63,732 nt of DNA, from assembly GCA_026399095.1 (NCBI GenBank), contig JAPLRP010000063.1:1-63732 (forward strand), written 5' to 3'. Shown in pieces: positions 1 through 63,732 of this stretch. Both the position numbers and the translations under genes were made by a program. The stretch is from Methylococcales bacterium (GTDB lineage: Bacteria; Pseudomonadota; Gammaproteobacteria; Methylococcales; Methylomonadaceae). Position 1 is the first letter of the stretch. The number at the start of each line of letters is the position of its first letter. The notes beneath the pieces were generated by a model that was given only the letters and a program-made list of their open reading frames with translations, was not told the origin of the DNA and did not search any database.

Positions 1-8
1 CCTTACGG

Positions 9-212
9 CTAAATTTGGGTAATTGTGCCTTCCTCGCCCTTCTTGCAATTCCGGTTTTGATGATTTTCAATACTGCTTAGATTATTGCGGACACCGTTAA
101 TTTTTTGGTGAAACTTGAGTTCGATGTCTTGATAGTAGTCATAGGCGACAAAAATAATGCCCGCCGAGAAGATAACATAAATAAGTAGATAGGCTGGCAG
201 TTTGGTTAACAT
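9..212 (-). CDS. Out-of-frame continuation of the upstream membrane protein (67 aa)
   Basis: This 67-residue frame has one membrane segment near its N-terminus (about residues 5-24), a charged helical stretch and a basic C-terminus. It matches no family I recognise. It lies 5 bases after the stop of the 224-residue membrane protein and has no clear ribosome site. The frames are joined by a GTCA repeat. If the repeat gained one 4-base unit, the upstream frame would read through Gln-Leu-Asp-Thr directly into this Met with no stop, giving one protein of about 295 residues. I infer that it is the C-terminal part of a phase-variable or recently broken gene rather than an independent protein. Confidence 0.4.
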   Translation of the reverse strand: MLTKLPAYLLIYVIFSAGIIFVAYDYYQDIELKFHQKINGVRNNLSSIENHQNRNCKKGEEGTITQI

Positions 213-217
213 AGTAT

Positions 218-892
218 CTAACTGACTGACTGACTGACGTAAAAAGCTTGGTAATTAATGAGTAACAGCGCTAAACCTATTAATAGCAATAAAAAAACGG
301 TATTAAATGCCGGTAATATAATTACGTTAGTTGAAATTAGCGGTAAACCAAAACTATAAGCTAACAAAAATCCAGCGCTAAATAATAAGATGACTGCGGC
401 CAATCCAAAGCCAATTCCTATGCGCCAAGGAATAACAGGTTTTTGGCTGTTTAAAATAAGAACGTTGATAAAAGCAAGTAAAAAACAAAAAGCAGTTATT
501 AGCGAGATGTAACCGACTGGTGCTTTGCCCAATAAGCCGGTAATAAAAAAGCCCAAGTGTTCTAACGGGAGATAATCACCGTTAATACGAAAAAAACAGA
601 GTAATAAAGCAATCAGTATACCCAGCCAGCTTATCAGTTTGGCAGAGATATGAATGCTTTGGCTTGATAAATTTAATAAGTAGAGTCCCAGTGCGGAACT
701 AAATAACAATGAGAGTAATGCCGTGACTGGAGCCATTGTTTGACGCCCGGATTGCCACGAGGTAAGGATTGGGCTATCCGTTTCCCAACCCAGTAAAGTC
801 AACAAGCCTATGGAGGCTATTAAGCCGGTAATTATCCAAAGTGCCTTCGTGATTGTTTTTTCTTGCGGTATGTATGAGGTTGATGCGTACAT
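218..892 (-). CDS. Multi-pass integral membrane protein, possible sensor input domain
   Basis: The 224-residue protein is almost entirely hydrophobic, with about seven membrane segments (roughly residues 17-35, 54-75, 84-101, 110-122, 128-147, 156-178, 192-213). A Gly-Trp-Glu region followed by a membrane span starting with Met-Ala-Pro-Val-Thr-Ala resembles the membrane input modules in front of PAS, GGDEF or histidine-kinase parts in environmental Proteobacteria. No catalytic domain is present. The C-terminus is encoded by the tetranucleotide repeat and stops at TAG just after it. A following 67-residue frame is in register only if the repeat length changes. Family assignment is a guess; the membrane topology is clear. 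Confidence 0.5.
   Translation of the reverse strand: MYASTSYIPQEKTITKALWIITGLIASIGLLTLLGWETDSPILTSWQSGRQTMAPVTALLSLLFSSALGLYLLNLSSQSIHISAKLISWLGILIALLLCFFRINGDYLPLEHLGFFITGLLGKAPVGYISLITAFCFLLAFINVLILNSQKPVIPWRIGIGFGLAAVILLFSAGFLLAYSFGLPLISTNVIILPAFNTVFLLLLIGLALLLINYQAFYVSQSVS
221..238. repeat. Tetranucleotide repeat (ACTG)4.5 at the end of a coding frame
   Basis: Eighteen bases consist of 4.5 perfect ACTG units (GTCA/TCAG on the coding minus strand). They encode the last six residues (Val-Ser-Gln-Ser-Val-Ser) of the 224-residue membrane protein. Gain of one unit, or loss of two, would shift the frame into the adjacent 67-residue frame. Four-base repeats inside genes are classic sites of slipped-strand phase variation, but 4.5 copies is short for high-rate switching. 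Confidence 0.75.
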
Positions 893-1745
893 AATTTTTC
901 TTATACAAATATTTTTTATATGCCTGGAATTGATGTTGGCGGTAGATTGAGAAAGTTAGTTGACATGATAAGTAATAGATTAGCTATCAGTTAAATTGTC
1001 GCTATAGTTAGTCATTCTGTTGGTTTGTAATGACCAGAGCCCTGTTTGTATCATTTAGCGTTAATGCAAACAATTGCTGTATTTTGTAAAAAAGGTTTTT
1101 TATACTATCGCTTAAAGGGGGCGTTTATAAAAACCATGGGTATACATGCAAGCATAGTTGATAACGCTAAAAAATCAGGATGAACTGAAAAAAATAATTA
1201 CTAAATACCATTTTGAACATGCCTTTAGCCCTGTTTAAATAACTGGTGTCCCTTTATTTTCTTTATTTCGGTCGGGATTACAATCTCAGCCAGTATAGTA
1301 AAGCTTGTACGTCTGTCCAGATAGCTCGTAAGTCCGTTCAGAGAGCTGGTACGCCCGTTCAAGCGAAAATAACTGGGTCGGAGTAACAATAAAAAAGCGG
1401 GCAAGTCCTGTTTACTATTAGCCGGGCAATCAGGATAGATTTATGAGTGGATTGGAATGGATGTGATTATTGTACGCTGTATTGGTTGGCGGTTTATGAG
1501 ATGGTGAGGGAATAGAATAATAACTGTATTGATAAATAGAGTTATTTTTTTTGTTGTACTTCCAGTATTAAACTGATAAGTTTTAATCAGTCCCTGCATA
1601 AAATTAACGGACTATCTCTGGCGCATGCCTGCCAATTTATATAAAAGGCTATAGGGCTAAATTACTGTTAAACAGGCATTGTTTAACAGGACATTAGCGA
1701 GTGACACTCAATTTAGAAAAATTATTATTAATTAAGAGGTTAATT
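893..1745. other. Long intergenic region, 853 bp
   Basis: No convincing coding frame or structural RNA was found. The region holds a three-unit 21-bp repeat (1302-1364) and AT-rich sequence. It must contain the promoters of the divergent membrane-protein gene and the small secreted protein, but no clear -35/-10 pair stands out. Confidence 0.6.
1302..1364. repeat. Three imperfect 21-bp tandem repeats
   Basis: Three adjacent 21-base units start at 1302, 1323 and 1344. Each begins AGCT, followed by GTA near position 6 and a GTCCGTTCAG-like segment. Neighbouring units match at about 15-16 of 21 positions. The flanks do not continue the pattern. The 21-bp period is the same as in the larger array at 28964-29278, but here the whole unit is conserved rather than only a core. 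Confidence 0.7.
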
Positions 1746-1991
1746 ATGTTAAACATCAACTTAAAAAAAATCACATTACCCCTGTTTTTTTGCGCAATAT
1801 CAGCGCTTTTAACGCCAGTACTGGCTCAAGCCGCGACAGAAACCGGGTCAATAGCTGCTACTAAGGCTGCGGATCAAAAAGCTGCGTTAGCGAAAAAGGC
1901 TGCTGATAGACAAAAAGCGGCTGAAGAAAAAAAGGCGGCTGAAGCACAAAAACCGGCTGAAGCACCAAAAGAAAATGCTCCTGTTAAGTAA
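1746..1991 (+). CDS. Small secreted Ala/Lys-rich protein
   Basis: The 81-residue protein has an N-terminal signal peptide (Lys-rich start, hydrophobic core, likely cleavage after Ala-Gln-Ala near residue 29). The mature part is a low-complexity Ala/Lys/Glu-rich helix ending Pro-Val-Lys, containing AEEKKAAEAQKPAEAP. The ATG at 1746 was preferred over the upstream GTG at 1701 because AGAGG lies 8 bases before it and the signal peptide then starts correctly. A hairpin terminator follows, so it is probably monocistronic. Similar short Ala/Lys-rich exported proteins are common and mostly uncharacterised; I assign no function. Confidence 0.7.
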   Translation: MLNINLKKITLPLFFCAISALLTPVLAQAATETGSIAATKAADQKAALAKKAADRQKAAEEKKAAEAQKPAEAPKENAPVK

Positions 1992-2070
1992 TTAACATGT
2001 AAAAGATAAGTAACAAAAGTTTCAAGTCTATAATCAACCAAACTTAATTTGGAATGTTTTATAGTCACAT

Positions 2071-2095
2071 AAGTCCGCTTCCTTGCGGACTTTTT
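2071..2095 (+). terminator. Rho-independent terminator of the small secreted protein gene
   Basis: A perfect 8-bp stem (AAGTCCGC / GCGGACTT) with a 6-base loop is followed by T residues. It lies 80 bases after the stop of the Ala/Lys-rich protein and just before the convergent end of ettA. Confidence 0.85.
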
Positions 2096-2102
2096 GCTAA
2101 GA

Positions 2103-3767
2103 TTAAGACAGTTTTTTGTATTTAAGTCTTTTGGGGTTATCCGCATCACTGCCTAAGCGGCGATGGCGATCGGCCTCATAATCTTCATAGTTGCCTTCAA
2201 ACCAAACCACTTGGCTGTCACCCTCAAAGGCGAGCATGTGTGTGGCAATTCTATCCAGAAACCAGCGATCATGCGAGATAACTACGGCGCAACCGGGGAA
2301 GGCAAGTAAAGCCTCTTCTAAGGCACGTAAGGTTTCAACATCTAAATCGTTAGTCGGTTCATCGAGTAACAAGACATTACCGCCGGTTTTAAGTAGTTTG
2401 GCTAAATGGACACGATTACGTTCACCACCTGATAAATCGCCAATACGTTTGCCTTGATCTGCACCTTTAAAATTAAAGCGTCCGACGTAGGCGCGTGACG
2501 GCGTTTCATATTTGCCGACGGTAATCATATCCAAGCCATCCGATATTTCTTCAAAGACGGTTTTCTTGGGATCCAGATCATCACGTAACTGATCGACATA
2601 AGCCAGTTGAACGGTTTGTCCTAAGGTTAAGGTACCTGAATCCGGTTGTTCAACACCTGCCATCATTCTAAACAAGGTTGTTTTGCCGGCACCGTTAGGG
2701 CCGATAATACCCACAATGCCACCGGGGGGTAATTTAAAGCTCAAGCCGTTGACCAATAATTTATCGCCAAAGGCTTTGTTAATGTTGTCGGCTTCAATAA
2801 CGACGTCGCCCAGACGGGGGCCGGGTGGTATATATATTTCTTGGGTTTCGTTACGTTTTTGTACATCTGATGACGACAGTTCGTCAAAGCGTGCCAATCG
2901 TGCTTTGCTTTTTGCATGCCGACCTTTTGGATTAGAGCGTACCCATTCCAATTCATCTTTCATGGCTTTTTGGCGTGAAGACTCTTGTTTTTCTTCTTGC
3001 AACAAACGGTTACTCTTTTGCTCTAACCAGCTAGAATAATTTCCTTCCCATGGAATGCCGGAGCCTCTGTCCAGTTCTAAAATCCAGCCTGCGACGTTAT
3101 CCAAGAAATAACGATCATGGGTGACGGCAACCACAGTGCCGGGATAATCGTGTAGGAAGCGTTCCAGCCATGCGACTGATTCTGCGTCTAAATGGTTGGT
3201 TGGTTCATCCAATAACAACATGTCGGGATTGGATAATAATAACCGGCATAAGGCAACACGGCGTTTTTCACCACCGGATAGTTTAGTGACATCGGCATCC
3301 CAATCGGGAAGGCGTAGGGCATCGGCTGCAACTTCCAATCTGCGCTCAAGATTATGACCATCACAAGCATTGATGATGTCTTCAAGTCGCGCTTGATCAA
3401 CAGCAAGTTTATCAAAGTCGGCATCAGGGTCTGCATAAGCCGCATAGACAGCGTCGAGTTGTGCCAAGGAGCTCTTAATTTCTGCGACAGCCTCTTCAAC
3501 ATTGCCACGCACTGTTTTAGTCGGGTCCAGTTGCGGTTCTTGTGGTAAGTAACCGATATGAATACCTTTTTGTGGAATAGCTTCGCCTTCGATTTCTTTA
3601 TCGATGCCGGCCATGATACGTAAAAGCGTTGATTTACCGGATCCGTTTAAACCTAATACGCCGATTTTTGCACCAGGAAAAAAAGACAGTGATATGTCTT
3701 TAAGTATGTATTTTTTGGGTGGAACAATTTTGCCGACCCGATTCATTGAATAAATGTATTGCGCCAT
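2103..3767 (-). CDS. ettA: Energy-dependent translational throttle protein EttA (ABC-F ATPase)
   Basis: EttA is a cytoplasmic ABC-F ATPase that binds the ribosomal E site and gates the first steps of elongation according to ATP/ADP level. The 554-residue protein has two ATP-binding cassettes and no membrane segment. Walker [10 protein letters not shown] is at 39-47, signature LSGGE at 163-167 and DEPTNHLD at 187-194. The second cassette has [14 protein letters not shown] and DEPTNDLD. A basic linker between the cassettes and the N-terminal [13 protein letters not shown] are typical of EttA, and the length matches the E. coli protein (555). It appears monocistronic, divergent from the transglycosylase gene. 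Confidence 0.96.
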
Positions 3768-4132
3768 AATATTTATTTAAGTAGTTGGTGTTTGATAAAG
3801 GTTGACGTGATGGTGGTTATTATTCCACGTTATTGCGTATTTATTAAGTGTTGATGAGCTGTAATAGCAATTCAGTGATTGGAGATACTTTTGTATTGCA
3901 TGGATAGGCTTGTTACAGGATGGTTTTATATATTTTGGAATTATTAATAATCGGTATATAAAATATATCTGCATGCAGATGTAATGGATTGTGCTTCATG
4001 GATATAATGATTTAGCATCAATATGTTATATTGAGTTTAATAATGCATTTATTGGATATAACTAAACTGTATTTCAATTCCTTTTTACCTAATTATTTAG
4101 CAATCAATATTAGCTTCACCCATTTTTTGATT
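3768..4132. other. Divergent intergenic region with a perfect 14-bp palindrome
   Basis: This AT-rich region lies between the divergent ettA and lipoprotein genes. It contains the perfect palindrome ATCTGCATGCAGAT at 3967-3980, which could be an operator. No gene or RNA was recognised; the 65-residue minus frame here has no recognisable features and is ignored. Confidence 0.4.
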
Positions 4133-4705
4133 ATGATTAGTCGTTTAATTCTGTTTTTTGTTTTCTTTTTGGTAGCTTGCACGGCAGTTACACCTAAAAA
4201 TGGTGACAATATTTGCGCTACTTTTCAAGAAAATGAAGATTGGTATGACGATGCTAAAGAGTCTTACCAAAGATGGGGCGTACCGGTTTATGTACAGATG
4301 GCTATTATGCACCAAGAGTCCCATTTTGTAGCAGACGCAAGGCCGCCCCGAGTTTGGTTGCTGGGTTTTATCCCATGGTTTAGGCCGACAAGTGCTTATG
4401 GCTATGCTCAAGCCCTTGATGGTACTTGGGATGATTATCTTGATGATGCCGGAGGATGGTTTTCTGATCGTGATGATTTTTCTGATGCGGCTGATTTTAT
4501 TGGTTGGTACAGTAATACCAGTCATGCAAAATTGGGTATCTCAAAGTGGGATACCAAAAATCTGTATTTGGCTTACCATGAAGGACATGATGGTTTTCAG
4601 CGTAAAAGTTATTTAAGAAAGGCTTCGTTAAAACAGCTTGCGGATAAAGTGGCGAATAGAGCCAAGGTATTTCAGCGTCAATTAGCTACCTGTAAAATGA
4701 ATTAA
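4133..4705 (+). CDS. Lipoprotein lytic transglycosylase (SLT-like fold)
   Basis: The 190-residue protein starts at the ATG at 4133, which gives a lipoprotein signal peptide (MISRLILFFVFFLVAC) with Cys16 as the lipidated residue. The longer frame starting at 4031 would bury this signal, so it was rejected. The mature part carries AIMHQESHF, which supplies the catalytic Glu of SLT-type murein transglycosylases, followed by an Ala-Tyr-Gly-Tyr-Ala-Gln segment and a late Tyr-His-Glu-Gly motif. These enzymes cleave peptidoglycan glycan chains with formation of anhydromuramic acid. The likely place of action is the periplasmic face of the outer or inner membrane. The FKBP gene follows closely. Confidence 0.8.
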   Translation: MISRLILFFVFFLVACTAVTPKNGDNICATFQENEDWYDDAKESYQRWGVPVYVQMAIMHQESHFVADARPPRVWLLGFIPWFRPTSAYGYAQALDGTWDDYLDDAGGWFSDRDDFSDAADFIGWYSNTSHAKLGISKWDTKNLYLAYHEGHDGFQRKSYLRKASLKQLADKVANRAKVFQRQLATCKMN

Positions 4706-4763
4706 AAAAACTAACTTGTTTTTTGCTAAACTATGCGTTTTACGTTACTTAAAGGGCAAAACC

Positions 4764-5246
4764 GTGAGAAAAATTCAAACTCAAGTTATTTCAATTATCA
4801 CCGTTATTCTTATAGGATTTACTATGTTTTCAATGGCTAATGCCACATCCCCTGAAGAAAATAAAGCTGCAGGTATCGCTTTTCTGGCAGAGAATGCTAA
4901 AAAACCCAACGTTGTAACCACAGCCAGTGGCTTGCAATACGAAGTTTTAACACCTGGTACAGGTAAAAACTTTCCTATAGCAACTGATAACGTGACAGTG
5001 CATTACAAAGGCACAACAATTGATGGCGCTGAATTTGACAGTTCTTATAGTCGTGGTGAGCCAACTTCATTTCCTTTAAACCGAGTTATTCCTGGTTGGA
5101 CTGAAGGCGTTCAGTTAATGACAGAAGGTGCTAAATACCGCTTCTTTATCCCTTCAGAGCTTGCTTATGGCCAGCAAGGTGCTGGCGGATCAATCGCTCC
5201 AAATTCAACATTGATATTTGATGTTGAACTGATCAAAATTCAATAA
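4764..5246 (+). CDS. Periplasmic FKBP-type peptidyl-prolyl cis-trans isomerase
   Basis: The protein of about 160 residues has a signal peptide (cleavage likely after Met-Ala-Asn-Ala) and a single C-terminal FKBP domain. Family hallmarks are VTVHYKGT, GAEFDSSY, VIPGWTEGVQLM and the terminal STLIFDVELI. It catalyses proline isomerisation during folding of exported proteins. The N-terminal dimerisation helix region of Mip/FkpA is very short here. I chose GTG 4764 (preceded by AAGGG) over an upstream TTG at 4716 because the signal peptide then begins with Arg-Lys. A strong terminator follows. Confidence 0.88.
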   Translation: MRKIQTQVISIITVILIGFTMFSMANATSPEENKAAGIAFLAENAKKPNVVTTASGLQYEVLTPGTGKNFPIATDNVTVHYKGTTIDGAEFDSSYSRGEPTSFPLNRVIPGWTEGVQLMTEGAKYRFFIPSELAYGQQGAGGSIAPNSTLIFDVELIKIQ

Positions 5247-5257
5247 TAACATATTTT

Positions 5258-5306
5258 AAAAAGGCGTAAGGTGCTGGCTGCTTGCCTTGCACCTTACGCC
5301 TTTTTT
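5258..5306 (+). terminator. Strong rho-independent terminator after the FKBP gene
   Basis: The arms AAAAAGGCGTAAGGTGC and GCACCTTACGCCTTTTT form a 17-bp stem around a 14-base loop, ending in a T run. It sits just after the FKBP stop and excludes the upstream TTG as start of rlmKL. Confidence 0.92.
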
Positions 5307-5335
5307 ATTTGCCTCACGCTATTCATCTTTATCTT

Positions 5336-7654
5336 ATGCCTATTTATCAGCTGTTCGCCACCACGCCTAAGGCGATGGAAACCATTCTTACCGATGAGCT
5401 TCAAACACTTGGCATTACTAACATCAAAGCCACAATGGCGGGAGTTGCATTTCAGGGTGACTTGGAAACTGCTTATCGGGCATGTTTATGGTCAAGAACA
5501 GCTAATCGAATTTTACTGGTGTTAAGTTCTTTTGAAGTAAAAACCCAAGAAGATTTATATAACGGTATACAACAAATTAATTGGTATGAGCATATTAATC
5601 CTGAAGACACTTTTGCTGTTTCGTTCAGCGCAAAAAACTCAGAAGCGATTAACAACACGCATTTTGGTGCTTTAAAAGTTAAAGATGCCATTGTCGACCA
5701 GATGCGGGATAAATTTCAAAAAAGACCCAGTATTGATACTGGGCAACCGAATATTCGTATTAATGTATATTTACAAGGCGAACAAGCTCAACTGAGTTTG
5801 GATTTGTCGGGTGAAAGTTTACATCGCAGAGGTTATCGTGATGTTAATATTAGAGCGCCCATGAAAGAAAACCTGGCAGCTGCGATGTTGTTGCGCTGTG
5901 GATGGACGGAAATTGCCAAACAAAAGGGGACATTAATTGACCCAATGTGCGGTTCGGGTACCTTATTGCTCGAAGCAGCTATGATTGCCGCTGATTATGC
6001 GCCGGGCTTGCTAAGGGAATATTTTGGTTTTATTGGCTGGAAAAAACATGATGCTGCGTGTTGGAAGAAATTACGAATGGAAGCCTTACAACGCAGAAAA
6101 GTGGGATTGGAAAAGCTACCGATAATTGTTGGTTTTGATCAAAATCGTCACACTGTCAATACCGCTTTAGCGCATGTCGCCAATGCCGGTTTACAAAACA
6201 AAATCCACGTAGAGCGTCGTGATATTGAAGATGCCCAACCGGCAGATAGTTGGACGCCGGGGTTGTTAATCTGCAATCCCCCTTACGGTGAACGCTTGGG
6301 TGATGAACAGGAAACTGCGGAGTTGTACAAGAAATTTGGTGAATCTTTAAAAGCCCATTTTATTGGTTGGAAAGCAGCCATGATTATCAGTAATCCGGAA
6401 TTAGGTTTTCGTTTGGGTGTCCGCTCACAAAAGCCTATTACTCTCTATAACGGTGCGCTGGAGTGTAAGTTATTACGACTAAACGTTGAAGAAAGTAATT
6501 TTTTTATTCCTAAAGCCAGAAATCAGGAAGAACGGATTACTAAAGTGCTTGCGATTAATACCGCAAAGCAACCTGAAGATGAGACTGAAAAGATTTTACG
6601 TCTAGAAAATGCACTTAAGCACGACATTCAAGATCTTGCTGTAAAAGAAGTTAGGCAAATAGAAGCTGTTGTTATCCATAACGAAGATAGCAAGGTTGGC
6701 GCAATAGAATTTGCTAATCGACTTAAAAAGAATTTTAAAAAACTATCTAAATGGGCAAAACAAAACGCTATTACTTGTTATCGCGTTTACGATGCTGATT
6801 TACCTGAATATGCTGCTGCTGTTGATATTTATCAAGGCGAACAAACTTGGATTAATGTTCAAGAATACGAGCCACCCAAAACCATTGATCAACATAAAGC
6901 TGATCAAAGATTAGCGGGCTTACTGGCTGAAATACCTCAGGTATTGGGCGTTAATAGTGATCAGGTATTCTTGAAAATACGCAAAAAACAAAGAAGCACT
7001 GATCAATACGAAAAACATGATGATCAGGGGCGCTTTCATATTATTGAAGAAGGCGGTTGCAAGTTATTAGTTAATTTTGAGGACTATTTAGATACGGGTT
7101 TGTTTTTGGATCATAGGCCGATACGATTGCTGATTCAACAGCAGGCTAAAAATAAACGCTTTTTAAATCTGTTTGCCTATACCGGCAGTGCAACGGTTCA
7201 TGCTGTTGTAGGCGCTGCAAAATCTACCACCACTGTTGATATGTCCAATACGTATATTGAGTGGGCTAAAAAGAACATGGCGTTGAATAAAAATACCGGT
7301 GAACATGAGTTTATACAGGCGGATTGCTTGGAATGGTTAGCCAACGAAGCGAAAGAGCTTGATGGTAGACAATATGATTTAATCTTTCTTGATCCGCCAA
7401 CTTTTTCCAACTCAAAGCGGATGGATGATGTATTTGACATCCAAAATGATCATGTTCAGTTGATTAAAAATGCCATTGCATTGTTGGCAACTGAGGGCGT
7501 TTTATATTTCTCAACAAATTTTAGGCGCTTTAAAATTGATCTCCCAGGGTTATCAGAATTATCAGTGGTCGATATTAGCGCTAAAACTATTCCGGAAGAT
7601 TTTTCCCGTAATCCGAGAATCCATTATTGCTGGAAAATTACCCATGCCGCGTAG
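5336..7654 (+). CDS. rlmL: Bifunctional 23S rRNA methyltransferase RlmKL (G2445-N2 / G2069-N7)
   Basis: This cytoplasmic enzyme methylates two guanines of 23S rRNA with S-adenosylmethionine. The 772-residue protein starts with a THUMP-type RNA-binding region (first ~160 residues). Next comes the RlmL methyltransferase with DPMCGSGTLLLEAA and the N6/N2-type catalytic motif NPPYGERLG. The C-terminal half is the RlmK methyltransferase with FAYTGSATVHA and DPPTFSNSK. ATG 5336 was chosen because the protein then begins MPIYQLFATTPKAME as in the family, and because the earlier TTG lies inside the terminator hairpin. It overlaps acyP by 11 bases. Confidence 0.96.
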   Translation: MPIYQLFATTPKAMETILTDELQTLGITNIKATMAGVAFQGDLETAYRACLWSRTANRILLVLSSFEVKTQEDLYNGIQQINWYEHINPEDTFAVSFSAKNSEAINNTHFGALKVKDAIVDQMRDKFQKRPSIDTGQPNIRINVYLQGEQAQLSLDLSGESLHRRGYRDVNIRAPMKENLAAAMLLRCGWTEIAKQKGTLIDPMCGSGTLLLEAAMIAADYAPGLLREYFGFIGWKKHDAACWKKLRMEALQRRKVGLEKLPIIVGFDQNRHTVNTALAHVANAGLQNKIHVERRDIEDAQPADSWTPGLLICNPPYGERLGDEQETAELYKKFGESLKAHFIGWKAAMIISNPELGFRLGVRSQKPITLYNGALECKLLRLNVEESNFFIPKARNQEERITKVLAINTAKQPEDETEKILRLENALKHDIQDLAVKEVRQIEAVVIHNEDSKVGAIEFANRLKKNFKKLSKWAKQNAITCYRVYDADLPEYAAAVDIYQGEQTWINVQEYEPPKTIDQHKADQRLAGLLAEIPQVLGVNSDQVFLKIRKKQRSTDQYEKHDDQGRFHIIEEGGCKLLVNFEDYLDTGLFLDHRPIRLLIQQQAKNKRFLNLFAYTGSATVHAVVGAAKSTTTVDMSNTYIEWAKKNMALNKNTGEHEFIQADCLEWLANEAKELDGRQYDLIFLDPPTFSNSKRMDDVFDIQNDHVQLIKNAIALLATEGVLYFSTNFRRFKIDLPGLSELSVVDISAKTIPEDFSRNPRIHYCWKITHAA

Positions 7655-7916
7655 AATTAAATTGGTGGTCTCCGGTCGGGTGCAGGGTGTTTATTTTAGA
7701 ATGTTTACCCAAAAAAAAGCCAAACAATTGGCAATAAAAGGCTGTGTTAGAAATCTAGGCGATGGTCGAGTCGAAATAATTGCAGAAGCTGATTCTGATA
7801 GTATTGAGAAATTAATCCAATGGAGTCACAAAGGTCCTATTACTGCTCGCGTTGATCAGGTAGATCTTTTTGAGCTGGAAATTGATGAAGCTTTTACTTC
7901 GTTTGAAATAAGATGA
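7644..7916 (+). CDS. acyP: Acylphosphatase
   Basis: This 90-residue cytoplasmic enzyme hydrolyses acyl phosphates. The signature GRVQGVYFRMFTQKKA carries the phosphate-binding loop and catalytic Arg. The later part has GCVRNLGDGRVEIIAEA, where the conserved Asn sits in RNLGDG. The start at 7644 overlaps the end of rlmKL and gives the usual family N-terminus; the longer frame starting at 7470 is only read-through of the rlmKL region. Confidence 0.93.
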   Translation: MPRRIKLVVSGRVQGVYFRMFTQKKAKQLAIKGCVRNLGDGRVEIIAEADSDSIEKLIQWSHKGPITARVDQVDLFELEIDEAFTSFEIR

Positions 7917-7927
7917 TAGAGTAATGA

Positions 7928-8482
7928 TTAGAAATCTTGTTGGTTAACAATCTTTACTTTAAAAGTTGCTTGATCCACAAAAGCGCAAAAGCATTTATCA
8001 ATAACATCCAGTTCAGCGAGTTGTTTTAGGGTAAGGCTGTTATCAAAGATGGCTGCTTTAACTAAAATAAGCTCTGATGCTGAGAGTATCTGCGCCAACC
8101 AGGCCGACAGACTGTCAGAGGTTATATCCCAAGAGGCAGGTATAGCCGCATTATCCAGTTCAACGATATCCGGAGACCAGATAACAATTGGATGTTTTAA
8201 TAATTGTTCTGGGATTTCGCTGACTGAATGGGCAATACTAAAATGACTTTTAAGACCTTGTATTAACAAGGCCATTTGTTGCATAGCCAAAATTGCCATT
8301 CTGTGTGCAGTGATGTCATCAAACTGCCAGCGTTGTTGAGTCAATCTGACTTGATCGGCAAATGCACCGCCTCCGGGAACAATAACAACGCTTTTAGGCG
8401 CATATTTTTTTTCAATTTTATCAATGCACTTAATTAGTGTGTCAGCTTGGGACAAACTGCCGCCCAGTTTGACGATAATCAC
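7928..8482 (-). CDS. Amino-acid kinase family protein, MfnE-like (C1 cofactor synthesis)
   Basis: The 184-residue protein has the amino-acid kinase hallmarks VKLGGSLS at the N-terminus and VPGGGAFADQVR, the phosphate- and substrate-binding loops. It is short, as in the family containing archaeal MfnE, which phosphorylates aminomethyl-furanmethanol during methanofuran synthesis. Aerobic methylotrophs with the tetrahydromethanopterin pathway make a methanofuran analogue and carry such kinases. Its start overlaps the pabB stop by 4 bases, so the two are translationally coupled. PabB makes the p-aminobenzoate part of tetrahydromethanopterin. The mtdB pair downstream supports the link. The exact substrate is inferred; a uridylate- or aspartate-kinase-like role is less likely. 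Confidence 0.7.
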   Translation of the reverse strand: MIIVKLGGSLSQADTLIKCIDKIEKKYAPKSVVIVPGGGAFADQVRLTQQRWQFDDITAHRMAILAMQQMALLIQGLKSHFSIAHSVSEIPEQLLKHPIVIWSPDIVELDNAAIPASWDITSDSLSAWLAQILSASELILVKAAIFDNSLTLKQLAELDVIDKCFCAFVDQATFKVKIVNQQDF

Positions 8483-9855
8483 TTTTTGCTTAGTTGGTTT
8501 AAGAGTGCAAGCATTGCACTCGCTTTATCAAAACTCTCTTGATATTCATCATCGACTACTGAATCATAAACGATACCGCCACCTGCCCAGAAACGAATGG
8601 TATTATTGGAATGGACCAATGTTCGTATGGCGATATTAGTGTCCATATTGCCATTAAAACCGATATAACCTATAGCGCCACAATAGACTCCGCGTCGGTT
8701 AGGTTCAAGTTCTTCAATAATTTCCATGGCTCGAATTTTAGGTGCGCCAGTAATAGACCCGCCCGGGAAACAGCTTTTTAATAAATCCAGAGCATGTTGA
8801 TCATCAGCCAATTGTCCGGTTACAGTACTGACCAAGTGATGTACTGTTGCATAGCTTTCTATATTGAATATAACCGGTACTTTAACCGAGCCTTTTTTGC
8901 AGGTTTTACTAATATCATTACGAAGCAAATCAACAATCATAAGGTTTTCAGCCTTGTCTTTTTTGCTGTTCTCAAGTAATTTTATTTGTAGACGGTCATC
9001 AATGTCATCTTGTTTTCTTGGGCGTGTGCCTTTAATGGGTTTGGTTTCAACCAGACCCTTAGATAGCTTTAAGAATCTTTCTGGCGACGAGCTTAGAATT
9101 TGAAGATCTGGCAAGTTTAGATAACAACTGAAGGGTGCGGCATTTAATTGACGAAGAAGAAGATAAGCGGCCCAAGGATTACCTTCGCATTCGGCGACAA
9201 ATCGTTGTGCCAAATTTACCTGATAACAATCACCTTCTTTTAAGTATTGTTTAATCCGGTTAAAGGCTTCTGTATAGAGTGCCTTATCCATATTAGAGCT
9301 TATGGCGCTGGTCACTTCAAAAGTGTCAGGATTGTCTTGTATCTGTAATGCGTTGAATTGAGCTATTAAGCCATCCCATTTTTGTTGACTGCATTCGTGT
9401 CCCACCAAAAAGCTTTTTTGTTGATGATGATCGACAATAACAGCCCAGTTATAAATACCTATCGCCATATCGGCAATATCTTCGGCATCATTTGCAATAA
9501 CAGGAAGTTTTTCTAATCTACGGGCTAAATCGTAAGAAAAATAACCGATGGCACCACCGTTGAAAGGTAAATCATCAAAGCCGGCAATGTGAGGTAAAAG
9601 CTGAGCTTTAACAAGACCGAACGGATCCAGGTTGGATTGTATTGTCACATTATTACGAGTGATTTCTGTTATATCACCCTTTGTTATCAGTGTGCAGACT
9701 GGATCAGCGGCCATAATATCGTAACGACCTTGCTTGCTTTGGGGAAAACCACTATCCAAGAAAACTGACCAAGGCTGGTCTGCAATTGAAGAAAACAGCA
9801 CAGAACTATCTTCAAAATAAGGTAGTGGGTAGGTAAGTTGTTTTTGTGGCAGCAT
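8479..9855 (-). CDS. pabB: Aminodeoxychorismate synthase component I
   Basis: PabB converts chorismate and ammonia to 4-amino-4-deoxychorismate, the precursor of p-aminobenzoate for folate and for tetrahydromethanopterin. The 458-residue protein has the chorismate-binding domain motifs PIKGTRPR, MIVDLLRND and FPGGSITGAPK. The absence of the conserved anthranilate-synthase regulatory sequence and the PIKG motif favour PabB over TrpE. It is followed by the MfnE-like kinase with a 4-base overlap. No pabA or pabC is adjacent in the window. Confidence 0.93.
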   Translation of the reverse strand: MLPQKQLTYPLPYFEDSSVLFSSIADQPWSVFLDSGFPQSKQGRYDIMAADPVCTLITKGDITEITRNNVTIQSNLDPFGLVKAQLLPHIAGFDDLPFNGGAIGYFSYDLARRLEKLPVIANDAEDIADMAIGIYNWAVIVDHHQQKSFLVGHECSQQKWDGLIAQFNALQIQDNPDTFEVTSAISSNMDKALYTEAFNRIKQYLKEGDCYQVNLAQRFVAECEGNPWAAYLLLRQLNAAPFSCYLNLPDLQILSSSPERFLKLSKGLVETKPIKGTRPRKQDDIDDRLQIKLLENSKKDKAENLMIVDLLRNDISKTCKKGSVKVPVIFNIESYATVHHLVSTVTGQLADDQHALDLLKSCFPGGSITGAPKIRAMEIIEELEPNRRGVYCGAIGYIGFNGNMDTNIAIRTLVHSNNTIRFWAGGGIVYDSVVDDEYQESFDKASAMLALLNQLSKK

Positions 9856-10063
9856 TTAAAAAGGGGTTTTATTAGAAAACGAAACAACCTAAAAACAGAA
9901 AGTAATTTAAAGGAAAAATAATAATTGAACTTTTTTCTGGGCGGTAAAATCAATATACCTGTTGTAACGTTCAATAAATAAATGCCGGATTTTTTACCTT
10001 GTTGTAATCATAAACTGATTGTTAGTTTAATACCAGTCAAGGCAAAGCCTGTTGTATTTAGAT

Positions 10064-10411
10064 TTAACCCAACTTAAATCCAACAAAAAAACCACCTGTT
10101 GCACTAACACCTTTGCTAGTAAAATTGGATAACCTTTTTATCAAAAAATCACCGGATTGCTTTGCAGCATCAGTAGCCGTATCGGCCGCTTGTTGAAGGT
10201 TTACATCGCTTATTTGCGTCATACCGAAATACTCACTTACAAAAAGTAAAACAATAGCCCCGCCAAATAAAAAGAGGGATATAAGTAACATTTTTTTTGC
10301 AAAATAACCAACAGCCAGCCCTATAACAAAAGGGGTTCCAATATTTTCAAAGATGTAATTTGATGTAAAAATATCAGCAGAAGATGATAAATCGTTGGTT
10401 TTGTTTTTCAT
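10064..10411 (-). CDS. FUN14 family membrane protein
   Basis: The 115-residue protein has the small FUN14 layout. A Gly-rich membrane segment near residues 25-40 (PFVIGLAVGYFAKK) is followed by a second span (about 42-60), a polar middle and a C-terminal Gly-rich segment ending GGFFVGFKLG. The bacterial family is widespread and uncharacterised; the eukaryotic members are mitochondrial outer-membrane proteins. It appears to be a single-gene unit with about 285 bases of AT-rich upstream sequence. No function is assigned. Confidence 0.8.
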   Translation of the reverse strand: MKNKTNDLSSSADIFTSNYIFENIGTPFVIGLAVGYFAKKMLLISLFLFGGAIVLLFVSEYFGMTQISDVNLQQAADTATDAAKQSGDFLIKRLSNFTSKGVSATGGFFVGFKLG

Positions 10412-10697
10412 TAATGTGATTTAAAGGTGGGCAAAACTGATAATCGCCAGTGAATTATAACAACAGCAGTTAAAGTCGCCACAATCTTTATTGTTATCTC
10501 ATGGGTAATAATAAATTTACAAGATTTAGTGATTGATATTATTGAGTGATAAATGATGATTTACTTTTTGATTCTTAACTATAATTTAAGTTGAAAATAA
10601 CTGCATACCTAAGATTTCTGTACCTATAGTTATTATTTATTGCTTTACATCTTATTTTGTTACGATTTTAATATTACTTTTACGGTGGGAGTATAAA

Positions 10698-10913
10698 ATG
10701 AAAAAAGAAACTTCTAATTTAGTAGTTAAACAGACGGATGCTGACACGGATGACGATGATATTTATGAAGGGAGTGATCTTATATCACTTGCAGAGGATA
10801 TAGAAGAAAAGACTGTCAAACTAGATTCGCGCAGAAAGCTTGAAATTTATTTGGAAAAAAAGCGTTTAAAAGATCAGTTTGACGATATAGATGAATCAGA
10901 ATTTGGTTTTTGA
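10698..10913 (+). CDS. Small acidic protein of the PA3496 family
   Basis: The 71-residue protein has an acidic N-terminal half and a C-terminal helix with RRKLEIYLEKKRLKDQ followed by an acidic tail. This arrangement matches the small gammaproteobacterial PA3496 family, annotated as a putative envelope-integrity protein on limited evidence. No signal peptide or membrane span is visible. The start is supported by GGTGGGAG 9 bases upstream. It is a single gene between AT-rich flanks. Confidence 0.7.
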   Translation: MKKETSNLVVKQTDADTDDDDIYEGSDLISLAEDIEEKTVKLDSRRKLEIYLEKKRLKDQFDDIDESEFGF

Positions 10914-10984
10914 TTAGCTGTATTATCATTATTTTACAAAATGCATAGCGTTGTATAGGTATGGTTTTGACTAAGGATTTTTGA

Positions 10985-11464
10985 TTACGCTATATCTACT
11001 CCTTCGAGTGCAATTTTCACGGTTTTACTTCTAATATCATGCCTGTTGCCCGTTAATTTTAGTTGAATAACTTTGATTTTTTGGTTTTTGTATGCCCATG
11101 CAATAAATACTGTACCTACCGGTTTATCAGGAGTACCACCTTGAGGTCCAGCAATTCCGGTTACCGCAATAGCACAATCTGCATGACTGAATGTCAAAGC
11201 ACCTGAAGCCATTTCCGTTGCTGTTTCTGCGCTCACAGCGCCATAAATTTCGAGTGTTTTTAGCTTAACACCTAGCATTTCTATTTTTGATGCATTACTG
11301 TAAGTCACAAAACCACGATCAAACCAGCCAGAACTTCCCGAAACCTCAGTAATTATTTGAGCAATCCAGCCGCCAGTACAAGACTCGGCAGTGGTAATTT
11401 TTTTTCCGTTGGCTTGTAATAGTTGACCTAATTTTTTAGAAGTTTCTAATAACTCAATATCCAT
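10985..11464 (-). CDS. pncC: Nicotinamide-nucleotide amidohydrolase PncC (CinA C-terminal domain)
   Basis: PncC deamidates nicotinamide mononucleotide to nicotinate mononucleotide in pyridine-nucleotide salvage. The 159-residue protein is the stand-alone CinA C-terminal domain with TTAESCTGG near residues 24-32, GFVTYSNASK and the AVTGIAGPQGGTPDKPVGTV block. ATG 11464 was preferred to an upstream frame start at 11575 because the family begins at this point and the longer form would run into mutS. It is divergent from mutS with a 36-base gap, so the promoters overlap. In many Gammaproteobacteria pncC sits next to recA or mutS. Confidence 0.94.
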   Translation of the reverse strand: MDIELLETSKKLGQLLQANGKKITTAESCTGGWIAQIITEVSGSSGWFDRGFVTYSNASKIEMLGVKLKTLEIYGAVSAETATEMASGALTFSHADCAIAVTGIAGPQGGTPDKPVGTVFIAWAYKNQKIKVIQLKLTGNRHDIRSKTVKIALEGVDIA

Positions 11465-11500
11465 GATGTTGTCTCTTGCGACTTCAGATAAAATAGAACC

Positions 11501-14083
11501 ATGATTATAAAACAAAAATCCCCAGACCCGCACACACCGATGATGCAGCAATATTTCCGCATCAAAGCAGATCATCCTGATACTCTTTTATTTTATCGAA
11601 TGGGGGATTTTTACGAATTGTTTTTTGATGATGCTAAAAAGGCATCACAATTATTGGATATAACCTTAACCAGTCGAGGACAATCATCAGGATTACCGAT
11701 TCCTATGGCCGGCATACCTTATCACTCTGCTGAAGGTTATCTTGCCAAACTGTTAAAGCAGGGAGAGTCAATTGCTATTTGTGAACAAACAGGTGATCCA
11801 GCAACAGCTAAAGGACCTGTTGAACGCAAAGTGGTTAGAATTGTTACGCCAGGTACAGTCACTGACGAAGCATTACTTGAGGATCGAAAAGATAATTTAC
11901 TGGTCGCTATTTGTTCTTTTTCAATATCAAATTCAGAAATGCAATTTGGCTTAGCAAGCCTCGATTTAACCAGTGGCCGCTTTATCTTGCAACAGGTGGA
12001 ATCAGTAGATCAATTAATGAGTGAGTTGGGCCGGCTTAATCCTGCTGAATTGTTATTTAGTGAAGACTGGTCGTTGCCTTTAAGTTTACAACAACGTAGC
12101 GGATTATGCAGAAGACCTCCTTGGCATTTTGACTTTGAAAGTGCCAGACAAAGGGTTTTAACTCAATTTAACACGCTTGATTTAAAAGGTTACGGTTGTG
12201 ACAATTTACCTGCAGCTATCGCAGCAGCAGGTGCTTTATTACAATATGTTAAAGATACCCAGCAAAGTGCTTTACCGCATATTCAAGGAATACGCACAGA
12301 AAATAGTTCTGACAGTATTTTATTGGATGCATCCAGTCGAAGAAACCTTGAGTTGGATTACCATCCGTCAGGCCAAATTAAATTTACCTTATTTGGTGTT
12401 TTGGATAAAACAGCTACAGCTATGGGTAGTCGTTGCTTAAGACGTTGGATAAACAGACCTTTACGTAGCCATAAGATCCTCAATAATCGTTATGTTTGTA
12501 TTGATGCTTTGCTCAATGACAATTTATATCAAGCGTCACAAGCACATTTAAAACAAGTCGGGGATATTGAAAGAATTAGTTCTCGTATTGCCTTAAAATC
12601 AGCGCGCCCTAGGGATCTCTTGGTATTACGGAACACCTTGGCTGTACTTCCGGCATTACAGCAAACACTTGCAAGCAGTGATAACCTTCAATTAGCAAAG
12701 TTAGGTCAGCTAATTGGTGAGCAACCGGAGCTATTAAAATTACTACAAGCCGCGATCATTGATAATCCACCCGTACTTATTCGTGATGGTGGCGTAATTG
12801 CCAAAGGTTATAATCAGGATTTGGATGATTTAAGACATTTGAGCCAAAACGCCGATCAATTTTTGATTGATATGGAAAATCGCGAAAAAGCAGCGACCGG
12901 TATTACCACGCTTAAAGTTAACTATAATCGAGTACACGGCTATTACATTGAAATTTCTCATTTAAATGCTGATAAAGTGCCACCACATTACACGCGCAAA
13001 CAAACATTAAAAGGCGCTGAACGTTATATTACTGAAGAATTAAAATCGTTTGAAGATAAGGTGCTGAGTGCCAAAGAAAAATCACTGACCTTCGAAAAAG
13101 CTTTGTACGAAGAATTACTTATTCATCTTGGTCGCTCTTTAATTCCTTTGCAAGATTGCGCTGCAGCATTGGCTGAACTGGATGTATTGGTTAATTTTGC
13201 AGAACGGGCAGAAAGCTTAAACTTATCTCAACCGGTTTTACTGGATAAACCTGGCATCACCATTGACGGTGGCCGACATTTGGTTGTTGAACAAGTTTCC
13301 GACATTCCTTTTGTCCCAAATGATCTGTCATTTTCAAATCAGCGACGAATGTTAGTGGTGACTGGCCCCAATATGGGCGGTAAATCAACTTATATGCGAC
13401 AAGCAGCGCTGATTGTTCTAATCGCGCACATAGGTTGTTATGTGCCCGCAAAAAATCTGGTGTGCGGTCCAGTCGACAAGATTTTTACCCGTATTGGCGC
13501 TTCTGATGATTTATCGAGCGGGCGTTCTACTTTTATGGTTGAAATGACGGAAACTGCTAACATTCTGCACAATGCCACCGCAAAAAGTCTTATTTTGATG
13601 GATGAAATAGGGCGTGGCACTAGCACTTTTGATGGCCTGTCATTAGCTTGGGCTTGTGCTGATCATCTGGCAAAAGAAACGAAAGCTTTTACTCTTTTTG
13701 CGACCCATTATTTTGAATTGACCACCTTGGCTGATGAACAGAAAACCATTCATAATGTTCATTTGGATGCGATGGAGCATGGCGACAAAATTATATTTTT
13801 ACATGCTGTTAAAGACGGCCCTGCCAGTCAAAGTTATGGGTTACAAGTTGCTTCTCTGGCGGGCGTGCCAAAACAAGTGATAGACAAGGCAAAAGCCAAG
13901 CTAAGGCATTTGGAAGAACATGCTTATAGTGAGCAGCAGGTTGCCGTCGGTGTTAACCAATTTGATTTATTTTCTGCTAATGAAGTTCATCCAGCGGTGA
14001 CTATGCTTGAAGAATCAAAACCGGATGACCTTACGCCCCGGCAGGCTTTGGAGTTACTCTATAAGCTTAAAGGCTTGATTTAA
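11501..14083 (+). CDS. mutS: DNA mismatch repair protein MutS
   Basis: MutS recognises mispaired bases and starts mismatch repair with MutL. The 860-residue protein has the mismatch-binding Phe37-Tyr38-Glu39 in [11 protein letters not shown]. The connector, core and clamp domains follow, then the ABC-type ATPase with GPNMGGKST near residue 621, the [12 protein letters not shown] Walker B region near 700, and the FATHYFEL motif. Length agrees with E. coli MutS (853). No other gene is co-oriented within the presumed transcript. Confidence 0.98.
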
Positions 14084-14161
14084 GCAAACGCGAACAAGTA
14101 GGAATAAAATTATATTGACACGATAGCAATGATTGATTTGAACAGTAATTAAGCAAGTACA

Positions 14162-14191
14162 TTGTTATTCTGTTATTTTTTCTTTTATACT
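14162..14191 (+). promoter_or_regulatory. Candidate sigma-70 promoter of the mtdB pair
   Basis: TTGTTA and TATACT are separated by 18 bases, placing transcription start roughly 20 bases before mtdB. AGGAG then precedes the ATG at 14220 by 6 bases. The call rests on motif match only. Confidence 0.45.
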
Positions 14192-14219
14192 TGCCGTATT
14201 AATACACTCAGGAGCCACT

Positions 14220-15128
14220 ATGGAAAAACCATTCATTTTACACATGTTAACCACTGCTAAAAATTTAAGCCCATTTGATGTCAATATGGCTTTAGATGCG
14301 GGCTGGGTTTCTGCACTTCCTTATACCAATGTTGAAGCCAGTGAAGTTCAGGGGTTGGTGCAAGATGCTATTTTTTCCCGTAGTACAAAAAATTTAAAAC
14401 GTACCGGTATTTTTATTGGTGGCCGAGATACCAAGCAAGCAATGGATATGTTGAAATTGGCCAAGCGTTCCATGGTTCCACCCTTTGAAGTTTCTGTTTT
14501 TGCTGATCCGAGTGGCGCGTTTACTACAGCAGCCGGTATGGTAGCGGCTGTTGAACATGAGTTAATTACAAAATTCAATACCACATTGGCAGGAAAAAAC
14601 ATCCTCGCTTTGGGTGGTACCGGTCCGGTAGGGCAAGCTGCCGCAGTTATCTCTGCTCAAGCAGGAGCAAACGTCAGAATCATCGGCAGACAACTAGAAA
14701 AGGCACAGCTTATCGCCGATATGTGTAGCAATGAATTTGGTGACGGTAAAATCACTATCGCCGCTGGTGCAGATGCAGATAAAGCTGAGTACATTAAAAC
14801 GGCCGATGTAGTTTTTGCAACCGGCGCCGCAGGAATTGAATTGTTAAGTGCAGCACTTATTGCTTCCGCGCCGCAGCTTAAAGTTGCCGCTGATGTTAAT
14901 GCGGTTCCACCCGCAGGGATTGCCGGTGTTGATGCCTTTCATAATGGCACACCCATTGATGGTTCCAGCAGTGGTGCTGTGGGTATCGGCGCCTTGGCGA
15001 TTGGCAATATTAAATACCAAGCACAAAACCGTTTATTGAAAAAAATGATTAGCAGTGAAAAGCCCGTGTATTTGCATTTTGAACATGCGTTTGAAGTAGC
15101 CAGAGATTACATTAAGTCCAATATTTAG
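14220..15128 (+). CDS. mtdB: NAD(P)-dependent methylene-tetrahydromethanopterin dehydrogenase, copy 1
   Basis: MtdB oxidises methylene-H4MPT to methenyl-H4MPT in formaldehyde oxidation by methylotrophs. The 302-residue protein begins PFILHMLTTAK and then SPFDVNMALDAG, very close to known MtdB N-termini. It contains GIFIGGRD, FADPSGAFTTAAGM, the dinucleotide-binding GGTGPVGQAA and DVNAVPPAGIAG. These features separate it from the shorter NADP-specific MtdA. AGGAG lies just upstream. A paralogue follows after 46 bases. Confidence 0.93.
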   Translation: MEKPFILHMLTTAKNLSPFDVNMALDAGWVSALPYTNVEASEVQGLVQDAIFSRSTKNLKRTGIFIGGRDTKQAMDMLKLAKRSMVPPFEVSVFADPSGAFTTAAGMVAAVEHELITKFNTTLAGKNILALGGTGPVGQAAAVISAQAGANVRIIGRQLEKAQLIADMCSNEFGDGKITIAAGADADKAEYIKTADVVFATGAAGIELLSAALIASAPQLKVAADVNAVPPAGIAGVDAFHNGTPIDGSSSGAVGIGALAIGNIKYQAQNRLLKKMISSEKPVYLHFEHAFEVARDYIKSNI

Positions 15129-15174
15129 ATTTAATTTTCAGTTTATCCGCAGTCACTAATAAAGGATATCTCTA

Positions 15175-16080
15175 ATGGAGAAACGCAGCATTCTACACAT
15201 GCTTGACCCTATGCCTAATAATAGTCCGTTTGATATTAATATGGCTATGGATGCAGGGTTTGATGTGCTTATGCCTTATAGCAATGTTAAATTAGACAGC
15301 GTTAACAGGCTTACCCAGGATGCCATTTTTTCACGATCTCCAGCCGGTGTTAAACGAACCGGAATTTTTATTGGTGGCCGCGATTTAGGCTTGGCTATCG
15401 ATATGCTTGATGCAAGTAAACAAGCAATGGTTCCGCCTTTTGAAGTGTCCGTTTTTGCAGACCCCAGCGGGGCATTTACGACCGCAGCTGCTTTGGTGGC
15501 TTGCGTAGAGAAAGAGCTTAAAAGCAAACATGGTAAAGAACTTAAAGATTGTAACGCACTTGTTTTTGGTGGCACAGGGCCGGTTGGAATTGCTACAGGT
15601 ATTATTGCCTCATTAGCAGGGGCTGATACGGCTTTGGTAGATCATTTATCCATTGAAGCTGCATCCGATGTTGCAAAAGATTACAATCGCCGTTTTGGTT
15701 GCTCATTAAAAGGTGCTTGTGCCAGTTCTGATGCAGACAAAATTCAGTTGGTTGCCAATGCTGATATTGTTTTTTGTGTTGCTAAAGCAGGCGTTCAAGT
15801 ATTAAGTTCGGCTGTCCTTAAAGAAGCTAAACAATTGAAGGTGGCTGGCGATGTTAATGCAGTTCCACCGATGGGCATTGAGGGCATTAAACGTAATGAT
15901 TTAGGTGCGCCTTTAATTCATGCGCTAAGTTCTCAAGGTGCTGTTGGTGTGGGCGCGTTAGCAGTTGGTAATGTCAAATATCAGTTGCAACATGAGATGC
16001 TAAAATTAATGCTGCAAACAAATAAACCGTTATATCTTGATTTTAGAGAAGCTTTCATAAAAGCCAGGAATTTACTTTAA
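15175..16080 (+). CDS. mtdB: NAD(P)-dependent methylene-tetrahydromethanopterin dehydrogenase, copy 2
   Basis: The 301-residue protein is a paralogue of the preceding gene, with the same blocks: ILHMLDPMPNNSPFDINMAMDAG, GIFIGGRDLG, FADPSGAFTTAA, GGTGPVGIATG and DVNAVPPMGIEG. The two clearly diverged after duplication (for example Cys-rich segment FGCSLKGACASS in this copy only). AAGGA precedes the start by 7 bases, so both are probably on one transcript. Either copy could be the main MtdB, or they may differ in cofactor preference; the sequence does not decide this. Confidence 0.92.
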   Translation: MEKRSILHMLDPMPNNSPFDINMAMDAGFDVLMPYSNVKLDSVNRLTQDAIFSRSPAGVKRTGIFIGGRDLGLAIDMLDASKQAMVPPFEVSVFADPSGAFTTAAALVACVEKELKSKHGKELKDCNALVFGGTGPVGIATGIIASLAGADTALVDHLSIEAASDVAKDYNRRFGCSLKGACASSDADKIQLVANADIVFCVAKAGVQVLSSAVLKEAKQLKVAGDVNAVPPMGIEGIKRNDLGAPLIHALSSQGAVGVGALAVGNVKYQLQHEMLKLMLQTNKPLYLDFREAFIKARNLL

Positions 16081-16183
16081 TTAAGCGGGTGCTCGAAAAT
16101 TTCAGTAGGAACTGGCATTAAGCGATTTGTAACTCACTTTATCTTCATCATTACCATTAAAAATACATTAATAAGAAGATAAC

Positions 16184-16858
16184 GTGACCCAACATAAGAG
16201 AATTTTATTTGCTGGTGACCCCCATGGAAATTTTAGGCCACTTGTAACTGCTGTTCTTAAATATAAGCCGGAAGCTGTTGTTTTATTGGGGGATTATGAT
16301 CTTGAATTCCCCTTGGAATCGTATTTAAAAGAAATAGAAAACTTGACTGAAGTTTGGTGGATTGCCGGAAATCACGATTTTGAAACACCCGTTAAATATC
16401 ATAATCTTTTCAATTCAGCTTTTTCTCATAGAGATTTACATTTAAAAGTCACTGAAATTGCCGGCCTTAAAATTGTTGGTTTAAGTGGCGTTTTTTTGGG
16501 AAGAGTTTGGTACCCGCCACAACAGCCAAAATGGCTCGGAAAACAGCATTATTTACTTAACCAGTCAGCTAATATTCCTCATTTTGAGTTGTCATTGAAA
16601 TACAAATCAGCAATTTGGCATGACGAATTTGAGGCATTAAAAGATTTAAAAGCTGATATTCTTGTTTCTCATGAAGCTCCCGGTTCTCATCGACATGGTT
16701 TTAGGGCAATTGGTGAATTAGCTGCCGTGATGGGTGTTAAACATATTTTTCATGGTCATCTTCATGAAAACTATTCCTGCGTGATTAAAAACAACATTAA
16801 AGTTTGTGGCGTAGCAGATACCGCAGTTACTGACTTACTAGGCAATAAATTAAGTTAA
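16184..16858 (+). CDS. Calcineurin-like metallophosphoesterase
   Basis: The 224-residue protein carries the full two-metal phosphoesterase set: GDPHGN (in place of the usual GDxHG), GDYD, GNHD, SHEAP and HGHLHEN. No signal peptide is visible, so it is cytoplasmic. The family ranges from protein phosphatases to nucleotide hydrolases and the substrate cannot be told. GTG 16184 is the start, with a weak AAGAAGA upstream. It follows mtdB copy 2 by about 100 bases. Confidence 0.85.
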   Translation: MTQHKRILFAGDPHGNFRPLVTAVLKYKPEAVVLLGDYDLEFPLESYLKEIENLTEVWWIAGNHDFETPVKYHNLFNSAFSHRDLHLKVTEIAGLKIVGLSGVFLGRVWYPPQQPKWLGKQHYLLNQSANIPHFELSLKYKSAIWHDEFEALKDLKADILVSHEAPGSHRHGFRAIGELAAVMGVKHIFHGHLHENYSCVIKNNIKVCGVADTAVTDLLGNKLS

Positions 16859-17096
16859 AAATACAGATAAATATTTTTAACATTTCTAATTATTTCCATT
16901 TGTATCCATCGGTCAACAAAATCAATAATGTTAGCTTTATTAAATAAGCAGTAAATTACAAAATATTTTATTTGTAAATATCAATAATTGAAGTCTTTTA
17001 AAAAACCATTGATTAAATAATAGAACATACACACTATAAGGTTTAATATCCTTAATAAATAAAAGTGTATTTTCCTACTAAAAAAGAGGGGTTTTT

Positions 17097-19808
17097 ATGA
17101 AAGCGACTATTCCAGTATTTCGTGTATTTCTGTTTTTAATGGCATTGTTTGTATTTACTGATGCATTGGCGCTTAGTGTCAATCCGAGTTCAGCAACAAT
17201 TAATGTTGGTAATAAAGTTAATATCGCTGTCACTAATGCTTCTTCTTCAACATCAAAGCCTGTAAGGGTTTCTACGAGTACCAATAATACGAGTGTAACT
17301 TACTTAAAATCAAGCTTTAGCAAAGGCACTGCAACTATAACTGGAATAGCTCCAGGAAAATCTGTCGTAACTGTCAGAGATAATAAAACGTCCAAAAAAA
17401 TTAATGTCACGATTTACGCGACTAGTATACAAAACCAAACTATTAGCTTCGGTTCAATACCGAGCCTTATTTATAATGGAACAGCTACAGTTACTGCGAC
17501 AGCAACGTCAGGCCTTACTCCGGTTATTTTTAGTAGCTTAACCAATACTATTTGTTCAATCAATGGTACTACTGTTACCGGACTTGCTGGTGGTATATGT
17601 ACCATAGCAGCAAATCAAGCAGGTAATGCAAATTATAGTGCCGCCCCACAAGTCACTAAAGATATTATCGTAGAAAAAATCTTACAAACTATTGTCTTGG
17701 GTCCACCACTGAGTCTTATTAATGGGGCAACAGGTACAGTTTCTGCGACTTCAAGTTCAGCATTGATGGTATCTTACTCATCGATTACACTAAATATATG
17801 TACCATTAATGGTGCAGTTGTCAAGGCTATTTCTACTGGAAAATGTACTATCGCAGTAAATCAGGCTGGTAACAATAATTATAATGCTGCACCTGAAGTG
17901 ACTCAGGATATTACTGTAACCGCTTCGCCTATTTTGACTGTGTTACCTGCAACTGTTTCGTTATCCATTGGTGCAACAACTCCTATTGCGGTATCAAATG
18001 CAGTCGGAGCAGTAACCGTGACATCTTCAAGTAACGCTATTGCAACTGCTACTTTTGCTAACAATATTATTACTGTGAAAGGTGTCAGTGCGGGCTCAGC
18101 AACCTTAACAATTAAAGACACTAAATCAACTTTGACTGTACCGGTTACAGTGCAGGCAGCACCAGTAGCCGGCAACTATACTTTGCTTGCCTGGAATGAT
18201 TTGGGTATGCATTGTATGGATGGTATGGATTTCTCGGTTTTCACTATCTTGCCTCCTTACAACACCTTACATGCACAGTTGAAAAATAAGTCGGGTAAGT
18301 TGATTACGACTAACGTTAAGCTGACTTACGAAGCTGTTCCTGACTCTACTGGATCCATGAATAGCAGCAGTTATGATAAAACCAATTTTTGGGATAACGT
18401 GGGTTTATTGTTTGGTCTTAATCCTGCCAAGGATGAGGGTGTAAATTTGGATGGTCTTGCATCAGGCACTCCAGCTCCGGGCAGTAAAGTTCCAAGTTTA
18501 ATTCCTACTGATATGATTTATAATACTGATTTTAAATGGTTTGAAGCGGAAGGTATTCCGATGACGCCATTTCCGGATAACCCATTAATTGATAATAATG
18601 GTAATCCGGTTAAGAATTTCTATCCTACTGTTAAAGTGGTCGCCAGAGATCTGAGCAATAATATACTGGCAGAAACTACAACCGTATTGCCGGTCAGTGA
18701 TGAAATGACTTGTAAGGGCTGTCATGCCTCAACAACTATAAGTAATGCTGCAAAACCAACTGCCGGCTGGGTAGTGGATTTGGATAAGGAAAAAGACTGG
18801 AAAAGAAATATTTTACGATTGCATGACGAAAAACAATTGACCACGCCACTTTATCAGGCTGCATTAGCGGCATCAAACTTTGATCCTAAAGGCTTGCTAG
18901 CAACAGCGAATTCTTTGAAGCCAGTATTATGTGTTAAATGTCATGCCAGTAACGCATACTTTGACAAGCTAAACAAGAAAACAGTAATGTCTGGTTTCGC
19001 TGATATTAGACCGTTCACCCAAGTCTTACATTCAAAACATGCTAACGTGATTGATCCGGCAACTAATTTGCCACTGGATACGAGTGGTGATCGACAAGCT
19101 TGTTATAATTGCCATCCGGGCTCTGTTACACAATGTTTACGTGGGCCTATGAGTAAGGCTAAAGACATTTCAGGGAATAATGCAGTTAGCTGTCAAAGTT
19201 GCCATGGTAATTTGACTGCAGTGGGTAGTAAGGCTCGTCAAGGCTGGTTTAATGAACCTGTTTGTGAGTCTTGCCATAACAATAGTAAGCGCACTACAAC
19301 AGCTACTGATGTGAATGGATTGCCTAAAATATCAACGGATCATACTTTTGCTACCAATGCTAATACACCAGTCCCCGGATTAAATCTATATCGTTTCAGT
19401 ACCGGTCATGGTGGTTTGCAATGTGAAGCTTGTCATGGAGCAACTCATGCGGAATATCCATCAACTCATGCAGATGACAATACTCAAAGTATTGCCGTTC
19501 AAGGGCATACTGGACCAGTTGCAGAGTGTACTGCTTGTCATAAAACGGTACCAACTACCGTCAATGGTGGGCCGCATGGTATGCACACAAGAGGAAATGC
19601 TTGGGTGAGTTCACATCAAGGAGCCAATAAAAATGGTAGTGCAACAACACCTAGTTGCGCTTATTGTCACGGGACTACCAGTGCAGGTACGCCACTGAGT
19701 GCTATAAAAGTTGCAAAAACCATTAATGCAGGAAACTTTGGTACTAAAAACTGGCCAGTTGGTTATCAAGTAAGCTGTTTTAGTTGTCACAACGGCCCAA
19801 ATCCTTAG
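17097..19808 (+). CDS. Secreted nine-heme cytochrome c with Ig-like repeats
   Basis: The 903-residue protein has a signal peptide (cleavage near Ala-Leu-Ala). About 340 residues of bacterial Ig-like beta modules follow: two BIG2-like units at either end and two central repeats, each with a paired Cys and an NQAGN.NY.AAP motif. A unique middle region (about 360-530, starting NYTLLAWNDLGMHCMDG) follows. The C-terminal third contains nine CxxCH heme sites, at about residues 538, 612, 669, 699, 723, 776, 811, 853 and 893. GAGGGG precedes the ATG. It probably acts in the periplasm or outside the cell in electron transfer or redox storage. No porin partner is adjacent. The ccm operon starts 375 bases downstream. 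Confidence 0.88.
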   Translation: MKATIPVFRVFLFLMALFVFTDALALSVNPSSATINVGNKVNIAVTNASSSTSKPVRVSTSTNNTSVTYLKSSFSKGTATITGIAPGKSVVTVRDNKTSKKINVTIYATSIQNQTISFGSIPSLIYNGTATVTATATSGLTPVIFSSLTNTICSINGTTVTGLAGGICTIAANQAGNANYSAAPQVTKDIIVEKILQTIVLGPPLSLINGATGTVSATSSSALMVSYSSITLNICTINGAVVKAISTGKCTIAVNQAGNNNYNAAPEVTQDITVTASPILTVLPATVSLSIGATTPIAVSNAVGAVTVTSSSNAIATATFANNIITVKGVSAGSATLTIKDTKSTLTVPVTVQAAPVAGNYTLLAWNDLGMHCMDGMDFSVFTILPPYNTLHAQLKNKSGKLITTNVKLTYEAVPDSTGSMNSSSYDKTNFWDNVGLLFGLNPAKDEGVNLDGLASGTPAPGSKVPSLIPTDMIYNTDFKWFEAEGIPMTPFPDNPLIDNNGNPVKNFYPTVKVVARDLSNNILAETTTVLPVSDEMTCKGCHASTTISNAAKPTAGWVVDLDKEKDWKRNILRLHDEKQLTTPLYQAALAASNFDPKGLLATANSLKPVLCVKCHASNAYFDKLNKKTVMSGFADIRPFTQVLHSKHANVIDPATNLPLDTSGDRQACYNCHPGSVTQCLRGPMSKAKDISGNNAVSCQSCHGNLTAVGSKARQGWFNEPVCESCHNNSKRTTTATDVNGLPKISTDHTFATNANTPVPGLNLYRFSTGHGGLQCEACHGATHAEYPSTHADDNTQSIAVQGHTGPVAECTACHKTVPTTVNGGPHGMHTRGNAWVSSHQGANKNGSATTPSCAYCHGTTSAGTPLSAIKVAKTINAGNFGTKNWPVGYQVSCFSCHNGPNP

Positions 19809-20183
19809 TGACTAATTAGAGCTTGACTGGATGTTTATAACATTTGGTCAAAGCAAATTGCTTAAACAAATCGCCCCGTAAGGGGCGATTTACATTGTAT
19901 TAATAGTGGCTGGAGTAAACTGAAAGCAGTTAAAGGACAAAAACTTAAGCCTCTATTGAATATCGGATATAATTGGAATTTAAAATATAAAGCTAATTTA
20001 TACAAAGTGTAATGTCATTGCTTTAACAAATATTAATGTTGATTTGTAACAGTACATTTATGCCTTTCAATAGACAGACGCATTTCTAGTTATTAACTAC
20101 TATTTAACTTTTAGAGCCATTGAGCTTGACGAGTAAATAAATTTCTCTTTAATTATTGAATCTTACCTTTTCTCTTAAATTAT
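19809..20183. other. Intergenic region between the multiheme cytochrome and ccmC
   Basis: This holds the cytochrome terminator (19868-19891) and then about 290 bases of AT-rich sequence that must contain the ccm promoter. No trace of ccmA or ccmB was found here, although these usually precede ccmC. Confidence 0.55.
19868..19891 (+). terminator. Hairpin terminator after the multiheme cytochrome
   Basis: AAATCGCCCC and GGGGCGATTT form a perfect 10-bp stem with the tetraloop GTAA. The trailing T run is short, so termination strength is uncertain. Confidence 0.75.
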
Positions 20184-20945
20184 ATGTTTCTAGTTCCAGA
20201 CGTAGTAGTTCGATTCTTCCACAGAATGGCATCGCCCCCGCATTTTTATTCGTTTACAGAACGTTTAATGCCTTGGTTGGTAGCGATTTTTGTGTTGTTA
20301 ACGGCTGCCGGGTTATATGGGGGTTTGTATTTGGCGCCCGCCGATTATCAGCAAGGTGATAGTTACCGCATTATTTATATTCATGTCCCTAGTGCCTGGA
20401 TGTCATTATTTATTTATGTCGTCATGGCTATTGCCGGTGCAATTGGCTTGATTTGGCGAATAAAATTAGCAGAGATAGTCGCCATTAGTAGTGCGCCGAT
20501 TGGCGCCAGTTTTACATTTATCGCTTTATTTACCGGATCATTATGGGGAAAACCCATGTGGGGAACTTGGTGGGTTTGGGATGCCCGTTTAACGTCCGAA
20601 TTAATTTTGTTATTTTTGTATTTAGGCGTCATTGGTTTGTATGGCGCCATTGATGATAAGCGCGTAGCCTCAAAAGCGGTCGCAATATTGGCTTTGGTGG
20701 GTGTGGTGAACATTCCGGTTATTCATTATTCTGTAGAATGGTGGAATACCTTGCATCAAGGACCAACAGTCACAAAAATGGATAAACCATCTATTCATGT
20801 CAGTATGCTCATCCCTTTGTTGTTAATGGCTTTATCTTTTAAGTTTTATTATCTAATTGCCTTGTTACAGCGAACACGCTTAGAGTTGCTAAGACGCGAA
20901 CGTAATTCGCAGTGGGTAAAAACAATGGTACTGGAGAACAAATAA
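20184..20945 (+). CDS. ccmC: Heme handling protein CcmC (cytochrome c maturation)
   Basis: CcmC is an inner-membrane protein that loads heme onto the chaperone CcmE. The 253-residue protein has six membrane spans and the tryptophan-rich WWD region GTWWVWDARLT. The flanking heme-ligand His residues lie in YIHVPSAW and IHYSVEWWNTLHQGPTVT. ATG 20184 gives an N-terminus aligning with the family (Phe-His..Ser-Pro..Phe-Tyr); ATG 20226 is an alternative. First gene of a tightly packed ccmCDEFGHI cluster. Confidence 0.95.
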   Translation: MFLVPDVVVRFFHRMASPPHFYSFTERLMPWLVAIFVLLTAAGLYGGLYLAPADYQQGDSYRIIYIHVPSAWMSLFIYVVMAIAGAIGLIWRIKLAEIVAISSAPIGASFTFIALFTGSLWGKPMWGTWWVWDARLTSELILLFLYLGVIGLYGAIDDKRVASKAVAILALVGVVNIPVIHYSVEWWNTLHQGPTVTKMDKPSIHVSMLIPLLLMALSFKFYYLIALLQRTRLELLRRERNSQWVKTMVLENK

Positions 20946-21097
20946 TGACTATGCAAGAATTTTTTGCCATGGGTGGCTACGCTTTTTATGTCTGGACTTC
21001 CTATGGACTTACTTTATTGGTTTTATTGGCCAATGTCATTATCCCTGTTTCTCAACGTAAACAGTTTTTTAGCCAAAGTTTAAAGCGGAAACGATAA
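20945..21097 (+). CDS. ccmD: Heme exporter subunit CcmD
   Basis: The 50-residue single-span protein starts with MQEFFAMGGYAFYVW, the usual CcmD N-terminus, and ends in a basic tail. CcmD helps release holo-CcmE from the CcmABC complex. Its ATG overlaps the ccmC stop (TAATG). The longer frame beginning at 20912 is an artefact. Confidence 0.92.
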   Translation: MTMQEFFAMGGYAFYVWTSYGLTLLVLLANVIIPVSQRKQFFSQSLKRKR

Positions 21098-21100
21098 GTC

Positions 21101-21547
21101 ATGATGAAACCGGCCAGAAAAAAACGTCTAATTTTGATTGCCATCATGGTGATAGGAGCAGGTATAGCTACGGGCTTTGCCTTGAAGTCTTTTAATGACA
21201 ATTTAATGTACTTTTTTTCAACGACAGACGTAGTGGATGGTAAAGCGCCAAAAGATGCTTTATTTCGTTTGGGCGGTATGGTGATTAAAGGTAGCGTCGA
21301 AAGACCCGGCGACGGAATGATGGTTCGTTTTAAGCTAACTGACTTTAGTAAAGAAGTAACCGTCGAATACACAGGGATTTTGCCGGATTTATTCAGGGAA
21401 GGGCAGGGAATTGTTGCCCACGGAAAATTAAATAATCAGGGTGTGTTTATTGCTGAAGAAGTACTGGCCAAGCATGATGAAAACTATATGCCGCCTGAAG
21501 TAAAAGACAGTTTGAAAAATAAACCCACTGAAGGCAAAGGCCAATAG
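21101..21547 (+). CDS. ccmE: Periplasmic heme chaperone CcmE
   Basis: CcmE binds heme covalently through a His and hands it to CcmF/H. The 148-residue protein has an N-terminal membrane anchor (about 8-28), a beta-barrel core with VIKGSVERPGDG and the DLFREGQGIVAHG block, and the heme-binding His near residue 125 in AKHDENYMPPEV. It lies three bases after ccmD and one base before ccmF. Confidence 0.96.
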   Translation: MMKPARKKRLILIAIMVIGAGIATGFALKSFNDNLMYFFSTTDVVDGKAPKDALFRLGGMVIKGSVERPGDGMMVRFKLTDFSKEVTVEYTGILPDLFREGQGIVAHGKLNNQGVFIAEEVLAKHDENYMPPEVKDSLKNKPTEGKGQ

Positions 21548-21548
21548 C

Positions 21549-23492
21549 ATGATACCAGAACTAGGACAATTTTCACTGATACTTGCTTTGTGTATGGCGC
21601 TGGTTTTGGGTACTTTACCCATCATGGGTGCCTATCGTGGACTCAGTGGTTGGATTGCAATAGCAAAGCCTGCTGCGTTCGCACAGCTATTGTTTATGTT
21701 TTTATCCTACGGGTGTCTGACTTATAGTTGTCTGACGCATGACTTTTCCGTTAAATATATCGCCACTAATTCTAATACGTCCTTGCCTACCTTATATTTA
21801 ATTTCTGGTGTCTGGGGGGCGCATGAAGGCTCCTTGTTACTATGGGGTTTGGTACTGACATTCTGGACTGGTTTGGTTGCGCAATTTAGCAAAAGTATTC
21901 CAGAAGCCACCTTGGCTCGCGTATTAGGTGTCATGGGGTTGGTTTCAATTGGCTTTATTTTGTTCTTGTTGTTTACCTCCAATCCTTTTGAGCGTTTGTT
22001 TCCTGCGCCTCTTGAAGGGCGTGATTTAAATCCCTTATTACAAGACCCGGGGCTTGCCATACATCCACCTATGCTTTATATGGGTTATGTCGGTTTTTCG
22101 GTGGCTTTTGCCTTTGCTATTGCCGCTTTGCTTGAAGGTCGGTTGGATGCCGCTTGGGCTCGTTGGTCGAGACCTTGGACTAATATGGCCTGGATGTTTT
22201 TGACGCTGGGTATTGCTTTGGGTAGTTGGTGGGCTTATTACGAGTTAGGTTGGGGCGGTTGGTGGTTTTGGGATCCCGTAGAAAATGCTTCATTTATGCC
22301 TTGGTTGGTGGGCACAGCACTTATTCATTCTTTAGCCGCCACTGAAAAACGCGGTGTTTTCAAAACATGGACTGTGTTACTGGCTATTTTTGCTTTTTCT
22401 TTAAGTTTGTTGGGTACTTTTCTCGTTCGTTCAGGTGTTTTAACATCGGTTCATGCTTTTGCCAGTGATCCGGCACGTGGCTTGTTTATTCTTGTTTTTC
22501 TGGCCGTTGTGGTCGGTGGTTCATTGTTGCTTTATGCCGTCAGAGCCCCTACGGTTAAAAGTAGCGCTACCTTTGAGTTGGTGTCCCGTGAATCCGCTAT
22601 TTTATTGAATAACGTCTTGTTGGTTGTTACTGCATCCAGTATTTTATTAGGTACATTATATCCTTTGGTGATTGACGCTTTAGGCTTGGGTAAGATTTCT
22701 GTTGGCCCTCCTTATTTCAATGCCGTATTTATCCCTTTAATGGCGCCATTAGCGATTGCAGTGGGCTTGGGTATGTTATTGCGTTGGAAAAAAGACTCAA
22801 TTGGTCAATTGGCTTTACGAGTGCGCTGGATTATTGCCGCTTGTATTGCTGGTGGTTTGTTGTTTCCTTTGTTAATGCCTTTTTATTCATGGTCAGCGGT
22901 ATTGGGGTTAACATTGGCTTTGTGGACTTTAGCTATTACTGGTTTGTCATTTGTTGATCGTCTTGGCGCTAAAGGTTTTACATGGCAACGATTGCAAACT
23001 ATTCCTGCCGGTTTTTATGGGATGACTTTGGCACATTTGGGTATTGCCGTTTTTGTAACCGGCATTACCCTAACCAGTGTTTATAGCGTTGAAAAAGATG
23101 TGCGCATGGAACCTAGCGAAACTATAGATATGTCCGGCTATATTTTTGAGTTTAAAGGTGTCACCCAAACTAAAGGCCCGAACTATGTTGCACAACAAGC
23201 TTTTGTAACAGTCAGTCATGAAGGCAAAGAAGTTGCCAAGCTGGAACCCCAAAAACGGGTTTATCAAGTACAAACTATGCCGATGACAGAAGCGGCGATT
23301 GATGCCGGCTTATTTAGGGATTTATTTGTTGCCATTGGTGAGCCATTGGGTGACCAAGGCGCGTGGAGCCTACGTATTTATTACAAAGCATTTATACGCT
23401 GGATTTGGATGGGCGCTGTTTTTATGGCTGCCGGTGGTTTGTGTGCAGCTTTTGACAAGCGATATCGACTAGCTCGTAATTCAATTGATTAA
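21549..23492 (+). CDS. ccmF: Cytochrome c heme lyase subunit CcmF
   Basis: CcmF, with CcmH and CcmI, ligates heme from CcmE to the CxxCH Cys residues of apocytochromes. The 647-residue protein has about 15 membrane spans and the WWD domain YELGWGGWWFWDPVENAS near residue 235. Conserved His residues occur in HEGSLLLWG and in IHPPMLYMGYVG. It overlaps or abuts its neighbours on both sides. Confidence 0.97.
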   Translation: MIPELGQFSLILALCMALVLGTLPIMGAYRGLSGWIAIAKPAAFAQLLFMFLSYGCLTYSCLTHDFSVKYIATNSNTSLPTLYLISGVWGAHEGSLLLWGLVLTFWTGLVAQFSKSIPEATLARVLGVMGLVSIGFILFLLFTSNPFERLFPAPLEGRDLNPLLQDPGLAIHPPMLYMGYVGFSVAFAFAIAALLEGRLDAAWARWSRPWTNMAWMFLTLGIALGSWWAYYELGWGGWWFWDPVENASFMPWLVGTALIHSLAATEKRGVFKTWTVLLAIFAFSLSLLGTFLVRSGVLTSVHAFASDPARGLFILVFLAVVVGGSLLLYAVRAPTVKSSATFELVSRESAILLNNVLLVVTASSILLGTLYPLVIDALGLGKISVGPPYFNAVFIPLMAPLAIAVGLGMLLRWKKDSIGQLALRVRWIIAACIAGGLLFPLLMPFYSWSAVLGLTLALWTLAITGLSFVDRLGAKGFTWQRLQTIPAGFYGMTLAHLGIAVFVTGITLTSVYSVEKDVRMEPSETIDMSGYIFEFKGVTQTKGPNYVAQQAFVTVSHEGKEVAKLEPQKRVYQVQTMPMTEAAIDAGLFRDLFVAIGEPLGDQGAWSLRIYYKAFIRWIWMGAVFMAAGGLCAAFDKRYRLARNSID

Positions 23493-23508
23493 TGTAAAAA
23501 TCATCATA

Positions 23509-24039
23509 ATGCTTAAATACATCATACCCTTAGTATTATTCATCATCATGGCGGTGTTCCTTGCCTTGGGTTTAAATCTTAAACCCAGTGAAATTCCTTC
23601 GCCTTTTATTAATAAACCCGCACCGGAATTTTCTGCCCTCAATCTTAACGCACCTAAAGAAAAGTTGACGCCTACTGATTTAAAAGGTCAGGTCTGGCTA
23701 TTTAATGTCTGGGCATCGTGGTGTGTATCTTGTCGAGCGGAGCATCCGATACTTAATCAATTAGCCCAGCAAAACACTGTTGTTATTATCGGTTTAAATT
23801 ATAAAGACAAGCCGGTCGATGCCAAAAACTGGCTGAACACCTTGGGCAATCCTTACAATATCAGTATTATGGATCAGGATGGCCGTATCGGCATAGATTA
23901 TGGCGTGTATGGCGTACCGGAAACATTTGTTATCGATAAAAAAGGTCTGATACGCTACAAGCATACAGGCCCGGTAAGTGCAGAAGATGTGCAGCAAATA
24001 TTTCTTCCATTGATTGCTAAATTACAAGCTGAAAGCTAA
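23509..24039 (+). CDS. ccmG: Thiol:disulfide interchange protein CcmG (DsbE)
   Basis: CcmG reduces apocytochrome Cys residues in the periplasm. The protein of about 176 residues has an N-terminal membrane anchor and a thioredoxin fold with Trp-Cys72-Val-Ser-Cys75 and a cis-Pro region GVYGVPETFVID. The ATG at 23509 is preferred over the TTG at 23485 that overlaps ccmF because the anchor then starts at the N-terminus. The stop overlaps the ccmH start (TAATG). Confidence 0.95.
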   Translation: MLKYIIPLVLFIIMAVFLALGLNLKPSEIPSPFINKPAPEFSALNLNAPKEKLTPTDLKGQVWLFNVWASWCVSCRAEHPILNQLAQQNTVVIIGLNYKDKPVDAKNWLNTLGNPYNISIMDQDGRIGIDYGVYGVPETFVIDKKGLIRYKHTGPVSAEDVQQIFLPLIAKLQAES

Positions 24040-24512
24040 TGAAGCGTTTATTAATTATTTTATTTCTTTTATCGGTCAACAGTTATGCAGTCGACACTCG
24101 GCAACTATCCGATCCTAAACAACAAGAAAGTTATGAGATATTAACCAAGGAACTGCGTTGTCTGGTGTGTCAAAATCAAACCATTGCCGATTCCAATGCA
24201 GAATTGGCTGCAGATTTGCGCAGGCAAGTCTACGAAATGCTCGAACAAGGTAAATCCAGAGAAGAAATAGTCCAGTTTATGACGGATCGCTATGGCGACT
24301 TTGTGTTGTATAAGCCCGCTTTCGCAGGCAAAACCACACTACTTTGGATAGCGCCGGTTATATTTTTATTAATGGGTTTAATCACTGTGTTTTTCTTTAT
24401 CAGACGTAAAAATGCTTCAGCTAACTCAAAGGCTCAAGCAGGCAGTTTACAGATAGATCAAGACAAACAGAAAAAAATCCGCAATTTGTTAGAAAAAGGT
24501 GATGCCTCTTGA
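24039..24512 (+). CDS. ccmH: Cytochrome c maturation protein CcmH
   Basis: The 157-residue protein has a signal peptide, the redox motif LRCLVCQNQ (Cys41, Cys44), the typical DLRRQVYEML helix and a membrane span (about 104-124). CcmH keeps apocytochrome thiols reduced within the heme lyase. This is the short form; the TPR part is encoded separately as CcmI, as in Pseudomonas. Confidence 0.95.
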   Translation: MKRLLIILFLLSVNSYAVDTRQLSDPKQQESYEILTKELRCLVCQNQTIADSNAELAADLRRQVYEMLEQGKSREEIVQFMTDRYGDFVLYKPAFAGKTTLLWIAPVIFLLMGLITVFFFIRRKNASANSKAQAGSLQIDQDKQKKIRNLLEKGDAS

Positions 24513-24514
24513 AT

Positions 24515-25744
24515 ATGCTATTTCTGCTGATTGTCAGCACCCTGATATTGCTTGCGTTTTTATTTATCCTGCCATCTCTTTGGCGTAAACAAATCATTAA
24601 ACCAGCCGATCTTGATCAGCGTAATATCCAAATTGCTAAACACCGCTTGGCTGAGCTAAAAGAAAACAGACTAACAGGCGGCATAAGTCAGGTGCAATAT
24701 GACGAACAATTTGCTGATCTTGAGCAAGCGTTGAGCGATGATTTGGATATAGCAAGCCCTGCAATCACTATAAAAACCCAAGGTAAGTGGATTGTTTATG
24801 TTATTGCTTTAGGTATTCCGCTATTGGCTGGTTCGCTCTATTTTATGTTGGGTAATTATCAAGCCGTCAGTCACAGCGCGGAAATGTCAGTTGATCCGGA
24901 AACTATCAAGCTTGCAGAAATCAATAAAATCGTTACCGGCTTGGCAGAAAAAATGAAAGCTAATCCCGATGACGCTCAAGGTTGGTTAATGTTGGGTCGA
25001 TCATATAAAGCGATGGAGCTTTATCCTCAAGCCGCTGATGCTTTTGCAAATGCTTATCGCTTGTTGGGTGAGCAAGCTGAAGTGATGTTGCTTTATGCGG
25101 ATGCGCTTGCTAATGTCAATGACAAAAACATGGCGGGTAAGCCTACAGAATTAATAAACAAAGCGTTGTCTTTAGAACCAGATAACTTAAATGCCTTGTG
25201 GTTAGGTGGCATGGCTAAAGCGCAACAAGGTGATGCACCGACGGCCATAAAATTATGGAAAAAACTGGCGGCATCTTTGCCGCCGGGCTCTGAGCCCCGG
25301 CAAGAAATTGAAAGCTTACTCACAAGAATTGCCGATAATACCCCAAAGACTCCAACTCAAAGCCAGTCTGAACCGGCTCAACAGGACAAGGTATCCGATT
25401 TAGCGGTTTCTGTTCAAGTGAGTTTGGCTCCGGAATTGTTAAAATCAACATCTCCCGAAGAGACGGTTTTTATTTATGCCCAAGCGTTATCTGGGCCTAA
25501 AATGCCTTTAGCTATCGTGCGTAAGCAAGTGTCTGACTTGCCGTTAACTGTCAGTTTGAACGACTCAATGGCGATGATGCCCAACATGAAGCTGTCAAAT
25601 TTTGCTAATGTTAAGCTATTGGCACGGATATCAAAATCCGGTAATGCCATGACACAGCCTGGCGATTTAATAGGCTCTATTGATCAAGTTGCCTTAACTG
25701 ATAAAAAGGCCCATAAAATAATTATTAACGGTTCTGTTAAATGA
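24515..25744 (+). CDS. ccmI: Cytochrome c maturation protein CcmI (TPR)
   Basis: The protein of about 409 residues has two membrane segments (about 1-20 and 90-113). A cytoplasmic loop between them contains LAELKENRLTGGIS. A TPR domain then holds the apocytochrome C-terminus (DAQGWLMLGRSYKAME and following repeats), and a C-terminal beta-rich region carries IYAQALSGPKMPLAIVR. ATG 24515 is taken; a TTG at 24509 would overlap ccmH by 4 bases and is equally possible. The stop overlaps the hemN start. Confidence 0.9.
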   Translation: MLFLLIVSTLILLAFLFILPSLWRKQIIKPADLDQRNIQIAKHRLAELKENRLTGGISQVQYDEQFADLEQALSDDLDIASPAITIKTQGKWIVYVIALGIPLLAGSLYFMLGNYQAVSHSAEMSVDPETIKLAEINKIVTGLAEKMKANPDDAQGWLMLGRSYKAMELYPQAADAFANAYRLLGEQAEVMLLYADALANVNDKNMAGKPTELINKALSLEPDNLNALWLGGMAKAQQGDAPTAIKLWKKLAASLPPGSEPRQEIESLLTRIADNTPKTPTQSQSEPAQQDKVSDLAVSVQVSLAPELLKSTSPEETVFIYAQALSGPKMPLAIVRKQVSDLPLTVSLNDSMAMMPNMKLSNFANVKLLARISKSGNAMTQPGDLIGSIDQVALTDKKAHKIIINGSVK

Positions 25745-27126
25745 TGGATCAATCAATTAAATTTGATTTGGGATTAATCCATCGCTATGACAGAGCAGGG
25801 CCACGTTATACCTCTTATCCAACCGCTTTAGAGTTACATGACGGTTTCAATGACGAAGACTATCGCCAGCATATTATAAAATCCAATACTGCCGGCGGTC
25901 CTTTGTCGTTGTATTTTCATATTCCTTTTTGCGATACGGTTTGTTTTTATTGTGCCTGCAATAAAATTGTCACCAAAAATCGCAAGCATGCAGAGCCTTA
26001 TTTAGAGAATTTATACAAAGAAATTGCCATGCTGGGTGATTTATTTGATGCCAACCGAGTGGTTAATCAATTACATTGGGGCGGCGGTACACCTACCTTC
26101 TTAAGCTTTGAACAAATGCAACAACTTATGACAGTAACCCGTCAGCATTTTTTATTAAAAGATGACGACAGTGGCGAATATTCCATAGAAGTTGACCCCC
26201 GAGAAACATATTCCCACACCATTAAACAATTACGTGAGTTAGGATTTAACCGAATCAGCTTGGGTTTGCAAGATTTTGATCCAGCCGTACAAAAAGCAGT
26301 TAATCGTATTCAAAGTGAAGAGCAAACTTTTAAGGTATTAGAGGATGCGAGAGCAGAAGGCTTTAGATCAACCAATATTGATTTGATTTATGGTTTGCCG
26401 CTACAAACAGTGACTTCTTTTGCCAATACACTCGATAAAATAATCGCGGCGGCACCTGACCGGTTTTCTATTTTTAACTATGCCCACATCCCGGCTCGGT
26501 TTAAAACCCAACGGCAGATCAATGATGCTGACATGCCCAGTGCGGAAGTAAAACTGGATATCTTACAAATGGTCGGGCAAAAATTAACGTCAGCCGGTTA
26601 TGTCTATATCGGTATGGATCACTTTGCCAAACCGGATGATGAATTAGCCATCGCACAAAGAGAAGGCAAGTTATACCGAAATTTTCAAGGCTATTCTACC
26701 CATTCAGATTGTGATCTGATTGGTTTTGGCATTACCTCTATTGGTCGGGTAGGGGATGCTTACATCCAAAATGTAAAAGAACTGGATGAATATGACCAGC
26801 TAATCAAACAAAATAAATTACCGGTTTATAAAGGTGTAGAGCTGGATTTTGATGATAAATTACGCCGCGCAGTTATAATCCATACTATCTGTCACTTTGA
26901 ACTTGATTTTTCTGCGATAGAAAACATGTTCTCCATTAACTTTGCCGAATACTTTGCCAAAGAACTTAAAGAACTGCAGCCCATGCAAGACGATGGTTTA
27001 ATAACACTAACCACTTACGGACTTCACGTTTTACCGCCTGGCCGGTTATTAATTCGCAATGTCTGTATGGTATTTGATAAATATCTGGCACAAAAAAATC
27101 AACAGCAGTTTTCAAAAGTAATTTAA
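25741..27126 (+). CDS. hemN: Oxygen-independent coproporphyrinogen III oxidase HemN
   Basis: This radical-SAM enzyme makes protoporphyrinogen IX precursor without oxygen. The 461-residue protein has the cluster ligands Cys64-x3-Cys68-x2-Cys71 (FCDTVCFYCAC), the HWGGGTPTFL motif and DLIYGLPLQT. Length and the N-terminal RYDRAGPRYTSYPTA match true HemN rather than the shorter HemW. The overlap with ccmI ties heme synthesis to cytochrome maturation and suggests service under low oxygen. Confidence 0.95.
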   Translation: MMDQSIKFDLGLIHRYDRAGPRYTSYPTALELHDGFNDEDYRQHIIKSNTAGGPLSLYFHIPFCDTVCFYCACNKIVTKNRKHAEPYLENLYKEIAMLGDLFDANRVVNQLHWGGGTPTFLSFEQMQQLMTVTRQHFLLKDDDSGEYSIEVDPRETYSHTIKQLRELGFNRISLGLQDFDPAVQKAVNRIQSEEQTFKVLEDARAEGFRSTNIDLIYGLPLQTVTSFANTLDKIIAAAPDRFSIFNYAHIPARFKTQRQINDADMPSAEVKLDILQMVGQKLTSAGYVYIGMDHFAKPDDELAIAQREGKLYRNFQGYSTHSDCDLIGFGITSIGRVGDAYIQNVKELDEYDQLIKQNKLPVYKGVELDFDDKLRRAVIIHTICHFELDFSAIENMFSINFAEYFAKELKELQPMQDDGLITLTTYGLHVLPPGRLLIRNVCMVFDKYLAQKNQQQFSKVI

Positions 27127-27134
27127 ACAGCCTT

Positions 27135-27344
27135 ATGAATGAAAATAGACTAATAGAACTGGAAATAAAAACAGCTTATCAAGAAGATTTACTACAAACA
27201 TTAAATAAAATAGTCGGTCAGCAACAGCATCAAATAACCCGGCTGGAAGCGACCTGTAAAATGCTTAATGACCGCATTAAAAGTTTATCCACAGAAGGCA
27301 ATGGCGGCGGAGAAAATATTGAAGAAGTGCCTCCACACTATTAA
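27135..27344 (+). CDS. slyX: SlyX family protein
   Basis: The 69-residue protein is a coiled coil starting with a Glu/Lys-rich helix and ending in Pro-Pro-His-Tyr, the diagnostic SlyX tail. The function is unknown in the family. It follows hemN by 8 bases and probably shares the transcript. Confidence 0.9.
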   Translation: MNENRLIELEIKTAYQEDLLQTLNKIVGQQQHQITRLEATCKMLNDRIKSLSTEGNGGGENIEEVPPHY

Positions 27345-27403
27345 TCTTTTATATCGAATACCCCAATACCTCAATTGAAACTCTACAAAGGCGATTACTT
27401 ATT

Positions 27404-28813
27404 ATGGCGTTGCAAATTTTTCGTACCAAACCAATAGCGTCACATAACGACAACAGTGACGGACTTAAACGTTGCTTATCTAAATGGGATTTAGCTTTTT
27501 TGGGTGTTGGCGCCATTATAGGCACCGGAATATTTGTATTGACAGGTATCGCCGCAGCCACGCAAGCCGGTCCAGCTATTGTCGTATCTTTTATTATTGC
27601 TGGCTTTGCCTGTGGCTTTGCCGCGTTATCTTATGCAGAATTGTCATCGGCTGTTGGGGGTTGCGGTAGTGCTTATGGCTATAGCTATGCCGCTTTTGGT
27701 GAATTAATTGCATTTATTATCGGTTGGGATTTACTCCTTGAATACGGCATTTCAGTCGCCGCAGTGGCTAATGGATGGTCAGGTTATTTTAATAATGCAC
27801 TCACTGCCATTGGCATGCCATTACCCGAATCCCTTACCAAAGCGCCGATACTCGGTGGGATTATAAATTTACCCGCTGCCACTATCATCCTAATGCTGAT
27901 GGGTTTGTTGATAATGGGCGTAAAACATAGCGCTAAAGCCAATAATGCCATGGTCATCGTTAAACTCATTACCATTAGTCTATTTATAGGCATTGCTGTT
28001 TTTAATGTTCATCCAGAAAATTGGCATCCTTTCATGCCTTTTGGTTGGTTTCAAACCTTACCTGATGGGAAAACAACCGGTGTATTTGCAGGTGCTTCGC
28101 TGGTCTTTTTTGCTTATGTTGGCTTTGATGCAGTATCAACAGCCGCTGAAGAAGCTAAAGATCCTCAGCGTGGCTTGCCTTTTGGTATTGTTACTTCATT
28201 GGTCTTTTGCACTGTTATTTATATACTCGTGTCAGGACTGCTGACGGGTGTCGTTAATTATTCAGAACTTAATGTCTCTTCACCGGTTGCTCATGCCTTA
28301 AACTTGCTGGGTTATAATTGGGGGGCAGCGGTTATTTCTACAGGTGTAATCGCCGGCCTGACGACCGTCATGTTGGTACTGTATTATGGTTTGACGCGCA
28401 TTATTTTTGCTATGTCACGAGATGGCTTATTATCACCTTTTTTTAGCAAAGTTAATAAAACCACACAAACACCAATTCGGGTCATCGTGCTATGTGGTTT
28501 TATTATGTCAATGATAGCCGGTTTTGTGCCTTTAGGTGAACTGGCAGAACTAGTCAATATCGGTACCTTGGCGGCCTTTGTATTGGTCTGTTTTGGAGTG
28601 ATTGTCTTACGTATCACCCAACCCAATCTTAAACGCCCGTTTCGTAGTCCGTTTAGCCCTTTATTTCCGGTACTTGGTATGCTATCTTGCGGTGCACTCA
28701 TGGCTTTTTTACCAGGCATTACTTGGTTGCGCTTTATTATCTGGTTGATAATTGGTTTGATTGTGTACTTTGTTTATTCAATGGAAAACAGCAAACTGGC
28801 TGACTATAAGTGA
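27404..28813 (+). CDS. APC-superfamily amino-acid permease
   Basis: The 469-residue inner-membrane protein has 12 predicted spans and the APC hallmark LGVGAIIGTGIFVLTGIAAA in span 1. Span 3 carries Gly-Ser-Ala-Tyr-Gly-Tyr-Ser-Tyr, and FFAYVGFDAVSTAAEEAKDP lies in the span 6 region. This arrangement matches the cationic amino-acid transporter subgroup (YfnA/CAT-like). The substrate is not deducible. It stands 60 bases after slyX and is followed by the 21-bp repeat array. Confidence 0.88.
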   Translation: MALQIFRTKPIASHNDNSDGLKRCLSKWDLAFLGVGAIIGTGIFVLTGIAAATQAGPAIVVSFIIAGFACGFAALSYAELSSAVGGCGSAYGYSYAAFGELIAFIIGWDLLLEYGISVAAVANGWSGYFNNALTAIGMPLPESLTKAPILGGIINLPAATIILMLMGLLIMGVKHSAKANNAMVIVKLITISLFIGIAVFNVHPENWHPFMPFGWFQTLPDGKTTGVFAGASLVFFAYVGFDAVSTAAEEAKDPQRGLPFGIVTSLVFCTVIYILVSGLLTGVVNYSELNVSSPVAHALNLLGYNWGAAVISTGVIAGLTTVMLVLYYGLTRIIFAMSRDGLLSPFFSKVNKTTQTPIRVIVLCGFIMSMIAGFVPLGELAELVNIGTLAAFVLVCFGVIVLRITQPNLKRPFRSPFSPLFPVLGMLSCGALMAFLPGITWLRFIIWLIIGLIVYFVYSMENSKLADYK

Positions 28814-28963
28814 TTAAGTTTTAATTTAATTAACTTTGAGTCATATTACAATTTTTAACCTAAAATAATATCAATAGCATCAAACTGAATTTTTTCATAA
28901 AAATGTATTAACTCTATCGCCAGTAAATGCATTTTTTAAAGATAAACAGTGGTTTTTAAAAAA
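28814..28963. other. Leading part of the 708-bp permease-acs intergenic region
   Basis: AT-rich sequence with no gene, RNA or clear terminator seen between the permease stop and the first repeat unit. Confidence 0.4.
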
Positions 28964-29278
28964 AGCGCTCAGTTTTCATTGTTGAGTATCTATCAATGAT
29001 TATTTGGCATCCATCTATGATGATAGAGCGCTCATCAGGACTATATGAGTCCTCATTTACTATAACAGAGCGCTCTATCATTATTGAGTAGCGCTCAGTT
29101 AAAATGAATAAAACTCTATCATTAGACTAGAATGCTCTAGACTAATAATAGAAGCCCTCATTATTAATCCATCAGCGCTCATTCATGATTAATGAGGCCT
29201 CTTTAAGGATACATGAGCGCTCTTCTAGAATTGATTAGTACTCAAAAATCATTCATAAGTTCTATAAACCGATTGCAA
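28964..29278. repeat. Phased array of fifteen 21-bp units with an AGCGCTC core
   Basis: Units begin at 28964, 28985, 29006, 29027, 29048, 29069, 29090, 29111, 29131, 29153, 29174, 29195, 29216, 29237 and 29258. All are 21 bp except one adjacent 20+22 pair, which keeps the phase. The first seven bases follow AGCGCTC (six exact copies) with variants such as AGTCCTC, AGCCCTC, AGGCCTC and AGTACTC. The remaining 14 bases are AT-rich and not conserved. Cores often stay palindromic (AGCGCT, AGGCCT, AGTACT). A perfect 13-bp inverted repeat joins 29021-29033 to 29068-29080. Stops occur in the frames I translated, so it is not coding. The function is unknown. Confidence 0.85.
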
Positions 29279-29521
29279 AAATATAGGTAGCCAAAATAAG
29301 GTTACGTAATAAGTTAAATTCTGGTGCAGAAATGAGATTGAGTTTAAAGGCTAATTACTATAAACCATAATGTTATCTGCATTTTAATAACATAAAACAA
29401 AACATTAGCCCTCGAATAATTGACAGTATTACAAGTTATTCCCCGCAATAATATTTCAACACTGATAGTACCTAAAACATTTATAATTAAGCATCGTTTT
29501 TAGGCATCCTCAGGATTATAA
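29279..29521. other. Upstream region of acs
   Basis: This AT-rich stretch between the repeat array and acs should hold the acs promoter and start site, but I see no convincing -35/-10 pair. The ribosome site is CTCAGGAT, about 6 bases before the ATG. Confidence 0.4.
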
Positions 29522-31459
29522 ATGTCAGACAGTAAAGTTTACGAAGTAAAACCCACTATTGCAGCGAAAGCGCATATTAATAGTAAAACTTATCAAACAC
29601 TTTACGACGCTTCAATTAATCAGCCTGAGGCTTTTTGGGCAGACCAAGCCGAACAATTTCTCGACTGGAGCCAGCCTTGGACCAAGGTAATGGATTATGA
29701 CTATCCTACAGGTTATATTCGCTGGTTTGAAGACGGCACACTTAATGTAAGCGTTAATTGCATTGATCGGCATCTTGAAGCGCGTTGTGATCAAGTAGCT
29801 ATTATCTGGGAAGGCGATAATCCTGCCAAAGAAAAAAAAATCACCTATAAGCAATTACATATCGAAGTTTGTCAGTTTGCTAATGTATTAAAAGCACAAG
29901 GCGTTACAAAAGGTGATCGGGTTTGTATTTATTTACCCATGATCAGCGAAGCAGCTACGGTCCTGTTGGCTTGCACGCGCATTGGTGCAGTGCATTCAGT
30001 TGTATTTGGCGGTTTTTCTGCTGAAGCCTTAAAAGATCGCATTCTGGATTCAGAATGCCATTATGTGGTTTGTGCTGATGAAGGTTATCGGGGTGGTAAG
30101 ACGCTGCCCATTAAAGCTAATGTCGATTTAGCCGCTGAAGGCTGTCCAGATCTTAAAAAAATTATTGTCATCAAAAATACCGGAAATCCTGTTGCTTGGT
30201 ATGAGTCTCGTGATATCTGGTATCACCAAGCCATGTCACAAGCCTCAGAAGATTGTCCGGCAGAAGCCATGGACGCTGAAGATCCTTTATTTATTTTGTA
30301 TACCTCAGGCTCAACCGGTAAGCCTAAAGGCGTTGTCCATACCACGGGCGGTTATTTGTTGTATGCCGCAATGACACACAAGTATGTCTTTGACTATCAG
30401 GAAGGCGATGTTTATTGGTGTACGGCTGATATAGGCTGGATTACCGGTCATTCTTATATCATCTATGGACCATTGTGTAATGGCGCTACTACTTTAATGT
30501 TTGAAGGTATCCCCACTTATCCGGAAGCCGATCGTTTTTGGCGAGTGATTGATAAACATCAGGTTAACATTTTTTATACGGCACCTACTGCTATTCGGGC
30601 TTTAATGGCTCATGGTAATGACCCAGTCACTTGCACAGACCGCAGTAGTTTGCGAATTTTAGGCAGTGTCGGTGAGCCGATCAATCCGGAAGCATGGGAA
30701 TGGTATTATCATGTGGTCGGTAAAGGACGTTGCCCAGTGGTTGATACGTGGTGGCAAACTGAAACAGGTGGTATTTTAATTACGCCTTTACCAGGCGCAA
30801 CTGCCTTAAAACCGGGTTCGGCGACTTTGCCTTTTTTTGGTATCAAACCGGAAATTATGGATAACCAAGGCGTTATTATGGACGGTGTAGCCGAAGGCAT
30901 TTTAGTCATCAGTCGTCCTTGGCCGGGGCAAGCGAGGACCATTTATGGTGATCATCAGCGTTTTATCGATACGTATTTTAAAAACTATCCGGGCTATTAT
31001 TTTGCCGGTGATGGTGCGCGTCGTGATGAGGATGGTTATTTCTGGATAACCGGTCGTATTGATGATGTCATTAATGTTTCGGGTCATCGTATGGGTACTG
31101 CAGAAATTGAAAGTGCTTTAGTATTGCACGAGTCCGTTGCCGAAGCCGCTGTTGTGGGTTATCCGCATGACATAAAAGGGCAGGGTATTTATGCGTATGT
31201 GACGTTAAATAATGGAACAGAGCCTTCTGAAACCTTGCGAAAAGAGCTGGTTGATTTAGTCAGGAAAGAAATTGGCGCCATAGCCAATCCGGATATTATT
31301 CAATGGGCTCCGGGCTTGCCAAAAACCCGTTCTGGTAAAATCATGCGGCGCATACTACGTAAAGTGGCCGCTAATGAGTTGGATAGTTTAGGTGATACTT
31401 CTACTTTGGCTGATCCATCTGTTGTTGATGATATTATTAATCATCGGAGTAATAAATAA
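29522..31459 (+). CDS. acs: Acetyl-CoA synthetase
   Basis: Acs activates acetate to acetyl-CoA through acetyl-AMP. The 645-residue protein has the adenylate-forming motif [11 protein letters not shown] near residue 260, the [10 protein letters not shown] and [12 protein letters not shown] blocks, WWQTETGG and the C-terminal TRSGKIMRR. The Lys of that last motif (near 605) is the usual acetylation-control site. It is monocistronic, with a 708-base upstream gap that contains the 21-bp repeat array. In a methanotroph it may recover acetate made in fermentation or scavenged. Confidence 0.97.
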
Positions 31460-31461
31460 CA

Positions 31462-31494
31462 ATAGTGGTCAACGCTATAACTTTTGCCCACTAT
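31462..31494. terminator. Possible bidirectional terminator between acs and creA
   Basis: ATAGTGG and CCACTAT form a 7-bp stem with a long loop between two convergent genes, followed by A/T-rich runs on both sides. It is weak by sequence. Confidence 0.4.
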
Positions 31495-31510
31495 AAAAAT
31501 CAAATTTAAT

Positions 31511-31975
31511 TTACTTACCATTCCACGGCATGATCGGCACTGTCGATATACTGTTTGCGGGTGCACCTTCAATGAGTTTTCTGCTAATCGCAACATAAAT
31601 TAATGTGTTGCGTTTGGCATCATACATTCTACTCACTTTGGTTTCTTTAAAAAAGAGTGACGTGTCTTCTGTAAAAGCTGTTTCTTCTGCTGGCAATTTG
31701 CCGTTAATAATAATCGGGCCAACTTGACGACAAGCGATTGAAAATTGTGAAGGGTCTTCTGCAACACCTAAGGCGCCGGCAATGCCACCGGTTTTAGCTT
31801 GGCTAATATGACAGGAAACACCTTGTACTTTAGGATCATCAAAAGCTTGCACACAAATTTTATGGTTTGAGCCAATTAGTTTCCAGGTAGTCGTTACGCA
31901 GCCAATATCTTCAGCTTGAACAGCGGGTGTTAAACAGGCCATTAATAATGCGCTGTATGCGAGTGATTTATTCAT
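31511..31975 (-). CDS. creA: CreA family periplasmic protein
   Basis: The 154-residue protein has a signal peptide (cleavage after Val-Gln-Ala) and the CreA pattern: an early TWKLIGSNHKICVQAFDDPKV, then GVSCHISQAKTGGIAG and ACRQVGPI, with Cys pairs likely oxidised. The biochemical role of CreA is unknown. It stands alone, convergent with acs. Confidence 0.92.
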   Translation of the reverse strand: MNKSLAYSALLMACLTPAVQAEDIGCVTTTWKLIGSNHKICVQAFDDPKVQGVSCHISQAKTGGIAGALGVAEDPSQFSIACRQVGPIIINGKLPAEETAFTEDTSLFFKETKVSRMYDAKRNTLIYVAISRKLIEGAPANSISTVPIMPWNGK

Positions 31976-32071
31976 AATATTCTCTGATCCAAGTTTGTTG
32001 TGGGAGCGGTTTTAACTAAGGCTCTTTATTAATAGTTTCATGATCGGTTAACGCTGAAACTGTTGTCTGAG

Positions 32072-32761
32072 CTATAGGTTTTTAGAGTAAATTTTATTAA
32101 ACAGTTTAATCAAAAAATCTTTAATGCGGTTTGCATTAAGGAGGATAAAAAAGGGAATGGCACAACCCAATAATGCGCTTAGTACTAATATTGATAGACT
32201 TAACGGTGTCCAATCAACAAAATAACTATCCGCTCTGACCGGTTTGGTGAGACCTGGAATGCTGGGTAAGTCGCCATCACCGCCATCGACTTTTAACTGG
32301 GCCTTCATACCCTTTTCCATGTGCTGTGGCAATTCACAATGCACAAGGTATGTCTTTTTTAAACTGGGCATTATCAATGAGGCTTGTAATTGACCTTCTC
32401 CATTAAGCTCTAAATGAAACATGCCTTCCGGATACAAATAACCCGGCAAGCCATGTATCATGAGTTGGTGGCGTATTTGGTCATCATTAATAAAAGTAAT
32501 ATTAATCTTTGCACAAGGTTTGACATTCCATTCTTGTTGATCAAAAGCAAACATTTTGCCGGTAAACTTCAAGGCATTTTTTTGCCCGGCATGGATGGTG
32601 ATATCAAGATTCTGAGAGATTTTTATACAGTCTTTGGGTAGTGTGTCAGGATTGGCATTCATAATCATGCCTTTTTCATCCATCATCATGCTACCGTGAT
32701 TCATGGCTGAGGCTAACGGATTAAGGCCAAGTATCATTAGGCCCACAAGTAATGCTTTCAT
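32072..32761 (-). CDS. Membrane-anchored cupredoxin
   Basis: The 229-residue protein has a signal peptide, a cupredoxin domain and a C-terminal membrane span (about 187-207) with a short basic tail. Type 1 copper ligands are visible: a His in HQLMIHG (near 98) and CELPQHMEKGM (near 142-152), a Cys-x4-His-x4-Met pattern. A Met/His-rich N-terminus (MNHGSMMMDEKGM) may bind additional copper. Its start overlaps the stop of the multicopper oxidase by 4 bases, so the two are coupled. It is most likely an electron-transfer or copper-delivery partner of that oxidase. Confidence 0.85.
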   Translation of the reverse strand: MKALLVGLMILGLNPLASAMNHGSMMMDEKGMIMNANPDTLPKDCIKISQNLDITIHAGQKNALKFTGKMFAFDQQEWNVKPCAKINITFINDDQIRHQLMIHGLPGYLYPEGMFHLELNGEGQLQASLIMPSLKKTYLVHCELPQHMEKGMKAQLKVDGGDGDLPSIPGLTKPVRADSYFVDWTPLSLSILVLSALLGCAIPFFILLNANRIKDFLIKLFNKIYSKNL

Positions 32762-34419
32762 TGTTTTTGTTTCCGTTTATAAGCCAACCTAATAAAAACC
32801 AGTAGCCCGATGAGTAAACCAGTTGCCAAACCAAACAACAAAATGCGAAGGTAATTGGGCGCAAGTAACCCCGCATCGCCTAATAAGGGGGCAAAAGCAC
32901 CTTCACCCCACACGGCTATTTTTTTGGCATAATAATCTTTATTAAAGACTTGGTCGAATAACTCATCATGCATTTTGGGCATGCCCTGTTCATCCAGCAA
33001 ATAGCTATAGGCAAGGATAGCCATGTTTCCACCCGGTTCCATACCATCTGTTGTGGTGCCTGTTGCGACATGATCATGAAACATCCACAGACCGGGGCCA
33101 TAGCTATGTAAGCCATCATTTTTGGTTTGAAGATTTAAATCAGTGCGTTGTGCCGGCGCAATATCAAACACGTCACGTGTTATTTGCATTGCCGCAGGTT
33201 GTTCAACACCATCTAAGGCGGTGATGGTGGCTTTATGGCCATGAATATGAATGGCTACGGCAGAGCGTTGTAAGTTGGCGATATGTAATTTGATTTCTTC
33301 ATTGTCAGAGGCAATAATCATGGCATCACGCAAGGTGTAAGGGAAAGAGTGCCCATTCAGCATGAAGTAGTTTTCAAAGGACTCAGTCATGTTGTAGTCG
33401 CGACTCATGCGTTCTGCAATTAATCTAGGATCATTGGCATCTTGAATGATTTTTGCCAGTTTTTTATCAACCGATTGATAATGTAGATCATATTCTTGAT
33501 TATAGGATTTTTTAACGGCATCTGACGGGTGTCGCACTTGCCCAGCGCCTATATTGAATGTTTGTAACCAGTTATTGGGCTGATTTTCTTCGACTATAAA
33601 CATGCCGGCCAAACCCATCATAAAATGTTGCGCAGTTTGAACATGGCAATGATAAAGCATGGTGCCGGCATGACGGGGTTGAATTTCGTAGGTATGACTT
33701 TTTCCCGGAAAAACAGCATGTTCCTCCATACCGTCGTTATCTTCACCTTTTGAGTTTACCCAAGGATGATCAACGCCATGTAAGTGGATGGTGTGGGGTA
33801 AGTAATGGGTGTTTTCGAGGGTGATATATACTTTGTCACCTTGTTCAACACGAATGACAGGTGAGGGCGCACGTAACATTGGATTGGCGACAACCGAATT
33901 AAAGTTTTTAAGTGCCATGCCTCGAGCTTTGGGCGCATAAACCCAAAGGCCTGGTTGTATGCCTGGTGCGATATCAAAGGTATTAATCAAAAAATCGCCA
34001 TCTGGGGTGGCACCATTAAGCTCAACAACTTCAAGCTTGATATGGATAACATCCGGATCACCATCATGATCCAGATCATCGGTCATGATTAAGGCATCTT
34101 GCGCAAAATTGGTTTGCATTAATGTCGCCATTGACACATTGTTGGTGCCTTTAACGGAGGTGACGATATCATAGGGGTTGTCTGGTTCACAAGCCGGTGC
34201 TGCTGCTATGGAAACGCCTTCTATTACTTGCGCAGGACGCCAGTCAGGATGTTCGTTCGAGCAAGGCTTGACAATGCCATTGTTATCTTTAGCGCTGGTA
34301 TAAATAGTTTGGGGTGGAACAACGCCTGCTTTTTCTTGCAATCCAGGCACAGTAAAAACTGCAAGGGTAACTAATGCAGAGAGGAGTAGTATTAATAAAA
34401 TAGCGCGTTTGTAGCTCAT
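32758..34419 (-). CDS. Two-domain multicopper oxidase with C-terminal anchor
   Basis: The 553-residue protein has an N-terminal signal or anchor and a C-terminal membrane span (about 525-545). Copper motifs come in an unusual order. HLHGVDHPW is near residue 210 and HCHVQTAQH near 256, so the type 1 centre lies in the first cupredoxin domain as in small two-domain laccases. HIHGH is near 389 and FHDH near 447. An extra N-terminal region (about 40-180) contains DHDGDPDV. It probably oxidises Cu(I), phenols or another periplasmic substrate. It is coupled to the cupredoxin gene. Confidence 0.85.
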   Translation of the reverse strand: MSYKRAILLILLLSALVTLAVFTVPGLQEKAGVVPPQTIYTSAKDNNGIVKPCSNEHPDWRPAQVIEGVSIAAAPACEPDNPYDIVTSVKGTNNVSMATLMQTNFAQDALIMTDDLDHDGDPDVIHIKLEVVELNGATPDGDFLINTFDIAPGIQPGLWVYAPKARGMALKNFNSVVANPMLRAPSPVIRVEQGDKVYITLENTHYLPHTIHLHGVDHPWVNSKGEDNDGMEEHAVFPGKSHTYEIQPRHAGTMLYHCHVQTAQHFMMGLAGMFIVEENQPNNWLQTFNIGAGQVRHPSDAVKKSYNQEYDLHYQSVDKKLAKIIQDANDPRLIAERMSRDYNMTESFENYFMLNGHSFPYTLRDAMIIASDNEEIKLHIANLQRSAVAIHIHGHKATITALDGVEQPAAMQITRDVFDIAPAQRTDLNLQTKNDGLHSYGPGLWMFHDHVATGTTTDGMEPGGNMAILAYSYLLDEQGMPKMHDELFDQVFNKDYYAKKIAVWGEGAFAPLLGDAGLLAPNYLRILLFGLATGLLIGLLVFIRLAYKRKQKQ

Positions 34420-34545
34420 GTTCCGATAAAAACAATTTTAAGAATTGTTACTATTGTAATGGTCAGTTGGTTTAAAGCCTAGATACCTTTATAAGTGCTG
34501 ATAAATAGAATAAAAGAACCGCTTAAATATTGCATTGAATTTTGC

Positions 34546-35892
34546 TTAACGCTGTTTACGTTTACGCCAGATTAAGAAACCTGTACTGAGTAAAGTAAAA
34601 GGAATAATGATTAAAAAACCAAAGCTAATAACCGTAATGACTGTTTGCGTTAGTTGCAGGCTTTTATCAGTAGCGGTTTTGGAGGGAATATCGATAAAGC
34701 GGTCATCATGCATTAGCCAAGTTACCATTCTTAAGCCAAGGTCCAAATTACCAACGTTACCCATATAGGCGTTGGCTATAAAATCACCATCACCCACAAT
34801 AATAATGCGCTGTTGCGTGTTTTGTTTAATCGTTCTTGTTAAAGCATAGGCAAAGGTAAGTGGTCCTTGTTTTTCTTGAGTATTATTATCAAATCGAATT
34901 TTTCCTTGTAGGGGGCCTGTTTCTGTCCATGATTTTGTAGAGGTACTTAAAAATGCTTGGGCAGTAAAATCAGAGGTACTAATAAATTCGAATGCTGTAG
35001 TAACGGGAAACAGAGTCATGGTTTGCAAACCCTGTGTGACAGGGTGGTCAATGTATTCACTAGTCAATAAAAAGCTGGGGTCTTGCACACCATAAAGCTT
35101 GGCTGTGCTGTCAACAATAACGCCGGGTAGTTGTTTAATCCCTAAAGCATTTAGCAGAATGTTTAGGTTTTGATTATCAGGATCCGTTAACAACAACAGA
35201 TTACCGCCATCTTGAATGTAGCGCTGGACAAGAGAAACTTCACCGGCCAGTAAGGCCACTTTGGGAGCGGCAATAACCAATAAAGCGGAGTTATCCGGAA
35301 GTGCCGGCACGGATGCCAAATTGAGTGTTTGCGCATTAATTTTTCGACGCGCTAATTCTTTTCCAAATAATTCTAAATCAAAATTAGCGGGTTTTTCTGG
35401 TGATCGCTCACCATGACCGGTCAAGAAGGTAATCCAGCGTTCCTTGGCATTGGCGAGTTGTAAGAGCGCATTAGTCAATGAGGCTTCATCAATGAAGCTT
35501 AATTTTTCTGTGCGTCCCTGATATTCAACAAGAATAATCCCTTCAGGGCCTATATTGAGCTCTCGAGTTTGTTCGGGATCTAAGTCAGGGTCAATAAAAG
35601 TAAGCTTTAGATCATGTTTAATTCGGCTATAACGATCAACTAACTGAGTAATTTGGGTTCTTATTGATTGACCTTTTTTGATATAAGCAATGATAGTTAC
35701 TTGATCAGGAATTGAACTTAATACTTGTTGGGATGCTAACGATAGCGTATTGCTATCATTATTGGTCAAGTCAGTTTGAAAGCTATAACGATTACTCAAC
35801 CAAGCCAATGAGCCAAGCAGGCACAATATCAATACAGTTATCAAGGCGTTTTTTAAGCGCAGTTGCTTATGAAGATGTGGCGTAAGTTTCAT
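34546..35892 (-). CDS. GldG-like auxiliary subunit of an ABC system
   Basis: The 448-residue protein has membrane spans at each end (about 13-31 and 415-440) and a large periplasmic domain between. That domain matches the GldG/IFT52-like ABC-associated family (TFIDPDLDPEQTRELNI, FLTGHGERSP, LLLLTDPDNQNLN, VGDGDFIANAY). It is the third gene of an ATPase-permease-GldG unit. In Bacteroidetes such units are linked to gliding, but in Proteobacteria the function is unknown. Confidence 0.85.
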   Translation of the reverse strand: MKLTPHLHKQLRLKNALITVLILCLLGSLAWLSNRYSFQTDLTNNDSNTLSLASQQVLSSIPDQVTIIAYIKKGQSIRTQITQLVDRYSRIKHDLKLTFIDPDLDPEQTRELNIGPEGIILVEYQGRTEKLSFIDEASLTNALLQLANAKERWITFLTGHGERSPEKPANFDLELFGKELARRKINAQTLNLASVPALPDNSALLVIAAPKVALLAGEVSLVQRYIQDGGNLLLLTDPDNQNLNILLNALGIKQLPGVIVDSTAKLYGVQDPSFLLTSEYIDHPVTQGLQTMTLFPVTTAFEFISTSDFTAQAFLSTSTKSWTETGPLQGKIRFDNNTQEKQGPLTFAYALTRTIKQNTQQRIIIVGDGDFIANAYMGNVGNLDLGLRMVTWLMHDDRFIDIPSKTATDKSLQLTQTVITVISFGFLIIIPFTLLSTGFLIWRKRKQR

Positions 35893-36645
35893 TTATAGAC
35901 GATCTTTATTAAGACTGCTAATACCCAAAAAAAGAAAGGTCATCGTAAATAATAGAAAATAACTGATATCAGCAGTATTAAGTTGACCACTTTGAAGATT
36001 TTGAAAATGCCTGAGAATAGACAGATATTCAAGCAACTCACTTCGTTGGTCATTCATGCTGGTAGTCCAGTCTAAAATCCACAGCAGCAATAAAACACCA
36101 AAAGTCCCCATGGCTGCAACCGTAGGATGGCCGGCAATAGTTGACATAAACAGTCCGGTTGATGTGAAGGCTGTAACCAGCAGCATCAATGCCAGTAGAT
36201 TGGAAAATAACTTGCCCATATCAAGTTCGCAACCAACCAGTAAGGACAAGGGCATTAAAGTTATTAGAACAACCAGTATTAATAACAATCCAAGGCTTCC
36301 CAAGTATTTACCAATAATAATGTCGGCGCTGGAAATTGGGGCAGACATTAATAATGACAGGGTTTTGTTTCTTCGATCTTCACAGATAAGGCGCATGGTC
36401 AATAATGGGGTGACCAGTAACAATATAATAGCGGCGTTACTAAATAAAGGAATGACAACAATATCAGTTAAACCGGGAGCGCCTTCAATAGTAGCGAGTT
36501 TGGGTTGAATCAAATTAAAGGTCTCTACTTGCGTTAAAAATATATAAGCCAAAATGGCTTGCAAGATGGCCAACACTGTCCAGGCCAAGGGAGATAAAAA
36601 CAGGCTTTTGAACTCATGTATGGCGATTGTATTAATCATGTTCAT
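35893..36645 (-). CDS. ABC-2 type permease (GldF-like)
   Basis: The 250-residue protein has six membrane spans and the ABC-2 pattern with the conserved block LTMRLICEDRRNKTLSLLMSAPIS. The start at 36645 gives an ATGA overlap with the ATPase stop and the usual N-terminus MNMINTIAIHEFKSLF; a longer frame from 36723 is rejected. It ends one base before the GldG-like gene. Confidence 0.9.
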   Translation of the reverse strand: MNMINTIAIHEFKSLFLSPLAWTVLAILQAILAYIFLTQVETFNLIQPKLATIEGAPGLTDIVVIPLFSNAAIILLLVTPLLTMRLICEDRRNKTLSLLMSAPISSADIIIGKYLGSLGLLLILVVLITLMPLSLLVGCELDMGKLFSNLLALMLLVTAFTSTGLFMSTIAGHPTVAAMGTFGVLLLLWILDWTTSMNDQRSELLEYLSILRHFQNLQSGQLNTADISYFLLFTMTFLFLGISSLNKDRL

Positions 36646-37568
36646 GAATCGCTGGTATGGGTTAAGGAAATAAAAATATCCTCCAGAGATTTTTTTATAG
36701 GGGACAATTCTTGTAATCCCCAACCCTTCGTGATGATGGTTTCAGTGATTTGTTGACAAGGATCTTCAGAAACACAGTAATGAATGATGAATTTATTGTC
36801 GGTAATAGGTTCAACTGAGTTAACACCCGGAATGGTGAGTAACACTTCAGTATCAGGCATCAATCGCGTACTAACCAGTAAACTACCGGTGTTAAGAGAA
36901 TGATTAAGCCCTTCAATACTTTCGTTTAAAACTAATTGCCCTTGATGAATGATTTGTACGTGAGTGCAGGATTCTTGAACTTCAGAAAGATGATGGGTCG
37001 ATAAAATAACACCATGCTCTTGCCCGAGTTCACGTATTAGGGTTCGGATTTCTTTGATTTGTATCGGATCAAGGCCAACGGTGGGCTCATCAAGAATGAT
37101 GACGTCCGGATTGTGTAAGATGGCTTGAGCTATACCCACACGTTGTTGATAGCCTTTGGACAGATTGTCAATTAAGCGCTGCGAAACATCAGTTAAGCCA
37201 CAGCGCTCCATTGAATGGTTAATGCATTGAGTCATGTTGTTTTTAGCAACACCATGCAATTGCGCGCAATAGTTCAAAAACTCTTTTACACTTAAATCCT
37301 TATAAAGCGGTGGTGTATCCGGCAAATACCCCAAGCTTTTTTTAGCCATCAAAGGTTGATCCAGTAAATCAAAGCCATTAATTTTAATTTGCCCGGAACT
37401 CGGTGCAAGATTACCGCTTAACATTTGCATGGTCGTCGTTTTACCAGCACCATTAGGCCCCAAAAAACCGAGTATTTCGCCTTTGGCCAAAGAAAAGCTG
37501 ACATCATTGACTGCACGATATTTACCGTAATAACGACATAGCTGTTTGGCTTCTATAAGATAAGCCAT
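36642..37568 (-). CDS. ABC transporter ATP-binding protein (GldA-like)
   Basis: The 308-residue ATPase has Walker [10 protein letters not shown], signature LSKGYQQRVGIAQA and Walker B IILDEPTVGLDP, then a C-terminal extension of about 90 residues typical of ABC-2 exporters. It energises the permease encoded next and is translationally coupled to it. hflD is immediately upstream on the same strand (8 bases). Confidence 0.92.
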   Translation of the reverse strand: MAYLIEAKQLCRYYGKYRAVNDVSFSLAKGEILGFLGPNGAGKTTTMQMLSGNLAPSSGQIKINGFDLLDQPLMAKKSLGYLPDTPPLYKDLSVKEFLNYCAQLHGVAKNNMTQCINHSMERCGLTDVSQRLIDNLSKGYQQRVGIAQAILHNPDVIILDEPTVGLDPIQIKEIRTLIRELGQEHGVILSTHHLSEVQESCTHVQIIHQGQLVLNESIEGLNHSLNTGSLLVSTRLMPDTEVLLTIPGVNSVEPITDNKFIIHYCVSEDPCQQITETIITKGWGLQELSPIKKSLEDIFISLTHTSDS

Positions 37569-37576
37569 AGGGGCTG

Positions 37577-38200
37577 TTAAACTTTTTTAAGTAATACTTG
37601 TAATTCAGCCTGGATTTTTTTGCGATAAAAAAGAAACTTCCATCGAGTACCCCCACATTGTTTCCATAAAATGGCTGAACGGATACCTGCCAGTAAACAG
37701 GCGCGTATTTTATTGGCAACTTCAGGTCTCGATAAATAAGTTTGTTCGCCATTAACCATGATTCTGGGTTGCAGTGTGCTAATGGTGTTTTGGTAAACTT
37801 CACCCAAGTTAGCCAACACATTTTCATGTAACAAACCAAAATGTTCGCTCTGCGCTTGAGCCTTGGAGATACCGATTTGAATGGTATTAAGTAGATCTTT
37901 GCGACCATTTAACTGATTTTCAAGAAATACTAAGGAAGCAGAATAGCGTGCTTGTTCAGGATTAACGATTTTAAATCCGGTCATTTGTATATTAAGCTGC
38001 TGTAATCCCAGTTTAATTCCCTCTAAACTGCCGTAAACATCAATGACACTATCTGAATCTATTTTCAAGACACTGGCAATACTCGTTTCTAAAGCGGCTT
38101 GGTCACAAGTACCTTTAGTTGCAAGTTGTTGAACCAACGCAGCTGCTTGAGCAATGCCTGCGAGCGCAATGGCTTGGTTGGAGATGGTATTTAATTGCAT
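37577..38200 (-). CDS. hflD: High-frequency lysogenization protein HflD homologue
   Basis: The 207-residue protein aligns with HflD through its N-terminal NQAIALAGIAQAAALVQQLA. Further matches are the SVIDVYGSLEGIKLGLQQL block and a basic RCLLAGIRSAILWKQCGG region. E. coli HflD is a membrane-associated protein affecting phage lambda CII. Its normal role is not settled. It is usually next to mnmA or purB; here it leads the ABC unit instead. Confidence 0.9.
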   Translation of the reverse strand: MQLNTISNQAIALAGIAQAAALVQQLATKGTCDQAALETSIASVLKIDSDSVIDVYGSLEGIKLGLQQLNIQMTGFKIVNPEQARYSASLVFLENQLNGRKDLLNTIQIGISKAQAQSEHFGLLHENVLANLGEVYQNTISTLQPRIMVNGEQTYLSRPEVANKIRACLLAGIRSAILWKQCGGTRWKFLFYRKKIQAELQVLLKKV

Positions 38201-38233
38201 AAGTTACTATTTACAAATAATTAAGTTGATTAT

Positions 38234-38250
38234 CGTACCAAGAAGGTACG
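38234..38250. promoter_or_regulatory. Inverted repeat in the hflD-copZ divergent region
   Basis: CGTACC and GGTACG are separated by 5 bases and lie 34 bases upstream of hflD. It could be an operator for either gene. It does not clearly match a CueR site. Confidence 0.3.
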
Positions 38251-38391
38251 CTGCATTTCAATGGTTACTATGCTTTGTTTGGCAGTTAAGCACAATAACG
38301 GTATAGTTCAATTATACAACTACTATCATGATTACCGACAATTAGTCGAATATGATATAAATAGAAAACTACTTAAGTGCAGGAGAGTGAA

Positions 38392-38601
38392 ATGATTGAA
38401 TCTGAGGTTTTAACCGTTACTGGTATGAAATGTGGTGGTTGTGAAACGAATGTTAAGACTAAACTAGATGCTATTGAAGGTGTTGTTTCTGTTGAAGCAT
38501 CTTTTAAGGCCAATGAAGTCAAGGTTGAGTTTGATACTGAAAAAACCAGCCTTGATGACATTATAGATACCATAACAGGTGCTGGTTTTACTGTTATTTA
38601 A
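38392..38601 (+). CDS. copZ: CopZ-like copper chaperone (HMA domain)
   Basis: The 69-residue protein is a single heavy-metal-associated domain with GMKCGGCETNVK, where the two Cys residues bind Cu(I), and the beta-alpha-beta-beta-alpha-beta length of the family. AGGAG lies 7 bases before the ATG. It delivers copper to the P-type ATPase encoded 32 bases downstream. Confidence 0.9.
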   Translation: MIESEVLTVTGMKCGGCETNVKTKLDAIEGVVSVEASFKANEVKVEFDTEKTSLDDIIDTITGAGFTVI

Positions 38602-38633
38602 TAATTTATCTGAATATCGCTTGGGTGAAGTAA

Positions 38634-40877
38634 ATGAGTACAGAAGAGTCTAATGCTGAGATACGGCTTTCAATTTTAGGAATGCGTTGCGCCGGATGTG
38701 TGAGCGCTATTGAAGGCGCGTTAGCGATTGTTGAAGGCGTGACTTCTGTCAGCGTTAACTTTGCCGATCATTCTGCGATAATAAAGGGGCGAGCAGATCC
38801 TGATTCATTAAAACAGGCCGCGAAAGAAGCCGGTTTTGATGCAGCCGTCATGGAAGGTTTCGAAGACCCGGCAGAGCAAGAAGAGCAAGAGTTACAACGC
38901 TATCGAAAGCTAATGAAGAAAGCAGCAGTTGCCGGAGCTTTTGGTGCCTTTTTAATGTTCTCTGAGCATTTTGACTGGTTACCGGAAATTGGTTCTGCAA
39001 CAGGGCAGTGGCTATGGCCTGAAATTGCACTCATTACACTCAGTATCTTAATTTATTCAGGCTGGCATTTTTACAGTGGCGCAGTTAAATCCTTAAGTCT
39101 GGGTCAAGCTAATATGGACACCCTGATTGCCTTGGGTACCGGTTCGGCTTGGCTGTATTCTTGTATCGTCATTGATTATTCGGATACCTTGCCTGCGTTA
39201 GCTAAACATGCTTATTTTGAAGCCGCTGTGGTTATTTTAGCGTTTATAAATCTCGGGACCGGTCTTGAAACAATGGCCAGAGGAAAAACATCCAGCGCCA
39301 TACGAAAATTAATAGGCCTCCAGCCAAGAACCGCTCGTGTAGTTAGAAACGGCGTAGAAATGGATATTCCTATTGAGGAAGTGGGTTTGGGCGAAACCTT
39401 GCGAGTCAGACCCGGAGAAAAGATTCCGGTTGATGGTGTTTTACTGGAAGGACATTCAACAATAGATGAATCGATGTTAACGGGTGAATCTATGCCTGTT
39501 GAAAAAAGTATTGGCTTAGAAGTGGTTGCCGGCACCATGAACCAAACTGGCAGCTTTTTGTTTCAGGCAACGCGTATAGGGCGGGATACTGCATTGGCTC
39601 AAATCATAAAAAGCGTAAGGCAAGCACAAAGCAGCAAGCCTGAAATTGCGCGGTTGGCTGATAAAATTTCGAGTGTCTTTGTACCGGCGGTAGTTGCAAT
39701 ATCGTTTTTAACTTTTCTTGTGTGGTATATATTAGGTCCTGAGCCGTCTTTGGGCTATGCCTTTGTCACCTCAATGACTGTTTTGGTTATTGCTTGTCCT
39801 TGTGCACTTGGCTTGGCAACGCCAATTTCTGTGATGGTTGCAGTGGGAAGAGCTGCTCAGTCAGGTATTTTGATTCGTAAGGGTGATGCCTTACAAACAG
39901 CAGGAAAATTAACCTGTTTAATTCTTGATAAAACCGGCACTGTCACTGACGGTAAACCAACGGTTTCGACAATTGAAGCAAGCGGTGTCTATACACAAGA
40001 GCAAGTATTGCAATTAGCGGCAAGTATTGAATCCGGTTCGGAGCACCCTTTGGCAGCCGCCATATTAAAAGCAGCAAATAACAAGCAAATTAAACTGAAT
40101 AAAGTAAAACAATTTGAAGCGGTTGCCGGTTTTGGAATTACCGCGCAAATTAATGAACAACTTGTGGCCTTTGGTAATGGGGCCTTGATGGACGCCAAAG
40201 GTATCACCTTTGCAAAATACAACGACCGGCTAAAAGAGTTGTCAGCACTGGGGCAAACACCGATGTTACTGGCCGTGGACGGTAACATTGCGGGCATCAT
40301 TGCTGTTTCTGATCCAATTAAAAAAGACTCTGCCCAAGCAGTGCAGCGTTTAAAAAATCAAGGGTTACGCATTATCATGGTAACTGGCGATAATCAAATA
40401 ACAGCCCATGCCATCGCCAAACAAGCAGGTATTACAGAAGTCAGGGCGCAAGTGTTGCCGCAGGTTAAAACCGCTATTGTTAAAGAATTACAGGATCAGG
40501 GTGAGATTGTCGGTATGGTGGGTGATGGTATTAATGATGCACCTGCCTTGGCGCAAGCTAATGTCGGGCTGGCAATAGGAACAGGAACTGATGTGGCCAT
40601 CGAAAGCGCCGATGTGGTCATTTTACAAGGCTCTTTGTTAAAAGTTCCTGAAGTGATTGAGTTATCCAAAGCCACGGTCATTAATATTAAACAAAACCTG
40701 ATGGGTGCATTTTTCTATAACATCATCAGCATCCCCGTTGCCGCAGGTTTGTTGTACCCACTGTTTGGTGTGTTATTAAACCCCATGATTGCCGGCGCAG
40801 CAATGGCTATGTCTTCTGTTACAGTTGTGACCAATGCCAATCGTTTGCGCTGGAAGAAGTTTGGCGAGAGTGAATGA
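38634..40877 (+). CDS. copA: Copper-exporting P1B-type ATPase CopA
   Basis: The 747-residue protein exports Cu(I) from the cytoplasm. One N-terminal HMA domain (GMRCAGC, Cys19/Cys22) is followed by eight membrane spans with [10 protein letters not shown] near residue 388. DKTGT near 432 holds the phosphorylated Asp, and [10 protein letters not shown] completes the hydrolytic set. The Cu(I)-type ligands are present: Asn and Tyr-Asn in span 7 ([11 protein letters not shown]) and Met-x2-Ser-Ser in span 8. It forms an operon with copZ. Confidence 0.95.
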
Positions 40878-41026
40878 TAATGCTGGGTGTTTCTCGCCTG
40901 GTTTAAAGTAGGCATTAGCTTTACACGTCTCAAGATGGTAATGAACTTAATTAAAATGGTACAAAAAACCTCTAAATTTCATCGTCCTCATTTAAATAAA
41001 AGACTCAATTAATAACTAATTATTCA

Positions 41027-41827
41027 ATGACAACTCTATCCAGCGCTGCTCAAGTTATCGGGGTTTTTGATTCTGGTGTCGGCGGCTTGTCTGTACTTAA
41101 AGCCATTCGAAAAGAGCATCCCACAGTTGATTTTATCTACATTGCAGATTCCGGACATGCTCCCTATGGAAGTCGATCGGCAAAGTTCATTCAAAGTCGG
41201 GCATCTCATATAGTGAGTGCGCTAGTTAGTGCCGGAGCAGAGGTTATTGTCATAGCTTGCAATACCGCAACCGCAGTAGCCGTTGAAAAGCTGCGCGCTC
41301 AACTTACTGTTCCTGTCGTAGCGATGGAGCCAGCTATAAAGCCAGCTGTCGCGCATACCAAGACAGGGGTTGTAGGTGTCCTTGCCACTGAAAGAACACT
41401 AGAGAGTTTGACAGTAGCAAGGCTATGCAGTGAATTTGGTCAAAGTGTGAAGCTACTCTTGCAACCTTGCCCAGGCTTGGTTGAGCTTGTTGAGCGAGGC
41501 GAGCTTTCATCCGACTTTACCTACGAATACCTTCGAAAACTGGTTTCTCCATTGCTAGATCAAGGCGCTGACACCCTTGTGCTAGGGTGTACGCATTATG
41601 TATTTTTAGAGCCCGTGATACGCAGCATCGCTGGTCCGGGAGTTGAAATAATCGAGTCGTCAGGCGCTGTTGCTCGCCAAACCATGCGTTATTTAAGGAA
41701 CGAGAAGAGTAGTGTTACAAGCGAGTCTTTTGGCCGAGAGATATTTTTGACTACAGGGTCACCTGAAAATGCGCAGGCAGTTTTTTCGCAATTATGGGGT
41801 GCTCCAGTTGAGGTTCGTGGACTTTAG
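41027..41827 (+). CDS. murI: Glutamate racemase
   Basis: MurI makes D-glutamate for peptidoglycan. The 266-residue protein has GVFDSGVGGLSVL, the first catalytic Cys in IACNTATA, the second in LGCTHY, and substrate-binding DSGHAPYG. No clear ribosome site precedes the ATG. The gene is visibly more G+C-rich and uses codons such as CGC, GTC and GAG more than its neighbours, which may reflect a different origin. Confidence 0.95.
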   Translation: MTTLSSAAQVIGVFDSGVGGLSVLKAIRKEHPTVDFIYIADSGHAPYGSRSAKFIQSRASHIVSALVSAGAEVIVIACNTATAVAVEKLRAQLTVPVVAMEPAIKPAVAHTKTGVVGVLATERTLESLTVARLCSEFGQSVKLLLQPCPGLVELVERGELSSDFTYEYLRKLVSPLLDQGADTLVLGCTHYVFLEPVIRSIAGPGVEIIESSGAVARQTMRYLRNEKSSVTSESFGREIFLTTGSPENAQAVFSQLWGAPVEVRGL

Positions 41828-41908
41828 GATTTTAGTGCTTCGATGGAGGCAATCAACAGTCAATGTGAAATGGTTTAATTTGACAGGACACGTAAAAGAC
41901 AGATTTAA

Positions 41909-41938
41909 GATCACATTAGAGCTGATTATGATCACATA
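41909..41938 (+). promoter_or_regulatory. Direct repeats GATCACAT spaced 21 bp upstream of cysD
   Basis: GATCACATTA at 41909 and GATCACATAA at 41930 are separated by exactly two helical turns, just downstream of a TTGACA (41880-41885). The layout would suit a dimeric activator or repressor of the cysDN genes. The regulator is unknown; match to a CysB site is not evident. Confidence 0.35.
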
Positions 41939-42105
41939 AATAGATAAGATCGATTAAGTTTTACACATTACCTCAACTTTAAGTTAGAGAAAGTAATAAT
42001 TTATTAGGGATGACTGGTATTAACAGTCAGTTCAAATTAAAATGCTGGTTATTATTGGGAATGCTCAATAAGTATATCGTGACAATTACCCCCGACGGAC
42101 TTTTA

Positions 42106-43014
42106 ATGAATGACCATAAACTAACCCATCTTAAAGAGCTTGAAGCTGAAAGTATTCATATTATTCGTGAAGTAGCGGCTGAATTTGAGCGTCCAGTCAT
42201 GCTATATTCTGTCGGAAAAGATTCTGCCGTTATGTTACATCTGACGATGAAGGCCTTTTATCCGGGTAAGCCTCCATTTCCCATGATGCATGTTGATACC
42301 ACCTGGAAGTTTAAGGAAATGATCGCGTTTCGGGATCAGATGGTTAAAAAGCTGGGGCTTGAATTATTGGTACACATCAATCAGGGTGGTGTTGATCAAG
42401 GTATTGGACCTTTTACTCATGGCAGTAAAAAACATACCGATGTTATGAAAACGGATGGTCTGAAGCAAGCGTTGGATAAATACCAGTTTGATGCTGCTTT
42501 TGGTGGCGCTCGCCGTGATGAAGAAAAATCCAGAGCCAAAGAACGGGTGTATTCTTTCCGCGATAAAAACCATCGTTGGGATCCAAAAAATCAACGTCCT
42601 GAATTATGGAATATCTATAACGGAAAAATCGACAAAGGCGAAAGCATTCGTGTATTCCCACTTTCAAACTGGACTGAGCTGGATATTTGGCAATATATCC
42701 ATCTGGAAAACATACCAATTGTGCCTTTATATTTTGCCAAAGACCGGCCTGTTGTTAACAGAAATGGCATGTTAATTATGGTTGATGATGAGCGCATGCC
42801 TATCGGCCCAAATGAAAAAGTTGAAATAAAAAAAGTACGTTTCCGTACGTTGGGTTGTTATCCATTAACGGGTGCAGTTGAGTCTAATGCCACCACGCTG
42901 CCCGAAATTATTCAGGAAATGCTCTTAACGACAACCTCTGAACGTCAGGGAAGACTCATTGACCATGACCAATCAGGTTCCATGGAGCAGAAAAAGCGCG
43001 AGGGTTACTTCTAA
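42106..43014 (+). CDS. cysD: Sulfate adenylyltransferase subunit 2 CysD
   Basis: CysD with CysN makes adenosine 5'-phosphosulfate (APS) from sulfate and ATP. The 302-residue protein has the PP-loop [11 protein letters not shown], the [15 protein letters not shown] block and the family ending. ATG 42106 gives the standard N-terminus [13 protein letters not shown]; the frame from 42010 adds an unsupported leader. cysN follows after 95 bases. Confidence 0.97.
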
Positions 43015-43109
43015 ATACTCCAGCACCTTGCGGCTCCATAAGCTGGGATTAAGCTTTTGCTTTGTCTTAGTTAATGGTACTTGAACCTTTTACCTTGAAC
43101 CTATAACCC

Positions 43110-44735
43110 ATGTCCCACCAATCCGATTTAATTAGTACCGATATTGACGCGTATTTAGCGCAACATGAAAACAAAGAGTTACTACGGTTTTTAACCTGTG
43201 GTAATGTCGATGACGGCAAAAGCACCTTGATAGGTCGTTTACTGCATGATTCCAAAATGATCTACGAAGATCAACTCGCTGCGGTTCAGGCAGATAGTGT
43301 TAAGTCAGGCACCACCGGTGCAGGCAAGATAGATTTGGCCTTATTGGTGGACGGTTTGCAAGCGGAACGTGAACAAGGTATTACCATTGATGTTGCGTAT
43401 CGTTACTTTTCAACATCCACCCGTAAATTTATTATTGCAGACACACCGGGGCATGAACAATATACCCGTAATATGGCTACCGGTGCTTCAACTTGTGATC
43501 TGGCTATTATTCTGGTTGATGCCCGTTATGGCGTGCAAACACAAACTAAACGACATAGTTTTATTGCGTCCTTGTTAGGTATTAAACACATCTTTGTTGC
43601 CATCAATAAAATGGATTTGGTTGGTTATAGCAAAGAAACTTTTAAGAAGATACAACAGGATTATCTGGATTTTACAAATAGTCTGGATTTGCAAGATATC
43701 TGTTTTATCCCGTTGTCTGCTTTGGATGGCGACAATGTTGTAAATCCTAGCGAAAACATGCCTTGGTTTACAGGACAGCCGTTAATGGAAGCTCTTAATA
43801 GCGTTGAAATTGCCAATGATCACAATTTTAGCGATGCCCGATTCCCGGTTCAATATGTTAATCGACCCAATCTCGATTTTCGTGGTTTTTGTGGTACTGT
43901 TGCTTCGGGTGTGTTTAAAAAAGGTGATTTAATCACTGCTTTGCCTTCCGGTAAAAGTAGCAAAATAAAAGCCATAGTTACTTATGACGGTGACCTTGAA
44001 GAAGCTTATCCACCCATGGCGGTCACCTTAACACTCGAAGATGAGATTGATATCAGTCGTGGCGATATGCTGATTGGTAAAGAGCAGCACTCTACGATAG
44101 TCGCTGACAAGTTTGTCGCGACTATTGTTTGGATGGATGAAAAAGCGTTAACACCCGGTCGCCAATATACTATCAAGCTGGCTACCCGCAGCGTTTCCGG
44201 TTCCATTGCCCTGATACATCACAGAATAGATGTTAATACACTAGAACATCATGATGCTGTTGACTTACAGCTAAATGAAATTGGTTCTTGCACGTTAGCC
44301 GTTAATGCACCTGTCGTGTTTGATGCGTATAAAAATAATAAAGGTACAGGTGCGTTTATTATTATTGATCGTTTGACTAACGGCACTGTTGGCGCAGGTA
44401 TGATTACTGGTGCTAGCGATGACGAAAATCAACACACAGTGAGTACAGAAGAACGCGCTGCCCGTTATAGTCAAAAACCGGTAGCCATTTCTTTATCCGG
44501 TGTGGCAAGTTTAGATGTCGCTTACAAGCTGGAAAGAAAATTATTTGATAATGGGCATGCAACTACTGTTTTAGAAACTTCAAATGCGGAGCTCGTTAGC
44601 GCCATTAAAAAAGCCGGCTTGATTTGTTTGTGTGTCAATAATGGAGATGATTTATCTGATTTAAAATTCGATACAAATCAAGAGGCTATAGATGATATTT
44701 ATAGTGCTTTGAAAGACCAAAAAGTTGTTTATTAG
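43110..44735 (+). CDS. cysN: Sulfate adenylyltransferase subunit 1 CysN with degenerate CysC-like tail
   Basis: CysN is the GTPase subunit of ATP sulfurylase. The 541-residue protein has [21 protein letters not shown] and NKMDL, then the EF-Tu-like beta-barrels, as in the 475-residue E. coli CysN. The last ~95 residues resemble the start of APS kinase as fused in Cys[28 protein letters not shown] and [11 protein letters not shown] line up. The P-loop Gly-Leu-Ser-Gly-x-Gly-Lys-Ser, however, is replaced by Ser-Gly-Val-Ala-Ser-Leu-Asp-Val, and the PAPS-binding and catalytic middle is missing. The tail can hardly have kinase activity. A terminator follows. Confidence 0.93.
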
Positions 44736-44870
44736 CTGTTGAATAGTTGTAAGGAGATAGTGTTTTTTACAAAGATTGAGCAGTCAATCAGCTAAATAAC
44801 CCGAAATTAGATTAACCAGTTATTCTAACTTCGACTAAAAAACTCAAGATATTATGGCCCTATCTTTCAT

Positions 44871-44906
44871 AAAAGGACTACAAAAAAGCAGTTTCTAGTC
44901 CTTTTT
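44871..44906 (+). terminator. Rho-independent terminator after cysN
   Basis: AAAAGGACTA and TAGTCCTTTT pair around a 15-base loop and end in a T run, between cysN and yoaA. Confidence 0.8.
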
Positions 44907-44931
44907 CATTCCTTAATTGCATTCTTTTAAA

Positions 44932-46851
44932 GTGACAGACACCCAAAAATTTTTCAGCAATGATGGTGCATTATCAACGGTAATATCCGGTTATCAAGCA
45001 CGCTCAGCCCAATTGGAAATGGCATCGGGCATTGCCGATGCTATTAATAAAAAACAACATCTGATAGCGGAGGCCGGGACAGGAACCGGTAAAACATTTG
45101 CTTATTTAGTGCCTGCTATTTTATCCGGCAAAAAAACCATTATTTCAACGGGCACCAAAAATCTTCAGGACCAACTCTTTAATAAAGATTTACCTGTTAT
45201 TCGTAAAGCTATGAAAACGCCCTTCATCGCGGCTTTGTTGAAAGGTAGAAGTAATTATTTATGTACCTATCGATTGCAAAATGCGCTGACTTCAACCTTA
45301 GGTTTTAGTAAAGAAGATGCTGTTGCCTTAGCCAAAATCAAGTTATGGGGTAAGACAACCAAATCAGGGGATACCTCTGAAATGTCCGGTGTAACCGAAG
45401 GCGATCCGGTTTGGTATCATGCAACTTCTACTCTGGATAATTGTTTGGGTCAGGAATGTCCGGATTACACGGATTGTTTTTTGGTTAAGGCTCGAAAGCA
45501 GGCTCAAGAAGCCGATGTTTTGGTCGTGAATCATCATTTGTTATGTGCAGATTGGTCATTGCGGGATAGTGGTTTTGGCGAATTATTACCGAATGCAGAA
45601 GTGGTAGTTATAGACGAAGCGCATCAATTGGCTGATACCGCGTCTAATTTTTTAGGTGTTACCGTAGGTGCTAAACAACTGAATGATTTGGCACAAGATA
45701 CATTAATGGAATATTACAAAGATGCAACTGACATACCGGCTTTGCGCACGGCCTGTGAGGACATGGAGCATGAAATAAAAGATTTAAGACTTGCTTTTGG
45801 TATAGAGCTAAAACGAGGTGAGTGGCAGGACATTGAAAATAATCCCAAAATATCAGGTGGGTTAAATGCAGTTAAAGAGCAAATGCATCGTTTGGTTGAT
45901 CAATTAAAGCTAGCCTCTGTTAAAACTAAAGCACTGGAATCTTGTTATAAACGTGCTGAAGAAATGCTCCAGAAAATAAATTTAATACTCGATGATAAAA
46001 GTGGCAAATGGATACGCTGGTATGAAACACACAGAAAAACCTTTACCCTAAGTCTGACTCCGCTTGATATTGCCTATGAATTTCATGGTTTTATGCAGCA
46101 ACATCAGGCTGCGTGGATTTTTACATCAGCAACCTTAAGTATCGCCAACAAGTTTAATTATTTCGCCAATAATTTGGGGCTTAATAATACGCCTAGTAAA
46201 AGTTGGGGCAGTCCTTTTGATTATCCTAATCAATCGCTGTTTTATCATCCTAAAGGCTTGCCACAACCAAACGACCCTAACTTTATTCCCATGATAGTCG
46301 ACTTTGCCTTACCTGTTTTACAGGCAAGCAAGGGTAGGGCATTCTTTTTATTTACCAGTCATCGAGCGCTTAATGAGGCAGCTGAATTACTGGAGAAAAA
46401 GATCAAATATCCCTTACTTATTCAAGGAAGTCGACCCAAGGCATTATTACTCGAACAGTTTAAAGAAGCAGGTAATGCTGTTTTATTAGGAACCTCAAGC
46501 TTCTGGGAAGGTGTCGATGTTAGAGGAGAAGCCTTATCATGCGTTATCATTGATAAATTACCTTTTGCATCGCCAGGTGATCCAGTGCTAAAAGCCAGGC
46601 TGGAAGCGATGACACAGCAAGGAAAAAATCCTTTTTTTGAATATCAACTACCTACGGCAGTCATTGCGCTAAGACAGGGAATAGGTCGGTTAATTCGTGA
46701 TGTTACCGATAGAGGTGTTTTGATGATCTGTGATCCACGCTTATTAAAAAAATCTTATGGACAGTTGTTTTTAGACAGCGTCCCGCCTATGAAACGGACA
46801 CGGGATATTGTGGATGTACAGGCGTTTTTTAAACAAGAGAATGACTCATGA
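44932..46851 (+). CDS. yoaA: DinG-family ATP-dependent helicase YoaA
   Basis: This superfamily 2 iron-sulfur DNA helicase (XPD/DinG group) acts in repair. The protein of about 640 residues has EAGTGTGKTFAYL (Walker A), four Cys around CTYRLQ and CLGQECPDYTDCF (4Fe-4S ligands), DEAHQL (DEAH box), and the C-terminal motifs SFWEGVDV and RQGIGRLIRD. GTG 44932 gives a standard N-terminus (MTDTQ); TTG 44917 would add five residues. It overlaps tsaB by 4 bases, as in E. coli. Confidence 0.93.
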   Translation: MTDTQKFFSNDGALSTVISGYQARSAQLEMASGIADAINKKQHLIAEAGTGTGKTFAYLVPAILSGKKTIISTGTKNLQDQLFNKDLPVIRKAMKTPFIAALLKGRSNYLCTYRLQNALTSTLGFSKEDAVALAKIKLWGKTTKSGDTSEMSGVTEGDPVWYHATSTLDNCLGQECPDYTDCFLVKARKQAQEADVLVVNHHLLCADWSLRDSGFGELLPNAEVVVIDEAHQLADTASNFLGVTVGAKQLNDLAQDTLMEYYKDATDIPALRTACEDMEHEIKDLRLAFGIELKRGEWQDIENNPKISGGLNAVKEQMHRLVDQLKLASVKTKALESCYKRAEEMLQKINLILDDKSGKWIRWYETHRKTFTLSLTPLDIAYEFHGFMQQHQAAWIFTSATLSIANKFNYFANNLGLNNTPSKSWGSPFDYPNQSLFYHPKGLPQPNDPNFIPMIVDFALPVLQASKGRAFFLFTSHRALNEAAELLEKKIKYPLLIQGSRPKALLLEQFKEAGNAVLLGTSSFWEGVDVRGEALSCVIIDKLPFASPGDPVLKARLEAMTQQGKNPFFEYQLPTAVIALRQGIGRLIRDVTDRGVLMICDPRLLKKSYGQLFLDSVPPMKRTRDIVDVQAFFKQENDS

Positions 46852-47579
46852 AATTGTTAGCGGTAGAAACTTCGACCGAAGCCTGTTCGGCAGCATTATA
46901 TATTGATGGAATTGTTAGTGAGCGTTTTGAATTAACACCCAAAGAGCATACCAAACTTATTTTACCGATGATTGACTTTTTGATGTCTGAGGCCGGTTTA
47001 AGGCCACAACAACTTGATGCTTTGGCATTTAGTTGTGGACCAGGATCCTTTACCGGCATTCGAATTGCAACCGGCGTAATTCAAGGTATAGCATTGGGGG
47101 CAGATTTGCCGGTAATACCTGTATCAACTTTGGCGGCTATTGCTCAAGGGTTTTTTGATAAAAATAATGATAGTTTACAATGCGATAAAATTAATATTGA
47201 AAGTCATTTATCAGCATTAAACGTTGCCTTTACTGCGATGGATGCCAGAATGGGTGAGATATTTTGGGGAGTCTACCAACGTGATGAAAAAAACTTTGCC
47301 AAGCTACTAGGTAAAGAATCAGTAACTCCGGCTACTACTGTCGACTTCCCTGATATTAAGGGCATTGGCATTGGTTCAGGATGGGGTGTTTATAATCAAG
47401 AATTAATGAGCCGATTATCTGCTCAGGTAAGTTACTACGAAGTTGAGCATTTACCCAGAGCAGGTGCAATTGCCCGATTGGGAGTGCAAGGTTACGAGCA
47501 GGGATTGAGCGTTCCAGTTGAATTGGCAATGCCGGTTTATTTAAGGAATAATGTCGCTAAAAAAGAATCAGAGCGCTAA
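46848..47579 (+). CDS. tsaB: tRNA threonylcarbamoyladenosine synthesis protein TsaB
   Basis: TsaB is the scaffold partner of TsaD in making the t6A37 base modification of tRNAs. The 243-residue protein has the family start LLAVETSTEACSAAL, the GPGSFTGIRIATG block and a C-terminal VELAMPVYLRNNVA ending. The yoaA-tsaB overlap is a conserved arrangement. Confidence 0.95.
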   Translation: MKLLAVETSTEACSAALYIDGIVSERFELTPKEHTKLILPMIDFLMSEAGLRPQQLDALAFSCGPGSFTGIRIATGVIQGIALGADLPVIPVSTLAAIAQGFFDKNNDSLQCDKINIESHLSALNVAFTAMDARMGEIFWGVYQRDEKNFAKLLGKESVTPATTVDFPDIKGIGIGSGWGVYNQELMSRLSAQVSYYEVEHLPRAGAIARLGVQGYEQGLSVPVELAMPVYLRNNVAKKESER

Positions 47580-47833
47580 ACTTGGATAAGTTATTGGATC
47601 TATAAAAAGCACCACAGAATTTGAAAGATACAATAACTAGTTAGTTAATTAAAGAATAAGAGACTTTGAAAGATAACGTATCTTCTAGATTTAGTATCCC
47701 TCGTGTATAACTGCGTTTTTTAAGTTAAGGCATTAGAATTTCAACACTAAAGCCCATAGCCAAGAATCATATTATTGACTTTGTCGGGTAAAAGGATATA
47801 ACTACTCCTATTTCAGATAGGAGATTTATTTCC

Positions 47834-48364
47834 ATGACAGAAAAAAATAGTTATATAAACGACTCTTGTGAAGATTATGTTTCTGACATTATCAAAGGTA
47901 TTGATCGAGATGTCGAAAAAGGAGAGGATGCCTTAATGTTAGGTCTTGGCATTGTTATGCTATCTTCAACTTTTGCTCCAGTTGCCCCACCTAGCGTCCT
48001 TCTGCCAATGGTAGCTGTTACGTTTGCATTTTCTGCAGGTTATTCAAGGATTAATTACCAAAAAATGGAAAGAAAACTAGTGGGTTCCCTTGAACAACTA
48101 GACAGGCAACAAAAAAATTTTTTATCGCCCATTGCCGCTGTTTTTACAAATCATCCCACTGAGTCACTGGCCGATTCCTTAAATCCTTTATTAAACTTGA
48201 AACGGACATGGAAAAGTGTGATGGGCGGGATTTTAATTAATCCTTTTTGGATGCCTATTTTTTATATGATGGGATTGCAAATCGGTGAAGAAAAAACCCT
48301 AGGCGTATTAAATAAAGCCATCATAAGCGTTGAAAACAGCTATTTAAACAAACCTCTTCAATAA
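47834..48364 (+). CDS. Hypothetical protein with hydrophobic segments
   Basis: The 176-residue protein has an acidic N-terminus, a hydrophobic stretch (about 33-70, probably two short spans interrupted by a Pro-rich turn), a charged coiled segment (77-95) and a second hydrophobic part (about 133-150). I do not recognise a family. AGGAG precedes the ATG by 10 bases, so it is probably translated. It stands alone between tsaB and bcp. Confidence 0.6.
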   Translation: MTEKNSYINDSCEDYVSDIIKGIDRDVEKGEDALMLGLGIVMLSSTFAPVAPPSVLLPMVAVTFAFSAGYSRINYQKMERKLVGSLEQLDRQQKNFLSPIAAVFTNHPTESLADSLNPLLNLKRTWKSVMGGILINPFWMPIFYMMGLQIGEEKTLGVLNKAIISVENSYLNKPLQ

Positions 48365-48425
48365 ATAACGGACCAATTTTATTGAAGTTTAGGTCGTCTA
48401 TAGCATTGCGATTTTAGAAAAAAAT

Positions 48426-48902
48426 TTATTGTTGTGTCGTTACTGTCAAGTATTCAAGAATCTCTTCGATATGATTTTTAACTTTTACTTTACGCCATTC
48501 ATTGATCAGTATACCCTGAGGATCAATAATAAAAGTACTGCGTTCTATGCCACGGACTTGTTTGCCGTATATGTTTTTCATTTTTATAACATCAAATAAT
48601 TCGCAAATTTTCTCATCTTCATCAGAAAGCAAGTCAAAAGGGAATGCTTGTTTACACTTAAAGTTTTCGTGGGCACGAAGCGTGTCACGCGAAATACCAA
48701 ATATGACGGCATTTAACGCTGTGAACTTTTCAATATTATTTCGAAAGGCTTGGCCTTCGAGTGTACAACCAGGCGTGCTATCTTTTGGGTAAAAATATAA
48801 AACGACATATTTACCTCGATAGTTACTTAATTTAAAATTTTTATTGTCGGTACAAGCTGATTCAAAATCAGGCAAAGTAACGCCGATACTAATAGGTTCC
48901 AT
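48426..48902 (-). CDS. bcp: Thioredoxin-dependent peroxiredoxin Bcp
   Basis: Bcp reduces hydroperoxides. The 158-residue protein has the peroxidatic Cys46 in STPGCTLEGQ and the thioredoxin-fold KYVVLYFYPKD. The resolving Cys five residues on, present in E. coli Bcp, is missing here, so it is the one-Cys type or uses Cys in NFKCKQ or EKICELF. It lies 8 bases after gcvR. Confidence 0.95.
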   Translation of the reverse strand: MEPISIGVTLPDFESACTDNKNFKLSNYRGKYVVLYFYPKDSTPGCTLEGQAFRNNIEKFTALNAVIFGISRDTLRAHENFKCKQAFPFDLLSDEDEKICELFDVIKMKNIYGKQVRGIERSTFIIDPQGILINEWRKVKVKNHIEEILEYLTVTTQQ

Positions 48903-48910
48903 AATAAATC

Positions 48911-49441
48911 CTAACGTTTAATAGGTTCGAGAATAGCATCAATATTTAATTGATCACAAAAATCCAAAAACTCTTCTCTCAGTGTTAACAGAGGAAGTGA
49001 CGGGGGGATTATAATAACAAACTTGGTTGAAAATACGGATGATTGGATATAAGGCGCCTGGTAAGAACTGCCTGTTATTTCTTCAATATTGATATCGCGG
49101 TCATACAGAAAAGAGGTGATCGATTCTACAACGCTATCTTTATCCAGTGATATTGTTTCCAATGAATAAGGTATGCAATCTTTACCTTTGTCCTTATCTT
49201 TTTGATCGGGTCGTAGCAAATGGATTTTGATTTCTAAACGTTTCTGAATATTATCAAGGGTGTTTTCAAGTTTGGCAATTTGATTCCAATTACCTTGGAT
49301 AAGCAAGTAAGCGCCGGTAGCTTGTCCTAGTTGAGATGATCTTATTTCTAAAATATTACAGTTGCAATCTCTAACAACAGGTAATATTTCCCCAATAAAA
49401 TTGAACTGATTGTTACCTAAAACAGTAATGGCTAGTTGCAT
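48911..49441 (-). CDS. gcvR: Glycine cleavage repressor GcvR-like ACT protein
   Basis: The 176-residue protein consists of two ACT domains without a DNA-binding part, as in GcvR, which acts through the activator GcvA. The ACT signatures are in the first 70 residues (NILEIRSSQLGQATGAYLLIQG) and from about residue 95. The gcvR-bcp order is the same as in E. coli. No gcvA is in the window. The target is therefore inferred. Confidence 0.82.
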   Translation of the reverse strand: MQLAITVLGNNQFNFIGEILPVVRDCNCNILEIRSSQLGQATGAYLLIQGNWNQIAKLENTLDNIQKRLEIKIHLLRPDQKDKDKGKDCIPYSLETISLDKDSVVESITSFLYDRDINIEEITGSSYQAPYIQSSVFSTKFVIIIPPSLPLLTLREEFLDFCDQLNIDAILEPIKR

Positions 49442-49604
49442 CGTTTATTTTAAAATTAGTTTTTCTAGAAGTTTAGCACTAAAACCAATAAAACTTTATG
49501 AACATTATGTAATTAAAGGTATTAAAATGATAACATTCTTATTGAAGACAAAACATTAACTAATGTTTAATGGTTACCTTAATTAATTCTGATAACAAAA
49601 AAAT

Positions 49605-51407
49605 ATGTCAAAAAAGCCTAAAAATAGTCGGAACAGTTTTTCCCCTGATTTCAATTCAGAAGAAAATGATTTTATTTTAGTAGATTTGGATATTAATCAA
49701 AATGAAGATGACTTGACTCTTGTCCCATTAAATAATTTTCTTGAAGATGAGGAAGTAATAAATAGTTTGCTTGTGCCTCAGGATTTGGACGATAAATTAC
49801 AATACGATAGCCTCTCGAAGGCTAAGTTAATTGATGATATAGATGTTGCTGATGAGTTTTTGGATAATAATCAATTCAATATTGGCTCTTTTGAACAAGT
49901 TGATCAAAACCTGTTTCCAGGTATTGAGACAGAAAAAGTTAATATGACTCATATTTATAATGACTTAGATGAAAGTGAAAAACTTAAAGAATCGATCAAT
50001 CATCTAATTTTAGAAAGTGGCTATGATCTTGATCCTGAATTACTCGAAGAAATTCATGAGACGATAGAAATTCATGACTTTAGAAGATCTCATGATTTTG
50101 AATATAATCTAAACGAACAAAATATGTTCGCTTCAAATAAGGCTAATTTGGGTTCAGAGGTAATTATTACTAAACCTGATAGTCAATTCAGCAATCAAGT
50201 TGTCGATAATAAAAGTGATAGTCACGTTACAATCCAAGAGTCAATCGATACTAAGGCTTTTAATAAAGAAAAAGTTTTAAGTAGTATTAATGTTGTTCCT
50301 GAAAAAACGCAGGTTAATAATGCTAATGTCGAGCAGGAAGTACTAAAAAAACAATTAAGTGATTATGAGCAGAAAATCAAAAAAGCCGATCGAATCACTT
50401 ATGCTTCTTTAAGTTTTGGCGTAGTTGCTTTAATTTCAGTCGCTGTGATAGGGTTAATCGCTTTTAATTTACAAAGTAAGGTGTCCAAATTATCAGATTT
50501 AAATGCAATTCTCGAAGAAAATATGGGGGATTTTGCAGAAAATGCGCCTCCAATGTACATGAATAACAACGATCAGACTATTGAACAAGTTAATCCAAAT
50601 CAACCGAAAGAGATCAATAATACGCAGGCATCCATAATAGAGCCTGAAAATAATAATCCTGCAAAAAAACAACTTGAACCTGTTATAACAACTCAAAATT
50701 CAGCATTGGAAAAACCGGTACAGGAAAAAATAAAACCTTCAATTGATACCCCCCCCAAATTATCACAAACATCAAAAGAAAAAACTCAATCATCTTCAGA
50801 TTTAGCAAAAAACAATGTATCAACTGTCGTTAAAAAACCAGCTGTAATAACAGGTTCGATTGAAAAGAAAAAAGCACTCAAACCATCAACTTTTGAAAAT
50901 ACAAAACCGAAAGAAATAGTTGCTAAAACCCAAGCAAATGAAAAAATCTCAATCGAAAAAAAACCTATAGTAAAAGAACCCTTAAAAGCAAAACCACAAG
51001 CATTTATTATTGCACCTAAAAAAGAAGCACCTGGTAGCCTTAAAAAATCATCGGACAACACTCTACCAGTTAAACAGAACACCAAACCAACACCGATAGT
51101 AGATAACAAAAAACCGACAGAGGTTGATGCTCTAAGCACTACATCTAAAAATAAATTAAAGGCTGATGGTGCTGAGTCACAATGGTCCGTTAATTTAATT
51201 GCTTTTGAAGATCAGGCAATTGCTAAGAGTAAAGCAGCCAAGTTCATCGAGAATGGCATTCAGGTAAAAATAACAGATATCAAAAAAGGCAATAAAACGT
51301 GGTATCAGTTAAAAGTTAAGGGCTTTAAAACCAAAGAAAGTGCTGAGTCTTATGCCGTTAAAGTTAAAAAATCCCAAAACTTAAATACCGTGTCCGTTAG
51401 TCAATAA
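49605..51407 (+). CDS. Membrane-anchored SPOR-domain protein
   Basis: The 600-residue protein has a long acidic cytoplasmic part (1-260), a membrane span near 268-290 (VVALISVAVIGLIAF), a short coiled segment, a long Lys/Pro/Thr-rich periplasmic linker (about 315-520) and a C-terminal SPOR domain (about 525-600, QWSVNLIAF...WYQLKVKGF). SPOR domains bind denuded septal peptidoglycan, so a role in division or envelope growth is likely. It resembles FtsN/DamX-type layout but is not either protein by sequence. The linker is low-complexity and hard to align. Confidence 0.8.
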   Translation: MSKKPKNSRNSFSPDFNSEENDFILVDLDINQNEDDLTLVPLNNFLEDEEVINSLLVPQDLDDKLQYDSLSKAKLIDDIDVADEFLDNNQFNIGSFEQVDQNLFPGIETEKVNMTHIYNDLDESEKLKESINHLILESGYDLDPELLEEIHETIEIHDFRRSHDFEYNLNEQNMFASNKANLGSEVIITKPDSQFSNQVVDNKSDSHVTIQESIDTKAFNKEKVLSSINVVPEKTQVNNANVEQEVLKKQLSDYEQKIKKADRITYASLSFGVVALISVAVIGLIAFNLQSKVSKLSDLNAILEENMGDFAENAPPMYMNNNDQTIEQVNPNQPKEINNTQASIIEPENNNPAKKQLEPVITTQNSALEKPVQEKIKPSIDTPPKLSQTSKEKTQSSSDLAKNNVSTVVKKPAVITGSIEKKKALKPSTFENTKPKEIVAKTQANEKISIEKKPIVKEPLKAKPQAFIIAPKKEAPGSLKKSSDNTLPVKQNTKPTPIVDNKKPTEVDALSTTSKNKLKADGAESQWSVNLIAFEDQAIAKSKAAKFIENGIQVKITDIKKGNKTWYQLKVKGFKTKESAESYAVKVKKSQNLNTVSVSQ

Positions 51408-51491
51408 TAATACTGGGTTGTTTCTAGCAGTTTGTTGGATTAAGTCCTTAGCTGGCGTAACAATCATATTTATTTAATAAAGTATTTTTTA

Positions 51492-51989
51492 ATGGCATTT
51501 GTAATTCAATGGAACGAGGTAGACTGTTCTAGAACTCAAGAAGCTATAAAAATTAATACACCGGCAGGTAGTCTGGTTTTATATATTCAGCAAGCGGTTA
51601 TTAGTCAAATAAAATGGCAGTCTGTTAACATTCCCTTATCAGAACATCATGAACTACAGCGAAAATTTGATCATTTTTTTTTAAATACACAACCAGATAT
51701 TCACATTAAGTTATTACGGCAAGGTAGTGCTTACCGGCAGCTAGTCTGGGCAGAAATTGCTCAGATTCCATTTGGCGAAACCATCACATATACTGAATTA
51801 GCCGGAAAAATAAACTCGTCTCCACGCGCTGTTGGAAATGCGTGTAGAGACAATCCTTATCCCCTGATAATTCCTTGTCATCGAGTCGTCGCTGTGTCCG
51901 GATTAGGCGGCTATTACGGACAAACCCAAGGTGAATTTATGGACATAAAATCTAAATTACTAAACTTTGAATCAGCTCATAAAAAATGA
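51492..51989 (+). CDS. ogt: Methylated-DNA-protein cysteine methyltransferase
   Basis: This enzyme removes alkyl groups from O6-methylguanine by suicidal transfer to Cys. The 165-residue protein has the active site NPYPLIIPCHRVV and the helix-turn-helix region ETITYTELAGKINSSPRAVG. It overlaps xerD by 4 bases, which is an uncommon partner. Assignment to Ogt rather than Ada C-terminus is by its stand-alone length. Confidence 0.94.
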   Translation: MAFVIQWNEVDCSRTQEAIKINTPAGSLVLYIQQAVISQIKWQSVNIPLSEHHELQRKFDHFFLNTQPDIHIKLLRQGSAYRQLVWAEIAQIPFGETITYTELAGKINSSPRAVGNACRDNPYPLIIPCHRVVAVSGLGGYYGQTQGEFMDIKSKLLNFESAHKK

Positions 51990-52870
51990 CATCGACTGAA
52001 TTGATAGAACAGTTTCTTGATGCCGTTTGGGTAGAGCAAGGGTTGAGTGAAAACACACTGTCTGCCTACAGTAGCGATTTGAGGATTTTTGCCAAATGGT
52101 TGAAAGATAAATCGCTATTAGAAGTTGATACCGGCGATTTATCCGGGTTTTTGGCCAGTCGTTATAAAGAAGGCATCGGCAACCGATCGTCAGCACGCAT
52201 ACTATCTAGTCTTCGTCGTTTTTATGGTTATTTCATTAGAGAAAATAAAATAACCATTGATCCGACTGCTTTAATAGAATCACCGCATATTGGTCGTTCT
52301 TTACCCGTATCGTTATCCGAGCATGATGTTGAGCTATTGCTTAATGCGCCAGAAGTGACCAATAGGCAAGGCTTTAGGGATAAAACCATGCTGGAAATGC
52401 TTTATGCAACCGGGCTTAGAGTTTCCGAGTTGGTGGGCCTAAAATTCGAACAAATCAGTTTTAGGCAAGGTGTGGTCAGGATTATTGGCAAAGGCAATAA
52501 AGAACGCTTAGTGCCGGTTGGTGAAGAAGCCATGAGTTGGTTGGAAGCTTATATGACCCAGGCCAGAAAAACGACACTGGGCGAGCGCCAGTCAGATTAT
52601 TTGTTTGTAACCAATCGTGCAGATGGCATGACAAGACAGGCTTTTTGGCATATCATCAAACGTCATGCTAAAAAAGCCGGCATAAATAAAGAGTTGTCAC
52701 CCCACACCCTAAGACATGCTTTTGCAACACATCTGCTAAATCATGGTGCGGACTTACGTGTGGTCCAATTACTGTTAGGCCATGCAGACTTATCAACGAC
52801 TCAAATCTATACCCATATCGCACGAGAACGTTTAAAAGATTTACATTCAAAATTTCATCCCAGAGGATAG
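51986..52870 (+). CDS. xerD: Tyrosine recombinase XerD
   Basis: XerD with XerC resolves chromosome dimers at dif. The 294-residue protein has an N-terminal SAM-like domain and the catalytic set Arg (ATGLRVSELVGL), Lys (GKGNKERLVP), HTLRHAFATH, LLGHADL and the nucleophilic Tyr in TTQIYTHI. The first helix (ELIEQFLDAVWVEQGLSENT) matches XerD rather than XerC. It is coupled to ogt. Confidence 0.94.
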   Translation: MTSTELIEQFLDAVWVEQGLSENTLSAYSSDLRIFAKWLKDKSLLEVDTGDLSGFLASRYKEGIGNRSSARILSSLRRFYGYFIRENKITIDPTALIESPHIGRSLPVSLSEHDVELLLNAPEVTNRQGFRDKTMLEMLYATGLRVSELVGLKFEQISFRQGVVRIIGKGNKERLVPVGEEAMSWLEAYMTQARKTTLGERQSDYLFVTNRADGMTRQAFWHIIKRHAKKAGINKELSPHTLRHAFATHLLNHGADLRVVQLLLGHADLSTTQIYTHIARERLKDLHSKFHPRG

Positions 52871-52875
52871 TTAGT

Positions 52876-53649
52876 ATGGCAAAAAATATACACCCTACCG
52901 CTTATATAGCATCAGATGTTGTCTTGGGAGACGAGGTTATCGTTGGCCCGTTTGCTGTGATTGAAAGTGGTGTAGAAATGGGTGCTAACTGCCAGATTGG
53001 TGCGCATGCAGTGGTTCATGGACATGTAAAAATGGGGGCAGGTAATATTTTGCATCCTCACGCAGTTTTAGGGGGCTTGCCACAAGACACCGGCTTTAAA
53101 GCCAGCACCGATTCCTGGTTAATTATCGGCGACAATAATAATTTCAGGGAAGGTTTTACAGCACATAGAGCTTCTAAAGAAAACGATGCAACTCGAATTG
53201 GTTCGGGGTGTTATTTTATGAATAACAGTCACGTTGCGCACGATAGTATTATTGGAAACAATACTATTTTTGCTAATAATGTTGCCATAGGTGGTCATGT
53301 TGAAGTGGGTAGCAACGTATTCATGGGCGGTGCTGTGGTTGTCCATCAGTTTTGTCGGGTAGGCTCTTTTGCCATCGTACAGGGTACGACCGGCCTTAAT
53401 ATGGATGTTATTCCTTTTATGTTGATCGGTGGAAGACCTGCCAAGCATTATCGTTTAAATACCATCGGCTTAAAGCGCTCGGGTATTACCGGTGATCGTT
53501 ACAACGTATTATCTTCGGCATTTCGCTTATTAAAAAACAAGAAAAGCCTGGATGAATTAGAAGAAACAGAAGAATTAAAACAATTAAAAGACTGGTTAGC
53601 GATTAAATCAAAGCGAGGAACGCACGGATTTATTGAGGTAAGTGTCTAA
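52876..53649 (+). CDS. LpxA-like acyltransferase, divergent
   Basis: The 257-residue protein is a left-handed beta-helix of hexapeptide repeats with a C-terminal helical domain, as in LpxA. LpxA transfers a 3-hydroxyacyl chain to UDP-GlcNAc in lipid A synthesis. The catalytic His is in NNSHVAHDS and the region VHQFCRVGSF is conserved. It is not in the usual lpxD-fabZ-lpxA-lpxB cluster and differs around the substrate loop (LGGLPQDTGF). It may be a second copy or act on another sugar nucleotide. It follows xerD by 5 bases. Confidence 0.85.
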   Translation: MAKNIHPTAYIASDVVLGDEVIVGPFAVIESGVEMGANCQIGAHAVVHGHVKMGAGNILHPHAVLGGLPQDTGFKASTDSWLIIGDNNNFREGFTAHRASKENDATRIGSGCYFMNNSHVAHDSIIGNNTIFANNVAIGGHVEVGSNVFMGGAVVVHQFCRVGSFAIVQGTTGLNMDVIPFMLIGGRPAKHYRLNTIGLKRSGITGDRYNVLSSAFRLLKNKKSLDELEETEELKQLKDWLAIKSKRGTHGFIEVSV

Positions 53650-53718
53650 AAATCAACTATCCTTACCTAATTATTACTTACTCATAACTTGATACGAGTT
53701 TTAGATAGTCATTGTATC

Positions 53719-53745
53719 CTTGAAAATGGCCTGATGCCCCCTCAT
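53719..53745 (+). promoter_or_regulatory. Heat-shock (sigma-32) promoter of clpB
   Basis: CTTGAAA is followed at the expected distance by CCCCCTCAT, matching the sigma-32 consensus CTTGAAA-N11-15-CCCCATNT. It lies about 40 bases before the clpB start. Confidence 0.8.
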
Positions 53746-53786
53746 ATCGAGAGTATCTTTAAAAACTTCTTCAGAAGGTAAGCACT

Positions 53787-56363
53787 ATGCGTATGGATAA
53801 ATTAACCAGCAAGTTTCAATCAGCCTTGGCCGATGCACAAAGCTTGGCCTTGGGAAAAGACCACCAGTTTATAGAACCGGCTCATCTTATGGTTGCATTA
53901 TTGGATCAAGAGGGAGGGAGTATCAAACCCTTACTCGGGCAATTAGGTGTTAACACACAATTACTAAGAACAGAATTAGTCACCGAATTAGGCAGAATTG
54001 CCACGGTTAGTGGATCCGGCGGTGATGTTCAAATTTCTAATGAACTCTCAAGGTTGCTTAATTTAACCGATAAATTAGCACAAAAACGTAATGATAAATT
54101 CATTTCCAGTGAGTTATTTCTACTGGCCGCTTGTGAAGAAAAAGGCGTTTTACATGATTTGCTTAAAAAAGCCGGCGCCATCAAGGCTAATGTCGAATTA
54201 GCCATAGAAAAAATGCGCGGCGGGGAAGCCGTTAATGATTCAAATGCAGAGGATCAACGTCAAGCGCTTAATAAATACACCATCAATCTGACAGAACGTG
54301 CAGAGCAAGGCAAGCTTGATCCGGTTATTGGTAGAGATGATGAAATTCGTCGTACCATCCAAGTATTACAACGTCGTACCAAAAATAATCCTGTTTTAAT
54401 CGGTGAACCCGGCGTGGGTAAAACGGCGATTGTCGAAGGCCTTGCCCAGCGCATCGTTAATGGCGAAGTGCCCGAAGGCATAAAAGGCAAACAAGTGTTA
54501 GCCTTGGATATGGCCGCCTTAATTGCGGGTGCCAAATTTCGAGGTGAGTTTGAAGAACGTTTAAAAGCGGTTTTAAATGATCTCGCCAAACAAGAAGGGC
54601 AGGTCATCTTGTTTATTGATGAGTTGCATACCATGGTCGGTGCCGGTAAAGCAGAAGGCGCCATGGATGCCGGTAATATGTTAAAACCGGCATTGGCGCG
54701 AGGCGAATTACATTGCGTCGGTGCCACTACCTTAGACGAATATCGTAAATATGTTGAAAAAGATGCCGCGCTGGAACGTCGTTTCCAAAAAGTATTGGTT
54801 GATGAGCCTTCCGTAGAAGACACCATTGCCATTTTACGCGGCTTAAAAGAAAAGTACGAAGTGCATCACGGTGTTGATATTACTGACCCGGCTATTGTTG
54901 CCGCTGCAACTTTATCTTATCGCTATATTGCTGATAGGCAATTGCCGGATAAAGCCATTGATTTGATAGACGAAGCCGCCAGTCGGATTCGTATGGAAAT
55001 AGATTCCAAACCCGAAGAAATGGACAGACTCTATCGACGCTTGATTCAATTAAAAATTGAGCAAGTTGCTTTAAAGAAAGAAAAAGATGCTGCGTCAAAA
55101 AAACGTCTGGAAATACTAGAGGATGAAATTGGCGAACTGGAAAAAGAATATTCTGATTTGGAAGAAATCTGGAAATCAGAAAAAGCCTTGTTACAAGGCT
55201 CGGCAACGATTAAAGAAAAACTCGAACACGCCAGAACAGATTTGGAAGTCGCCAGTCGAACCAATGATTTAGGACGAATGTCAGAGTTGCAATATGGCAT
55301 CATTCCGGATCTGGAAAAGCAACTGGCCATGTCGGCAGCCGCTGATACACATAAAATGACCTTATTGCGTAATAAGGTCACTGAAGAAGAAATTGCAGAA
55401 GTCGTATCAAAATGGACAGGCATTCCCGTTTCAAAAATGATGGAAGGCGAGCGTGATAAATTATTACGCATGGAAGATTACTTAAGTAAACGTGTGGTTG
55501 GACAAACAGAAGCACTAAAAGCCGTTAGTAACGCCATTAGACGTTCAAGAGCCGGCTTATCCGACCCCAATCGCCCCAATGGCTCATTTTTGTTTCTGGG
55601 CCCAACCGGTGTGGGCAAGACAGAATTGTGCAAAGCCTTGGCAGAGTTTATGTTTGATACCACAGATGCAATGGTACGAATTGACATGTCCGAGTTCATG
55701 GAAAAACATTCTGTCGCCCGATTAATTGGTGCGCCCCCGGGCTATGTAGGTTATGAAGAAGGCGGTTATCTCACCGAACTGGTAAGACGTAAACCTTATT
55801 CAGTTATATTAATGGATGAAATTGAAAAAGCGCATCCCGATGTGTTCAATATCTTGTTACAGGTATTAGATGATGGTCGCTTAACCGATGGTCAAGGCAG
55901 AACGGTTGACTTTAGAAACACCGTTATCGTTATGACCTCTAATATTGGTTCTGATATTATTCAGGAACTGGCCGGAGAAGCGCTTTATCCGGTGATGAAA
56001 GCCGCAGTCATGGAAAGAGTCAGTCAGCAATTTAGACCTGAATTTATAAACCGTATAGATGAAGCCGTGGTCTTTCATCCTTTGGGGCGTGAACAAATCA
56101 GAGCCATTTCCGGTATTCAGATTGAACATTTACGTCAACGCTTAAAAGACCGGGAAATCGGCTTTGAAATTAGCGACCAAGCCTTGGATATTCTGGGTGA
56201 AGCAGGCTTTGATCCGGTGTATGGGGCAAGGCCCATGAAACGCGCCATACAACAACAACTTGAAAATCCGCTGGCTCAAGAAATATTATCAGGCCATTTT
56301 ATGGCCGGTGATACGATAAAAGTGGAAGTAAGCCAAGACGGCTTAAAGTTTTTGAAAGCTTAA
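53787..56363 (+). CDS. clpB: Disaggregase ClpB
   Basis: ClpB resolubilises aggregated protein with DnaK. The 858-residue protein has the Clp N domain, first AAA+ domain ([27 protein letters not shown]), the coiled-coil middle domain (about 400-530) and the second AAA+ domain ([25 protein letters not shown]). A sigma-32 promoter precedes it and a terminator follows, so it is a single heat-shock gene. Confidence 0.98.
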
Positions 56364-56392
56364 TTTTTTGAATAAGCGGCAATAATCACTTA

Positions 56393-56438
56393 AAACCAAT
56401 AAAAGGCCGAAGCGTAAGTTTCGGCCTTTTATTGGTTT
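56393..56438 (+). terminator. Rho-independent terminator after clpB
   Basis: The arms AAACCAATAAAAGGCCGAA and TTCGGCCTTTTATTGGTTT form a 19-bp stem around a 7-base loop. The lower stem is A/T-rich so it may terminate both ways. Confidence 0.88.
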
Positions 56439-56461
56439 AAACCTAAAAAGGACAGTTAGTT

Positions 56462-56575
56462 CACAAAAAGCACGAAAGACACGAAAGACACGAAATTATT
56501 AATTGATTTATATTACAAAGCCTAGGACTATTCATGGTCTATTTTTAAACCTTCGTGCTTTTTGTGTTTTTCGTG
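56462..56575. repeat. CACGAAA-type inverted-repeat element
   Basis: A perfect 15-bp inverted repeat (CACAAAAAGCACGAA at 56462-56476 and TTCGTGCTTTTTGTG at 56552-56566) encloses about 75 bases. The left side adds three tandem CACGAAAGA-like units and the right side a further TTTTTCGTGG. Such CACGAAA-rich motifs recur in many bacterial genomes; it may be a small non-autonomous repeat element. It lies between clpB and a convergent hypothetical gene. Confidence 0.7.
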
Positions 56576-56606
56576 GATCAAATGATTTTTTACAGAATTA
56601 AAAGCT

Positions 56607-57044
56607 TTATTTAAACAGGCTCTCACGAATAAAATGTAAAACAATATCAAGCGTAACCAGATCATTAGCAAAATTGACCGGTGCGTCTTCGTCTTGTAGT
56701 TTTATGTCGGTATGTCCCATTTCATCAAAGACAAACTCACCAAATTGAATTTGCTTAGTCTCTGGAAACGCTTGCTGTAAATAGGTTTTAACATTTCCCT
56801 GAAGTGTTTCGCTTTCATCAAGAAATGACTTAAACACAAAAGTAACTGTGCGTGTAGCAAAGGTAGTCGTGAAAAAACCGCTATCCAAATGTTGTAATGA
56901 CACCGTAATGCTGTGGTTTGCTACAGCGGGGGTTTGGGTGCAATCTTTAACGAAACGGGCAAATTCCTGAAATTTTAAAGCCAGCTCTTTATGCTGACGT
57001 GCAAAGGTATCAAGACTGTCATGAAGCTTATTAGAATGAGGCAT
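56607..57044 (-). CDS. Hypothetical cytoplasmic protein
   Basis: The 145-residue protein has a helical N-terminal third (HDSLDTFARQHKELALKFQEFARFV) and a mixed alpha/beta remainder, with no signal or membrane span. I recognise no family. The ATG at 57044 is chosen because CCAGGAG lies 7 bases upstream; the frame extends further to 57116 without support. It may be an accessory gene. Confidence 0.6.
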   Translation of the reverse strand: MPHSNKLHDSLDTFARQHKELALKFQEFARFVKDCTQTPAVANHSITVSLQHLDSGFFTTTFATRTVTFVFKSFLDESETLQGNVKTYLQQAFPETKQIQFGEFVFDEMGHTDIKLQDEDAPVNFANDLVTLDIVLHFIRESLFK

Positions 57045-57129
57045 TGTATTCTCCTGGCTTTTATTATTATTAGTTTTATAGTCGCTTAATATTTTTAAGT
57101 CAGAAGATATTATCATGTAATGCCTAAAT

Positions 57130-57691
57130 TTAAATGATGAGTTTTACGACCGGCGCACTAAAGTCAGTTATACCTTCAGGAGTAACTGCTGCTACACGAA
57201 AATAATATTTTACACTTCAAGATGGCTTGATTCAAAAGTTGCCTGTACTATAACCACAAATTATCCATTCACTTTCAGTCTCAGGTAAGCTATCTTTAGC
57301 AAATTGCTACATATAAGAGCCTGCTCTATCCACTGCTTTGGCAATTAGTTTAATATCACCGGAATTAAGCCCGTAAATAACCGATAAGATCGCTTTCTGT
57401 ATGGAAGCGGGTATCCTGGAAGCATGAAAGTCACTGCTCAATAAAGCGGGTTCGTCACCATCAGCTATTCTGTCTACATATTTTGAAAATCTTGGTGGTG
57501 ACTGAGTCCTGTTGATGCATTTTTGCAATAATCGTATGGCCACCATCACGAGACTCACAAAAAGACGCTTCCAAACTATCGATTGCTGCTTTGGCTTCTG
57601 GCAAAGGAATGTCAGTCGAGGGAAATAAAGGATTATTAGTCAACTTTTCAAGCACATTGCGATAAAAAGCGATCTTTTGAACGACAGGCAT
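57130..57691 (-). pseudogene. Decayed fibronectin-III-type gene
   Basis: The minus-strand reading starts with MPVVQKIAFYRNVLEKL, passes AAIDSLEASFCESRDGGHT and then shifts frame near 57480. It continues as KYVDRIADGDEPALLSSDF up to AGSYM and a TAG at 57307-57309. Past that stop the same frame still gives SEWIICGYSTG and, after two TGA codons, KYYFRVAAVTPEGITDFS and a final TAA at 57130. This is the end of a fibronectin type III domain. One frameshift and three in-frame stops make it inactive; the linker between the parts is shortened. Confidence 0.85.
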
Positions 57692-57765
57692 TCGGTATAT
57701 AGCTGTGTGCCTTTTTTACCTGCAATTATTTTTTAGCGGCTTCATAGAAAAGCCATAGACGCTAA

Positions 57766-58485
57766 TTATTTCAAGTTACCGGCGTGCAAGCCACATTCTT
57801 TTTTGGTGCCTGCTTCCCACCACCAGCGACCGGCTCGTTCATGTTGATTGGGCAGAACAGCGCGTGTGCAAGGTTCGCAGCCTATACTGATAAAGCCTTT
57901 TTGATGTAATTCATTATAAGGAACTTGGTGGGCTTCTATATAATCCCAGACTTGGCTTGAGCTCCAATTAATTATTGGGTTAAATTTAAGCAAGGGATGA
58001 TGTTCGTTAGAAAAAGCAGTGTCTAGTTGTACTTCGGGGATATCTTGTCTGGTATCCAGGCTTTGGTCTTTTCGTTGACCGGTAATCCAGGCATCAACAC
58101 TTGCCAGTTTACGTTTTAAGGGTTCAACTTTACGAATGCCGCAACAGTCTTGATGGCCGTCTTCATAAAAGCTGAACAGGCCTTTGGTTTTTACAAAGCT
58201 GTCGAGTTGATCGCGGTCTGGTGTTAAAAGCTCTATATCTATTTGGTAATGTTTTCTGACTTTTTCAATAAAGCGATAGGTTTCCGGATGTAATCGACCG
58301 GTATCCAAAGAAAACACACGGATATCTTGCTTTATTTTTATAGCCATGTCGATGAGTACGACATCTTCAGCGCCACTGAATGAAAGTGCAATGTTATCAT
58401 AAAGTTCCAACGCTTTCTTAAGGATGATGCGAGGATTTTTAGTGGCTAATTCGGTTTGTAATTGGCTGATATCCAAGGCTGTCAT
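57766..58485 (-). CDS. cysH: Assimilatory APS reductase (CysH family)
   Basis: This enzyme reduces activated sulfate to sulfite. The 239-residue protein has the PP-loop [19 protein letters not shown] and the C-terminal catalytic Cys in [10 protein letters not shown]. It also has the two Cys pairs of an iron-sulfur cluster, Cys-Cys in DCCGIRK and Cys-x2-Cys in GCEPCTRAV. These occur in APS reductases and are absent from the PAPS reductase of E. coli. It therefore probably uses APS directly. gshA lies immediately upstream on the same strand (13 bases). Confidence 0.95.
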
Positions 58486-58498
58486 GAATGTAGTTGTT

Positions 58499-60085
58499 TT
58501 ATTTTTGTGAAAAATAGTCAGTTAAGTAATCATCGAAAGGCATTTGTGTTTTGCTTTCCATTTCTTTTTGTTTGGCGTGTGATTGTGCCGCCATTTCATT
58601 AAATGTTTGGGTATCGACGGCATTCAATTTTGTTTGACTGAATGTTTTAGCATGTTCGCCTGATTTATTTAAGGCAAAACGGCTAAAGGGTTGATGCGTT
58701 TCGGCCATGCTCTCCAGTATTCTCGCCGATGCTGTTAAATCAGGGTTTTGTATTAATACTTGTTGTGCTGCCAAGGCCGAGCTATAGGGTTTATTTGCCT
58801 CATCATTATCCAAAATGTCGCAAACGGTTTGCATGGATTCAAGAATTTCAGAGGCCCAGTCTTTTAATGCTAGCTTTTGATTGCCTTGGTCAAGTTGAAG
58901 TCTCGGTTTTCTGCCAAAATTGGCTACTGCTAGCTGATTAGCATTATTGATCTGATGATCTGCGTCAGTAATAGCAGGGCTGTCTTTTAATAAACAGGTT
59001 AATAAGAGCGCTTCTATAAAACGGGCTTTGGCTTCATCAATACCTATGGGATTAAATATATCCAGATCAAGAGAGCGCATTTCTATATAACGAACGCCGC
59101 GTTTTTTTAGTGCCAAAGTAGGTTTTTCACCCGAGTTAATGATTTGTTTGGGTCTAATCGTGCTATAAAATTCGTTTTCTATTTGTAGTATGTTGCTGTT
59201 GAGTTGACGGTATTGACCATCAACACAAACGCCAATATCTTCATAATCAGGGTAGGGCGTTCCTATGGCTTGACTAAGGCTGTCAACATAGCCTGTTAGC
59301 GAGTTGTAATCAATTTTTAGATTAGCCTGATTTTTGCTTTTATAGCCTATATCACTCATGCGCAATGAGGTAGCATAAGGATGATAGAGGGTGCCACCAT
59401 CAAACTCTTCAAACTGTGCCATTAATTCAGGTCGGCTTTTAAAAAAGTTTTTACAAATAGCCGGCGAGGCACCAAATAAATAGAGTATTAACCACCCCAG
59501 TTTTTGAAAGTTTCTAATCAAACCAAAGTAAGCTTCGGCTCTAAATTGCTCAAGGCTAAGTGGGCTGTTTTCTTGTTGGTGTAAAACCGGCCATAAGGCT
59601 TCGGGCACTGAATAATTAAAATGAATGCCGGCAATGGCTTGCATGGTTCTGCCATAGCGATGCCATAAACCATGTCGATAAACATGCTTCATCCGACCTA
59701 TATTAGAGGTGCCGTATTTAGCTATGGGAATGCTTTCATCACCATTAATACCGCAGGGCATACTGGCACCGAGTAAAATTTCGTTATCCAGATGCTCATA
59801 TACAAACTGATGTACATTTTGCAAATAACCCAAGCTGTCTTTAATATCAGCAAAAGGCGGGGTTATTAGTTCAATAAGTGCTTCAGAATAATCCGTGGTG
59901 ATGGTGGGGTGAGTGAGTGCTGAGCCCAAGGCCGTCGGGTGTGGTGTTTGTGCAATAAAACCATCTTTACCGATACGAAGACTTTCTTTTTCTATGCCTT
60001 TAAGACCACCGCAGAGCAATGTTTGCTTATCATTTGCCAGCAGTTGATCTAGTCGAGTCGAAAGCTTATTTGTAAAATACGTCAT
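58499..60085 (-). CDS. gshA: Glutamate-cysteine ligase
   Basis: GshA makes gamma-glutamylcysteine, the first step of glutathione synthesis. The 528-residue protein is the gammaproteobacterial type (E. coli 518) with [35 protein letters not shown] and [16 protein letters not shown]. It is on the same transcript as cysH, linking sulfur assimilation and thiol formation, and is divergent from recQ. Confidence 0.96.
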
Positions 60086-60167
60086 AGATTAGGCGTGTGT
60101 TCCCTTCAGTCCTGTATAATTTGCCTATTATAAAGCGTTTACCTGATTCAAGAAATATTATCGTAGT

Positions 60168-62300
60168 ATGGAAAAAGCTGAGCAGAAGAAGCCCCTTGAA
60201 ATACTGAAAGCTATTTTTGGCTATGATCATTTTAGAGGTCAGCAACAAGAAGTGATTGAGCAGCTATTGGCTGGTCAAGATGCGCTAGTATTAATGCCAA
60301 CCGGTGGCGGTAAGTCGCTATGTTACCAGATACCAGCTTTGATAAGACCGGGCGTGGGTATTGTTATTTCTCCATTAATCGCTTTAATGCAAGATCAAGT
60401 CAGTGCTTTGCTTCAGTTAGGTGTAAAAGCGGCTTTTCTAAACTCTACCTTATCCAGTGATGAAGTTCGCACGATTGAACGACAGTTACTTAATAACGAA
60501 TTGGATTTATTATATATAGCACCTGAAAGATTAACTTCGGGGCGGACTTTAGCTTTATTTCAACGAATTCAGATTGCTTTGTTTGCCATTGATGAAGCAC
60601 ATTGCGTTTCGCAGTGGGGTCATGATTTTCGGGTTGATTATTTGCAATTGTCCATGTTGCATGAACAATTTCCAGATATTCCACGAATTGCCTTGACGGC
60701 AACGGCAGACGAAAAAACACGACAAGAAATTAGCCTGCGCTTAAATCTGGAGAAAGCGCCGCTTTATTTGAGTGGTTTCGATCGCCCTAATATTCGTTAC
60801 CGTATAGTTCAGAAACAACAGGCTCGTGAACAATTACTGCAATTTATCCTTGCCGAACATGCGGGCGACTCTGGTATTATTTATTGTTTATCACGTAAAA
60901 AAGTAGATGAAACCGCTGATTGGTTACGAACTAAAGGCATTCACGCTTTGGCTTATCACGCTGGTATGTCCAACGATTTGCGCTATCAGCATCAACATCG
61001 CTTTTTAATGGAAGAGAGTCTGGTCATTGTTGCCACTATAGCTTTTGGCATGGGTATTGATAAGCCTAACGTGCGTTTTGTTGCCCATCTGGACTTACCT
61101 AAAAGCGTTGAAGCTTATTATCAGGAGACAGGCAGGGCAGGACGTGATGGTTTACCTGCCAACGCCTGGATGGCTTATGGTCTGCAAGATGTTATTACAT
61201 TGCGGCGAATGCTTGCCGACTCAAATGCTGATGAAGCCCACAAGCGTTTGGAGCTGCATAAACTCGATGCGATGCTGGCTTTATGTGAACAAGTGCATTG
61301 TCGTCGCCAGGCTTTATTAAATTATTTTGGTGATCAGCTTGAGCAGCCTTGTAAAAATTGCGATACCTGCTTGGAAACAGTTGAAACTTGGGACGGAACC
61401 TTGGTGGCACAACAGGCTTTATCTTGTATTTACAGAACAGGGCAACGTTTTGGTGTGGGTTATTTAATTGAAGTTTTGCGGGGCAAAGAAACCGAGCGAA
61501 TTATAAACGCAGCCCATCATAAACAATCTACCTTTGGTATTGGCAAAGAACTGGATGATCAACAATGGTCTTCGGTGTTTAGGCAATTGGTCGCGCGTAA
61601 TTTGGTTTCTGTTAATTTTGATCATTTTAGCGTTTTACAACTCACTGATGCTTGTCGACCGATTTTGCGTGGTGAACAGCAATTAATGTTGCGCAAAGAT
61701 ATAAAGCCGGAAAAAAGTCGTATAGGTAAAAAAGGGACAAGCAAATCATTTAGCAAGGCTGAAAGAAATAGTGACTTATGGGAGGCTTTGCGAGCAAAAC
61801 GACGCGAGATTGCGGATGCCCAGGATGTGCCACCCTATATTATTTTTAACGATGCAACTTTGATGGCTATGTTGGAAAGCAAGCCGATTAATCATAAACA
61901 ATTTGCTTTGTTATCAGGCGTGGGAGAACGAAAACTAACGCTTTATGGGGATCAATTTTTAGCAGTTATCAAGGACTATCTTGAAGAATATAAAACACCG
62001 GATACGACGACTGAATCGGTTGAGTTATTTAAGATGGGGTACAGCATAAAACAGATTTCTAAAAGAAGAGAGTTGAAAGAAGATACTATTTACAATCATT
62101 TATCTCAAGCGTTGGAGCAAGTCATGTTGACTTTGGCCGATGTTGTAGAATTACCCGAGCAAGAAATAAACTCGATACAGGAAGTGATTTTGAGTTTGCC
62201 GATTGAACAACAAAATGCTTTAAAGCCGGTTTATGATTGGTTTGATGGCCAATATAGTTATGGCGTGTTACGTTGTATTAGAGCGGCTTTACAGCTATAA
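60168..62300 (+). CDS. recQ: ATP-dependent DNA helicase RecQ with C-terminal extension
   Basis: RecQ unwinds DNA 3' to 5' in recombination and repair. The 710-residue protein has [15 protein letters not shown] (Walker A), [16 protein letters not shown] (DEAH), the zinc ligands in CKNCDTC, a winged-helix RQC region and an HRDC domain ([14 protein letters not shown]). E. coli RecQ has 609 residues; here ~100 more include an extra helix-turn-helix, [23 protein letters not shown], of a type found at the end of some bacterial RecQs. Confidence 0.95.
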
Positions 62301-62308
62301 AAATTACA

Positions 62309-62602
62309 TCATAATTCACTCATATAAATATCTTCAATTAACTTCATTTCTGCCAAGGTTAGAGAAAAACCGTCACTGAAACGCTTGTTAACGAATTCAA
62401 ACTGACGCCGATCAGGTAAGCGTCGTTTTTCATTGCGTCTATCTAGGTTGCGACGATTAAGTCTTGGGTAATTAAAAGATCTAGGCGCCAGGTATTTCAA
62501 CCAATCTGGTGGGTTGAAGGTGTTTGTATAATTACGTCGCTCATTTAAAATCGGAGATATCGATAATGTTTGAGGATTTACTCTCATGTCGATTATGTAC
62601 AT
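62309..62602 (-). CDS. Hypothetical Arg-rich protein
   Basis: The 97-residue protein has a central Arg/Asn-rich run (RRNLDRRNEKRRLPDRR, near 50-66) and an acidic amphipathic C-terminus. A ribosome site (AGGA) precedes the ATG at 62602. The basic core suggests nucleic-acid binding but I recognise no family. It is convergent with recQ with only 8 bases between. Confidence 0.5.
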   Translation of the reverse strand: MYIIDMRVNPQTLSISPILNERRNYTNTFNPPDWLKYLAPRSFNYPRLNRRNLDRRNEKRRLPDRRQFEFVNKRFSDGFSLTLAEMKLIEDIYMSEL

Positions 62603-62990
62603 GTTTGTTTCCTAATTATGGAGTGTTCAGCTAATTTATCCATCAATTAAAGGATAGAAGAAATTTAAAAGTATTACAAAATTATTATCACTATCAAGTA
62701 TAGATCTCTAATTAAATAGCAAGTCGTGTTGTTTATACTGACTTCAACTTAGATAAGACCATCCAATTAACAAGCCTGCAAGACAGTTTTAGGCTAAGCC
62801 GAATATTTTTTAATAATGTAATTGCCTGATGCGACAGTCATTTTTCATATAAGTTCAGTCAGCCCTACAAAGAATCTCTATGATTATTTAACAACTAGGC
62901 AGGGGTGTTGTACCATACCTTAGAAACAAAAATAATTGGATGTCTGTTTCCAAGAAAATATATAAGTCTAGCAAATTACCGGAGAACTAA
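62603..62990. other. Intergenic region before the flavin reductase gene
   Basis: AT-rich, with no gene or RNA recognised. GGAG lies 6 bases before the ATG at 62991; no clear promoter was found. Confidence 0.5.
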
Positions 62991-63473
62991 ATGACAGTTA
63001 GCGTTGAAGATTTTAAAAATGCATTGCAACTTTGGGCTAGTGGCGTCACTGTAGTGACCACAAGTTCAGAAAAATTTGGTGTTCAAGGAATGACAGTGAC
63101 TGCATTCTCCAGTGTTTCAGTTAATCCGCCACAGATTTTGGTTTGTATTAATAATTCAGCAGACACAGGCGAAGGCATTCAGGAAAGCCAAATTTTTGCA
63201 GTTAATGTTTTAAATTCCGAGCAACAAGATTTATCAAATCAATTTGCCGGTGGTAGTAGTCAGCAACAACGCTATGAAAATGCAAACTGGAAATCGGGTA
63301 TTGCGGGGGCGCCGATTCTAACTGATAGCCTGATGTCCTTAGAGTGTAAAGTTATTGAGAAAGTGCGTGCCGGTACTCATTGGATAATTATTGGTGAAGT
63401 TCAAGAATGCTATTGCCGTTCAGGAGAGCCTCTTTTATATTTTAGTGGTGGATATAGTCAGCTTGTAAAATAA
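62991..63473 (+). CDS. Flavin reductase domain protein
   Basis: The 160-residue protein has the flavin reductase-like fold, with ASGVTVVTTSSEKFGVQGMTVTAFSSVS near the N-terminus (FMN-binding loop). The middle has PPQILVCINNSA and the end has HWIIIGEVQECYCRSGEPLLYFSGGY, typical of short-chain FMN/FAD reductases that supply reduced flavin to two-component monooxygenases. No monooxygenase is adjacent. The substrate partner is unknown. A hairpin follows. Confidence 0.88.
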   Translation: MTVSVEDFKNALQLWASGVTVVTTSSEKFGVQGMTVTAFSSVSVNPPQILVCINNSADTGEGIQESQIFAVNVLNSEQQDLSNQFAGGSSQQQRYENANWKSGIAGAPILTDSLMSLECKVIEKVRAGTHWIIIGEVQECYCRSGEPLLYFSGGYSQLVK

Positions 63474-63514
63474 ATTATCAACAATTGATAACGTCTTAAC
63501 AAGAGCTATGAATG

Positions 63515-63535
63515 ACGCACCAGTTAATGGTGCGT
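63515..63535 (+). terminator. Hairpin after the flavin reductase gene
   Basis: ACGCACCA and TGGTGCGT form an 8-bp stem with a 5-base loop. There is no U run, so it may be only a weak terminator. The palindrome TTATCAACAATTGATAA at 63475-63491 lies just before it. Confidence 0.5.
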
Positions 63536-63732
63536 AAGTTATAAGCCTTTATTAAGTCCCACAATTTGAACAACTAGGAGGCTGTCCGAGAATACCAACG
63601 AAAATTTAGCAGCCCGAATTACTCCCCCTCCAATTTTCATGGCACAACCGTAAATCACCCTAAAGAAGCCTAATATATTCAATATAAACAATGTGTTATG
63701 GTATAATAAGTGAAAATAAAGCCACTTGGACA

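Follow-up and report, generated by a model that had tools for sequence, protein, structure and literature searches.

A phased 21-bp dyad array upstream of a putative acs gene in a Methylococcales bacterium resembles the leaders of a dispersed orphan gene family

The window, a 63,732-nucleotide stretch of a Methylococcales bacterium genome, contains an array of fifteen 21-bp dyad-symmetric units at positions 28964–29278 (no strand assigned). Arrays of this period and symmetry are dispersed in the same genome and its relatives, and in several phyla they stand 5′ of one multicopy family of genes for proteins of about 227 amino acids. We favour, tentatively, the explanation that the window array is a solo leader copy of a dispersed two-part module, comprising the phased dyad array and the ~227-aa orphan gene, and that it would act as a platform for a putative dimeric protein controlling the next gene.

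A fit that was given no core places the array at 28965–29279, with six steps of 21 bp followed by steps of 20, 21 and 22 bp and five more of 21 bp. Its score is 211, against a maximum of 63 in ten shuffles, confirming the fifteen units, the 21-bp period and the single 20 + 22 pair that a preliminary description had read from the letters alone. The autocorrelation proposed there as a check is highest at lag 21 among lags 2–149 (identity 0.514). The seven-base core said to be shared by all units is present, but the claim was too strong: AGCGCTC is exact in 6 of the 15 units and AGNNCT is found in 11, with deviating units at 28985, 29006, 29110 and 29131. Three AGNNCTC motifs spaced by 13–15 bp are matched six times in the genome, always within this array, and the reversed pattern has no match in the genome. 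The spacers had been described as unconserved, a view that does not hold, as the 21-bp profile of the array shows dyad symmetry over its full length (0.90, compared with 0.40 after column permutation). The longest near-perfect inverted repeat in the array (29014–29087, no strand assigned) has arms at 29014–29033 and 29068–29087 that are 34 nt apart; the pairing noted earlier between 29021–29033 and 29068–29080 is present and extends to these 20-nt arms at 90% complementarity.

An open reading frame spanning the array, which would have pointed to a coding minisatellite, was not found: no listed ORF of at least 60 aa crosses it and, read in its three forward frames, it contains 12, 6 and 11 stops, so that a coding minisatellite is rejected. 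Outside the window, 19 of 57 arrays have a stop-free frame. A CRISPR array is likewise rejected, given a degenerate core of 7–8 bases (exact in 6 of 15 units) and spacers of 13–14 bases in periodic register. An Rfam search of the window returned no match at the gathering score. Weaker 21-bp periodic fits (scores ~96–112) at 3255–3506, 14711–14946 and 17827–18225 lie within long ORFs of the window and probably reflect coding periodicity.

The neighbours of the array, taken from the ORF list, are a 469-aa ORF (27404–28813, forward strand), which we take to be amino-acid transporter-like, and a 645-aa ORF (29522–31459, forward strand) that the preliminary description called acs. Searching window positions 28400–30400 in 35 genomes of the genus gave similar acs loci from 29 relatives, with 297–1000 bp of upstream sequence each. 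None of the 29 has a GAG-core array upstream of acs, and a core-free scan of the same regions found one array, of 18 units at −882 to −503 (L073:619–997, on contig C34 of genome G008). That array has a different unit sequence without similarity to the window array, and a PDDEXK_2 fragment lies between it and acs. The link to acs is thus not conserved, and we reject a conserved acs regulatory element. In the nine loci that carry both on one stretch, transporter and acs are about 61–476 bp apart; the window gap is 708 bp. The array in the window appears to be an addition specific to its lineage.

Two features were not in the preliminary description: arrays usually lie 5′ of a dispersed gene family, and the window array is one of at least five in its own genome. 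The others are on contig C32, where the array adjoins an intact gene, on C85, next to a broken gene, on C27, 5′ of a distant relative, and on C18 (L032:6906–7100), where it is shortened and fused to a fragment that recurs elsewhere. This fragment is also seen on C63, C4, C38 and C44 (L084, L085), and in L084 it forms the terminal part of an ORF rich in repeats, presumably RTX-like. The left flank of the window array (28858–28958, forward strand) is a possible homologue of the distal leader of the gene-linked copy on C32 (L033; alignment score 51; p = 0.006, uncorrected over 12 comparisons; p = 0.08 against L032). Because of this resemblance the window leader may point toward acs, an orientation that is suggestive only. 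A promoter scan found no site in 28858–28958, and right-flank matches of the window leader were not counted, as they lie directly before start codons. A profile search of the six frames of the window for the ~227-aa gene gave a best E of 3.4, and none of the listed own-genome matches to the family is on the window contig (C19).

The support to look for had been named as arrays in relatives that share period and core but occupy other sites, and such arrays exist. When up to two mismatches are allowed, a set of three GAGNNCTC cores spaced by 21 bp is present in 11 of the 35 genus genomes, the window's own included, and the reversed control in none of the 35. A looser core pattern matched 5 of 41 genomes, its reversed control occurring once in each of three; two of its loci (L007, L008) were dropped as chance matches or other repeats. 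The scanner reported an array in every one of 20 stretches retrieved around core matches; L051, an open-frame 84-bp repeat, is not counted as a member. Several arrays are mutually homologous at unrelated sites, in either orientation, and an alignment of seven homologous copies shows a common middle stretch and, in most, a right end containing GATGC. L040 and L042 are a single locus in two genomes, differing by about six units as read from the alignment. In two genomes, related arrays (L037:6607–7012 and L038:4181–4481) precede one and the same ~420-aa gene by ~240–250 bp, the genes on their other side being different, and the array at L048:5842–6286 (G041:C66) has a higher-order repeat of ~104 bp, or five units.

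The ~227-aa gene is found in 6 of the 20 array stretches, with the array directly 5′ in five and ~2.7 kb away in the sixth (L044). Neither Pfam, NCBIfam nor PHROG gives a convincing match to the family, and PADLOC, searched with four members for anti-phage defence systems, returned none. At E ≤ 0.001 the family is present in 30 of the 35 genomes of the genus, and a single genome has up to 17 matches. At E ≤ 1e-8 it is present in 26 of 151 genomes from the order and, in a sample of the phylum, in 1 of 398 (the window's own genome). A protein search of genomes gave 115 loci, of which the best 80 comprise 57 from Methylococcales, 8 from Zoogloea or 'Proteobacteria bacterium', 10 from Verrucomicrobia, 1 from Bacteroidetes and 4 from other bacteria. 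Among the 74 of these 80 with more than 640 bp upstream (L154, L165, L176, L181, L182 and L186 being too short), the best lag between 12 and 63 in the upstream region is 21 (47 loci), 42 (16) or 63 (5) in 68, which are not 68 independent events as many of the loci are related; another lag is best in L128, L149, L169, L189, L194 and L196. The 21-bp peak is absent downstream (72 regions), far upstream (59) and far downstream (61), and the mean z at lag 21 is 6.5 upstream, 1.8 in the gene, 0.8–0.9 in the far flanks and 0.6 downstream.

Arrays are not a trait of any multicopy gene: upstream of PDDEXK_2 genes, a multicopy control from the same genomes, the best lag is 21, 42 or 63 in only 2 of 28 regions, and the fit exceeds 100 in one (L283). 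Core-free arrays stand before PDDEXK_2 genes or fragments at L073 and L283 (G050:C573). Among distant relatives of ~206 aa from other genera, four of six testable loci carry an array (L248, L250, L251 and L252, not L254 or L255); L249 and L253 are outside this test, the script having picked another ORF. Leader arrays 5′ of the gene are thus found in Methylococcales, Zoogloea, Verrucomicrobia and one Bacteroidetes. A conserved neighbour gene was considered and rejected, as the commonest non-overlapping neighbour cluster occurs in 10 of 80 loci and at varying positions.

In none of the 21 pairs compared is the gene's divergence at third codon positions lower than that at first and second positions, indicating that the gene product is constrained. 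An AlphaFold2 model from 54 sequences (pLDDT 88.7, pTM 0.54) has N-terminal helices and a C-terminal β-domain. The best Foldseek matches mostly cover the β-domain; among them are FN3 domains from receptors, from enzymes and from tail proteins of phages, so the product is predicted to combine helices with an FN3-like domain. The model shows no recognised DNA-binding fold.

The 56 arrays with a fit of at least 120 have a median of 17.5 units (range 7–29), and their steps are 832 of 21, 65 of 20 and 25 of 22 bp (mean 20.96). The profile is dyad-symmetric at p < 0.05 in 54 of 63 arrays, that of the window included. Rotating 57 profiles onto one another gives CTCnGCAAnnnTTGCnGAG followed by a YR step, with a mean correlation of 0.60 to the shared unit against 0.37–0.40 in five column-permuted runs. 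This unit belongs mainly to Methylococcales, although it also fits loci from elsewhere such as L180, L192 and L197; Zoogloea and many Verrucomicrobia correlate at ~0.3–0.55, near the permuted level, and other subfamilies have AACGTT or CACRTG at the heart of the unit. Thus period and symmetry are general and the letters are not. Spacers are able to carry a second dyad, CAAnnnTTG, which the preliminary description missed.

Selection on a spacing of two helical turns had been proposed at the outset, and several observations agree with it. When related arrays are compared, the least divergent positions are the A and T that flank the four central bases (30/553 against 666/5275); the p-value of this comparison overstates independence, since several pairs share loci. 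Steps of 22 bp lie near steps of 20 bp in 14 of 26 cases (null 6.3, p = 0.001), although the fitting procedure itself could create some such pairs. Indels between related arrays are of 1 bp (9), 4 bp (1), 20–22 bp (9) and 41–42 bp (4). Strict phase along the array is not supported, however, as 25 of 57 arrays have no net drift and the other 32 do drift, which indicates that phase is held locally and not across the whole array.

Array and gene are dispersed together as a module of ~1.4 kb, and gene-less arrays, such as that of the window, also occur. Paralogues at different sites (for example L129, L130, L133, L158, L159 and L164) align only from about −715 to about +690 around the start codon. 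L146 and L147 come from two genomes and share 99% identity over 1474 bp; the identity ends just past a terminator-like hairpin, and the flanks are unrelated. Elsewhere in G006 an array-only copy of 569 bp, 95.8% identical to the L146 leader (−588 to −20), lies between ORFs of 469 and 139 aa. In L121 and L126 the gene is nearly identical (0–4%) and the array differs by 27%, so modules can be mosaic. Palindromes of the form TTATCC(A/C)CAG..TGTGGATAA, which we take to be paired DnaA boxes, are seen near 6 of 80 module loci (L122, L133, L136, L140, L142 and L146), in L146 on both sides (−761 and +764 from the gene start).

These confined alignments, the unrelated flanks, the array-only copy, the broken copies in the window genome and the patchy spread through genus, order and phylum would all suit a selfish mobile element moved in trans by a putative enzyme, with the array as its recognition or recombination sequence and gene-less arrays as decay products. 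We consider this account unlikely. The module has no transposase, inspection by eye shows neither terminal inverted repeat nor target duplication at the L146/L147 ends, no empty site was recovered, and searches found no relatives of L132 in plasmids, L172 in phages, L250 in either, or A2 and L250 in viral contigs. A mobile element is also not needed to account for constraint on the core and on the gene body. The mobile-element and platform models are compatible, and the module may be selfish, may be a host gene under regulation, or may combine the two.

The preliminary description had allowed for either a multi-site binding platform or a structured transcript. An RNA leader, in which transcribed units would pair with one another and the resulting fold would regulate expression or undergo processing, strikes us as improbable. 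In its favour, seven related loci of one subfamily have a promoter-like TTGC..-N16-TATAGT near the far edge of the array, from which the array would be transcribed; promoter-like sites near the array start were counted, without a shuffled control, in 12 of 56 loci. Folding energies are low: the window array gives z of −3.9 and −5.4 on the two strands against dinucleotide shuffles, and arrays average −2.3 on both strands against column shuffles. However, antisense folds equal sense, and strong folding on both strands is expected of any palindrome-rich DNA. Against unit-order shuffles the mean z is −0.8 to −1.2, and a subset (10 and 13 of 57 arrays) falls below −2, to which the window array (−0.8, −0.4) does not belong. 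Dyad-related positions about either axis show no covariation within units in 41 arrays (observed 0.464 and 0.448, expected 0.461 and 0.451), which speaks for DNA half-sites and against unit hairpins, and the period, as we understand it, is that of B-DNA. One giant hairpin is also rejected, because the inverted stretches vary in centre and span. We read the dyad units as DNA half-sites, with pairing between units possible in a subset of arrays; of the original platform proposal, the DNA-site side is favoured and strict whole-array phase is not.

A neutral minisatellite spread by tandem duplication without selection is disfavoured and very improbable: units are gained and lost in ~21-bp steps and the array outpaces third codon positions in some pairs (0.27 against 0.04 in L121/L126, 0.39 against 0.21 in L172/L177), but in several phyla one gene family is preceded by arrays of this period whose letters differ, and core positions are constrained.

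Of the systems already described, the iteron arrays at plasmid and phage origins consist of direct repeats about two helical turns apart that bind protein cooperatively. The arrays described here share this spacing, cooperative binding being a proposal in our case, but they are chromosomal, often have at least 15 dyad-symmetric units and adjoin a gene without a Rep-like match. As the neighbouring family lacks a weighty match in Pfam, NCBIfam or PHROG and its model lacks a recognised DNA-binding fold, an iteron array of a replicon is not supported. SlmA sites have the consensus GTGAGTACTCAC, whose heart, GAGYRCTC, is the core of the arrays in this genus; those sites are single, whereas here they form arrays, with AACGTT or CACRTG hearts in other subfamilies, and the GTGAGTACTCAC dodecamer occurs nowhere in the window, excluding an SlmA binding site. 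MITE and foldback elements are dispersed, lack a transposase and contain inverted repeats, as does this module, which differs in being linked to a constrained gene and in that ends or target duplications were not found. The TAACTGA direct repeats of Beggiatoaceae, in the portion of the account available to us, are likewise intergenic sets before genes, with no function assigned to them and a patchy distribution across phyla, but consist of a fixed heptamer in sets of two to six copies, unlike the 21-bp dyad unit with drifting letters seen here (PMC4679880). Within the portions of the literature that our search returned, no such array leader is described, and a 200–600-bp leader of palindromic sites spaced by two turns, preceding one multicopy family in several phyla, looks to be undescribed.

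In the platform model that we favour, each 21-bp unit (approximately CTCnGCAAnnnTTGCnGAG-YR in Methylococcales) would be a symmetric site for a putative dimeric DNA-binding protein. Two-turn spacing would place dimers on one face of the DNA, so that they could bind cooperatively along the leader, and the bound leader would set transcription of the next gene, which in the window may now be acs. The dimeric protein, its cooperativity and its control of transcription are what we infer from the pattern of the arrays. A more elaborate form, which we put forward with greater doubt, is a phylum-crossing module with a portable phased-palindrome leader that is coated as a filament by the putative dimeric protein and governs a multicopy FN3-domain orphan family, and that can detach and be captured by genes such as acs.

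One spacing rule, 21 bp and mostly dyad-symmetric, is kept before one gene family across phyla while the letters change. Such retention is a testable sign of an unrecognised DNA–protein (or RNA) assembly. It also draws attention to a protein family that has no name as yet and reaches 17 copies in a genome. Copies of the leader alone would offer a means of rewiring host genes.
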